Shown one piece after another: positions 1-64,000 of a stretch of 64,000 nucleotides of DNA. Numbering within the stretch: position 1 is the first letter of the stretch; the number at the start of each line of letters is the position of its first letter. The translations under genes were made by a program, and so were the position numbers. The DNA is from Antedon bifida (Eukaryota > Echinodermata > Crinoidea > Comatulida > Antedonidae), in NCBI GenBank assembly GCA_963402885.1, contig OY727096.1, positions 32,221,820 through 32,285,819 on the forward strand. Reading direction: 5' to 3'. Below the pieces are notes generated by a model. That model saw only the letters and a list, made by a program, of their open reading frames with translations. It was not told the DNA's origin and searched no databases.

Positions 1-299
1 GAAGAGAATTAGGATTAAAGTCAAATCAGGCAACTAAATATGTACAATACGATACTACTTATTCATTTTAACAATGAGGTGCAAATGAAATTTGGTTGGT
101 TGGTTTACACTTTGATTTACATACAATTATACAATAAATACAAAAAAGAGAGAGAGAAAAAAAATAGATCTTAACTTGCTATTAAATATGTGAATAAAAT
201 TACAAAGAAATTTCCTAAAATTCATCAACACTACTGTATCACCATAAACTTAAAATGATTAGTATTAGCAAAAAATAAATAGAGAATATAGTGGCATAC

Positions 300-3200
300 C
301 TTGATGGCACCCCAAGAGTTGTTTGAAAGGAAGTCAACTGGACTGGTGACATTCATTTGTGATGGGAATCTTAGCAGGAACTCCAGCTCCAATGGGTTGA
401 TCTCTTTCTTCATCAATAACACCTATATTAATTAATAATATTATAGTTACAAAGACATTATTACTTTTAATATGAAAAAGTTGAACAAGTGATGGCTACA
501 AGGAACATTAGAAATGTGGATTTTTGTCAGAATTTTTTCCGATACAGAACATAATAACACAAGAACTGGCACAAGAGATAGTTTTATTAGCCCACAGCTG
601 TACTTTCATTTAAAAAACACCTTATTGAGATCAACTATTTGTATTTTTCTTTGAAATAGTAGGGTTTGGTACCATGAGATTAAACATAAATGGGAAATTG
701 GATGAAAACAAAACATAATCTACACACCTGGAAGGCGACTTGAGCAGTGAAAATAAGTTTGTCTTGTTCAAAGAGACCACGAGATGTGTACATGAACACA
801 GAGTATGTGATGAAGTCAATCAGGTTCCCAACACGTTGCTTTACTTCCTCAGCAGGCTCAGCTTTGCTGATGGCATGTGCGAACACAACACTGAAAGCCT
901 GCAAAAAAGACAATTAAATAATGAGATCAGGAGCCTTAGATAGTAATGCAGCATTGTGGGAACACAACAATAAAAGCCTGAAAGAAAGAACACATTAAAG
1001 AATTAGACCTTTACTTAAAGCATGCATAGAGATATTAGTTCACTATAATATCAGTGTCAGGAGTCTTGGATAGTAGTGCTGCTTTGATAATAAGGCAGAT
1101 TCTGGTATGATTTGAACTCATGAACCTGGCATTGTAAGCAATGAGCTAAATAATCACAAACACAATAATCCTCAAAATGCTACGTTTCAATACACTTTTT
1201 TAAACATTGCAACTGTATTATAAAGTAAAATATAAATCTTATCAAATTATGAGGTTTACAGATTCAATTTTTTCTATATGACACTACATCCTTGTTTGAG
1301 ATACTTGCTTTGTGTAAATAATTTCCAACTTATATAGAACAAAACAACTATAACATTCTTTTACCTTTAGAGAGAATTGATACATTGGGTTGATCCTGTT
1401 AAGATCGTTGAGAATGAAGTAGAGAAGAGATGCTCTTGCAGCAGCAGGTCTGTAGTGTTCTCTTGCTTCGTTGATCTGCACTTCTGTTGTTTTAGCTTCC
1501 GTCACCTTCACCTCGATCTCCGCTGCAGTTCGCTTTGTTGTTTCCAGATTTTCCACTAGAGCTGTATCTCCAAGGAAGTTGCCTTCTGCAGATGACAGTC
1601 GGGAGAGGAGATTGTCTTCAAGCTCTTTGAGGACAATCTTGAAGTCGTTCTGTTGTTTCGTCAAATCCAACTAACAATTGAGAAAAAAAATACATGTTTA
1701 CAAATACCAATCAACTGTGTGTGTTTGTCCTGTGAAGAGATTGCCATCAACTGAGACAGTCATTAGATTTGGTGGTTGAAGCCAATGCTTGGTTTTATAC
1801 TAGAATGGCTCTAACAGCTTGATTCAAGGTTTACTATGCAGTAGAAATCATAAATATTTATATTATTCTTCTCAAATTCTTTATAGAAACTATGAAAATA
1901 GCCAACTTTCTAGACTATCTCTAACAATGTATTTGAGATTGTGTCAGTTGGTTTGAGTAGTACAAGTAAGCTGAATTATTTTCAACCAGTGTTCTTATAC
2001 CTTAAGAGCTTCAAGATCAGGTCTTTCTTGCGCAACAACCTGTGCCAACAACTGGTCTTCAAGACCGTCTCTGGTGACAGTGAAGTTGATCAGCGTTGTT
2101 TGGGCCTGCATCTCTGGTTTGTAATGAGGATTAGCTAGCTTAGTCTGTAAGATCAGACGGAACTCTGGGTTGTACTCAACCTCTTTGTCACCAATCTTGA
2201 TATACCTATAGAAAAATAAGTATTTTTTTATATTTCAGTGCAACTCGTTCCTTCTACAAGATTCTCCTCTTTTAGCTGTTGGTATTATCTAAACTGGAAT
2301 GAAGATCCTGCAATATGATGATATATTATTTATTTCTGATGAGACTAACATGTTTATTTATATAAATGCAAAGTAATTGGTTTAACAGGAATAACGTTAA
2401 TCTAAAAACATTTTATATAGATAAATAATTCATTTTGTTTGACAAATCCAAAAGAAATTACTCACATTCTTTAGCTTTCGCCATCTTGGCTGATGGCTTG
2501 ATCACAAGTTATTTGTCAAACAAAATGATTTATTTATTATCTACAATCCTACAAAATGCACTTATTCACAGATTTTATATAGATTTCTTGATAAATCCCT
2601 TACCTTCCCTTCTTGATGGTATTTCTTCCCAATAGAGGATCCAGTACAGGATCCACACTCTCCATCATATTCTCAATCAGCACCGTATCTCCATTTGATA
2701 TTCCTTGCTCAATAGTGTCCAGATAGCCACGCTGACCAAGTCGCACGACACGAAGACCATCTCCGTACTTACTCTTGATCCATTTGATACCCTGTAGTTG
2801 AGGGTCAATCATCAAAGGCCAGCGTTCACAGTTGGTCAAAATGGTTGCATTTTCTGTTGACATGCGATCGCTGGGTAGACCTTCGTTGTTCCAAAGGGCA
2901 ACAGCAGCATCGTCTGTTAGCAGTGACAATGGATCTATCCCTTCGGTTATTGGAATAGGAACCTAGAATAAACAACAAATATATAAATATATTAATACAT
3001 ATTTATTTTTTGAAATACAGACATTTAGTTAAATGTTACTGAAAGATAGCAAACATGAATTTTTTGTAGACCTTAGGTCACAGGTGTTTTTTTTTTAAAT
3101 GGTTCCCCTTCATGCACATATTATAAACTATACTGTCAATATACATAGCACATACCTTTTGGCTCTTCAGGAATGGCAACCACATCTTCTCAATGAGATC

Positions 3201-6200
3201 AATACGGTAAGATTTACTGAAACATCCCATGTACGACACAAAGCCGGTTGTCAACAGCACATCACCAGCTGGAAAAAGAAACAAGATTAACAAGTTAGAT
3301 GAAAGAATGATCTTTTACTCATAAATGAATATATGTGAAATTTAATCAAAGGCTGGAAATATAATATAAGAAGACAAAGTCCAACAAGATAAACCAATTA
3401 CAAAAGGGAGAGTGAGAGGGTTAAAAAACATGGAGAAAGTTAATTTTAGCAATTACTTACGAAGAGTTTTTTCCTGCTCTTTGAAGCCTGCTACAGCCTC
3501 AGCCCAACGGACGTTCTCAGAGGCTAGGCCACCAACAAGCCTGTTAGCTAACGTGATGGTTCTAGCAGTGGACTCTGCCTCTTGCTGGCACTTCAACTTG
3601 GCGGATGTTGCTTCCTCAAAATCAGCTGTTAATTTAGCCAAGTTAGCATCCAATTCCTAACATTAAATGATAATTACAATGCTTGTTATTATCAAGATGT
3701 ACTGAATCATCTAAAATTTGAAAACTTAATATTGATACTCGTTGGATGTTGGATAAAAACAGTGGATTTACAAACTTTAATATTATAGTATAATATAATA
3801 TTTCTGATCAAACTTTACAGCAATTTTAAAGACGTGATAACAAAATGATGATATTGTTGAATGATATTATAGAAAATGATACGAAAAGAAAAATAAATAA
3901 GTCTATGTACACTTTGGTTAATAATCGCTCTGATTGCTATGTCGCATGACGTTCAGCGTTCGTGATGAGTTTTACCTTAAATGTGTTTTTTAAGTGTATA
4001 TTTTATTATTAACCTGTCATTGGTGTTTTGCACTGTTGGTTGTGGGAATAAAGAATATTTCAAACTTACAGCAATCTTAGCCGTGATAATAGCCAGTTTG
4101 TCTTGCGCGGCAGTCAACTCAGCATTAGCCTTGTTCAATGCATTCCTTTTTGGTTCCACATCACAGAACACGTTGTAGAACGTAACAATGTTTACTGCCC
4201 ATGAGCAGAGACCAGCTGCAGCGGCAGACTTAGACTTGATGAGGTCAGGCTTAAACTCAGGGTTGTTGAGATACTCTTGTACAGCTTTTAATGAGCCATC
4301 AGGAATGTTTTCTTTATCATAGTTTAATAGAGAATCCAAGAATCCATCAACCTAAATGTATATAAAAGTGTTTTTAATTTCTAAACTACTATATAATTCG
4401 AAAGCACACAATTCAAACAGGATCTGGAATAAGCGAAAAGCGAAAAACATATGGTGATGATAATAATAATAGTGATACAATTATACAGTAAGAAAATATC
4501 GTAAAAAAACATTAAGTAACCAAATAAACTGAATAATTTTTATTGGATTCAAAATTTTACATAAAAAGCCAGTAAAAGTTAACATCTTTGGATAAACAAC
4601 CAACATGTGAAAAATACACAATTGTATGAATTGTTTAATTAAAATGCCAAACGCAAATGCACTGGAGCTTCAATCGGTTCAAAAGTGTAAATATATATTA
4701 AAAATATAAACCAATCAAACCACATAGTGAAATGTGTAACTTTACTGAAAATTACAGTAGCAAAAAATGTGCAATAAAATTGTAGAAAGTAATGAATGAA
4801 GAAAAAAGCTTTTTAAAGAATGTAAGAACATACTTCTCCATACTTAAGAATCCAAGAGAGAAAATAATAATTAAAGAAGTTAGATTTACAATTGATGGAA
4901 AACTGTATTATTTTTTTCTTACTATATATATTGTATTATTATATTCTTTTAAAATCTACAACCACAAACCTAAAACTTAATTCATCGTGTTAATTAGTGC
5001 AAAAAATATTTTACCTTTTGCATCATGGATTTAGCGGCTTTCCAGCCACGGTCTTTTGGTACTTTGCCGTTTGGAGCGAGGAGACACATAACTGCGGCTG
5101 TGACCATAAGTACAGCTGATGGTGGTGTAGCAAAAGACTTCAGCTCAGTGAGGTTGTTCTAAAATAAGACAAAGTACTTGATTTATGATGATGGAAACTG
5201 CTATTCTAATATTTTATATATTTATATTTCTTTTAAAGGAAAGTCTTCTAACAATGATTAAGTTTACTTTTGGCAATCCTTGGTGTTTTGTTTACTTTGG
5301 ATATATTTTTGGATTTTTTTGTAATATTTGTTTTGCCAAAATTGAATAAATCAAATCAAATGAAATATAATAGCTTTTTCTAACACAAGATTTAGTCAAC
5401 TCGGAAACCAATGTACCTTATTGAGGGTGTTGAGAGCCTCTTGTGCCGCAATGAGGGCAGGTTCCGCCTTGGCAAGATCAGTTTCACATTCTTTAGCTTT
5501 CTTGCCGACTTCCTCCGCAATCACTGCTACCTTCTTCTCTTCCTCAGCTGCCATCACTTTCTCTTTGCTCACCTTCTCTGTCTCAATACCAACTACCTGG
5601 ATTAGTTTGTCAGCATCCTCGTTCTTCTGAGTAAGTTCAACTTCTTGAGAGGCTAGCTTGGCTTTCAGGTCATCCACCTAATTGAAAATTAATTAAAGAA
5701 CCAGTGTAAATTAACAAAATACAAAAATTGCAGTATTCAATATTCCCTTTACCTCTCATTAAACAAGAGGTATACGATGTTATAATGAAAATGTTCAGAT
5801 AAATTGTTGATGTATTTACTTAAATTGCTTTCAACATCATTATTATTGTATTACTTCAACCATGCACATTTCATGTGAAGGATGAAATAAAGTTTATCTG
5901 TATCTAACTAACAAAAAAACTGGAATTACAGCTACAAAATGACATATTCTTCATCTCAAAAGAAGACTAAAACTTGCAAGTAAAATAAAATAAGTAAATA
6001 CCTGCTGTGCTGTACTCTGTAGTTTGGTTAAGCCATTCTCCAGACGTTCCATCTTTGCAGTCAGTTCACGACTCTTCACCGTCAGTAAACTCTGGTACAA
6101 CTTGATCTGTTCCAGGAAACTCTTTGGCGTTGTGTAGTTATACCGTCTCTCATTCTGCAGGTACATTTTGCTTGTCTCGTTTACACTTGTGTGTACGTAC

Positions 6201-9200
6201 GACATGAACTGGGCCACCGATAATTTGATATCCCTCTGAAAAAAACATATCAATAAATTACATCATATCATAATCACATCAAAAACAACAACAATATATT
6301 TATTTTAATATAATAATCAGCTAAAAGTTTAAGTCAGATCCAGTCTACAGTCACCATACAGAGAGACTACTTTGAATGGGTGGCTAGTTGGTGACAAGAA
6401 CACTAGTTGATCATACCCAGTACTATTTCATACGTTTTAAATATATTTATTTATTTATTAATTCATATTAGGTCTAAATTTAAAAATTTTGATGCTAATC
6501 ACTGATGTTGAGAAACTCTACTCTACTTTTCTGTCACAAACATTTTTTATTGAAGACATAGTCTTTCTTACTTACTGGTAATAACTCAATTTCCTCAAGG
6601 AATCTCTGACTGACAGACACCAGAGCCTCTTCTGGCCACTCATGGAACCAATCGATACATGTGGAGTTGACAACTGCAGGGAATTTACGGCTTCTAACAC
6701 GAAGAGTGTTACCAACGGGTGAAAAGCACAACACAACCTACAAAAAGAAAAATAAACGATATTACACACTCTAACATACAGTATTCATATTATCATTATT
6801 ATCTTAATAACTTGGCCATAGTTAGTTGATGGGGGTCACGACTTAAAGTTCAATGAACTTACTGTGACCTCCTTCCACTCATATATTATACACTGTATAT
6901 GTATGTTTGTTTAAATGCATTTAAATGAGTGAAAAATAAACAAAACGAATCGGACAAGCGTAATCTATCTTCTTTCATCTTACTTTCAATTGCTTTCTGA
7001 GCCTCTCAATAAAGAATTTCCAGCAGTTTTCTCTTGTGTCTTGCAATCCAGTAGACTTCACTTCATTCCTTACACCACCAATGATGTTCTCAACTTCATC
7101 ATCTGGAAACAGGTCTGGAATTTCACCAGATGCCAAGAGATCATTGATCAAGACCAAGAAGATCTCATCTGCTACCTGTGCATCTGTCATCAAGAACATG
7201 GTGCCAACACCTTTCATGCCAGCTTTCAGACATTGAGCACCCAAGTCAACCTGAAAAGATCAACATAATATGTACATTATAAATCACATAACTACACCAC
7301 TACAGGTGTTAATTGTACGGTTTGATTTACCTGGAAATGATCAAAATAAATAATAATCTTTTTGTTTAAAAAAATGATGTGCTTTTGTTTTTATCCTGTT
7401 TTTGTTCTTTTATACTTCACCTGTGGTGGTCACTTTAATTGGTGGTCGCGTTTATGTGTGTCACCATTAAATTAGAGCGGAATTGTACCCCAGAGTTTGA
7501 AATTAAAAATTAGTAAAATTTACTTTAAGATCAGGTATTCCATAACCTTTCTTCAGTGTAATCTGGAAGACATCTAAACTGCTGATGTACGCTGCAAGAC
7601 GAGCCAAACTCTGCTTACCACTGCCGCCAACACCAACTAACAGAGCGTTGCCACGAGGAGACTCCAGTATACGATTGATACGACAGCTAAAAATTAAAAT
7701 TCAGCAATTACGCCATGGATTTAGTAACGTTAGGTTTGCGATACGAAAGGGAACAAAGTATGGTTGAGAATGTCTCAACGTTTCGGTAGTTACGCTACAA
7801 CAGTCTTCTGGAGAATTATGCCATATACTACCAATATTTCTTTCAATAGAATTTAGCAACTACAGGATTTATTTATTTATCACTGTAGCAAATCAGCTAC
7901 ACTCTTTTTTACTACAATATATATATGAATTTTATCTAAAAGCATATTTGACTTGTTTTAAAGATAAGTCTATCGATATATTTTTTTACAACAGTTTGTC
8001 AATTTTTAGATCTAAAGTTCTTAAAACTATTTAATTTTGCCATTTTTGTATGTTTCATATTGTATTTTTCTGTGTTTTTATGTATATATATTTATAGCTA
8101 AATATTACATCCTATAATTGGCGATTTTCACTGTTGGTTGTAGTTGAAATAAAATAAATAAATGAAATATTTGGCTATTAAAAGACAGGCCTTCTACTCA
8201 ACAGAGATACATTGATTATAATGCCCTGTAACTTACACATGCTGCATGGCATCTTCAAACAGCACAAGGTTCATGACAGCATTGATTTCATTGTAGCTAT
8301 CCAGTGCTTCCACAAGGATCTTGCTAAGCTCTTCCCAGCCAGCAACACCAAGGTATTTTGGATCCCCAATTCCTGAGGCAAAATGGCAGAAGATGTTTGG
8401 TTTTTTTGTAAAAGTTTCTTCATCAACGTCCTAATGTTAAATGTTAAGAAAATATAAATTAATAGAAACGAACAAAACCAAAAAGTGCCCTTTTCAACAA
8501 GACACCAGCAGCAGAAGTAATAGTAAATAAGCTTAACTAGCCTCGCTTGTGACAATTGTTTCCCCTTTTGTTGAAAAACGAATCCCCTGTAAAAATCCTG
8601 GCTACGAGCTTGAATTGTATAGTAAGATATAGTAATTAAGCCAATGTCAATCAAAAAAAATAGCTTAATGTGCCAAGGGGGGACAAAAACCCCCAAAAGC
8701 TTCTGTCGCTGATTTAGGTGTCTTACAAGAAAGAACATACAAACATTGAATTATTTGAATTCAATTTCAATTTCTTTATTGCTGCAAATGCCATCAAGAT
8801 TAAAAAATAAAATGTATGCAGTTCCTATATGTTTAAAATAATTTTTTTAAATGTCTTTACATAATCATTGTTACTAAAATTAAAAATTCTTGGTAATTAT
8901 TAAATTTGAATACTAACCTCAAAGTACTTTTTGCCAAAATCTACTAATGTTTTCTGGAATGTTTCAATGTCTTTCTCATCGATCATTTTGTCGCCATACA
9001 CACGATCCGACTCGTGCATCCAAAGGCGAATAAGATCACTTGGCGTCTTCAGGCACTCAGGACCAGAGAATAACAAACCCTAAATATACATAAAATGAAA
9101 CAAATAAAATTTAATAATAAATGAATGGTCATGTTAATTATTCTGATCTTCAATGACTTATATATAATAAATATAATAAATGCTGAAATATTAACTTTAT

Positions 9201-12200
9201 TTAAAAACAGAAAAATTTGGTTTTAAACTTCAAAAACAAATTTAATAAATAATAATAATAATTTAAATAATATTAACTTTATTCCAATACAGTGTTTTTT
9301 TTCACAGCATGCAAAACTATTGAAAAATAAAAATTGAACGTAAAAGAAAAAAAAATACCTGAAAGATGTTTGAGAGATCTCTAAGATTAAAGATGTAATG
9401 AAACTTGACGGCTGTTGGTAGGAAGGCACTGGTGATCTTCTTGTGCAGATCAAGAGCTGCCGTCACGACTGTAAGACTCATCTTCTGGATGTTAGTGGCA
9501 CACCCTGTGAGGCTTAAATGTTGGCTGAAGATACTGTTGTATATAGTGGTGAGAGCATCGTGACCAGGGAAGCTAAGAGCAAACACGCAGAAGTGTCGCT
9601 GAAGTCTGGAATTGATGGTGAAGCTTCCAGATGTTGGGTTCATGCAAGAGATGTATTGACAGTTGTGGATCTCTTTCAGACTTAGCTTTACTCTGTCATA
9701 CCAGTGTCTGTAATCCATGTGTTGACGAATCAAGGTATGTGGTTGTACTGTGCCATACGTGTCAACCTGTTAATACATGACAGAAACAAGTCATTACTAA
9801 GACCTTTTTAAATTCATTGATTAGCATTTGCAGTGATATAAAGCTCTGTCTACACTATCAAACTAGTTTGACAAAAAAAAGTGTAATTTACCCAAATATG
9901 GTAGTGATATGCCCAAATATGTTAGTGATATGATGTCATCGTGTCTATATATGGGAACATAGTGATAGTGTAGATAGAGCTTTAGAGAATAAACAAATAT
10001 TATATTTTGGTGACTAGCCAATAATTAGGATTTTAAATGTTTAATAACATAAAAAGTTACTTCTGGCATGTTCATATCATCAATGAAGTAGACAAGCTTC
10101 TTAGTTCCAGGAGGACCATAGTTACGTCCAGCTTTCTTCTCCAATGGTTTCTCCAAAACACCTAATTAAGAATGACAATTAAGTTAAGAGAATAAGTTTA
10201 TTATACCAAGTCTTTCACACTCACACTATGTGACAAACAAATAAATGAATAACAGGCATTGTTATTTGAATTTTTGATTACTCTTTGTCTTTACTTTATT
10301 TAGTTTGTTATGATATTTCCAATTACTGTATCACTTTAAAAATCAGTGCACTAGTACTGAAAGTGCCTGCAGAATAAAGAAAGAATAAATAAAATAAATA
10401 AAATGTTAGATTAAACTTACGTTGCAACATTTCAGAGGTTGTGTAGTAGTTGAACGGTACATTAGCAACCATGTAGTCTTCAGACAATGAGTTTAGTTTA
10501 TCTCCAACGAGTACGCTCTTGCCAAGACCAGCATTACCAACTAGCATGACTGGACGGCCATTGGCCATTAACAGATCAACAAAGAACCGTATACGTGTTG
10601 TTTCTGCTGTGTGCACAAGGACAGCCTAAAAATGAGAAATGAAATGAGGTAAGTTTAATGTTCAGTTTGAGGGCTTTTAGTGCAGCCAATAGAACCAAAT
10701 GATGTTATGGTGAGGAACTGTCATTTTTTTTGCATTTATTGTTTTTTGCCTGAACTTTCTGTTAAGTGTGTACTAATCATATAAGCAAAGCAACTATCTG
10801 TAAACAAGGTTTATTTCTGACATGAGCATTGATACATATTATTGGCAAATACATATTATAATACTAAACAAGGCCTTCTTCCCAAATATTTTTAGACGAA
10901 GGTCTCACACGAAATGAATAGTATATGCTGTATGAGAAAAGTGGGCCGTTACCTGTAGGGGCATCTCCTGATCAAGCTCAAACACCGGAACTCTTTCAGA
11001 CCAGTGCAAGAACTTTTTGGAATCCCGATCGATGTAATAATCAAAGACAGTTCCCTGGCTGGGGAATTTAATGGTCTTGAACTCAGTGACCCACCACTTG
11101 CTGAACTCTACTCGATAGTCCACCAGCTGATCTTGGAACATGGCACCACCAAATGCCCAGATGGAAGCAAACACAAAGTATAGTTCGTAAAGTTCTTTGG
11201 GGCAGTCTGGAGGGGTGTTTTCAGGTGTTAGGAGGCATTCTAGAAGGTAGCATAACATTTGTACCATACTTTGTTCTGAAAAAAAGAAATATAGTGTGAT
11301 AAAAAAATAAAGACAGTTTTTCTCTTTTCAGAGAAGTAGTTCAGTAACTGCAGTAGAATAATAATAATAATAATAATGTTCAATTTATATAGCGCAAAAT
11401 GTTGAAAATGCAAATTAAATTGACATAGTGGCTATATAGTTATGGCTTCTGTGGGTTAGTGAAGAATGCAATTAATATGATTCAGCTCTTTCTCAAAATG
11501 CAAAATAAAAGTATTTGAAAATAAAATCACTAAAGAGAGTAAGTAATCTGTGTGGTTAATGGTTACCTGGAATAGGAATAATCTTCTTAAATCGTACACG
11601 CATGGTTTCTAACATCGCTGGTAAGTACTTGTCGAACAAAATGGTAAGGTTCGCTCTTTCTGACTGCACTTCTCGTGTGTCTATCCAGCTTGTAACAACT
11701 CTGAAGAAAAAGCGTGAATTACTTACTTAGAATAGCTACTTCAATATATACTATTATTTTTGTACACTTCTAAGCACTAGCTATCAAAGATGTATATGCA
11801 ACAAGTCTTACGGGTTCCAGCCGAGATCAGAGGCATTGATGTAGAGAATACCAGCTCGAGATACAGTGGCTGGGGTGGCAGTTTTCAGATGACTAATTTC
11901 AAACAGTAGACGCATACTGGGTGTTAATGGAATACGTTCATTACTGGCCAATGTTAGCACCTATACAAAGAAAAACAGTTTCATTATTTGAATTGGCAAT
12001 GCTAAACAAATCATAACACACAAAATGGTATAGCTTTGCGGTGTTATTTTAACACTACTACTTGTTCAACAATACTGTTCTAGTCATAGGAGAAAAATTA
12101 TTTTTGAAAGCATATATATGGTAATTGATCAAGTATTAATCTGGAGTGTAAGCTTTAATAAGCATTTATAGCATCAAATAATTATGGTAAACATTCAATA

Positions 12201-15200
12201 AACAAGCGAACAAGACTCACCTTGTTGTCATCCATGACAGTGTTAAGAGATTCAATCCACATAGGATCAATGTCACCATCTAACACGATCCATTTGGGTC
12301 CATCATGTGAGATGTTACTCATATCTCGCATGATGGTGGAAAACAGACCATCTTTCCATTCTCGCGTTGCTGGGTTGATGATACCAAACAGTTCATCGTT
12401 GGTAACAGCTTTTGGGTTGAGGTCGATGAAGACTGGTTTGCGTTTTAGATTTGCATACGTTTTATTTAATACTTTCAATACCTGTGAACCAGACAATACA
12501 ATATTGTAACAAAGCAGTAACTGTGAATTTTCGTCTTAAAAACTACTACTACTAAATTAGAATTTTAGTTGAACACTATGTATGTATGCTTTACCTGTGT
12601 TTTACCGGTTCCTGCATTACCAATGACAAATACAGAATGCCTAACTGCAAGTAATTCTTCCAACTGTACAACTTTCAACACAAAGTTATCTTCTGCTTGT
12701 AGTTTCAGATCGATGGTAGACTGTTTCACGACCTTCTCAAAGTTCAAGTCTCTCTTACGTGGCACATCCAACGATGGGAAAAGATCACCAATCAATCCCA
12801 TAAATACCGGCATGTCATCGGTAACGATCTTGGGGATGTTGAAATCACGAAGCGCCCTCATTAGCACCTGGTCTTCTGGACGCTGCTTGTCGCTTCTCTT
12901 CAGTGAACCGGCAACGACCAATACAGATTTAATTGCACGTAAACCCCAATCATAATGATCCTGAAATCAAGTTAACATTCATTAAGTTATTGATATTAAA
13001 GGTGAGTCCCGTATTCATTTACTGAACGCAGAGTAATGAGCTGTTAGCTAAGCCTCTGCATTATGTGGTAGGGTGGCCAGTTTCTTTCCACGCCACCTTA
13101 TCCTCCCTAGTATTTTCCACCAGCTACTTATTTACAGCTGAGTAGACGTGGAGTTGACGGGAATTGAACCCATGTCTCTGTCAGTCAGTCAAGTGTCCTA
13201 ACCACTCGGCTACACAATTCCTTATTAATAGTACTGTATTATAAAAAAAACAAATAATGTTGTAATATCTTCTGAGTTCACATTCATACAATGTTTAGCT
13301 AATTTCTAACCTGTTTTGATAACAACTCTTTACAGAGGGTGTAGAGTGTAATAAATTTCCTTGCCAGTAGCCTAGCATCAAGGAAACCTTCAGCCACCAA
13401 CATGATCTCACAAATCAGTTCAAAATCTGGAACCACCATAGCACATGGTCTAAAAAACAAAACAAACCATTATTAAGGTGATCCACACTAGTATAATTTA
13501 TAGTTTCTGATATGTTGCTGATTAACATATACACCAATTCCATTTTTCTTGTTTGTGTGCAATGTTTTAGTTCTTTGTATCTAAGGATCCAAGGAAAATA
13601 AGTTGTTAAATTTTCTTGGAATTCCTATGTAATCGAGGCCTGATTTTTTCTGCAATCAATGTTTTACAATATTATTGTTTAAAACTCTTGATTACTGAAT
13701 AATAAGCTTTATTCAACTACCTAAAGAGTGCTTTCAGATTCTCTGGCAGTTCAGTCCTGCCGGCATAACCTGGATTCATAGTGATAAATATTCCAACAAT
13801 TACCTAAAGAGTGCTTTCAGATTCTCTGGCAGTTCAGTCCTGCCGGCATAACCTGGATTCATAGTGATAAATATTCCAACAATTACCTAAAGAGTGCTTT
13901 CAGATTCTCTGGCAGTTCAGTCCTGCCGGCATAACCTGGATTCATAGTGATAAATATTCCAACAATTACCTAAAGAGTGCTTTCAGATTCTCTGGCAGTT
14001 CAGTCCTGCCGGCATAACCTGGATTCATAGTGATAAATATTCCAACAATTACCTAAAGAGTGCTTTCAGATTCTCTGGCAGTTCAGTCCTGCCGGCATAA
14101 CCTGGATTCATAGTGATAAATATTCCAACAGTTGGAACCAAGTTGATCTCTTCTCCCATGAAGTTAAAACGTTTCTTTTTATCCCGAATTGCATCCTGGA
14201 CACACTTGACCTAAAAAAGATCAAATTAACATGAAATAATATAATAATAATCACTTACTTTAGAAAACTATTTCAGGACCCAAGTGGAAATAATTTTTCT
14301 TGGCTATCCTTGTGATAACGATCTATTCCATTACCAATTTGTTTTTGTCATGATTGTTCTATTTAAGCTTGTTTATATTTATGTACAGTATTTTAATTGA
14401 CCTTGATTGCTTAATAAGGAAACTCAAACTCAAAATTCTACTAAGGTCACAGAGCAATGTACTTGAACGCCTTGAGTTCATATTCCATAGTCTTACCTGT
14501 ACAGCCACAACAGACAAGACTTCTACAGATATTCTGTTGAACTCATCAAAGCAACCCCAAGCACCAGTTTGAGACAAACCTTTATAGATGTTACCACAAG
14601 ACTACAACAAACAAGTTTTACTTTCAAAATCGTTGATTGCTACATGATATTAGATATCAACGTGTGCAAGACAAAACAAAATTAATTTCATAAGAATTTA
14701 TACCATCATTAAACATTGAAAATATTATCACTTATCTTTCTGCGCCTTGAGCACTCTTGAGTGGTATGTGCGCTATAAAAATCTTGTTATTATTATTATC
14801 AAACTAGTTTTACAAAAGAAGTCTGATGTGCCCAAATATGGTAGTGAAAAAAAAAATGCTTAAATATGGTAGTGATATGACATCACCATGTCCATATATG
14901 AGTACATCACATTTTTTTGTCACATAAAGTTTGATAGTGTAGACAAGGCTTTACCTTATAGTCCATTTGTTCAGAGCAGTTGAATACATAGACCATGATA
15001 CCAAGTGCCCGACCTAAATCTTTGGTTGTTTCTGTTTTACCGGTTCCTGCAGGACCAGCTGGAGCACCACTCATTGTTAAATGCAGCGATTGTGTGAGGG
15101 TAATATAGCACCTGTAATAAAAAAATTCCCATTAGACATCTCGTTTTTTAAACATGCAGTGATTCCTCCAAAGACTACACAATCATATGCAACACTCTCG

Positions 15201-18200
15201 TTATGTTGAAAACTATGAAACGTACCTATCAGTTAGAGGAGTGATAACAAGCCTAGCGGTGTTCCCGAGATACTCATACGAGTACCTAAATTGAGCGTCA
15301 CAGATGTTAGCATAACACTGCTTACGTTCATCATCCCATCGGTGACGTAATTGACTGAGCCACTGGAACGCTTGAGCGCTGTCGATCTTCATTGCAATCA
15401 GTTTTGCAACCACATCACGGGCGTGCACATCGATGGTACAGATGGTCATGATTTTTTGACGGTCACCTGGTGTCAGATTGCCAATTAACATCGTGATCAA
15501 AGTGTTGAGTTGTGTAACCTAAAAAGTCATACAAATATAACATTAACAATTTGATTGGTAAACACCTTTCATAATTACAAGATACAATGACAATGATCAG
15601 GTATGTGTGTAAGTTAGACACCTTCCTCTCATCTGTGTCATCAGCTGAAATACTTCACATTTACTTCACATTTATTGCTTCATCCTTCAGATGGGACATC
15701 ACGCTGTTGGTTATGTATGCATAAAAGGCACATTTGCACATTTTTTCAATGTCGTTCATGCGATTGTTTTATGTTAAATTGCTTCAGAAGTAGCTGTTTC
15801 AGCTGTATGGGTAATCCTGTTATGTTCTCTCAATGTTTATTGTGAGTACTAAATAAAACCAAAAAAAATACACAAGGACTCTTATTTATGGCATGTTATA
15901 AGTGTTCATAACTATTATTACACTGCTACATTACCTGTTTCTTATTGTATTCCTTAAGAGCATTTTCATGACCTTCTTCCAGCCTACCAAATGCAATTCC
16001 AACTTCTGTCGTCCACCAGATCTGTGTAGTAGCCAACGCAACCTGCGCTGCATAATCATACAACCAGTGTTCTCTTGGCTTCTCTTCATACGCTACAACA
16101 GCCTCATTGAATGTTAAACGAACCGTCTGACGCATCGCGTCTTGAAGTTTGTTCAACCATGCTTCAACCTAAAAAAAGTAGTTGCAAGTTGTAATTTTAA
16201 TTTATGAGCCAAAAATGTCAAAAATGAACAAACAGCACCTTGCATACTTTGGGCTGAAGATCAGACTTTTTAAATTCAGGGTCCTGGGTCTGAACACACC
16301 AACTTTGCTAAGTAAAATTTATATTGAGCATCTGATTTATGTCGATCAACGATCAAACTATGTGGTGTTAATACATTGTCGCCATGCAGGGATATTGGGA
16401 CATGTTTTTTCACTCTCAACCTTGACACAGTTTTGATTGTTTGTAGGTCCAGATGACACATTGATTGACCTGACCTAGTTAGGTAGCCGCAAACTGAAAG
16501 CTTGTTATTACAGATTTGATTTCACTTACCTGACCAGTACACTCGCATGGTTGAGTGAATTCTGCATATTCACCTTCCTTACTGTACATTCCAAGAGCAG
16601 TCTTGGTGTCGTTGCCCTCATCATCTTGCTCAAACTTCAGCTTAGCCATGTTGTCAAACAGTTTTGACAAGTGACGTTGAACCTAAAACAATGTAGCTTA
16701 GTATATGTGTATGACATTCTTACCTAATCAAAGTACCAGACATTTCTAAAGCTCTGTCTACACTATCAAACTAGTTTGACAAAAAAGGTGTGATATGCTT
16801 AAATATGGTATTGATATGACATCATCATGTCCATATATGGGCACATCACATTTTTTTGTCACATAAAGTTTGATAGTGTAGACAAGGCTTTACTTAGCAA
16901 TCAAACTACCAGACATATCTATTGGGTAAAAAGAGTGCAGGTGAATTGGGGCATTAGCTGCTTACAATAACATCAAGGAAAGCCTTTGGCTACTGTCTAT
17001 CCTAGAAACAAAGGATATCACTTACTGTTGATGGATTGTTTCCGTTTGAGAGAATGTCCAAAAGATCAGCAGATGATACAAAGTAGAAACGTGGAAATGC
17101 TAGTCGTTTGGTTTCAAGATATTCAGCTAAAGCCTTCTCGCACAATGATAATCTAAAAAAAATATCAGATATATAAATCAAAATTGTCATTATCACTGCC
17201 TCTTTTTCACACAATCACTATTACAAGCATTATCTTTAATGTTTATTTCTCATAGAAATTCTCCATAATTGTGAAACCAGAAATGAAATGCATCCTTCAT
17301 TTTATTATTTATTCATATTATTATATACACCCTCACCACATACTGCAACAATATGTATCTTACCTTGACTGTATATCCTCCAGTTTGTCAAACAGGCCTG
17401 GTTTATTTGTTGCTTCTACTACATTTGGTGTTTTCTCAACATCAAACATAAGTTCCTGTATAATTAAAAGATTGAAATGTGACAGAAAAGATTAGGTAAA
17501 ACATTGGTAAAAGCTAAACAGAAAACTAAACAAAGAAAAATATATTAAAAAAGAATAAAATGCTCATTGAAAATTAAAAGATTGCAAGAGAATAAAAAAG
17601 AAAGTTACCTTCACATCAGTATCAATACCATCAAAACGCTTGGAATCCTCTGGCAACTGGTTACGAATATCTTCAGAACCAATGAAGATACTCTCCAGAT
17701 GTGACCATGTTCTCTGGACTTCAAACCAGATGCTGATGACAGAGTCTGCTGTGGAGAGCTTCTTCTGCCAGGTGGAGACTTCTTCCAAGAAGTGAGCAAT
17801 GTATTTGGACGTCATCAAGTTTTGAAGTTGTACCTGAAGTATTAAGGGAATGTAAGATGTGTATGTAGCCAAATGGTTTAAGAGATTGTCTGTGAAGTTA
17901 GACATTTTGGTCTATCCAAAGGCTTTCCATTTACAGCATTGAATGTGTTGTACAAACAGCCATACAGTAGGTCCACTAACAACTCATTCATTTTATTTCA
18001 TACGCAATCTAAAAATGAGTATCTCGCCAATTGCAGGATGGAAAAACTATTTTATAAATATAAACTCCAGAGAAATTGAGGCAAGCCATTATGACTCTAT
18101 ATTTCAACCTGAATTGTTTATCTACAGAAATGTGCAAACAGCTTTGAGCTTTGTAATATATTGTACTAATTAAAGACTTAAATGGAAAAGATGTAACATA

Positions 18201-21200
18201 AGTACTTACTTGGTTATCTTCAAGGGTTTCAATCAACTCTTCACTGGACTTCAGATTTGGTATACCAGTTCTTGGATGTTTTTCATACTCAAACTCCATT
18301 TGAGTCCAAGTGACATCAAGTTCTTTAAGAACCTTCTCCATGCTCATTTCTTTGACAGCTTTGTCCACAATGTTGCGGACCTCGTCTTCAAAGTTATGCA
18401 GATTCAGGGCCAATAGATCTGCTAGCGTGGTGGACTCATCCATCAGGAATCTTACCTATATATATCAAGATTAATTTATGGATGAATTTCACTGGTGGCA
18501 CAAAGATAGGAATAGGAGGAATTACATGAAGTCAGATTTAAAGGTAAAATAATTGCAAAGCAAAACTACCTTAGTTGCATGCATCAGCTGTTGCCAATGG
18601 CGTTCCCTGATAGCAGGATTTTGTAATTCACTGACAGCACGTAGTGATGTCAACATGTTTTTGACAGTTGAATCAAGACCACCATATGCGTCCCAAGCAC
18701 GCATCTCTTTGTCAAGACTCCTGATGTCTTTAGCAAACTTCTTGCAGTCCATTTCCATCTGTTCAACGTTGATCTCCTGCCAAAGAGTTGTCTTCCAGTC
18801 ATCGATGCTGGAACGTACCAGAATGATCATATCCCAGAGAGTCTTAAGCATGCACACTTCTTTTCTGCAGACTTTCAGTTGTCTGTAGTCAGGTACGTTG
18901 ACTTCAAACAGACTAGCAGATGCTTGTAATGATGCCATTTGAGTTTCCATCTCAAATATTTCATAATGGCACTAGAAAATTAAATTTGCAAACATTTAAT
19001 CAACACACGATAAATTCTTAATTTAGTGACATACAGTATTCTCAAATATATAACTTTCTCTGATGAACTACATAGGTAAACAAATACTTACATTATCGAG
19101 AGCTGGGTATGGTTCTTCAAAAGAAAACCTAAATGGAGCTTCTTTTCTAAACCTCTCTCTGAATTCATGTTGTTTGACCTGTAAATAGAGTTAAATATAA
19201 TATTGCAATGGAAATTTGTTTTAAAAAATATCTCAAGTATGTATGAAAAGTAATGTTAGTCAGCAAGTTAACTGACCAGTTTTGCATATTTAGTATTCTT
19301 AACCTTGAACTAGGCGTAGCACTCCTATATGCAAAACCTCACAAAAAGAGTTACAATTAGTTCCTTTATAAAAAATAAGACTGCAAAAACTCTTACATCA
19401 AATGACGTGCATTTACGTCTGATAATGGCGACCTCATTGGCCTGCAACGGAGCCACGTGCTGCTTGACTGTGATGGCAATCTTTTTACTGTTATTCCACT
19501 GTTCTGGCAATTCTTGCAGCTGCTGGTGAACCTCGTCTGGCATCTCTTGATCGTAGGTCTTCAGTAGTTCAATTGTCTGTTTGAGAGGCTCAAACATCTC
19601 GTCGGTGGATGATTGTCGTTCTTTGACCGCTAGTAGATGACCCATTACGCTTACTAAGCCATCGTAGTCTCCTTCCTCTACTGGTTTAGTTAATCCGCTA
19701 TCAGCTACTTTGATAAACTCTTGAAGGGCAGCCAGGCTAAATTGAGATAAATTAATTATCAGTTATTTGTTAGCTGTTACGACCAAAACCAGAATCGTGT
19801 TATGGTTTAAAAAAAAACCAAATATTGTGGGTTAATCCAACAGTGTCCGATTTTGAGAGAGATGAAATAGAGAAATTGTATAGAAAGCAAAAGTAATAAT
19901 CTAAAGGTAATTTAAAGGATTAAATCTAAAAAGAATGCAATAAATATTACCTGTTTGTGACATGGTCAATGAGATGCTGTTTAAACATAAAGCTCCATCT
20001 CTTGACGATGTTAAGTAGAGCTTGCTTGAAAGGTTTGGCGTCAACTCGGAACCAACAATCAAACGTCTGTACTGGTACAATCTCATCTACCTCCCCATAG
20101 ATCTTCTCATATGTATCAACCTACATAAAGTACAACAAGGTTAAGTAAGTGTAAGATTGTCTAAAGTTGTCAAGTCCTAAAGGCCACAGATTCAGAAATT
20201 ACAAAAAAGTATCAATCTTGTAAGATACTACCAGCGCAGGTTTGTGGGTTTTAAGCCTCTTTGCAATATAACCTACAAGATACTGCTGATGGAAGGAGCA
20301 CACAATAGCTATAGCTACCTATTTAATAAGATCTATTGATAAAAGAAATTCAACTAAAGGATAAACAAAATTTAAAATACCTGTTCCTTAAACTGTTCTA
20401 AAGTTGGCGGGCATTCTGGAACGCCGTCTTCTGCGTGTGCTTCAATCTCTTCCGTGGTGAGTACGTGATTGTAAAGAAGGAACTGACGCATGAATTCTTG
20501 TCGGTCGTCAACCCACAGGTATGCGTAGCTGTCAAAGGAATTGCGGTATTCTTGCGCTTTGTTCATGATTGTCTGCACTCTGTCCATCATCTCTTGACGC
20601 ATGTCTGACAGTTCCATCATGTCTTCCAAATCAGTCTGCAAATCAAAAGAACCATGTTCAATGAAGAATACCAGGAAAGAGGTCATTAAAGCAATTAGAA
20701 AGAGGCATCATCTCTCACATTGTGCAATTTTATTTACCTATTTAAACCAACATTTATTTAATTTCTTATTTGAAATGATTAAACAAAGCTGAGGATTGGG
20801 CAAAAAAGCCTTTTGATACAGACCTGGTAATGTTCTGCACCACTATGCTCTGCCAATCTCTTGACTAGAGATGCCATCTTGTAGATATCACTGACGAGCA
20901 TCTCTACAAGATCATAGAAGCCGTCAGCGATGCCATAATCCAGTGATGGCTGGAAGACCATGTCTGGGACCTGCAGCTCAAGACGTGCTTCAAAAAGTGG
21001 TGCAAGACTCTTAGTGTTGGTGTTTTCCAGAAGGAAGTTCAGACTACAGTGGATGCAGTTGAAGAAACCGTCTACTACCATGTCATCAAGGAAATCAACG
21101 TATGCCTTCCAAATGTCTGATGATGCATCAGCTTTGAACAGATCAAGATTTTCCTAATAAAAAAGATATTTTACACGTAAGACTCATAAGAAAAACTTAT

Positions 21201-24200
21201 TGATAAGCATTCATTGTTGGTATGGGGTAATATTCACTTTATTGCATCATGTAAACTGTGATGAAGTTGACATTGGGGTGGTGTATTTGTAGGTGGAGCA
21301 TAACAAAATAAGGCACAAATGTCTATATTCAAAGGTGTCACTATGATTCTTCTAGTTCGAGCCTTGTGTTGCGCTTTAGAGAAAATTTATTTTGGTTAAA
21401 GAAAGATAATTATTATTATTACTAAAAAGACAAAACTCACGTCCTCTCAGTTTGACAAAACAAACGACAAAACAAACTTAAATTACACTTTCATCAGTAA
21501 CAAATCTTACCTTGACCAGGGCATGAATCTTCTCTCCAGCAACAGTAATTTCATTGTATCTCTTAGTGATCTTAGACTCTCTATCTTCCAATGATAATAA
21601 AGAATCTGTTTTATTCTCTTTCCTTTCAAACAACGCCACTTTACTCCATTCCTCCATGATCTTCTTAATACTTTCAATATTGTCTTTTGATTTCTGCACC
21701 CTCTTCTCTAAATCTTGCACATGATCTCTAGTTTTCTGGATGTACTCCCATACTTCTTCTTGGTTCCAGTTCAACGAGTTTTCAGCCTTCTCGAGTTGAG
21801 TGTCAATTTCGGCAAGCTGACTTTCAATAAGTGGAAACTCTACTTCCAGTACAGTTTCCCTAACTTTATTATACCATTGCACTGTCAAGTCTAAGTTTGC
21901 ATTGTATTGGCGAAGTGTCTCGTGTTTGGCGTAGATAACCGCAGCACTATCTGGAATCTTTTCTTCCTCGCGAATAGTAAGATACTTTACTTCTCGAAGA
22001 ACAGCAACAAGTTTAGGGTCAAAGTTCACTGAAATTAAGTTTGTTTCTTTGTTGCGTACAACTAATGGTTGGTTGAGATTTACAGAGCATACATCATCAA
22101 CGTCCGCTGTCCAGCTCTCATAAACTTTTACTTCATACCTGAGAAATTAACAATATAAACATCTTGTCTTTACTTTTGAGAATTGCAGGTGTGGTACACA
22201 TTGCACTCCTTAACATTTCAGGGGTGCTGTATGTGTGCTGCTTAGTTTGCCAAATTTAGTAGTAGTTTACCAAATTTAAGTGGGCTATATAATCAGACTC
22301 CTCAAGGGAATTTTAGAAATGTGTTAGGTGAGTGATCGCACTCTCATGCCTCAAAAGACAAGGCTTGGGTATAGCATTAGATATACATAAACACATTTTA
22401 CCACTTACTTTCCTAAAAGTTCCATCATTTCTTCATACTTGTTAAATATTGTTGCAGCATCCTCTGTTTGCATAACTCTATAAAAAATTATACCAATTAT
22501 TATAGTACAAGAGTTGACAGGTTAGTATTGAAGGAATATAGCCTAAACATGCTGTTTTTATGCCTAATGTTTTATTGTACCACTAAGTAAACGCCACATA
22601 TAAAGTACTTTACAATTTCAAATAAAGTTGCTTTATAATATGTCCTATGCCAGCTTATTGCTGTAATAGCTTAGGAAATTACCAATTTAAATATGCAAAT
22701 GAATTTGAAAAAAAATGTACAAAATGTCTGTTATGTGATTACATTGAAAATTACAGGTACATTCAGCTTTTCAGGACAATTTTCCTGTATTACATATTAT
22801 AAGTGAATGAAATAAAAACATTTTAGTAACATTTCAAAACAAAAAAGTGGTTTATTTATCAGAACAGACTAAGAATTGGTTTCAATTTTATATTTTGCTA
22901 CAGTAGTCCACTGGACTAGTAACAGTTGTATATTTACTTGCCTACACATTATTTTTCCAGCCTGCACTATCAAATCAGAAATTACAGGCTAATTGTTACA
23001 AAACATTGTACAAAATGGGCTAGTAGTACAAAATGGGCTAGTAGTACAAAATGGGAAAGTACAAAATGGGAATGTACAGAATGAGAAAGTACTGGACCAA
23101 ACCATGTAGTTAAACCATAAATAAAAGTATTTTAAAATAAATCAAGTGCTATAGAATATTTTTATAAATATTATTATGAAAATTATTATATTTCAACCAA
23201 ACGACAGATACAAAAAAATTACATAAATTAAATTGAAAAAAATACAACTTGTTAAATTAGAGAAAAACAAAAATGTTATAAACTGTAATATTGTTAAGGT
23301 GGTTGAAAAGAAAGTATTAAAATTAAACATTGTGAAAAAAAAAGAAAACTAAACAATTTTGCTTAATTTTACCTTCTTACACCAGATCTGTTGCCAATGG
23401 AATGAGTCAGGAACATACAAAAATAACGGAAAATTGATACATAGAATTTGTAATATCAAATTTCAACATAGTGGAACCTCTTTTTTACAATTTGTAATAG
23501 GATAAAGGAGTATGTAATGCTCGACACACACAAACACTCAGATTCATTCTTTTTAATGGCTTCTCATTTCTATCTCTCTTACGAAAAACATATTGTTTAT
23601 CTTTTTTCTCAAGAATTATTACTAACTCACAGAGAGTACATTGTAATGAAAATGTTTACAAAAACAAATCAAAGGACAAACTATTTTTTTAAAGGCATGA
23701 TATAATTTTCTATATCTAAAATAATAATTATGTACAATATGAAAAAAATAATTTTGGGGTAGGCTTGCATGCTAACATACATTTACTTGGATACCATTTA
23801 ATCATACTTACGGTTGTTCAATGTGTTTAAAGCTAGCCATTGGTTTCTCAAGTCTCATTCTCAGTTCCCTCGCCCACTTCAATGCACCAGCTACTTCTGG
23901 CAGGTTCTTATGTAGTGGTGGCTTGTTCTCCGATGTCTCACACGACCTCATTTGGTTATCGTAGATGACCTTTGACTTGTCTAATTCTTCGTTGTACATC
24001 TTTAGGATTATGGGATACTTGTGCTCAAAGTCTTCACAGATAACAGGCCGATCAAGAATGGGACCATAACAGTCAAGCATCTATATACAAAATATATAAT
24101 AAATTATTTCACAAAAAAAAAAATAAAATCAAAACATGCCTTCAAAATACTCAATTTAGAAATATCATTAAAATAAAATAGACTCCAATCCAGGAAAACC

Positions 24201-27200
24201 ATCAAACATACCTTGAAAGTAGACTCCAATCCAGAACAGTCATCAAAGCCTTGGCAAAGGATTGATCCCAGTCTTCGATCCAAATCATAAACTTGGTTTT
24301 CAAAGTTACTATAATCATCAACAAATTCCTAGAAAAAACCACAATAAAATAATTAATCAAAAACCTAATTAGTGGTAGTCTCATCCCATATTCCATGACA
24401 CTGATTGGATTAATGATTCAATATAATAATACAGAGTTGATATGATAGTGATTAGGAAGAAAATGATGATACAATAGCAACAAAGATATGATTCTTATTA
24501 CCTGACATTGTGGGTCTAGGCCATCATATGGTCGCTCTGCGAATACTTTCACATACTCCTGGAATTCCTCATGTACTTTCTCCACCATGCTTCCAAGCAT
24601 CTTTCCTTTCATTCCACCCATCTCAGTCTTCTCAAGTTTGCTGAATTCAACTGTTGTCTCAAAAAGTTTCTGTAAGCATTTACAATTAAAAATTGTTTAA
24701 AGCTCTGTCTACACTATCAAAAAGTGTGATGTGCCCAAATATGGTATTGGTATGCTTAAATATGGTAGTGATATGACATCATCATGTCTATATGGGCACA
24801 TCACATTTGTTGTCACATAAAGTTTGATTGTGTAGACAGAGCTTAATACAAAAGTTTGTATTACAGTAATGGCACTGCTTAGCAATCCCAGGGTGTAGGT
24901 TCAAATCCTAGCTCTGGCATAGCCAATACAGTACCACTGTCTAGGCTCATAAGACTTGTTTTTTTAATGATATTTGTACGGTTACCTGAAGTGTGTCAAG
25001 TCTATCGATAAACGCATCCATACGCGTGAACACCATCTTTGACGCAAACTCCCACAATCTTGGTTCACGTCCATCCTTAAAGTAGTCCTTCAGCTTATTG
25101 CGATGTTCTTCATAAAGGTCACGGAAGCATCTCAAGACAGTGACAGCAGATCGAGTCTTCTCAAGAGCTTCTTCTGCTTCCATCTTAAAGATCTCACCAG
25201 GATCCAGGTAGTTGCGGCACTGTTGAAGAGAATGATTACTTTTAAAAACCCAACACATTATTGAAGAGTTATTGGGCATTTCGTATTCCTTTCCTCACCA
25301 TTATTTACATTGCTTCTCATACTTGTTCTCTTAAGCTAAGCTCAAAAGCTAGGCCATAGCTCATAAATTTCTGTGACACAATTCTAACACTAGCTTAATG
25401 CACTTGTCAACTGCCTGACCAACTATACGACCCCCTGAAGTGGTGCGTCATTTGTTCAATATGCATCATACCTTATGAATACCATGACGCACCCCTGTGT
25501 CAAAAACGTGACTTACCTTTAGGCGACCATGACTTACCCAATTTGATGCACAATGACCATGTTGTTCATGATATAGTGGGTGGTAAAGTGATGGACAGTG
25601 ACACACCATTGTTCATTGATGTGACGTACCATCTAGGTTTTTTTACGTTCTCCTAATTATTTGTAAATGATCTATGACGCACCTCTCCCAGGGGTTGTAT
25701 AGTTGGTCATACAATTGACAAGTACATAACTTCTCTTATTATGTTTTCCAAGCAGGCTCACCCATCCCTTCCTTCCACAACGCCCTTAAAACAAATTTTT
25801 CAAGATAATTCCCAGCTCACCTGATTAATAAGTGAATTGCAGAGTTCTTGGAAGAGCACAATGATCCTTGGAGGAGTGTTGTAGTATTCAGAGTGACTCC
25901 AGATCAGGCATATGGTGTGCATAAGAGCCGGCAATCTTTCTGGAAGTTCTGGAAAGTCCACCTCTTCAAAGCCGTCAATGTGGCGCAGTAATGGCTTCAG
26001 ATGTGTTGTGATATCTTGAGCTTCCGTCAATGCTTTACAATTTAAATTAATTTAATAAAATAAGTCCTTGGTTATAATTAATTATGAATGAGAATGCCCA
26101 GTGACCACTCTAAAGGTAGTGTGTGCATATCAGGAAGAATTAGAGTATAACTTGCTCTTTTCTGGTTATGATGTATTTTCAAATATTTCAAAAAGCATAT
26201 TATAAGATTCTATAACCTTCTGTGTTTGTTAGTTTTGTAACGAATGTATACTCACCAGCCTCTACATCTCGTTCAATGTTTTTGAAAGTAGGTAAGTAAC
26301 TACTGTTCGTCCTTTCCAGAAGTTCTTTCATTTTGCGGACTTTTGGATCTCTAAGCTGAAATATTAGGCAAATAATTGTGATATAATAGTTTTAATTAGG
26401 GGGAAAAAAGAAGCTGCTTCAATCACTGACAAAATGATATTATTTGGAGACAGTGACTGTGTTCGACATTTCATTATTTTTCTATTATTATTCCAACATC
26501 AAGTTGGCCTAGACAAATTTGTAAACTTTGACCTTTGAAAGCAATAAGAAAGTAGCAAACCTGTTGGAAGATGCAATCTAGATTTTCACATTTCGCTTTC
26601 CAGAATTGAACTTCGACATGAGGTCCGGGATTGAATCCTTCAAGAAGTGGTTGTGCTGAGTCTCGTTTTAAGACATCTCTTATCTGGTGAGTCCAGTCGA
26701 TAATGACAGATTCAATGGAGTGGACTAAGCCACGATCAATTGATTCACTCCTAGAAGAAAAAGTGGAATAAATTAACTGAACAGTTTTAAATTACTATTT
26801 TAAAAATTGTTTTACCCACCTATTTTCTCTCTTTTCGGTTGTTAAACTCAAATTAAACAGTGCAATAATTAAAATAAATTCAAGTTCCAAGTAAAAGCAC
26901 TTTAATCCAATAATATTCCATTATAATACAGGGCCGTACGCAGGGGGGTGGGGGGACCCCTCCAAATTGCAAAAGGTCCACATTTTATAGGGTCTTAAAA
27001 TAAATAAGTACTCAATGTTATGAAAATGGTCCAAAATATATTAATCCGCACCCACCCAAATAAAATCCTGCGTACGGCCCACTGTAATATATTCTTATAT
27101 TAAATAGCCTATGTAAATACGTGAACGTGATTGGTTGAAACTGCGTCACATGACTATCGCTGCGAGGATCGTAAATCGTATATATCCTCGAGAACGATGA

Positions 27201-28998
27201 TATTGACTGAGTAATTTTCGCGTAATTATCGTGTCCCCTGTTAATAATCATATACATTCTCGAGTTCGATGATATTGACTGTGTAATTTTCGTGTGGCAA
27301 CACTCGCGTTCGCCGATAAATAAACAAAAGTCATCTACTGGATTTGAACTCGGGTGGAATTGTCACATCGCAAGACAACGCTTGAACCACTGCGCCACGG
27401 AAGTTGCTTGAAGAAATTAATCATCTAAACTATTTAAACTATGCATACATAGCGCCCTCATTTGTTATTAGTCCTCCCTAAATGTGATGAAACACCGTTT
27501 GTGATTGGTCAATACTCACGGTAGTAACCTAGTAACTAGTACGCGCTGAACATCCGGTGATTCGGCTCCTCGAAGAGAAGACGACGAATTGTTTATTCGG
27601 CCTACCTGATTATAATATTATTATTAATAGGCTTATTGATGGAAATTCTTCTGTTAATTTAAACGACCTAGGCCTAAGTGAATATTTTATTGCCAAGGAA
27701 TCATTAATTAGTAATTATCTGTATATTATTCTTCGCAAGGTAAGGTGTCTAGGCAGGAGGCTTGTTTACATACAATACAAATACTATAAGAATAGGAGGC
27801 CTAGCCTAGCTTCACCCAACCCAGCAGACTTGTTCTTGGCTATATAATATAACAGATATCGCCTTTTATATCGGTAAAATATAAGATTTAACATCCCCTC
27901 GGGATGATATTATGTTCTCGGGGAATTATATATCCCGAAGCGGCAGCTGAGGGATATATAATTCCCCGAGAACATAATATCATCCCGAGGGGATGTTAAA
28001 TCTTATATTTCACCTCTAAGCAGGCAATATCTGTATAATATTAATTCTTAATCAATTGTGTATATCTCATTCTTATGAATTGTAAACATTTTTTTATATT
28101 TTTTAATGTATTTTTACTATGTATGTTGTTTAATTTGGGGACTTAAACTTTCTTGGGTTATCCTCAGTTCATTCAGTTAATATTGTTTTCTTGTGCCTTT
28201 TCTTTTTTTAAATATCTACGTAAAATTGAATGAACTGAAATAAAATGAAATGTTTTATATTGCTTTTTTGTACATATACATTGTGATGCTGTGGAATAAA
28301 TAGAATAAAACATAAAAAATACTGATCATTACTTTTCTTCAGCTTCTGAATTGGCCTCAACTTTCTCGGAGCCCACAGGTAACGGCAGCAGTGTTTTGCC
28401 TTTAACTTGACCAGCAACCACGTAAACATTACTTTTGAGATTGTGTACATGTCTCAGGACGTCTTGCGAGACAACATTCGGCCACGAATCATGGTTCCGT
28501 GGATTTGATAGTAAGGGAACCAAAACCTAAAATAAAAATTAATTTAAGAAGCATTTATTATTAATATTATTAAAAATGTTGAAAACATTTTTTAAAATGT
28601 AATATTATTGGTAACATTAAAAACTTTTTTAATATATTATTTGAACGTACCTCATCAACAAGTGCTGAAAGTTGTTCCAAAGGTGAATACGAAAGGTCCC
28701 CATAAACAAGAGAATTGGAAATGTTATCTTTTGAAACATTTTCTTTCCCTTTCTTGATAAAATACACTGCTTTGGTTTGTTTTAATGCTGCTGGAAATTC
28801 ATAGGCTGGTGTCAGTAATCCCGCAGAGTTCATTGTGAAAATTAGTTGTTGGTGTTCTGCCTTTTCCAAGAATTCCATCATCAGAATTTTCTGTTCTTCC
28901 ACACCGATACATTTTGCCCATTTGTCTGGTTTCAGTTTATAACATTTTAAAATATATTCTGCAATAAAGTCTAACCGTGCATCACCAGAGTCTGCCAT
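300..28998 (-). CDS. DNAH9: Outer-arm axonemal dynein beta heavy chain, 52 exons, C-terminus outside window
   Basis: This is an ATP-driven motor subunit of the outer dynein arm in cilia and flagella. I traced 52 exons with GT-AG borders and unbroken phase, totalling 11331 nt (3777 codons). The sea urchin beta chain is about 4466 residues by recall, so some 690 residues (AAA6 and the C-terminal region) lie beyond position 1. The N-terminus ([18 protein letters not shown]) matches the beta/DNAH9-11-17 class rather than the alpha/gamma or inner-arm classes. Walker A motifs seen: GPAGTGKT (about residue 1847, AAA1), GNAGTGKT (2128, AAA2), GNAGLGKS (2455, AAA3) and GVGGSGKQ (2800, AAA4). Every frame is open, so the gene looks functional. 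The symbol stands for the DNAH9/11/17 group; which vertebrate paralogue is closest cannot be decided here. Exons are listed in the block entries that follow. Confidence 0.96.
1085..1168 (-). mobile_element. tRNA-like SINE remnant
   Basis: The minus strand holds TTTAGCTCATTGCTTACAAT (A-box type) and GAGTTCAAATCATACCAG (B-box type). It is decayed and has no clear body. It lies in the dynein intron between 899 and 1364. Confidence 0.45.
2420..2538. mobile_element. Small inverted-repeat element in dynein intron
   Basis: TCATTTTGTTTGACAAAT at 2430-2447 is perfectly mirrored by ATTTGTCAAACAAAATGA at 2511-2528, with looser A/T-rich matching outside. The 63-bp interior has no open frame. This suggests a short MITE in the intron between exons 48 and 49. 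The family is unknown. Confidence 0.6.
3461..6235 (-). other. DNAH9: Dynein exons 42-46: stalk and microtubule-binding domain
   Basis: Coding exons: 6002-6235, 5417-5677, 5015-5158, 4070-4351, 3461-3656, about residues 2980-3351. Exons 42-43 are the first stalk helix, rich in Lys, Glu and Ala ([20 protein letters not shown]). Exon 44 carries the microtubule-binding globule ([19 protein letters not shown], then KDRGWKAAK). Exon 45 completes it, with [20 protein letters not shown] starting the returning helix, and exon 46 continues the coiled coil. Heptad-like helices on either side of a compact domain are diagnostic of the dynein stalk. Confidence 0.95.
6576..11275 (-). other. DNAH9: Dynein exons 33-41: AAA3 and AAA4
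   Basis: Coding exons: 10953-11275, 10421-10625, 10061-10161, 9359-9766, 8918-9079, 8237-8430, 7524-7686, 6984-7250, 6576-6737, about residues 2318-2979. AAA3 Walker A is GNAGLGKS in exon 34 and Walker B is [11 protein letters not shown] in exon 35. AAA4 Walker A is GVGGSGKQS in exon 39; [20 protein letters not shown] follows in exon 40. Both sites keep their nucleotide-binding residues, as expected for regulatory AAA modules. Longer open frames that overrun these exons (for example through 8430-8738) are intron read-through. Confidence 0.94.
9841..9983. mobile_element. Palindromic MITE, same family
   Basis: It begins AAGCTCTGTCTACACTATC and ends with a reverse-complement relative (TAGTGTAGATAGAGCTTT). 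The interior has the family's paired CCCAAATATGG and CATATATGGG blocks. It sits in the dynein intron between 9767 and 10060. No open frame is present. Confidence 0.85.
13013..13222 (-). mobile_element. tRNA-derived SINE
   Basis: The minus strand starts with a tRNA-like head (GTAGCCGAGTGGTTAGGACA, then GGGTTCAATTCCCG) at about 13150-13222. It continues into an unrelated body (GAAACTGGCCACCCTACCAC, GCAGAGGCTTAGCTAACAGC). A head plus non-tRNA body is the standard SINE layout. It lies in the dynein intron between 12961 and 13310. Confidence 0.8.
13721..14133 (-). repeat. Five-copy 83-bp tandem array covering the 3' end and donor of dynein exon 27
   Basis: Copies begin at 13721, 13804, 13887, 13970 and 14053 (plus-strand left edges), exactly 83 bp apart and essentially identical. 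Each holds the last ~75 coding bases of exon 27 (AAA1 sensor-1 region) followed by a perfect-looking donor. In the transcript direction the first copy is the real exon end and the other four lie downstream in the intron. 83 is not a multiple of 3, and the junction reads AGG TAA in the coding frame. Retaining any extra copy would therefore terminate translation. The last copy runs into the single-copy intron (GTAGTTGAATAAAG). Near-identity implies recent expansion or an assembly error. Confidence 0.95.
14275..14420 (+). mobile_element. 3' tail of a truncated LINE-like element
   Basis: AGGACCCAAGTGGAAATAAT and TTGGCTATCCTTGTGATAA recall the common 3' end of CR1/L2-type LINEs in marine invertebrates. 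No reverse transcriptase frame remains. It lies in the dynein intron between 14211 and 14496. Confidence 0.45.
14735..14801 (+). mobile_element. L2/SINE-type 3' tail with TTA microsatellite
   Basis: TGCGCCTTGAGCACTCTTGA, then GTGCGCTATAAAAATC and (TTA)n is the widespread tail structure of L2-clade LINEs and their SINEs. It is joined directly to a truncated palindromic MITE. Confidence 0.6.
14797..14954. mobile_element. Palindromic MITE (GCTCTGTCTACACTATCAAA family), one end truncated
   Basis: This matches the other copies of the family in this window over most of its length. The left terminal bases are missing where it meets a LINE-type tail. Its right terminus (AAAGCCTTGTCTACAC on the minus strand) directly abuts dynein exon 25, so the 5' splice site GTAAAG of the AAA1 P-loop exon is formed at the element edge. 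Confidence 0.8.
15601..15745. mobile_element. SINE core fragment
   Basis: The fragment contains CTTCATCCTTCAGATGGGAC, the same core as in the 5S-derived element at 52734-53060 (TCCTTCAGATGGGACATAAA). Marine invertebrate SINE superfamilies share conserved central domains of this kind. The head is missing. It lies in the dynein intron between 15519 and 15934. Confidence 0.5.
16749..16890. mobile_element. Palindromic MITE, same family
   Basis: It has full arms: AAGCTCTGTCTACACTATC at the left and TTTGATAGTGTAGACAAGGC at the right, with the GACATCATCATGTCC centre. It lies in the dynein intron between 16683 and 17025. Confidence 0.88.
22990..23095. repeat. Short degenerate tandem repeat
   Basis: The words ACAAAATGGGCTAGTAGT and ACAAAATGGGAAAGT repeat several times in the 1.3-kb dynein intron 9 (22478-23811). 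The rest of that intron is AT-rich and shows nothing else. Confidence 0.7.
24700..24846. mobile_element. Palindromic MITE, same family
   Basis: The termini are AAGCTCTGTCTACACTATC and TGTGTAGACAGAGCTT. Part of the left arm is deleted just after the terminal repeat. It lies in the dynein intron between 24670 and 24985. Confidence 0.87.
24868..24930 (+). mobile_element. tRNA-like SINE remnant
   Basis: CAGGGTGTAGGTTCAAATCC resembles a tRNA B-box and T-arm, preceded by GGCACTGCTTAGCAATC. It lies directly after a MITE copy in a dynein intron. The extent is uncertain. Confidence 0.45.
25404..25724. mobile_element. MITE with ~45-bp imperfect terminal inverted repeats
   Basis: The left end (CACTTGTCAACTG, GACCAACTATACGACCCCC, GGTGCGTCAT) is mirrored at the right (ATGACGCACC, GGGGTTGTATAGTTGGTC, CAATTGACAAGTAC). 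The ~230-bp interior repeats GACGCACC-type words and has no open frame. It fills most of the dynein intron between 25220 and 25820. Confidence 0.75.
26929..27083. mobile_element. hAT-like MITE with CAGGGCCGTACGCAGG ends
   Basis: ACAGGGCCGTACGCAGG at the left is mirrored by CCTGCGTACGGCCCACTGT at the right, enclosing ~120 bp without coding capacity. TAATA is present at both flanks. CAGGGxCGTACGCAGG-type ends are known from non-autonomous hAT elements; the hAT label is inferred from that. Confidence 0.65.
27330..27412 (-). mobile_element. tRNA-derived SINE remnant
   Basis: The minus strand reads TGGCGCAGTGGTTCAAGCG (A-box type) followed by GAGTTCAAATCC (B-box type) at tRNA-like spacing. The cloverleaf is eroded and no CCA-adjacent acceptor pairing is clear. 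It lies in dynein intron 2. Confidence 0.65.
27524..27536. promoter_or_regulatory. RFX X-box-like site in dynein intron 2
   Basis: GTAACCTAGTAAC fits the RFX consensus GTNRCC, a 0-3 nt gap, RGYAAC, with a 1-nt gap. A CCAAT-type motif (GATTGGTC, 27503-27510) and a GCGCCCTC word lie close by. RFX factors control many ciliary genes. Whether this intronic site is used is unknown. Confidence 0.35.
27848..28042. mobile_element. Hairpin MITE with perfect 60-bp arms
   Basis: Bases 27877-27936 and 27951-28010 are exact reverse complements, separated by a 14-nt loop (GAAGCGGCAGCTGA). Similarity continues outwards with mismatches (ACAGATATCGCCT against ACAGATATTGCCT). Each arm also contains smaller palindromes (CATCCCCTCGGGATG). 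It lies in dynein intron 2. No coding capacity is present. Confidence 0.88.
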
Positions 28999-29462
28999 AA
29001 TTGCTTAAGTAAAGTTTAATACAAATAGTGTTATAGGCCTATCTTTGCTAGGCCCTAGAAACTAGCCCAGAGACTACCCTGCTAGCTGTGCTTATCGCGC
29101 TCTCAACTCAATCAATCAATTATCGTGAGAGCGAATGGCAAGTTGCATACAACCATAAACAATTCAACTATAAAAAGTAAATATAACTTTACTGAAATCA
29201 TTTGGCATGGTTCCTTATAACAGTCTTAGTTGAAGCATTAGCCATCTATACTCTTCTTTGATTTTGGAACCCTCTAAGATGGCATAAATAAATTCTTTAC
29301 TTTTTGACACTTGTCGGAGTTTGAGATCGTCTGCTCTCTCCTTTCAAAATGGCCGTATTGTGTAGCGTTTCTACATGGAAACTGTTGCTAGGCTTCTTCG
29401 ATCAATAATTGATTGGATTAGAGAGGGCGCTATTACATTTTAAACATATTTTTTAGGTATAT
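28999..29462 (-). promoter_or_regulatory. 5' flank and putative promoter of the dynein gene
   Basis: This lies between the dynein ATG and the start of the foldback complex, so the complex sits about 460 bp upstream. It contains a TAGGCCTA-type cluster (about 29034-29056), an 8-bp-stem hairpin CGCTCTCA/TGAGAGCG (29098-29132), and GGCCGTATTGTGTAGCG near 29350. I see no convincing TATA box and no full RFX X-box here. The transcription start cannot be placed from sequence alone. Confidence 0.4.
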
Positions 29463-29970
29463 TCGAGGTATATTCAGAGCGTCATTCTGGCGACTGGAGC
29501 ATGCTCTACTTCTCTACGGAGCGCCATTTATGCCTTCATTAACTACAATAATAGAAATAGTACTACGGTAACTGCTCAAGTGGACCAATTTGGCCTCAGT
29601 GGAGCACAGTGATATAAAATAGAAATAAAGTCACTTAAGATTCAATCTTTTCGTATGTTAAAACACTGTGCTCAAGTGGACCTAATTTGGCGACAGTGGA
29701 GCACAGTGATAAAATAGAAATAAAATCACTTAATTTCAATATCTTTTCGTATGTTAATACACTGTGCTCAAGTGGACCTAATTTGAAGTCACTTAAGTTT
29801 AAATGTCTTTTCGTATGTTAATAGGTCTACACTGTGCTCAAGTGGACACGTTTTGGCACCAGTGGAGCACAGTGATATAAACAACAAATAAGTTACTGAA
29901 TGTTAATATCTTTTCGTATGTTAATACACTGTGCTCCAGTGGATCCATGGCGCCAGTGGTGGAGCACAAA
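29463..29970. repeat. Left arm of foldback element: ~5 subrepeats
   Basis: The words TGCTCAAGTGGACC and TTTTCGTATGTTAA recur roughly every 70-100 bp (for example at 29572, 29670, 29765 and 29836). Each subrepeat itself contains an inverted pair CACTGTGCTC/GAGCACAGTG, so single subrepeats can also fold. Confidence 0.85.
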
Positions 29971-30849
29971 TAGTCAATGAATACAAAAACATCGAGAAAA
30001 AATACTTCAAAAATATTTCAAACTTCCAGGTATATAGGCTATGTTAAATATCGGTTACTCCATAGCAATTAGTTTCAAGCCATATCAGTGATTTTAATAA
30101 CTTGCGTTTGTCTAAGATAAATACTTATTTAGTGTCACCGGAGAGTGCACCTATTCCTTGAAATATGAAATTAAATATTAAGTTGGGGCAGAGCTAATAA
30201 TGAAAATAGAGCCCCGAATTGCACTTATACTTATTACTATACATAGTCACCTATGGTAATTATGATAATGTTAAAATTTCAACTATCCATATGCGACTTC
30301 AACATTTTAGGTGGGGTTTTCTACTTTAAAACTCGACTTCGTGGGCCTACCCGGCGGCGGAATTAATCGAAGCTTCGAAATTGATTTAGAAATCGGCATC
30401 TTTACAAATGTTCTATATTCTATATTTAATCTTATTTCACACTCTCCATTAACCCCATACAAAAACCATCGGAGACAAACTATCTGTTCAAAACATGTTT
30501 ATTCTGAGGATCGGACGGTGCGGCAATACACATGACCAACTACCATAAAAGTTTATTCATAACATTTTACAATACAATCTTGCATGAATCGGACATTTCG
30601 CTACCAATGTAGCAATATTGATTAACAAAATCAAAATTTAACAGTGTGGCGTGTTGACCGCGAATGACTAACAATACCATCTTTCCCACTACACCTGCAC
30701 AATCATTGCATAACAACGCACGGCATACCAAACCGTTTCGTACACCTGCGATGAAAATATAAAATTCAATTTCTTTTAAAATTGAGGGCGGCAAACATAA
30801 AATTTACGAGATCGAATACAGGTTGGAAAAAAAATTAAATAAAAAAAAA

Positions 30850-31100
30850 GATGTTAAATGTGCTCTCCCTGCCTCAGCACTAAGGCCCTGCCACAGCCTT
30901 TTGGGGTCGTTTCCAGCACATCACCAGATGCATTGATGTTGTCGCCTCATGATGTGTGGTGAAAAGGGGGACGTATAATTCTGTGAACCCCAAACACAGT
31001 GGCCGCATGCCTTTAACTCTATTCCACCGACCAGCGTGGGAATCGAACCCACGACATACGTGTGTTAACACGACGCTCAGACGACTGAGCTAACTGATCA
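30850..31100 (-). mobile_element. tRNA-derived SINE (Val-like head), unit 1
   Basis: The minus-strand head at 31028-31100 has a 7-bp acceptor pairing (GATCAGT with GCTGGTC), a D-arm GCTCAGTCGTCTGAGC, an anticodon-loop-like TTAACAC and a T-arm GTGGGTTCGATTCCCAC. The body continues (GGCATGCGGCCACTGTG) to a T-rich tail. The same element recurs in the other two units. A functional tRNA is unlikely because it is embedded in a repeat. Confidence 0.8.
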
Positions 31101-31199
31101 TTTTGGTTTTAGAAAGGTTAATAGGATATTAATGACGTAATTATGAATTACATAATACACGTATAAATAGACAATTATCAGCTGTTCAGTCATGTTTCA

Positions 31200-31545
31200 G
31201 TTTGTGGTGCAACGGGTACTGCTCAGTTTTGAGTGCTATCAGCTGGGGTTCGAACCTCTACGGATATTTTTTTTATGAATTTTTTTTTTAAAGAGAGATA
31301 TTTGGAGGATTGAAAATGTCAGGCCTAGGCAAGTGGACCTTAAATCATAAACAAAAGTGTATGGCATTTATTTTTGGTTTTAACAAGGTTAATGTGATAT
31401 TTATGACGTAATGATGAATTATGTAATACACGTATACATAGACCATTATCAGCTGTTCTGTCATGTACTACTTTGTGGCCTAACGGGTAATGCTCAGCTT
31501 TGGGTGCTCTCAGCTCTAGTAGATTGGGTTCGAACCTCTACGGAT
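31200..31545 (+). mobile_element. Pair of tRNA-like SINE heads in direct orientation (also in units 2 and 3)
   Basis: Two related ~270-bp segments each end in a tRNA-like head: TGGTGCAACGGGTACTGCTC with GGGGTTCGAACCTC, and TGGCCTAACGGGTAATGCTC with GGGTTCGAACCTC. A-box and B-box matches are good. Equivalent pairs occur at about 33363-33706 and 35431-35774. Confidence 0.65.
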
Positions 31546-32270
31546 ATTTTTTTTTTAAATAAACAATAAATAAATATAAAAAATAATGAATATTGTTTTT
31601 CTTTTATTTTGAAAGAGAGATATTTTGAGGGTTGTAAATGTCAGGCCTAAACAAGTGGACCTTTTTTAAAATCAGAAACAAAGTTGCATGGCATTATTTT
31701 TCATCAAATAGACTGCCATAAAACCTCGAAAAGAAGCCCATGTGCTTCTTCATTTTTAGTACTCTTGGGTGGGCTTCTTTTCCACATGGAGTTCTTTTCG
31801 AGATTACTTTTGCAAACTAAAAAGAGGGGAGCTGAGGTTCCCGGCCGGAAAATGTTTTATTTACATGATTTCAACAATCTCCTAATGTAAAGATTAACAA
31901 CATAAAAATTTAACAGTATGGCGTGTTGACCGCGAATGACTAAAATACCATCTTCCCCATAATACACCTGCACAAACTCATTTGCATAACAACGCACGGC
32001 ATACCAAACTGTTTAAAATAGAGCTGCAAGGTCTCCGGAAATGACATCTATTATTTCTTAAAACAACATGAATAAGAATCTTCAGTACCTTACCATGCTT
32101 GGCGCTGAGCAAAGACAATTTTGAAAAATAGAACCTGCATAGGTTCCCGCCCAAAAAAAATGGCACTTTACATGATTTTAAATTATATGAAACAAACTAT
32201 TTAAGACTCACCAGGACAATAGAGCTTGTCCCCGTAAAAGTGCACCTATAATTCATTGAAATTAGCCCAC

Positions 32271-34430
32271 CATGGTTGGGGCAGAGAAAATAATGAAAAT
32301 AGAGCCAAGAATTGCACTTATACTTATAACTATACATAATCACCTAATGGTAATTATGATAATGTTAAAATTTCAACTGTCCAGATGCGACTTCAACATA
32401 ATATAATGAAAATAGAGCCCCGAATTGCACTTATACTTATTACTATACATAGTCACCTATGGTAATTATATATATGATAATGTTAAAATTTCAACTATCC
32501 ATATGCGACTTCAACATTTTAGGTGGGGTTTTCTACTTTAAAACTCGACTTCGTGGGCCTACCCGGCGGCGGAATTAATCGAAGCTTCGAAATTTAATCT
32601 TATTTCACACTCTCCATTAACCCCATACAAAAACCATCGGAGACAAACTATCTGTTCAAAACATGTTTATTCTGGGGATGGTTGCGGCAATACACACCAA
32701 CTACCATAAAAGTTTATTCATAACATTTTACAATACAATCTTGCATGAATGGGACATTTCGCTACCAATGTAGCAATATTGATTAACAAAATCAAAATTT
32801 AACAGTGTGGCGTGTTGACCGCGAATGACTAACAATACCATCTTTCCCACTACACCTGCACAATCATTGCATAACAACGCACGGCATACCAAACCGTTTC
32901 GTACACCTGCGATGAAAATATAAAATTCAATTTCTTTTAACATTGAGGGCGGCAAACATAAAATTTACGAGATCGAATACAGGTTGGAAAAAAAATTAAA
33001 TAAAAAAAAAGATGTTAAATGTGCTCTCCCTGCCTCAGCACTAAGGCCCTGCCACAGCCTTTTGGGGTCGTTTCCAGCACATCACCAGATGCATTGATGT
33101 TGTCGCCTCATGATGTGTGGTGGAAAGGGGGACGTATAATTCTGTGAACCCCAAACACAGTGGCCGCATGCCTTTAACTCTATTCCACCGACCAGCGTGG
33201 GAATCGAACCCACGACATACGTGTGTTAACACGACGCTCAGACGACTGAGCTAACTGATCATTTTGGTTTTAGAAAGGTTAATAGGATACTAATGACGTA
33301 ATTATGAATTACATAATACACGTATAAATAGACAATTATCAGCTGTTCAGTCATGTTTCAGTTTGTGGTGCAACGGGTACTGCTCAGTTTTGAGTGCTAT
33401 CAGCTGGGGTTCGAACCTCTACGGATATTTTTTTTATGAATTTTTTTTTTTAAAGAGAGATATTTGGAGGATTGAAAATGTCAGGCCTAGGCAAGTGGAC
33501 CTTAAATCATAAACAAAAGTGTATGGCATTCATTTTTGGTTTTAACAAGGTTAATGTGATATTTATGACGTAATGATGAATTATGTAATACACGTATACA
33601 TAGACCATTATCAGCTGTTCTGTCATGTACTACTTTGTGGCCTAACGGGTAATGCTCAGCTTTGGGTGCTCTCAGCTCTAGTAGATTGGGTTCGAACCTC
33701 TACGGATATTTTTTTTTTAAATAAACAATAAATAAATATAAAAAATAATGAATATTGTTTTTCTTTTATTTTGAAAGAGAGATATTTTGAGGGTTGTAAA
33801 TGCCAGGCCTAAACAAGTGGACCTTTTTTAAAATCAGAAAAAAAGTTGCATGGCATTATTTTTCATCAAATAGACTGCCATAAAACCTCGAAAAGAAGCC
33901 CATGTGCTTCTTCATTTTTAGTACTCTTGGGTGGGCTTCTTTTCCACATGGAGTTCTTTTCGAGATTACTTTTGCAAACTAAAAAGAGGGGAGCTGAGGT
34001 TCCCGGCCGGAAAATGTTTTATTTACATGATTTCAACAATCTCCTAATGTAAAGATTAACAACATAAAAATTTAACAGTGTGGCGTGTTGACCGCGAATG
34101 ACTAAAATACCATCTTCCCCATAATACACCTGCACAAACTCATTTGCATAACAACGCACGGCATACCAAACTGTTTAAAATAGAGCTGCAAGGTCTCCGG
34201 AAATGACATCTATTATTTCTTAAAACAACATGAATAAGAATCTTCAGTACCTTACCATGCTTGGCGCTGAGCAAAAACAATTTTGAAAAATAGAACCTGC
34301 ATAGGTTCCCGCCCGAAAAAATGGCACTTTACATGATTTTAAATTATATGAAACAAACTATTTAAGACTCACCAGGACAATAGAGCTTGTCCCCGTAAAG
34401 TGCACCTATAATTCATTGAAATTAGCCCAC
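32271..34430. repeat. Foldback internal repeat, unit 2 of 3
   Basis: It is nearly identical to unit 1, offset by about 2161 bp at the SINE. It begins with a duplicated leader (ATAATGAAAATAGAGCC appears at 32289 and 32401) and lacks a short stretch near 32595. Confidence 0.85.
33011..33261 (-). mobile_element. tRNA-derived SINE (Val-like head), unit 2
   Basis: A copy of the element at 30850-31100, almost base for base, including the paired acceptor and T-arm. Confidence 0.8.
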
Positions 34431-36030
34431 CATGGTTGGGGCAGAGAAAATAATGAAAATAGAGCCAAGAATTGCACTTATACTTATAACTATACATAAT
34501 CACCTAATGGTAATTATGATAATGTTAAAATTTCAACTGTCCAGATGCGACTTCAACATTTTAGGTGGGGTTTTCTACTTTAAAACTCGACTTCGTGGGC
34601 CTACCCGGCGGCGGAATTAATCTAAGCTTCGAAATTGATCTATAAATCGGCATCTTTACAAATGTTCTATATTTGATCTTATTTCACTCTCCATTAACCC
34701 CATACAAAAACCATCGGAGACAAACTATCTGTTCAAAACATTCTGAGGACGGTGCGGCAATACACACCAACTACCATAAAAGTTTATTCATAACACTTTA
34801 CAATACAATATCTTGCATGAATCGGACATTTCGCTACCAATGTAGCAATATTGATTAACAAAATCAAAATTTAACAGTGTGGCGTGTTGACCGCGAATGA
34901 CTAACAATACCATCTTTCCCACTACACCTGCACAATCATTGCATAACAACGCACGGCATACCAAACCGTTTCGTACACCTGCGATGAAAATATAAAATTC
35001 AATTTCTTTTAAAATTGAGGGCGGCAAACATAAAATTTACGAGATCGAATACAGGTTGGAAAAAAAATTAAATAAAAAAAAAGATGTTAAATGTGCTCTC
35101 CCTGCCTCAGCACTAAGGCCCTGCCACAGCCTTTTGGGGTCGTTTCCAGCACATCACCAGATGCATTGATGTTGTCGCCTCATGATGTGTGGTGGAAAGG
35201 GGGACGTATAATTCTGTGAACCCCAAACACAGTGGCCGCATGCCTTTAACTCTATTCCACCGACCAGCGTGGGAATCGAACCCACGACATACGTGTGTTA
35301 ACACGACGCTCAGACGACTGAGCTAACTGATCATTTTGGTTTTAGAAAGGTTAATAGGATATTAATGACGTAATTATGAATTACATAATACACGTATAAA
35401 TAGACAATTATCAGCTGTTCAGTCATGTTTCAGTTTGTGGTGCAACGGGTACTGCTCAGTTTTGAGTGCTATCAGCTGGGGTTCGAACCTCTACGGATAT
35501 TTTTTTTATGAATTTTTTTTTTAGAGAGAGATATTTGGAGGATTGAAAATGTCAGGCCTAGGCAAGTGGACCTTAAATCATAAACAAAAGTGTATGGCAT
35601 TTATTTTTGGTTTTAACAAGGTTAATGTGATATTTATGACGTAATGATGAATTATGTAATACACGTATACATAGACCATTATCAGCTGTTCTGTCATGTA
35701 CTACTTTGTGGCCTAACGGGTAATGCTCAGCTTTGGGTGCTCTCAGCTCTAGTAGATTGGGTTCGAACCTCTACGGATATTTTTTTAAAAATCAGAAACA
35801 AAGTTGCATGGCATTATTTTTCATCAAATAGACTGCCATAAAACCTCGAAAAGAAGCCCATGTGCTCCTTCATTTTTAGTACTCTTGGGTGGGCTTCTTT
35901 TCCACATGGAGTTCTTTTCGAGATTACTTTGCAAACTAAAAGAGGGGAGCTGAAAGGTTCCCGGCTGGAAAATGTTTTTATTACATGATTTGAACAATCT
36001 TCTAATGTAAAAATTATCATCAACATTTTA
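34431..36030. repeat. Foldback internal repeat, unit 3 of 3, shortened
   Basis: It is nearly identical to units 1 and 2, with the SINE at about 35083-35333. Roughly 100 bp are missing near 35783 and the unit stops at ~36030, where the first right-end-like block follows. Confidence 0.85.
35083..35333 (-). mobile_element. tRNA-derived SINE (Val-like head), unit 3
   Basis: The third copy of the element at 30850-31100, with the same head and body. Confidence 0.8.
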
Positions 36031-36394
36031 ACTTTTTACTCTGCTAAAGGGAACACAAAGGAAACGTCGAGAAACTCAACAGTTCTTTTCTGAACTAATA
36101 TACGTGGTGTACCGCAAACTTTATATCGACAAAGGATTTTTTTTTCTTAAATTTATTAAAACTTAGTGAATTTTCTATATACCACACTGTGCTTCCCTGG
36201 CAAATTGGGTTCAATTGAGCACAGTGTATTAACATACAAAATATATTACAATTCAGTGACTGGACGAGTTACCGTAGTACTATTTCTATTTCTGAAGTAA
36301 ATAAAGGCATAAATGGCGCTCCGTAGGGAAGTAGAGAATGCTCCATCGTCAGAATGACGCTCTGAATTTGTATGTCTTAATAAGTTATATAGAG

Positions 36395-36800
36395 GGCGTT
36401 GTTATGCAAATGAGTCTGTGCAGGTGTATAATGGTAAAGATGGTATGTTAGTCATTTGCGGTCAACACGCCACACTGTTAAATTTTGATGCTGTTAATTA
36501 TTTACATTAGAAGATTTTTCAAATCATGTAAATAAAATATTTTTTCGGGCGGGAAGTTAGCAGTTCCCCTCGTTTAGTTTGCAAAAGTAATCTCGAAAAG
36601 AACTCCATGTGGAAAAGAAGCCCACCCAAGAGTACTAAAAATGAAGGAGCACATGGGCTTATTTTCGAGGTTTTATGGCAGTCTATTTAATGGAAAATAA
36701 TGCCATGCAACTTTGTTTCTGATTAAAAAAAAGTTCCACTTGACATTTACAATCCTCAAAATATCTCTCTTTCAAAATAAAAGAAAAACAATATTCATTA
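36395..36800. repeat. Inverted partial copy of the internal unit
   Basis: Read on the minus strand, this stretch matches the second half of the internal units (the blocks around 31580-32000): GTCAACACGCCACACTGTTA, CTCGAAAAGAACTCCATGTG and AGAAGCCCACCCAAGAGTAC. It extends the inverted-repeat structure inwards from the right arm. Confidence 0.85.
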
Positions 36801-36829
36801 TTTTCAATTAAAAAAAAATCCACTGGCGC

Positions 36830-37541
36830 CAAATTGGATCCACTTGAGCACAGTGTATTAACATACGAAAAGATTGAAACTTGAGTGACTTTATTTCTAT
36901 TTTATATCACTGCTCCCCTGGTACCAAATTGTGTCCACTTGAGCACAGTGTTTTATACGAAAAGATTAAAATTTAGTGACTTTATTTCTATTTTATATCA
37001 CTGTGCTCCACTGACGCCAAATTGGGTCCACTTGAGCACAGTGTATTAAAATACGAAAAGATATTAACATTCAGTGACTTATTTCTATTTTATATCAATG
37101 TGCTTCCCTGGTACCAAATTGGGTCCACTTGAGCACAGTGTATTAAAATACGAAAAGATATTAAAATTCAGTGACTTATTTCTATTTTATATCACTGTGC
37201 TCCACTGGCTCCAAATTGTGTCCACTTGAGCACAGTGTTTTAGGAGCATACGAAAAGATATTAACATTCAATGACTTGTTTCTATTTATATCACTGTGCT
37301 CCACTGGCTCCAAATAGGATCTACTTGAGCACAGTGTATTAACATACGAAAAGATATTAAAATTAGTGACTTATTTCTGTTTTATATCATCACTGTATGT
37401 GCTCCACTGGTGCTAAATTTGGTCCACTGAACCAGAGTCACCGTAGTACTATTTCTATTTCGGAAGTAAATAAAGGCAAATATGGCGCTCCGTAGAAGTA
37501 GAGAATGCTCGATCGCCGAAATGACGCTCTGAATATACCTC
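36830..37541. repeat. Right arm of foldback element: ~6-7 subrepeats
   Basis: The reverse-complement words GTCCACTTGAGCACAGTG and AACATACGAAAAGAT recur at about 36838, 36930, 37029, 37124, 37219 and 37320, ending in GGCGCTCCGTAGAAGTAGAG and the terminal ATGACGCTCTGAATATACCT. Confidence 0.85.
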
Positions 37542-38385
37542 TATTTTCAACCCAATTTTTACCTGGTTTTATTTTAACACCAAAGAAAAATTCTAAAAGT
37601 TCACAAAAAAAAAATTAATTTTCAGTTTATGTAATTTTATGCCATTAATATTATAAAAAGCCCATAAGAAAAATTAGAATACAGCTACTACCACTAGTAG
37701 GCTTATATCAGAATTCTAAACATAAAACAATTAAAAGCCCACAAGTAAATTTGTTCAGGTACCCCTATAAAAAAAATAATATGAATTCTAATACATTTTG
37801 TGTTTCATATTCAAGAATAACGGGATCATTTTGGGAAAATTACAGACAAGTAAAATCTTTGAAACTGGTGACTTTAAAAAAAAGTCTTTTGCACATCAAA
37901 GGGTTTATGAACACCACAGTATGCAAGGTCTTCCCAAAAAGCTACTATAGCGTCCAAAACGTGGAAGGGCATTGGTTGCAAGATATACGACTTCACTAAA
38001 AAGGTTGATACCGGATCATGAGTTGTCCATGACTCACGACTGGTGAAACTTAAAGTATGTTTAAAGAAATTCACAAGTAAAAATAATGTTCTATTCTGTA
38101 TAAATGTTTTTATTAATATTATCAAGGCTTACTCAATATACGTTTTAAAGGGGGAAAAAATGACAAAATGTATCGATAACAATAATTTTTAAGGTATATT
38201 ATAGTACATATACAGCACCATATCAAAAAGTAAAAAAAAATTCATGCCGTCTTAATTAATATTTTTTTGTTTCTTTTTGTTATCCGCATTTGGAAAAGTC
38301 ATACTGTAACTGTAAGCAAGCAACGCCCATACAATGGTAGGATTGTGCCAAGTCCAAATATGATATGAGACATACAGTAGACCTT
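37542..38385. other. Intergenic AT-rich stretch
   Basis: I see no gene here. Open frames on both strands at 37751-38125 overlap, resemble nothing known and have no splice context. Confidence 0.5.
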
Positions 38386-38549
38386 AAGCTCTGTCTACAC
38401 TATCAAACTTTATGTGACAAAAAAATGTGATGTGCCCATATATGGCCATGATGATGTCATATCAGTATCATATTTGGGTATATCACTAACATATTTGGGT
38501 ACATCACACTTGTTTTGTCAAACTAGTTTGATAGTGTAGACAGAGCTTA
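38386..38549. mobile_element. Palindromic MITE, same family, best-preserved ends
   Basis: This is the most symmetric copy: the left end CTTAAGCTCTGTCTACACTA is mirrored by the right end TAGTGTAGACAGAGCTTAAG. It is intergenic, between the foldback complex and the RNF216-like gene, and inverted in interior orientation relative to the dynein-intron copies. Confidence 0.9.
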
Positions 38550-38866
38550 AGTAAAGTAACTCAACATACAATAGCAAAGAGCAGGCCTACATAGTATCTT
38601 ATTCTTTCATATTAATTTGTTTAAAAAGTTGGACGTGGACGTTTTTTCAAACAAGCAATATACTCTATATTATTGCTATGGATACACATACACATCATTG
38701 TATATTATGTAGATTATGATGGTCATTAACCGGCCATATGCACACATTTTAACCATATTTGTAACACAGTCTAGACTTTATTATTTATCTACAACTTTCT
38801 GTCATTCTTTGAAATATAATTAACAGAAATAATGACCTTTATGATTGGCCATACTGTATTTGACCC

Positions 38867-39240
38867 GGACATATGTCACATCATGTCCATATAAGGACAT
38901 AAGTCACTTCTTGTCCATATAAGGACATAAGTCACTTCTTGTCCATATAAGGACATAAGTCACTTCTTGTCCATATAAGGACATATGTCATATCTTCTCC
39001 ATATAAGCACATACTGTATGTCACATCTTGTCCATATAAGGACATATGTCACATCTTGTCCATATAAGGACATAAGTCATTTCTTCTCCATATAAGGACA
39101 TATATCACATGTCTATATAAGGACATGTCACATCTTGACCATATAAGGACATGTCATATCTTGGCCATATAAGGACATGTGTCATATCTTGGCCATATAA
39201 GGACATAAGTCACATATTGTCCATATAAGGACATAAGTTA
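38867..39240. repeat. ~26-bp minisatellite
   Basis: The word CATATAAGGACATAAGTCAC and variants repeat about 13 times. It lies just downstream of the RNF216-like stop codon. Copies vary in the ACTTCTTG/ATCTTG linker. Confidence 0.9.
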
Positions 39241-39384
39241 TTCTTTGTTTAGCACCATTTACAGTATTCCAACAAGACAGTTTATATAACACAAACTGTT
39301 AGGAAAACTAACAAAATATAGAAAGAATATTATTAATTGAATAAAGAAACCCTGCAATGTAGTACACTATATTAAACAAAATAC

Positions 39385-39489
39385 GATGACATTTTACAAG
39401 CACTCATCACATTGGTGCAGATGACATTTTACAAGCACTCATCACATTGGTGCAGATGACATTTTACAAGCACTCATCACATTGGCGTA
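39385..39489. repeat. 35-bp triplet repeat over the RNF216-like stop codon
   Basis: Three copies begin at 39385, 39420 and 39455. The third covers the last codons and the TGA stop (39477-39479). The other two lie in the 3' untranslated region. Confidence 0.9.
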
Positions 39490-42400
39490 GATCCTGTCGG
39501 TGCCTTTCCTGTCTTATCATCCCTTGCATCATATCCTACCAAACAAATCAAAAAATTAAATATAAATTAGGTTTAATAATAAATTTAAATCCAAATGCAA
39601 ACAAAGAAATCAGCATTTATATTTAACGTAATAATTAATTAATAATTATTATTTTTATACTATGATGAACAGTGACTACCTTTTGCCTTACGCTCCTCCT
39701 GAAGCCTCTTCTCAATTTCCTTGACCGCTCGTTCGTCGTCCTCCTTCGGGTCACTCCAAAGGGAGCATGCTTGGCATTTTGCGCATGCGTGACCGGGATT
39801 GCGAGGGTGCTGGCAGAAATGATTGTAATCAATGTTTGGCAATCGGCAGATGTAGCACATCTTAGCTCCACACCGGCATGTTATCTTAAATTGTAAGTTC
39901 AATAAAAAATTAGGAAAAAAAGGATTTTACACATTAAAAATAGAAAAGTCTGTTTCAAGATACTCTTAAGCTGTCTACACTATCAAACTATTTTGAACAA
40001 AAAAATGTGATGTGCCCAAATATATGGTAGTGATATGACATCATCATGTCCATATGTGGGCACATCACATTTTGTTGTCACATAAAATTTGATAGTGTCG
40101 ACAGAGTTTAAGAGTAGATGCAGCCCTGGCTTGCAGCCCTAACTGAGTAGATACCCCCAGAAACATTTGCTTTCAGCAAAGAAGCTGTGCAGAATGGGAA
40201 AAGATATTGAAGTTAGGAACAGATTTAGATGCAACTTCTAGTTGCAGCTTTCACTTCAAGTAATCATTACCTTATTGCACCCATCACTTTTCATATAACC
40301 AGTTTTGCATTTAAAACATGTCCTCATTTTGGCGTTTGTCATCCGTTCCTCATATGAGACTCGTAACGATGTTTCATCTTTCTTTTCTATCTCGCTGCAA
40401 GGGACACCAATATGTTCTTTCCAATTTTCCTTACAATATCTACAGCTTTCCTAGAATTTAAAGAAAAATAATTACTATCAATATGTTTTACTGCTACTAG
40501 TTACTACATGTTAAACTTTGGAAGTTTTTGAGAAGTAGGAAAATTCCAGTATACACCAAGTTCAAGTTGCTCTTCATTGTACAAAGGTTACATTTATCGA
40601 AGTGTCAATAAAATACTACTCTACTTATATTTATTGAATTGAGAATTCCACACAACAAAATTGGAAGCCCCAATGCAACTACCCAGCATTGGAGGGACCA
40701 TTAGGAGTGCTGAACCAAATATCTTTACACCCAGCACTGTATTTATATTTACTGTTTGTTTAATTTGTAAACAAAGCAATACCTTAAGACACTCCGGATT
40801 TTGACATTTGAAAACTTTGTCGTCTGTGTCCATGATGGCGGCAAATTCACAAGATGGACATTTAACAAGGTTGTCTAAATCAGCAAGGTTCAGCGACTCC
40901 TCCTTTTGGCGTTCCTCATATTTGGCAATTACGTCTTTGGGTAAACATTTATCAAGCTGACCTATAAAGAATAAACAAACAAAATAATAATAATAATAAT
41001 AGAAACTTTGTACAATGGATTTGTTTTCTTTTTAAAACTTAAAGATGTATTGTCACCCTGAAAAAATAATTCTTAACAATTTTGTTGTTGAATATGCCAT
41101 TTTATGTCACCTAACAGTTATCCACTTTGACCAACAATTGGATCGAAAAGAAAATGTCTTTACTTAAAAAACTGTAATTTAAAGAACAAATAGTCAAATT
41201 GGCTGCCAGCCAATGGGTTTTTGGTTGAATTTAACCATTTATTTTGTCATTAACATGACATTAATTTTGTTTCGGGTTTTTTTTTTCTACGGAAGTGATT
41301 AACTTTATTAAAACTACAAAATTTGTATTTTATTTTATTAATCTTTATTTTTTATGTTTTTGGGGGACAATACATCTTTCACATTAATGTACAAAAGCTT
41401 TGAATAAAAATAATTAAGTGGGGATATTTACTTTTAGGAAACCTTGATTCGCATCCATCAGACATGCAGGAAAGGTTAAGTTTGCCCGAACCGTACACCG
41501 CTTCCTTCGCGTAACTGTTCATGCACATCGTGCAAAATAGATGACCGTCGGAGCACTGCACCATTTGTTCAAAGGCTACTTCACCATAGCAACAACCACA
41601 CTCAATCAACTGACCCTCCTATATGAAAAAAAAACACAAAAACCTACAATTAATATGATTGTTGCATGTGTTTGCAAATATTTGCTCCATAACTAAAAAA
41701 TGTATTGTAGATGGAGAAGTATTCTATTATATTTAAGCTCTTAGAGTTTGCTAATTGATGCAAATTAGTTTTTTCTTTTTGTAAATTATTAGAGTTTTTT
41801 GATAGATGAAATATTTCCGAAATAAAAGAAATTGAATTATAATCTTTCAAAATTAAAAAATTTCTATTCTTCAATTTAAACTGGATGATACTGATATTTA
41901 TTTTTTACTGGCAACAACCATCTATTATAATGTACACATAACAAAAAATTAAAGATGCCACGAGCACTATAAGATACATTTAAACAAATTGTTTAACTGG
42001 AAATAGTGTTTAACTGGAAATAGTGTTTAACTGGAACACTGTGCGACATTAGTTACAATGGTTCCGCATAGCACAGCTCACATACAGTACCATAAATTGA
42101 TCTTGTGATATATTATAAAATAGATAGGTCTTCCTATCACTGTGAAGACAACACTGCTTTACATTTATTGACAAAGTTTTACCTGTTCATACTCTTGGCC
42201 ATTTAGAGTGACTGCAAGCTCTCGATCTGTCGACTAATAAAAACAAAAGAATAATAATTAAAATACATATAAATTGCAATAAATAGGGCTGGACAATATT
42301 GTTTTAGATAAGTAGCTAAACTAAATATTGAGATTCCCTCTGCATTAAAATTTAAATAATTATATCTTTATTATAAGAAATAGCGTTTGTACACATGGGG

Positions 42401-45400
42401 TATCAAAATAACAGGAATAGTACTGGAAAGATTTAAAGTATTTGAAAACAGCCTCTGTATCATTCCTTAATTAAAAACATTTTAAAAACATGCATTTTAG
42501 TTACAATTAAAAAAGCAAACCTCAATATCTTTCTGAATTTGCCGGTTATAAAAATCGATTTCCTCCTGCAACTCTGGGATTATATTCGCTGGTGGCCTGT
42601 AGTTCTTGCGGCCGCACAACAGTGTTTTGATTGACAGGTTACGCGTCATCTTTCCGGCAATGTTGACCGAGACCACGCCCTTATAGTGCTCCCCTGGTTG
42701 TACCATGCACTTGGTGATTTCTTTGTTTTTTTCCAGGATTTCTTGGATTGCTTTCTCAGTTGGAGCATAATGATGGTTATAAATAGACAGGATGTCCCTC
42801 AAGAACTGTGTAGATAACTAAAACAAAAAACAGCGAGTTTGCTTGAGATTGATAGTTCTAAAGCTCTGACTATACTATCAAACTAGTTTGACAAAAAAAA
42901 AATGTGATGTGCCCAAACAGTAGTGATATGACATCATCATGTCTATATATGGGCACATTTTTTGTCCCATAAAGTTTGATAGTATAGATGAGGCATTAGG
43001 TGGGTTTAGCAGAAAAGTAGACCCCAATGGAAATGTTACTTAGCTTTTTAGGCTATCTAGGAAAATCTTCTATAAATGTAAATCTGTACATTTCAGTAGT
43101 TTACATTACCATTTGGATATAATTATTTTTTACAATATTTAAATTAAATTCAAATCAGTTTACTTCTATGTTTACATAATGATTCTTCACTTATTTAACA
43201 AGATAACCTAACAATAAATGTTATAATATATAATAATAAAATAACTTACCTTAAAATGCTTTGCTTGCATTAGACTAAGTACTTGTTGGCAATAAGTAAG
43301 AGATGGACGTAGAGAAAAGTCAACAAAGTAATCAATCTCTCTTTCATCATGCATAGTTGTTTTCTGGAATTGAAAAATTATGTTTGTCAAAGATTAGCTC
43401 ACATAACCTTATTGGAACAATTAGGATTCTTTTAGAAGATCAGAACTAAATATTCAAATCATACAGTGACATAAGAAAATACCAAATTCCTATAGAAACG
43501 CTGTTTGTTTACAATCTGACAATCAAGTTAGGTCAGAACTGGAACACTTGATGTACAAATGTACACATAAAAGTACACATAAAAACACACACAAATACAT
43601 AAAATATCATACTTTTAAAATTGTATATAACTTACTTTTTCTTTGGTTTGCTTAGGATAAGGGTTTTCTAAGAGGTAGTTTATAATTCTCTGAACTGCCG
43701 ATGCATTGTCCCCACCCTGAAAGCCAGGCAATTTTTCTCTTAAATACTTAACTTCTATATCTGGTATAAGATTCATCTAGAAAATAAAAGACAAAAGAGC
43801 ATTAATTTGATGATCTTTGTCTAATGACACTAAAAATATTGACATATAATAATATATGCAGTTAGATCTTACAATGCTACTCTAAAAAGATAATGCTGTG
43901 CTTTATGAACCTCATTTTATTTGTGTGCTATTTGTTTTTTCTCGCTGTGCTTTTTAACATATTTTAGATTTTTATTATGATTGTTGTGCTTGCCTTTTTG
44001 TGTGCTTTTTATAAGTTTCTATGAATCTTTGTATTACCACAACCAAATGAATTTCCCCCGGTGTTTGGGATAATAAAGTTTTATTGATTTGCCATGTTCA
44101 CAAGAGTCACATGTCACCAACTCACAAAAAAAAAAAGAACACAAAAGAGACATCGGAGAGAAAATGAAGACAAAAGGAATGTGATGTAGAGTAGCACAGA
44201 AAAGATAAAGAAGAAAAGGATGTACGTTTTTAATTTCTTTTTAAATGCAAATGAGGAATACATTGTAAAGGTAGAGAAACAACCCTAACACACATGAATA
44301 CATTAAAAGAGTGAGGATGCTTACCACTTCTACCATTTGTACATCAATGCTTGGCAGTTCTTCCACACAATTCTAACACACATGAATACGTTAAAAGAGT
44401 GAAGATACTTACCACTTCTACCATTTGTACATCAATGCTAGGCAGTTCTTCCACACAATTCTAACACACATGAATACGTTAAAAGAGTGAAGATACTTAC
44501 CACTTCTACCATTTGTACATCAATGCTAGGCAGTTCTTCCACACAATTCTAACACACATGAATACGTTAAAAGAGTGAAGATACTTACCACTTCTACCAT
44601 TTGTACATCAATGCTTGGCAGTTCTTCCACACAATTCTAACACACATGAATACATTAAAAGAGTGAAGATACTTACTACTTCTACCATTTGTACATCAAT
44701 GCTTGGCAGTTCTTCCACACAATTCTAACACACATGAATACGTTAAAAGAGTGAAGATACTTACCACTTCTACCATTTGTACATCAATGCTTGGCAGTTC
44801 TTCCACTGCTGCCACTACAGGTACTCCTGTTGTCCCTGACAGTTGGTTATTTGAAATTGGTTCCCGTGCCATTGGTTCCTCTGAAATTGGTTTTTGTGCC
44901 ATTGGTTCCTCTAAAATTGGTTCCCGTGCCATTGGTTCCTCTGAAATTGGTTTTTGTGCCATTGGTTCCACCATTGATGGTACAAGTTTGTTTGCTTGTT
45001 CTAAATTCATCTAATCAGAACATATTTAATAAAATATATTATTAAATATAAAGCATAATTAGGCCCAAAAAAGTTATGTTGCCCAAGCATGTAAATTCAG
45101 GGATTATCTTAAATTCAGATGTATATACTGGCACATAATTAATCTCTTTATTTGAGACGACCCCTTAACTGAGTGTACAAGTAAAGATTAGAATACTGCA
45201 CCCAACTAACGTCTACGAAGAGAACAAAGCAAGATTCCATTTTTATACCTTCAGACGAACTGAATTTTTAGAAAAATAAGAAAAAAAAAAAAAAAAAATA
45301 CATACCATGTTTTGGAGGTAAAGCAAGTTAGTTTGCAAATTGGAAAGTGGATTGGCAGGAACAATGCCGTAGAGATCTGAAAAACTTGGTGTACTACCGG

Positions 45401-47625
45401 TTTCTGTTAAATCTATCATATTATTAGTATCAACCTCCTTGATAGACACCATCTGTCCATTAAGACTTGCAACATTTCTTCCACTTAACATCCCATTATT
45501 AGTACCGAATTCAGATACATGCTCATCATTGTAACCTCCGACATGATATCCTATAGTTGGGTGATGATAGGTACTAGCAGAATCATCACTAAACCTTACT
45601 TTTTGTAGACTTTTATGATTAACTCTGTCAGCAGATTTTGACACAGCACTTGCCACAATAAAACCACGAGAATCTGGTCCAAAAATGTTTCTTGGAGGAG
45701 TTTCCAAAACGGCATTTTTATTTCCACTCATGTTAGTTTGACTATGATATGATGGGCTTTTATGTTTAACTCTGTCAGCAGATCTTGAAAAAGCACTTGC
45801 ACCATTAAAACCAGTAGTAAAATTTGCATTTTTGGGCACAGAATCTGGTCCAAATGTTTTCCTTGGGGGAGTTTCCAAAACGGCATTTTTATCTCCACTC
45901 ATGTTAGTTTGACTATGATATGATGGGCTTTTATGTTTAACTCTGTCAGCAGATCTTGAAAAAGCACTTGCACCAATGAAACCAGTAGTATAATTTGCAT
46001 TTTTGGACAGAGAATCTGGTCCAAATGTTTTCCTTGGGGGAGTTTCCAAAACGGCATTTTTATCTCCACTCATGTTAGTTTGACTTTGATATGATGGGCT
46101 TTTATGTTTAACTCTGTCAGCAGATCTTGAAAAAGCACTTGCACCAATGAAACCAGTAGTATAATTTGCATTTTTGGACAGAGAATCTGGTCCAAATGTT
46201 TTCCTTGGGGGAGTTTCCAAAACGGCATTTTTATCTCCACTCATGTTAGTTTGACTTTGATATGATGGGCTTTTATGTTTAACTCTGTCAGCAGATCTTG
46301 AAAAAGCACTTGCACCAATGAAACCAGTAGTATAATTTGCATTTATGGACAGAGAATCTGGTCCAAATGTTTTTCTTGGGGGAGTTTCCAAAATGTTATT
46401 TTCATCTCCACTTTTGTCTTGAAACTTTTTTTGTTTAACTGTGTCACCAAATTTGGACACAAAAGACACAGAATCTGCACCAACGAAATCACTAGTAGAA
46501 TTGTCACTTCTGTACAGAACATCAGGATGTCTGGAGATGGAAGAAGGTGCACCAGAGGTTTTTCTGAATTGACAGCTTGGAAACAAATTTGGTGAAAGAC
46601 AATATCTTGTGTCTGGAATAAACGAAGGAACTACTTCCGACGACGATGCAGCAGAAAATATATCAGAACGGGCAAATTTAGGAGAATTTACTTCATAACC
46701 AACAAGGGGGCGCTTTAATTGATGTCTGTAACTTGTATCATTTTTGTCGCTACAGTCTGAAAAAACACACGATTCAGTTGATTTTTTATTCGAGCTGCCG
46801 GTGGTCCCGATAATCATACCATTATCGAAACCATTTGCTTGTATGTTTTCCAAGTTATTGGAAGTATTCAGGAACTGTTCTGGTAAAATGTTATTATTTT
46901 TAGAAGTATTTGTCTGTGTTTTGGATAGCTTATCAATCAATATTTCTGACTTCTTAAGTAAACAATCAGTGTTAAGAAGGAAATTGGACAGAAGGTCATT
47001 GTTATTTAAAGTTTGTTCTGGTTTGAAGACAGGCATTGGTGTTTTAACAATAGTTTGCTCCGACTTTACACCAAACTTTTGAGACTTCAACAAACTTGAT
47101 GGTGAATCTTGTGTCATATAAGAATTTGGAAAATGTTTATAACCATCTTCTTTTGGTGATGTTACTATTGTCAGTTCGTCACCATCTTCATTATCATTTA
47201 TCACAACTGTTTCAGAAACATCAGGAATTTCTGGGGAAAAACCCAATATCATTAAATTGATAAATGATATAATAAAATTACTGCTAGCCTAGCTGATTAA
47301 TGGGTGTTTCACACCTGTTCCGAGACAGTTCCGGTCTGGCACTTATCGATTGGCACATAGCTGTGTGGAAAAAGACACATTGACGTTCAATTCGCCGGAA
47401 CAGAATCGTGCAGGAACAGGTGTGAAAGACCCTTTACTTACTCTTTTCCTGAGGGATGGTATCCATAGAAAGTAAGCTTTCCACACACCTCACAACAAGC
47501 TGTTCCTGGTCCAATAAATCAACTGAAATGATTGTATCGTTGATTAAAGACTTGAGGATCTTCTTACTGGCATCTGGAAACATACCTTCCAGTGTGTTCA
47601 AAGCGCTTAACCTCATAATCTCCAT
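39477..47625 (-). CDS. RNF216: RNF216/TRIAD3-like RBR E3 ubiquitin ligase
   Basis: A RING-between-RING ligase: RING1 recruits E2~ubiquitin and a RING2 cysteine passes ubiquitin to substrate. Coding exons: 47442-47625, 45306-47230, 44765-45010, then five mini-exons (44677-44724, 44589-44636, 44501-44548, 44413-44460, 44325-44372), 43636-43776, 43250-43363, 42521-42817, 42183-42233, 41432-41618, 40783-40961, 40271-40450, 39680-39884, 39477-39535. RING1 is [20 protein letters not shown], then CTMC; the IBR starts [12 protein letters not shown]2 holds SDGCNKITCRCG with the likely catalytic Cys. The tail ([27 protein letters not shown]) is typical of RNF216. About 1255 residues without mini-exons and 1335 with all five, against roughly 900 in human. 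The N-terminal half is low-complexity and repeat-rich. The start at 47625 ([20 protein letters not shown]) is chosen because an upstream in-frame ATG at 47658 lies before a possible acceptor. Confidence 0.93.
39968..40110. mobile_element. Palindromic MITE, same family
   Basis: A slightly eroded copy (AAGCTGTCTACACTATCAAA at the left, GATAGTGTCGACAGAGTTTA at the right) in the RNF216-like intron between 39885 and 40270. Confidence 0.85.
42861..42998. mobile_element. Palindromic MITE, same family, diverged
   Basis: It starts AAGCTCTGACTATACTATC and ends GATAGTATAGATGAGGCATT, so both arms carry matching-type substitutions. It lies in the RNF216-like intron between 42818 and 43249. Confidence 0.83.
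43885..44092 (+). mobile_element. 3' end of a truncated non-LTR retrotransposon
   Basis: AATTTCCCCCGGTGTTTGGG and ATAATAAAGTTTTATTG is the standard 3' tail of many CR1/L2-like LINEs. It is preceded by T-rich sequence without coding capacity. It lies in the RNF216-like intron between 43777 and 44324. Confidence 0.6.
44325..44812 (-). repeat. Six-copy 88-bp tandem array: five 48-nt mini-exons plus parent exon end
   Basis: Donor-adjacent edges lie at 44325, 44413, 44501, 44589, 44677 and 44765, exactly 88 bp apart. Each of the five downstream units has an acceptor (CATGTGTGTTAG), a 48-nt open segment encoding [16 protein letters not shown] and a donor GTAAG. The 40-nt introns contain CTTCACTCTTTTAAC, a plausible branch and pyrimidine region. 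48 nt is 16 codons and both flanks are phase 0, so any number can be included without a frameshift. The upstream parent exon shares only the last 36-40 nt of the unit. Confidence 0.93.
44845..44985 (-). repeat. 30-bp coding tandem repeat in the RNF216-like gene
   Basis: About four and a half in-frame 10-residue units of the type [10 protein letters not shown] / MAREPISEEP within exon 3. The units alternate between two sequence types. Confidence 0.9.
45400..45430 (-). other. SUMO-interacting-motif-like segment in the RNF216-like protein
   Basis: The protein reads [10 protein letters not shown] here. IDLT next to acidic residues resembles SUMO-interacting motifs. A second candidate ([15 protein letters not shown]) lies near 47155-47205. 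This is motif similarity only. Confidence 0.35.
45670..46400 (-). repeat. 171-bp coding tandem repeat in the RNF216-like gene
   Basis: The start word GAATCTGGTCC recurs at 45670, 45841, 46012, 46183 and 46354, a period of 171 bp (57 residues). Units carry [20 protein letters not shown] and [12 protein letters not shown]. The outer units are more diverged and one is shortened. Confidence 0.95.
47302..47434. mobile_element. Short inverted-repeat element in RNF216-like intron 1
   Basis: GGGTGTTTCACACCTGTTCC at the left is mirrored at the right by GGAACAGGTGTGAAAGACCC, with a second inner pair around GTTCCGG/CCGGAACAG. About 130 bp, non-coding. It makes up most of the 211-bp intron 47231-47441. 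Confidence 0.75.
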
Positions 47626-47873
47626 TTTTCTCAATCTAAATGAAGGAAAGTTTGCCAACTGAAGTCGTCATTTCTGAAACCATCAACACATTTAAAAACC
47701 ACCTGGATTTGTTGTAGAAATGGGGTTAAAAAGGCACACACCGCCTAAACTTACCCATCAAAACTAAACTAAAAACAACGTAATGAAAAAATAAACTTTT
47801 TGGAGTATTAATATTAATTAATTAGGAACAGTTCAGTCCAATCCAGCAGGAACGTTTCGACCCAGCAGTCCCC

Positions 47874-47984
47874 AATAAGGTTTATCGCAAATAGCGTGCG
47901 CGGCGCATGATGGGAAGGGTTCCCTTCATGCATTGTGCAATGATGTTCCTCACGAAAATCAAGCAATTTGCGATAAACCTTATT
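47874..47984. mobile_element. 111-bp palindromic MITE near the RNF216-like start
   Basis: AATAAGGTTTATCGCAAAT is exactly mirrored by ATTTGCGATAAACCTTATT (19 bp). The interior has a second hairpin-like stretch (GGGAAGGGTTCCC). About 250 bp upstream of the assumed ATG. Its origin as a MITE is inferred from the perfect ends. Confidence 0.65.
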
Positions 47985-48479
47985 TCCACAACTACAGTAC
48001 AGTAGGCTAGTTAGCTGCATTGAATTGAGGACAGGTCAACAAATCATATTGATAGCTACCCTTGACCCTCCTCACACACATACCACCATTGTTAGAGTAG
48101 CCTCTATGCCTAGAAGGCCACCGTACCTAGGCCTAACACCAACCTGTCCATCATGTTATTGTTAGCTCAGACGGATTCGTTTTGGTTAGCCAATAAAACA
48201 ACTTAGCTCTTACTTAATGATACATAAGTTAAATAACTTAATACTAATGTACATTTTATTTATTGATTGAAAGAATAAATTACAAAAATTAAAGTGAAAA
48301 TGGGTAAAAAATACAATATCTTCTAGGCCTAACCATTAAAACTCTTTCCAGGCTCTCTCCTCACAGTCACAGAGCGCGCTCTAAATTCTCAACTCTCAAA
48401 ACATGTTTTGGTAAGTTACCGCCCTCTATCAATTTTCGACGACATTAACAACATTTTTGTTTGGCATTTCCCTCTCTCC

Positions 48480-49050
48480 CCCTGTGGTACGGTGGTAGTG
48501 GGCCTAGGCCTACGCCTGATCGAATTTAATTACGAATTTGATTTATAATCGTAATCGTAAATATTACTTAACTATTTCTTAAATATATTTATTATTAGGC
48601 CTAACTAAAGCCTAGCCTAACGCCAAGCTTATAGATTAGTCTAGCTCTAGCTAGCTAGCTAGGCCCTAGGCCTAGGCCTAAACCTCTCTCAGTCAGACTC
48701 TCCCCTACTAGCTAGGCCTAGCAAGCCTAGGCCCTGGGCCTATTTTATAAGCAGGCTAGGCTAAAGTAAGGGGGGATAGCCCTAACCTAGTACTAGGCTA
48801 GAGTAGAGGGCCAGACCTAACTACCTAGCTAGGCCAAGGCTCTTAGAGATAGTTAGGCCTCTAGCCTAGGGGCCTAGCCCTTTCTTTTAAATTTAGGCTA
48901 GGCGTAGGCCTAAATAAAAGGTAGTGTAGGCCTATCTATCCGGTAGTAATCAGAGATCTGATATGAGTTGAAATTCTTGTTATAATAGATAAGTCTAGAA
49001 GGAACGGCTAGCCTTAGAGTAGCTAGAGTAGATTTAGGCCCAGCTTTCTA
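48480..49050. repeat. GGCCTA/CTAGGC-rich tract
   Basis: Overlapping palindromic words (CCTAGGCCTAGG, CTAGCTAGCTAG) occur dozens of times. The same words appear near the dynein 5' end (29034-29056) and in its intron 2 (27665-27675), suggesting a promoter-associated motif or simple sequence in this genome. Confidence 0.7.
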
Positions 49051-49512
49051 TATGTATAGAGTAGGGGAAGGTCTCTGTTCTGTTGGTAACAATATCTGGA
49101 ATGTTCGATTCTCTTCAGTTCATATATAAATAGAATGAACCAAAAGTAGTTGTATTGCGTACTAACAAATTACTTTCATATTTGCTCCACAGATTCTTCT
49201 AATGTGCCCTACTTAGATGGTACCGAGATAAAACCAAAATAATGACTTATTTTATTAAATATTTAAATTGTCGGCAAGTTATAACACGTACACTTGTATT
49301 CTTTTTCAAATTTGCATACACGTGTCGCATACACCTGCCTCTGTGGGTTGCTATCAGCTTTGTTATCCCACTGGATATGCAGTTCCATGTTCAACAGCAG
49401 CCAGCTCTAGCTTGACATTAAATGTTCAGACAACACACTTGTTAGCAGACAGAAAGCAAGAACAATCTGAATTGAATGCATGCAATTGTACATTTTGATT
49501 CAACAAAACAAG

Positions 49513-51896
49513 ATGTCACGGAGTGTAAAAGATTTACGAGAACTTGTTTGCGTTTCACGGTTGACAATCCGTGAAAGTGATGAAGAGTATAGTGATGATG
49601 AAAGCTTAGTCCGTCCATTTAGTTCAATGAGCATTTTATCAGATGGTACAACGACTCTACGAGAAAATTCAGCAAAAGTGAATCGTGGAATCAATACTAC
49701 TATAGTTCCAAAACCACCCTCTTCTGCAAAGCAAACTAAACTTAAGTTTAAAAAAGCAGAAAATCAGTTTTCTGGAAAAATCAGTGGTTCAAAGCAAAAT
49801 GAGTCTAATCATCTGAATGATTTCAAGTTAGCTAAAAAACCACTACCACCTGTTCAGTCATCCTTATCAAGGTCAATTAATAGTGATGAAGCCCGCCCTC
49901 TATCGTCTACTGGTAACTTTGACAACGTACTTGAGTATATGGATGAAAGTTGCGTTGAATCTTTTTTAAAACGTGCAAACCAATTGGTAAATGAGTTATC
50001 GTCATGGTGTCACAATAATTACAACTTTGTCCATTTTGCAAATTTTTGGCTTCAAAAAATACCTGACAGACAGAAACTAGATCTGTATGAACTGGAAATT
50101 GGGATAATCAATGATGAACTTAGATTTGCGTTTCAATCAGGAATCGAACAACAAAAAGTAAAGTTGACTGATTTAAGCAAGTTGGTTTCCGCAGTTGTAC
50201 GCGAGTATCCGACAAGGTTGTGTACTCTTCGTGGACCGTATATATTCCTTGACATTTTAGATACGCTTACTTCCGACAGAACTGCTGCGTACAAAGAGCT
50301 GCTTACAGATGTAAAAATATCGACAAGAAATCGTAAATTTGCACAATGGATGCTGGCAACGAGGGCGTTTGCTTTATTAAATATCTGGACTGCAGCGGTT
50401 AATTTTTACCGTAGGTTAATCGGAGATTCGAACACCGATGTTACACCAATTGAAGAACGATCTAAAGATACCGCTGCTCAAAGGGTATTTGTCGCAACTG
50501 GTCTGGGATACGTGCATTTTCTACATTATTATTTCAAAGCTAATAAGATTTCAGCAGATGTGTTGGATACTCAGAAACGGTCACTGGTGTTTGAAGCGGT
50601 CACCAAGAACCAGGAAACTGCTCTGTTGTACCTGCTTACCAAGGTATGCAGGAGTAAATAATGTACAGGCCCATGGAAGGGGCAGGTTGGGGTGGGGTTT
50701 GGGTGCTGAGAATTGTAATGTAATAGGCCTGACCTGGATTACGAATACACATCAAAATACTACTATAAACACAATTTTTCATATCCTTTAAAATCAATGC
50801 CTAAACCAAACTGTTTTATGAATTGTATGTTGATAAACCCCTCATCAAATTCTCAATTTATTATTCTTACACATTTTTTGTCAAAATTTGATATCAAATT
50901 GACATTACTGTATCTCGTATATAAATCACTTTATCAGCTCACTTTATTTCCATAAAAATAAACAAAAATACAAGATGGCAGACATACAACAAAGGCAGAG
51001 CCTGTAAAAAACATACATTGAAAAACAATACGCAACAAACATATATAGTTAAATTCTGTTTTTTATATTTGCAGGTGAAGCCAAGGCCCGACATAAACAG
51101 TCCGGCCGACTCTGGTAACATGGCGCTTCATACTGCTGCCAACATGGGCAGCGTGTCAATAGTGCGTTTACTACTGGAGAAAGGAAATACAAACGTGAAC
51201 TGCAAGAACGATAAATGTGATGACGCTACACCACTCCACCTGGCTGTAATGCAAGGTACAAGTGTTATAAAGCTCTGTCTTTACTATCAAACTTTATGTG
51301 ACAAACGTGATATTGCCCATATATGGACATGATGATGTCATATCACTACCATATTTGGGCATATCACTACCATATTTTGGCACATCACACTTTTTTGTCA
51401 AACTAGTTTGAGAGTCTAGACAAATCTTTAGGAATTAAACAACTAAAACTTCCTTTAATTATAGATTTGTGGGGCCTGGGTTTTTAAAATCTAATAGAAA
51501 GACCTATGCGGGAGCCAAGGTTCTTACTTGTGAGCCCATCTCCTTGAAATAGGAGGTAGGCTTAAAAGGACAAAGTAAAATTGGCATTTGACAGTTTAAC
51601 TATACCAGGAGAATCATACCTAGAATTTGATACATTAAAAAAAAAATTAAAGTTTAATAATAAAATATTTAAGCAAAAAGCAAATATTATGGTGTAAGTA
51701 ATCATGTAAAATTTCTTTTTTATTAGGCCATAAAGATGTCTGTCAATTGTTGATAGAAGCTGGTGCAGACGTGCAGGCTAGTATGGCAGGAATAACCCCG
51801 CTGGACTTGGCTAACGATATGGGCCACACAGACATTACAGACATGATATCTAAAATGATGGAGTCGCAATCGCAAAGTCCAATGGAAGAGTCGTAA
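49513..51896 (+). CDS. Ankyrin-repeat protein with uncharacterised N-terminal region, 3 exons
   Basis: Coding exons are 49513-50643, 51075-51255 and 51727-51896, giving 493 residues with phases that join correctly. The first ~130 residues are Ser/Lys-rich and likely disordered (ESDEEYSDDESLVRPFSSMS). Residues ~135-375 form a mostly helical domain I do not recognise (SSWCHNNYNFVHFANFWLQK, FAQWMLATRAFALLNIWTAA). The C-terminus has ankyrin repeats: GNMALHTAANMGSVSIVRLL, DATPLHLAVMQGHKDVCQLL and GITPLDLANDMGHTDITDMI. I chose the ATG at 49513 (AAGATGTC context); an in-frame ATG at 49480 would add 11 residues. A polyadenylation signal AATAAA lies at 51932. I cannot assign a family or function. Confidence 0.85.
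51270..51430. mobile_element. Palindromic MITE, same family, in ankyrin gene intron
   Basis: It begins AAGCTCTGTCTTTACTATC only 14 bases after the donor of ankyrin exon 2 and ends TTTGAGAGTCTAGACAAATC. Its interior orientation matches the copy at 38386. Confidence 0.85.
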
Positions 51897-51931
51897 GAAG
51901 ATACATAGTAATATCCATCAATTTAATTGTA

Positions 51932-51937
51932 AATAAA
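51932..51937 (+). terminator. Polyadenylation signal of the ankyrin gene
   Basis: Canonical AATAAA 36 bases after the TAA stop at 51894-51896. Cleavage would be expected some 10-30 bases further on. Confidence 0.6.
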
Positions 51938-52733
51938 ATATTGTAGAGATAAAACAATCACTATGACCATAACATGATTAGAACCAACTACCCTTCAGAA
52001 TGAAGGTGAGCATCTTGCACTGTCTGCCATTTATTCAATTGGCAAGTAGCAGCTGCATTTACCAATTAACTTTGGACTTTTAAAATTTTAAAATTATCTC
52101 TCGCCTTTTTACTGAAGTATAAATGAGTACTAAGATTTAGTCAAATAAAAAATTGTGTATAAGAATGATTAATTATAAAGCTAAAACTACAGTACCTACT
52201 TATGCGAGTGGGAATGATTAGTCTATTCCAAATAAGAATTAAATAACGCTTCTTTATATTTTAAACGTGCAGTTATTTGAAAAACTAATTACTAATTGTG
52301 TTTCCAAATTGCACGTCCCATACTAATATCTTGAACTTAACGTCTTTAAAAGTGTAAAAATGATGAAATAACAACACAAAGGTTTTCTTATGCAGTTCAT
52401 ATGATGTACAGGCATCAAGATGCAGTCTGAAATGAACGTCATTTGTTATGGTGCCACCACGGTATTATTGTATATACATCTGCATGTAATCTTTTGTAAT
52501 GAGTAAGTGTGCACTTATGCTAAATGTGTATGGTTCTATTTATTGTTTCTAAATACTGTAATTTTATTTGTATAAATAGTAAAGTAAACAGTTGTTTATG
52601 ATTTATTTTAGTTAAAAGTATAAAAACTATTAAAGGTAGTGTACTTGCAAAATTTACATTTTGACATTTATAAATACATTTGCAATAAAAACTTCATTTG
52701 CTATAACAGTGTGTCTACAAAAATAATCTAGAA

Positions 52734-53060
52734 AACTACGACCATACAGCATTGAAACATCGGTTCTCATCAGATCACCAAAGTTAAGCAATGTTGGGCC
52801 CGGTTGCATTCTGGATGGGAGACTGTCTGGAATCGTGGCGGGTGCTGTATATACTGAAGAGTGACGGTGTAATGAATATCGGACTAGCATGTGATAGGCA
52901 TGGGTTCAAGCCTATCTGTACCATATTAACTGTATCCTTCAGATGGGACATAAAGCCGTTGGTCCCATGTACATAGTGCACGTTTCGCAAAGAGTAGGGT
53001 ATCATCTCCCAGTGTGCTGATCTGGTAGGCACTGCATTGGGTCCGTGGAGGGCCTAATCC
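52734..53060 (+). mobile_element. 5S rRNA-derived composite SINE
   Basis: Bases 52734-52851 align by eye with 5S rRNA: CTACGACCATACAGCATTGA at the start, AAGTTAAGCAATGTTGGGCC (A-box region), GGATGGGAGACTGTCTGG (intermediate element) and GGTGCTGTAT at the end. A tRNA-like B-box (GGGTTCAAGCC, about 52900) follows, then a core TCCTTCAGATGGGACATAAA shared with 15601-15745, and a tail with GGGCCTAATCCGAATTTCC. Substitutions in the 5S stems make a working rRNA unlikely. SINE3-type elements use 5S heads. Confidence 0.85.
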
Positions 53061-53099
53061 GAATTTCCTCAGTTTGAAGACAAATATAAATACCAAACT

Positions 53100-53215
53100 A
53101 AGGTTCAGATGGTCTGCAGGATCAGTTGGTCTGCAGGTTCAGCTGGTCTGCGAGTTCAGCTGGTCTGTGGGTTCAGATGGTCTGCAAATTCAGCTGGTCT
53201 GCGGGATCAACCTTC
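53100..53215. repeat. 18-bp minisatellite
   Basis: Units of the type TTCAGCTGGTCTGCGGG repeat about six times with small changes, directly after the 5S-derived SINE. Confidence 0.85.
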
Positions 53216-53654
53216 TCTAAATAAATATATATATTAATAGTTTAGGTTCTGAGGGCTACACATATTCCGTCAAGCACTCTGGCCTTGAAAATTGTCTTGC
53301 TTGTCACATATATAAACATTAATAAACTATGATAAAATGGGTAAAATATAAACAGTATGACACCAAGGGGTAAAAAAAGAAAGGACACAAAAAAAGGTTG
53401 AAAGTGTAATTTATGTATCTTTTGTCAACAAAACTTAAGTTGCTACACTTTCATTGTAATCCTGCCCTCAATATGGTTAATAACCTACAACTACATTATG
53501 AGTTGTATTTATATTATTACCAATGCATACATTACATAACAAATATGGAATACAAAGAAAAACACACTACATGAATTAAGTCAATAGAAAAGAATACAAA
53601 TTAGAATCTCCTGAACCGAATATCTTACATAAAATCATTCAGATATTATGTCAG

Positions 53655-53785
53655 GCGCGGATTTAGGCGGGAGCGAAATGTGATAATGAATGATTATTTT
53701 TATTTATCTGCAACCTGACGGATCGTTTTTAACATTTATAAAATATTTATCTAATTTATAATTCTGGATCTGCCCCTGTTTGTAT
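53655..53785. mobile_element. hAT-like MITE, copy 1
   Basis: It begins CAGGCGCGGATTTAGGCG and ends GGATCTGCCCCTG, an imperfect inverted pair. The interior shares CTGCAACCTGACGGATC with the copy at 56333. No coding capacity. Confidence 0.7.
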
Positions 53786-54136
53786 ACTTCCATGATCAAA
53801 TTATTGTAGTTGTCTGCCAAAAGGCAACACAAAATTAATTCTTTTTTTAAGAAAATAATTCAAGCCATATTTTATATATTTTTTTACACAAATTTGCTAA
53901 TCTTGTAGTTATGTTTTGTTTTTGGAAAAGAAAAAAAAATGTACAACTGCCTCTTGAAACTTAAATAATAAATAAAAATTAAACAAATAATTAAAACATA
54001 ATGTTAATATTGTATACATATATGATTTGAATGACTTCATGATAATAAAGGATAAATTATCTTATCAATGTATAAGAATTATAATATCTATTTTAAATAA
54101 TAAATATTAAAATATCTGTTGTTGGGTATCAAGAAC

Positions 54137-54150
54137 GTTACCATAGCAAT
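54137..54150. promoter_or_regulatory. RFX X-box-like palindrome, intergenic
   Basis: GTTACCATAGCAAT differs in one end base from the symmetric X-box GTTRCCATRGYAAC. It lies in the gene-free stretch, 2.2 kb after the ankyrin gene. Confidence 0.4.
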
Positions 54151-55308
54151 GTACGCAAACCCATATTATTTGCAAGATTAAAATGTATGATTGCCACGGG
54201 CGATAGCTATAGAATTGAAATTCGTTCCTGTAGGCTGTCAGTCTATATTGGCTCAATTTCATTCAGTGTATACGGATAATCGTTTTTAAACTAAGTGTCA
54301 TTTCTTCATTATAAGAAAAATGCCATGAGTTATCAGCTAAAATATCCATTGAAAATATATAATGTACCATTTATATACGGATTCAGATTTAAGCCCATTT
54401 TGAGCCAATGTATTACCCCATAACCATTGCCATCTTTGAAATATATAGACATTTTTTTATATCGTTTTATTTTATGTCTTTATACCTACAGTTTATAGTC
54501 AGTTATAGTTATTGTAGAAATAAGAGCGAGTCGGCCTCGACCCCTTGCCAATATTGTTTAGGTACGGTAAACGGTGCCCTGCCTTAACCGATCAGCCATT
54601 TGACTCACTCAAATTAACAGTTTTAGCCATTCTTTGTAGTAACCATACTTACTCACGGGTTCATATGTAAGCCCACCGTTTGTTGGACATATCCAAAATG
54701 GAATACGACAGCCACGGTGTGTACGGTAGTGTAACTGTAATGCTTTTAGGGATGGGGGCAAAAGAGGGGAAGGGAGAGAGTGGCGAGAGAGGGGCGAGAG
54801 GCAACCAGGAGAATTGTGTTCCGTTTTTCATGAATAGTTCAATCAATCATTAGGGAAAATGTTTTATACTTTATCACAATCTGTATCCAAAAAAAGTCCA
54901 GAAACATTTCAACAGACCAAATTTTTACTCAGGAAAACTTATAGATTTCCTTTTCTTTCCTTTTTGTTTATTTCTGCATTTAATATGCCTTTGCCTTGAC
55001 TGTATCTCTTTTCGATTTAAAATTTAAAGATCATTTGTTATAAAAAATCATAAAATGTCATGTGTGGACGAGTCAATATTTTACAAGCATGTTTTGAAAT
55101 TATGTAAGTATAAATTATGAATTTTATCATTTACATTTGCCATTCAAAATGCGATTTATAGTCGCCTCACCTGACCGAGTCTAATATCAGAAGTACATAT
55201 GCACGTCATGTTACACTTCACTGAGCAGGCACAAATGCCAAAAGCAGCGAGACGACTCAACAAGAAGCGATCAATAACATAGGTTTAAATATCCTAGGGA
55301 GACAGTGT

Positions 55309-55322
55309 GTTGCCATGGTAAT
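55309..55322. promoter_or_regulatory. RFX X-box-like palindrome, intergenic
   Basis: GTTGCCATGGTAAT differs in one end base from the X-box. It sits in a ~280-bp block (55150-55430) with visibly higher GC than its surroundings and few simple repeats, as a conserved regulatory element would look. Confidence 0.45.
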
Positions 55323-55984
55323 TGAGTGATGATGAGCGATCATGCGAGGTGGATCACCTTTATGGTGAATCATAGCAAGCTGAGGAGTCATCAGCTATTT
55401 TTATAAAGATAAGGAGTCTGAATGATGTTGTCAAGGATTTTACATAATTAGCATCATTCTTATTTATTGTTTGTATTGAACATTCAACGAAAACCTGTCA
55501 AATACAATGAAAGCTTAACCATATCTTGTGAACAAATTTCATTAAAAGGCAAGTTATAAAGTTAAAACCACAAGAAACAATGTTTAAATTTCATTTTTTT
55601 TATTAAAAGATATTTTAAAGCAGAACTACTTGCTGTACAATTTTAACATTATGCATAAAAACAAGCGAATATTTTTTTTTTGAAAAATTTCACTTGGATC
55701 CCAATAAAATAATCTTAAGTAAGCAAACAGAGCATTTGTGAAATATAGAAAGTACTATCAATATTTGTACTTATTTATTTTCTCGAATTGGATAAAAAAA
55801 AAAGGGAAGTTACCTATATAGCAAATATTTATTTGTTCAAAATCCTCTTTTGCATTAGCTGATAAGACCTGCAAATAAATAGTTGAATTTTTACAAAAAG
55901 AATCTGAATTAAGAAATATCAATGAATTATTACGTCAATAATAAATAAATTTTTAAAAAACACAAAAAATATAGCATACAAAAT

Positions 55985-56325
55985 TCCAGTTAACCAATTG
56001 GTGTTCAGTTAACAAACCGGTTTCCAGCTAACCAACAGGTAATCCAGTAAACCAACTGTAGTCCAGTTAACCAATTGGTGTTCAGTTAACCAACTGGTTT
56101 CCAGTTAACCAACTGGTTTCCAGTTAACCAATTGTAATCCAGTTAACCAACTGTAGTCCAATTAACCTACTGGTTTACAGTTAACCAACTGTAATCCAGT
56201 GAACTAACTGTAGTCCAGTTAACCAATTGGTGTTCAGTTAACCATCTGGTTTCCAGTAAACCAACTGTAGTCCAGTTAACCAATTGGTGTTCAGTTAACC
56301 AACTGGTTTCCAGTTAACCAACATT
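55985..56325. repeat. ~18-bp minisatellite with inner palindromes
   Basis: Units of the type CAGTTAACCAACTGGTTTC and CAGTTAACCAATTGGTGTT repeat about 18 times. Most units contain inverted AACC/GGTT pairs, so the array can form many small hairpins. Confidence 0.9.
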
Positions 56326-56332
56326 AACAGGC

Positions 56333-56475
56333 GCGGATTTAGGCGAAGGCTAAACAGGCTTTTACAGTCTCTTTAAAATAAAATAACAACTATTTTTATT
56401 TTTCTGCAACCCGACGGATCATTTTTATCATTTATGAAATATTTAGCCCCCTAATCTATAATGCTGAATCCGCAC
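56333..56475. mobile_element. hAT-like MITE, copy 2
   Basis: It begins CAGGCGCGGATTTAGGCG and ends GAATCCGCACCTG. It shares CTGCAACCCGACGGATC with copy 1. ATTAA is present at both flanks. It inserted at the edge of a minisatellite. Confidence 0.7.
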
Positions 56476-57551
56476 CTGATTAAATAGACTTCAATATTGT
56501 GAAGTACAGAAAGAAAAATATACATTCTCATTCAGATTTGATTTGACTAGAAGCTATCGGATTACAGAATAATATTTGCATATTATATATAATGATCATT
56601 GGTTGTCAATTCAAGTTTCATGAAATGACAGACTTATTGAGGTGAAATAACCGTGTCGATCTCATGCGTGATATTTGCACATAGTTATTTTTTTTATCAG
56701 ACAGCGCAACTACCGATCATAATGTGACACAAACAAAGATGTATTGTGGAACATCACGTCAAATATTAATCACCAACATTATGGACATATATTTTTTTAG
56801 AGAAAATTATTCAAGTTCAAATTATTTTCTTTATTGTGAAGTGCGGATTTGCAAGTTATCAATAGTTAATGTTGTGTTATTTGTATTTTAGTATTATTAT
56901 GTAATATTAATAAATCGTTTATATTTATTCATCATGTGTATATTTTTCAATCAATGGTAATTTGTTACTTTTTTAATAACTTTCTCATAATTAAATCTAT
57001 CTATATTTCTATTTTATACTGATACCATTATGGTTGTTAGACACACTATTATGGAAATTTTTTATATATTTTTTTGCTAATGAAAACATTTTTTTCCTTG
57101 TGTCTATTTTTTTCTGACCAAGTGTGATCATTTCGTCCAACAATCGTTAAATCCCGTAACAACCAACTAAACATATACCGTATATTTGATTTAAAACTAT
57201 TTTAAAAAGTTAGGGCCACGGTATATTGAAAACTGTTACACATACACACATATTATATATATTCATTTATATATACAAAAAATTAAATAGGTTATACATT
57301 AAGTATATACATTCATTATTGAAAACAACATTATTATAAAACATGAGAAAAATATTGAGTATACTATTTACAAAGAAAATCTAAGTCTGTATATATTTAA
57401 TTACAAAGTTTTGTGCATAGAATTGTTAATTTTAGTGTTTACAAAAAAGTTTTAAAATAATAATATAAGGTTTGTGGCCTTAATAATGAATGGATATTAC
57501 AGTAAGTACAGAGTGGGTGCATTTCTTGTAAAAATATTCCATAATTGTAGT

Positions 57552-57730
57552 GGAGCTGTAGCTCCAATCCCAAGGTCCAGGGTTCAATCCTAACCTAGTG
57601 CCACGGTTGTAACTCACGACTCTTTCAACTCCACTCCCTAAACCTCAAATGAGACTTTATAAGCATGATAAATTATTAAATAGTTTATCCATCCTATAAT
57701 TGGTGAGTTACTCAAAGTCGCATATGAAAT
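57552..57730 (+). mobile_element. tRNA-like SINE remnant
   Basis: GTGGAGCTGTAGCTCCAATC and CCAGGGTTCAATCCTAACC look like A- and B-box regions, followed by a body ending in an A-rich tail near 57730. Partly decayed. Confidence 0.5.
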
Positions 57731-60565
57731 ATAAAAAAAATAAATAAAAAAAATTGCAGTTATATAACTGGTCTCCTGTAGGGAATTAATGGATGAAAGA
57801 TATTATTCCTATTCTAAGGTCACTGATGATGGTATATGTTGGAAGAAGGAAGGAATGTGTCCTGTCAAAACAAGGAACATGCTATAAAATCTTGGAAAAT
57901 AAAAGCTGAAGTAATTAGATGACCAAAAGAAAGTGGAGAATGGAGAGATGATTAAGGAAGCAAACAAATTGTACTGCCTAATAATACGACAACAAAGTCA
58001 ACTTTGTACATTTTTTTTTCCAAAATAAACATGTTGCAAATGAAATGTTTTAAATACAATTTCACTAGATAATTAGGTTTTGAAACTTGTCCAAATACCG
58101 GTTATACAGCTTGGGGGCAAGTCTACATATAAGCTCCATACTCCATATCCTAATCTAAATAATACATCTTAAATAATGTTTTATTTTAATGTTGTTTAGT
58201 TTTTTTCTGTACATTATAGATGTTGTTTGTTATGTAAATTGGTAAGAATGAAATAATTTACAATATTTATTACCAAAATACTAATTACTGTGCTTTTTAA
58301 TTAAATTAAAAACTATGTTAATTAATGTATAAATAGCTGTAGCTGTTAAACAGGTTGGAGTTATACTATGACTATTAAGTCCGATATCTAGCCACTTATT
58401 GGTGGTAAGATACAGTCAGGTTGCCCAGAGCATGACAGATTGATTGGTTAGCTACAATGACCTTAAATGCAATTAGTTGATGCCTTTACATCCAAAAACA
58501 ACAATGGAAAACCATGTTTAGAGCTTTGAGTATCATGCTGGAATATAATTCCTTTTGACAATGTTAATGTAGGCCTATATTCTACTACAATTTAAAAACA
58601 ACCCAAATTGAGATAATTAAGTGACCTTTTTAGATACAGTATTTGAGTGGTTGTATTAATTAATTGCACTTTAGTGAGATATTCAAGTCATTAAATCTAG
58701 TGTTTGCCTTCACTGGTACTGTATATAGATGGTGTGTTACAGTATACGGAGCAAGGTGTTAACAATTGCCCCTAAAGGTTCTAAATTCTGTCCTAGGCCT
58801 AATATTAAAAATGTTTTCTCAAAATAACTGTCATTTTGGCTAGCCCAATATTGTCCGATTATTATTGAGTTGACCATATTATTTGTACTGTATTGTAAGC
58901 CCAGAAGCCCACGAAGCTACTAATCAAATTTGTTTGGCTTCTTGCATATAAATGAATGAAAATATTCCAATTATGAGATTATGCAGTACATTTTAACAAT
59001 AGTTTAAATTAGCTAAATTACCCCATATCCAGGGGCAGACAGGTAAAATGAAGTTAGAACTATATTTTTAAATATCAATTTTTGACAGAATATTATTCAT
59101 ATATTAGCACTCTCTAAATAATCCTGCTCCTGGTCTTTGTAATAAATTTTAATGTTTATTTATAATATTATATAAAGTTTACGAAATACAGAAAGAAGAG
59201 GTATTAATTATATTATATATATATAATATAGGCCTACATATATAAAGTTTTATACAAATAATATTTAAATTAGGTTTATAGGATGTCCTAGTTTGTATGT
59301 TTACTCTTCTCCTTACTTTCAATTCTATCTCAAATATTTCTATGTAGAAAGGAGAAAAATTACTTCAATAATATAGCAACACTTGAATTTAAATAAGGGC
59401 TTTTTGATATGACAAAGGACGATCTTGGACATTTAATCAATGTACGAGGCATCTAACACCAAACGAGTACACCGGAAAATCAATATCACATGATTGATCA
59501 AATATTAAGTACACAGTTATAGATGAACGTCTCGGGGCTGGCGGTAAGTCAAAGATATTGATCGTCAATTTCATCAGGGACGCAAACCAAATGTACTTCT
59601 TTCGTGAATGACAATACAATTTTCAAACAATTACAAACACGACTTTCCATTACTAGATGATGTTCTAAATAAAGATACCAAGAAATGAATGTTAAATATT
59701 ACAGTACATAATCCAGTGATAAATGTAATGCATGGTTTGTGTGGTTTAAATGCTGTATAATGCAAGTGAAAAGCAACGCAGTACACACTGTATTAGCCAA
59801 GCTTAACGGGCATGCAATTATTCTCTATTCTAGTCTTGATGTCCCAGGCTATTTTAAAGTCAAAGCCCCTTTACAGAGATACATTAGGGTCATATCAGAA
59901 TGGCAGACACCAAAAGGGGCTCTCCGTCTCATAAAAAAGACTTTTAAAACCTAGTAAAAAAAAAAATAATTTGATCTTAATTAGTCATTCTAGTAAATTT
60001 TAATTACAAAAATGACAAATTTGTCCTAAATGACATCTTTTCTCCAAATTGCAGGAAAGTCAGAACTTGCCTTTTATGGATCGGAAATTGATGGTTGAAC
60101 AAGACCTACATATATAAGTAGCTTAGTCACAGAATCCTAATGAATACACATTGTTATTTATAAACACCAAATATGGCCATATGATGTCATATAATACAAA
60201 ATATAATAATACTATATTAAATTGCACTTAAATTATGTCATGTTAATAAATATTAGTTTTTATAAATGTAAGCTAAATATGTTAATATATTGGATGGGTT
60301 AATTGAGTAAACTATTTGCATCACTATAAATGGCAAAATATTGATATAACAACCAGAAATTACTATGGAAAAGTGTATAGAAAAATATGCAGTGCATTCT
60401 TCCTAGTAAAAGAATCGGACACCTAAGGTTGCGTGTTTGACCCCTCATCTATGCAAGGTGTGTCACAGACAAACATCCCTCTACGCCAACAAATTTATTT
60501 TATTTTTATAAAAATTAAACACAATTTTAGTATATTAATTTATATATATATATTAAACCAATCAT

Positions 60566-60645
60566 AAAGCCTAGTGATCTAATGGTAAGAGGGCAATTGC
60601 ATATCAAGAAGAAGATTCAGGGTTCAAATCGTGTTGGGTGAGGCT
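60566..60645 (+). mobile_element. tRNA-like sequence with T-run
   Basis: TAGTGATCTAATGGTAAGAG (A-box) and CAGGGTTCAAATCGTG (B-box) sit at tRNA spacing, with outer pairing GCCT/AGGC and a terminal TTTTTTT. The anticodon stem is not convincing, so a SINE head or tRNA pseudogene is more likely than a working tRNA. Confidence 0.5.
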
Positions 60646-61650
60646 TTTTTTCTCATTTTGACATTATTTCCTCATTTTATAAGTTAATTAATTTAATTTC
60701 CATACTTTTATAGATAGAGTTTGTACAAATTTATGTACTTTATAACAAGGTATAAAAGGCATAAACAAATTAGGTCTGATAAATTATTTATCATCTAGTA
60801 TATGAAAGTATAATTAGCTATTCATAAATTGTTTAATAATTTGAGATGTTTAATATAACTACTTTTTTGTTATTGAGTATTAATGCTATTTCTTTCTTTA
60901 TTTTCTTTAAGAACTTTAGTTTCATTATTATATTCACAATGATCATCATAAAATCAAATTTAAACTGAAATATTCATATAAAGTGTGTTTAATCCATACT
61001 AAAGTAGTTTTTTGACTTGTGTTACATATTTTATCCATAGATTTTTGTATTGAATTAAAGGGGAATTAAATTTGTTATTTATAAAAAACATAATCATTCG
61101 CTACAACATTGATAATACTGCAATCGAGGGAACTCGTCAAGTATGCTTAAAAAACACACACTTCGGAAATAAAAGCGCGAAGATAGGTGAAGATGGTTCG
61201 TAAACAGTGAACCCCCAAAAAATGTGCTATTTCTATGTTTAGAATTACACTTTTATCAATTTACATTTTTTAACCACATAAAAATGTTGTGTAATAAATG
61301 TTTAAGTTAAGTTCTATATTGCACTTTATGTTCTAGTGGCAAACAAGAACACACACAACAACAAAATATCTTGAATAGAAGCTTTCCCAGTGATCTCTAA
61401 TATTCTTGAAATCACTTGAAACAACCACTCTGCCTACTATATATCTTTGTATTAGGTCTAAAGGTTTTTTTTTTCAAATAGAAATAGTATTAAGGTTTAA
61501 TGTATGTACATGAATTTTAATTAAAATCGTTAGTTGAAATACTTAAAAATACCACATTTCTATTTAAATTTTGTTGTTTCTGTTTGCAGCTTTTTCGTGA
61601 AAGAACAGCCTCAAACTGAGGGCGCAGCAACTTCTTACTTAGTATCCTAC

Positions 61651-62373
61651 TCAAGCTTTTGTTTTATTCCGTGAGTTAACAGACGTAGAGTCTCGTCGAA
61701 CCGTTTTATCCACCGGGACTTCGTGAAGTGTCTCCATTTTGAAGGCTCGTGCAATTAAGAGGTAAAACGTTCCAGCTGTTGATGTCAGGATGAACGAACT
61801 CCAGGCTAGAAAAAACGAGTAGTGATACATGACGCTGTAATCCTGCGGGAACACGACGTATTGACGCGGTTGTTCGTTGTACTCATAGGTTATTGTGACT
61901 ATGAAGAGACTTGTGGATAATAGGACTGCAACAGCTGAAAAAAGAAAATAAATTATGATATGCAAATATGATATTATATACAAATGATATGCGAAATGCT
62001 CCACTATTTTAATGACTGGGAAATTAAGATAAAATGTTGAATGACTTTCCACTATATTTCTTGTTTGGTTTCCGAGTGAGAGTATTAGGGCCTCTCCAAG
62101 TTGCCACAACGTAGTACATCAACAGTGACAGATCAGCGGTGGAATAAAAGGACATAGTTATTAAATCCACCCTGAAGTTAATAGTTATAGTACTCAAAAC
62201 CTAACCAGGCAGAACACTATCAGAACAGAGCTTACCTCCAAAAAGAAACATTATACCACAGTCTGTAAAGAGTGTGACGGACATTGTGTATGTGGCTTGG
62301 AAACTGCTGAGGACGCCAAAGAACTGAAGACCAATGGCAATACATAGGCAAATGCCAGACATTTTTTCCATTT
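61651..62373 (-). CDS. Claudin/PMP22-like four-pass membrane protein, last two recognised exons
   Basis: Exon 62236-62373 joins in phase to exon 61651-61934, which ends in a stop at 61651. The product includes hydrophobic segments ICLCIAIGLQFFGVLSSF, CGIMFLFGAVAVLLSTSLF (continuing into IVTITY) and YHYSFFLAWSSFILTSTAG, then a basic cytoplasmic tail (KTVRRDSTSVNSRNKTKA). Spacing and the final FFLAW...AGTFYLLI helix resemble transmembrane helices 2-4 of the claudin/PMP22/EMP superfamily. The exon coding the first helix and the W-GLW-C-C loop is not seen, so family membership is inference. The exon needs an upstream partner in phase 1, and none was recognised in 62374-64000. Confidence 0.65.
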
Positions 62374-64000
62374 CTGTGAAGAAAGAAACACAAATAATCA
62401 ATGTTATGTGATCAAAGAAGTTGACAAGATAGGGAGTGACCACATTGGTGTGTCTACATGATATATTTGTATATTAGATCATATTTACTGTATTGTGCAT
62501 ACAATTAAGAACTATCTCAAGATTCTCAGTAGTTGCTTGGATCTGATCATCCACCCAATATTTATATATCTTTATCCTCGTGTGAATCTATATTGTGGTG
62601 ACTGTTCTCCCTACCAGATTTTCTCATATCTAAATTTTCACAAAATCATAAATATTTTATCCTATTGAATTTGCTATATAAAAGGTTTTGATTGTTGAGA
62701 TATTCTTGACACCATTTGATGGGTAGGAGAGCTGCACCCTAAACAAACTGTCAATAATTGGTCAAATATTTGATTCTCGATTACTAATTTGTTAAAGTTG
62801 TGTTTATATAAAAAATATGTTTTCAGCTATCTCTTCAAAACCGTTCAAATGTGACTATCAACACATTGCAATAATGTTTCATTTAAAATGAAACATTATT
62901 TATAATGATTCACAAACATTTGGATCATCAATGTGTGTGTCATTATTTTGTAAACACTGATCTATAGATTGTCATTAAGTGGGAGAATAATTGCAATAAC
63001 ATTTGGAGATTATCTACTGCTAAACATTTGCAAATGTCCATATGGATAAAAAGTTATTAACTTTAATACGTTGTTAATAGAAACTTTAATATCATATATA
63101 AAAAGGCAAAAATTAGTTTGTTGCTAGTTGTATGATATCTAACTTGCAAAATGAGAACCAAATAAGTAACTTTGCTAGACTGAAAATTAAGTTCTACTTT
63201 TTCAAAAATTACAACTAAAAAACAATAAGTAGTTGCTTGCTAAACTAGCTATTGTTTTGGGGTTGTATTTTTTGAAAAATTATAACTTATTTTTCAGTAT
63301 GATATGTCTAGTTGAAGCCTCTTTACTTTATTATAGTAAGAAATATTAAGGTAAATTGCTTGTTTGCTAGGGTGAATTTTGAGCCCTGAATAAGAGCTCT
63401 CCTCAACATATTTCATATGATTAAACTTATAGAAATTGTTGTAAAAGAAATACTGCACCTGTATATATATATTCTGGTGATAAATGATTAATTAATATAA
63501 TACTAACGTTAACGTAAATTTATAAATATAATATTATATAAGCTATAACATGACAATAAAGAAGATTTTATATATTCGTAACACATCATCAGTTAGTATT
63601 TGAATGTGAGTACAATGATTCTTTAAGTAATAGTACAATTTAGAATTAAACGATGACGTGATCATGTGTACTATTTCATGATTTCTAACAGAGCTTTATC
63701 GACTTTAGCACTTTTCTTATTATTATAATTACGGTATAACAAATCCTTCAAATAATGTAATTTATTATTCAAACAAGTGGTATATCGACCAAAGAAAGAT
63801 ATAATGAAAAGGTGATTAAAATAAGTATGTAATTTAGATGATAGCACATAATATTGTGTCAGTTTGTCTGTGAGATCTGTAGCTACAGTGTGCCATTAAC
63901 AATTTTCTTCAATATTATTCCTTTAATTATTCTAATTTTCAACTTTATTTATTGAGTAATTTCAAAGAATCTGAAAATGATCAAATAGATAGAAGTGTTC
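62374..64000. other. AT-rich stretch, probably intron or flank of the claudin-like gene
   Basis: No exon, repeat family or RNA gene was recognised. Two near-repeats of an ATAACTTTTTATTTTTGAAAA-like mood occur only as simple A/T composition. The first exon of the gene may lie here undetected or beyond the window. Confidence 0.4.

Follow-up and report, generated by a model that had tools for sequence, protein, structure and literature searches.

An 88-bp tandem array across the exon 3 boundary of an RNF216-like gene in Antedon bifida: probably a 'mirage' minisatellite skipped by splicing

Tandem repeats that run across exon-intron boundaries have been described in amphioxus under the name 'mirages', and the available sections of the two papers concerned place them in Adh3 and in the globin genes BflGb6 and BflGb9 (PMC3087553) and also in TnC and PGBD5 (PMC3902484). 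In those sections of the globin paper, the units measure 10-72 bp in Adh3 and 150-160 bp in BflGb6, many of them carry AG/GT signals, and two BflGb6 haplotypes have 6 and 3 units; the Adh3 data and RT-PCR of the globins suggest regular splicing, and a route from a mirage unit to an exon is sketched in the legend to Figure 7 (PMC3087553). The excerpt of the second paper says of the mirages in Adh and TnC that they 'do not generate aberrant mRNAs'; a predicted PGBD5 exon embedded in repeats was omitted by its authors (PMC3902484). Tandem duplication has also supplied splice sites in ATP2A1/ATP2A2 and in potato RdRp, according to excerpts of PMC4974935, and in human genes of segmental duplications internal tandem repeats at such boundaries generate alternative splicing via novel introns, according to excerpts of PMC2812944. 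No closer precedent for echinoderm boundary arrays or variable exon cassettes was found in the open-licence literature.

We analysed a window of 64,000 nucleotides of Antedon bifida DNA (contig OY727096.1, positions 32,221,820 to 32,285,819), in which a predicted RNF216-like E3 ligase gene of 12 exons occupies positions 39477 to 47625 of the minus strand. Its exons 1-6 (47625-47442, 47230-45306, 45010-44765, 43776-43636, 43363-43250 and 42817-42521) and exons 7-12 (42233-42183, 41618-41432, 40961-40783, 40450-40271, 39884-39680 and 39535-39477), all on the minus strand, join into a model of 3768 nt with a single, terminal stop, encoding 1255 amino acids without mini-exons, and the introns of this model span 144-988 nt. 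The RBR region of the gene matched RNF216 PDB entry 7m4m_A with 324.7 bits (E = 4.1e-96, query residues 2-251 of 257), indicating that its RBR domain is related to that of RNF216 and bearing out the identification made in a preliminary description of this DNA. Searching the genome at the protein level revealed no further RNF216-like copy. Three further repeats were observed on the minus strand of the gene: an in-frame 171-bp unit present 4.4 times in exon 2 (57 residues per unit, window positions 45668-46412), nested in-frame repeats of 15, 30 and 60 bp that make up about half of exon 3 (44852-44969) and a 35-bp array of 3.1 copies lying across the stop codon (39385-39492). Elsewhere in the window, three tRNA-like matches with equal scores and no anticodon assigned by ARAGORN, perhaps belonging to a tandem segment, are spaced about 2.1 kb apart at 31027-35333 on the minus strand, and the plus strand carries a single 5S rRNA-like match (53.4 bits, 52734-52853) and a FAM220 family protein (Pfam E = 5.6e-54, 49510-50661), after which an open frame contains ankyrin-like sequence, as read by eye.

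Exon 3 (44765-45010, minus strand, 246 nt) has phase 0 at both ends and a coding score of 29 over 44765-45000, and its last 42 nt form the first unit of a tandem array at 44285-44806 on the minus strand, which was recovered by TRF, by a repeat finder and by script. TRF assigned the array a period of 88, 5.9 copies and a 97% match. The six units start at 44806, 44718, 44630, 44542, 44454 and 44366 on the minus strand, every step being exactly 88 bp, and each unit consists of the 42 nt that end exon 3, 40 nt of intron and 6 nt between units; the repeat unit therefore spans the predicted exon-intron boundary of an open 12-exon model, and the near-identical units are of minisatellite size and show signs of turnover. 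Unit 1 holds the end of exon 3 itself, which finishes at 44765 with the donor GTAAGTAT, and each of units 2-6 has a TTAG acceptor, 48 nt in frame and a GTAAG donor, with 40 nt between neighbours. The resulting candidate mini-exons m1 to m5, each of 48 nt, lie on the minus strand at 44677-44724, 44589-44636, 44501-44548, 44413-44460 and 44325-44372; all have an acceptor score of 2.43, and their donors score 3.87, 6.22, 6.22, 6.22 and 5.02, respectively. A script reproduced the exact 88-bp period, the mini-exon coordinates and the layout that the preliminary description had given. That description called the five mini-exons identical, which holds for the protein, as all share one 16-residue translation, but not for the DNA, in which two silent differences (CCA/CCT and GTG/GTA) occur; three intron columns also vary. 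The CCT change is common to the adjacent units 4 and 5, which are identical to each other, and changes are most numerous in the last unit. None of the five copies contains a stop or frameshift, and this, combined with exonic changes that are exclusively silent, would be compatible with weak selection, although the pattern consists of two changes, a number too small for a selection test. Exon 4 (43636-43776, minus strand) is likewise in phase 0, and the 12-exon model stays open whether it includes no mini-exon or all five (1335 aa), in agreement with the reported phase-0 flanking exons. The array region of the protein is without recognised domains.

Among the best candidates scored in the 315.6-Mb genome, the unit was found at no place beyond these six, and genome searches with the array unit and the protein found no RNF216 retrocopy. 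A tandem array that is nearly perfect and known from one assembly might be taken for an assembly artefact with inflated copy number; however, the substitutions between units indicate that most of them are distinct copies (units 4 and 5 being identical), and the 528 bp would fit well within a modern long read, and we therefore give this explanation hardly any credence.

The array is probably a 'mirage' minisatellite that splicing skips. According to this explanation, a segment made up of the terminal 42 nt of exon 3, the initial 40 nt of the intron that follows and a further 6 nt would have undergone tandem duplication and then expansion into six copies, the first of which would have been retained as the end of exon 3; the anatomy of the unit agrees with the earlier proposal that an exon end was copied in tandem together with adjacent intron containing TTAG. 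The spliceosome would then join the donor at 44764 to the strong exon 4 acceptor at 43777 (score 7.0, 75th percentile of 131 introns), so that units 2-6 would be removed with the intron and the protein would be unchanged. When the array is skipped, intron 3 runs for 988 nt (43777-44764, minus strand) from the first donor directly to the exon 4 acceptor. The 48-nt in-frame 'mini-exons' would be a by-product of a copied phase-0 exon end standing beside a chance TTAG. That most transcripts skip the array is inferred from the size of the introns, the strength of the acceptor, a comparable array in a dynein gene and the amphioxus precedent, and we consider the mini-exon reading possible but unlikely as the main mode of splicing.

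Intron size was assessed in two ways. A self-trained gene finder run on 304 kb predicted 139 confident introns, of which 131 were kept; the eight dropped were shorter than 90 nt (20, 46, 63 and 77 nt, and four of 47 nt), one or both ends of seven of them lie within tandem arrays, and the 63-nt prediction falls within exon 2, where the frame is open throughout. After these eight had been dropped, the shortest of the 131 de novo introns was 92 nt, in a set of which some members are imperfect, as one intron with its donor at 44764 passes over exons 4 and 5, and another, in dynein, begins at the last array unit. Independently of this, the distances between successive exon matches in genes for dyneins, myosins, kinesins and tektins (at least 393 rows from five family searches) provided 197 estimates genome-wide among the matches listed, the smallest being about 82 nt and the median 320 nt, although the pair filter and the limits of the family searches could hide introns bridged within one match. 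The preliminary description had suggested looking for 40-nt introns elsewhere in this genome; neither survey contains one, and the 40-nt introns of the array, being less than half as long as the shortest introns found, lie outside the species' size range.

These lengths bear directly on a reading in which the array is a full cassette, with any number of mini-exons from 0 to 5 spliced in and consecutive units joined via the 40-nt introns. Every unit does have GT...AG ends and a 48-nt in-frame segment, and, 18 nt ahead of the AG, a branch-like TTAAC is present in four of the 40-nt introns and TTAAT in the fifth (branch consensus yUnAy, from the reference list of PMC4463651), but the distance from donor to branch is only about 21 nt, and no credible intron shorter than about 82 nt was present among the 131 de novo introns (eight shorter ones dropped) and the 197 homology-spaced estimates, which makes the full cassette extremely improbable. 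Because splicing has been reported for introns of 43, 49 and 56 nt in human genes, according to the available part of PMC4463651, the length argument is strong but not absolute. The related claim that any subset of mini-exons keeps the frame is true on paper, but, as counted from the coordinates, a minimum intron length of about 82 nt would leave 8 of the 32 subsets, with no more than two mini-exons in any of them: the empty subset, m2, m3, m4 or m5 alone, and the pairs m2+m4, m2+m5 and m3+m5.

Passing over one unit, by comparison, produces an intron of 128 nt or more, which is within the genome's range and would permit alternative inclusion at a low to middle level, with exon 3 joined to a non-adjacent unit (intron of at least 128 nt) and this unit to exon 4, for a gain of 16 or 32 residues, as in an exon in the making. 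The frame remains open with mini-exons, and their donors score 5.0-6.2 in four of five cases and reach the 73rd percentile in three of five; moreover, the route from mirage to exon proposed in the available sections of the amphioxus globin paper (PMC3087553) and the finding, in excerpts of PMC2812944, that splicing can be changed by internal tandem repeats at human exon-intron boundaries both point in this direction. On the other hand, the acceptor, which is the same in all five mini-exons, stands at only the 6th percentile of the 131 introns and would compete with the strong exon 4 acceptor, and the amphioxus mirages are reported as splicing-neutral in the available text of PMC3087553 and PMC3902484; we therefore regard such inclusion as unlikely, though with an appreciable chance of being real. 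Among the 31,618 AGs in the sample, 17.5% scored as high as the array acceptor. These percentiles are approximate, as nearly the same introns, a few of them mispredicted, had been used to train the scoring matrix. The gene finder left the RNF216 mini-exons unused, although it missed exons 4 and 5 there too. Rather unlikely, too, is a reading in which a mirage minisatellite is caught here on its way to becoming an exon family, with some transcripts containing one or two non-adjacent units, whereas adjacent units would be barred by the intron-length floor; if this were true, copy number would set the splicing options and add 16 or 32 residues before exon 4.

The array could also act through its donors. 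Six of them lie within 440 bp, and exon 3 is symmetric, combining a weak acceptor (3.3, 14th percentile) with a donor of 6.22 (73rd percentile), and its removal likewise leaves the RNF216-like model open. Repeated strong donors might thus serve as a splicing regulator, binding U1 and shifting the use of exon 3, with copy number tuning exon 3 inclusion, but such a role, which is not required to account for the array, appears quite improbable to us.

A second exon-end array provided a comparator for the proposed mirage. It consists of five 83-bp units with a 99% match at 13714-14130 on the minus strand, in an axonemal dynein heavy chain gene of the DNAH9/17 type, another exon of which had its best PDB matches in DNAH17 and DNAH9. 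Its donor is GTAATT, the next exon begins at 13449, and its units contain in-frame mini-exons of 36 nt separated by 47-nt introns, with an acceptor of 3.9 as against 2.43 in the RNF216 array; the gene finder chained these mini-exons together. A Pfam match places the dynein segment in the AAA_6 region, and inclusion of the mini-exons would insert repeats of a 12-residue peptide there, which would probably be incompatible with a working motor. Among the AAA_6 matches listed, no other dynein match contained repeated copies of the array segment, and among the at least 393 exon matches listed in the five family searches, near-identical local exon-end copies were confirmed only in this dynein. Ten overlapping pairs of profile segments had been flagged, four of which represent the dynein array, one a myosin pair and five others. 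The latter five (two on C16 and one each on C14, C13 and C10) were taken as alignment overlaps, four of them, all but the C16 pair at 15113504-15113955, having been inspected and found to contain no direct repeat of at least 25 nt, except for one 25-nt match of 72% in L040. The myosin pair, spaced 174 bp apart (L027, C9:20613429-20613734), was rejected as a mirage, since its copies are diverged (74% over 103 nt) and look like whole alternative exons. Separately, the same myosin-head exon (profile positions ~342-407) was observed at about ten places over 6 Mb of G000 C7, at about 11.6-17.8 Mb. The tektin exons indicate that the host is probably an ambulacrarian: a tektin-2-like and a tektin-1-like exon matched chains of entry 8snb, from sea urchin sperm, with 200.5 and 176.4 bits, compared with 137.4 and 138 bits for vertebrate-type chains. 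For a tektin-3-like exon the best match was Tektin-3 of 7ung (139.8 bits, with 110.9 for the highest-scoring 8snb chain), which would be expected of an 8snb structure lacking tektin-3.

How often an exon-end duplication would display such mini-exons was estimated by simulating 20,000 tandem duplications of 20-100 exonic plus 6-100 intronic nt from the 131 predicted introns of the genome. At least one in-frame, stop-free AG preceded the copied donor in 77% of them, and in 16% such an AG scored at least as high as the array acceptor. As a repeat, the near-perfect array is far beyond chance, and its in-frame mini-exon property is not; caution is needed in similar cases, as most exon-end duplications are expected to show 'in-frame mini-exons'. 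The term 'splice-competent', which the preliminary description had applied to the five segments, consequently fares poorly when this frequency is taken together with the 40-nt introns, the rank of the acceptor and the similar array in dynein.

Minisatellites are frequent in the 304 kb, in which arrays with a period of at least 15 numbered 102, a coverage of 6.4%. Only 4 of the 262 boundaries of the 131 introns lay inside arrays, fewer than this coverage predicts (p = 3e-4), in a sample that is biased by including a window picked for its array and with a gene finder that may do worse within arrays. The four boundaries are those in RNF216 and dynein, one poly-T stretch at an acceptor and one 30-bp repeat, the last of which we do not trust as an exon. 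Given this deficit, exon-end arrays may be non-neutral, and most may be lost through selection; the placement of an array at an exon end calls for no special mechanism.

The arrays in RNF216 and dynein add two near-perfect exon-end cases to the phenomenon described in amphioxus, and together they offer a natural test of whether the spliceosome passes over mirage repeats or whether such repeats can seed exons: inclusion in dynein would duplicate a portion of a conserved motor domain, whereas in RNF216 the frame would be kept and no recognised domain would be affected. Among the systems compared, the myosin-head pair resembles the RNF216 array in consisting of neighbouring in-frame exon copies, but its members are diverged and look like whole exons with their own introns, unlike the near-identical partial exon ends in RNF216. 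Tandem myosin alternative exon pairs of such a kind are presumed to be mutually exclusive. Intron gain of the Rogers type duplicates an exonic AGGT and creates a new intron with the protein unchanged, whereas in RNF216 an existing donor and the start of its intron would have been duplicated; exon 3 ends in GTG followed directly by GTAAG, and the TTAG acceptor is intronic, so that no duplicated exonic AGGT is present. The human boundary repeats, as described in excerpts of PMC2812944, are also minisatellites at exon-intron boundaries, but they occur in primate-specific paralogues with transcript evidence, whereas the RNF216-like gene, found in a single copy, has been read from genomic DNA only. 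The closest resemblance is to the amphioxus mirages as the available sections of PMC3087553 present them, which likewise span the boundary with near-identical units of a size similar to 88 bp and with AG/GT signals inside. The array described here differs from them in that its host is Antedon bifida and in that all five internal RNF216 units carry both an acceptor and a donor in frame.
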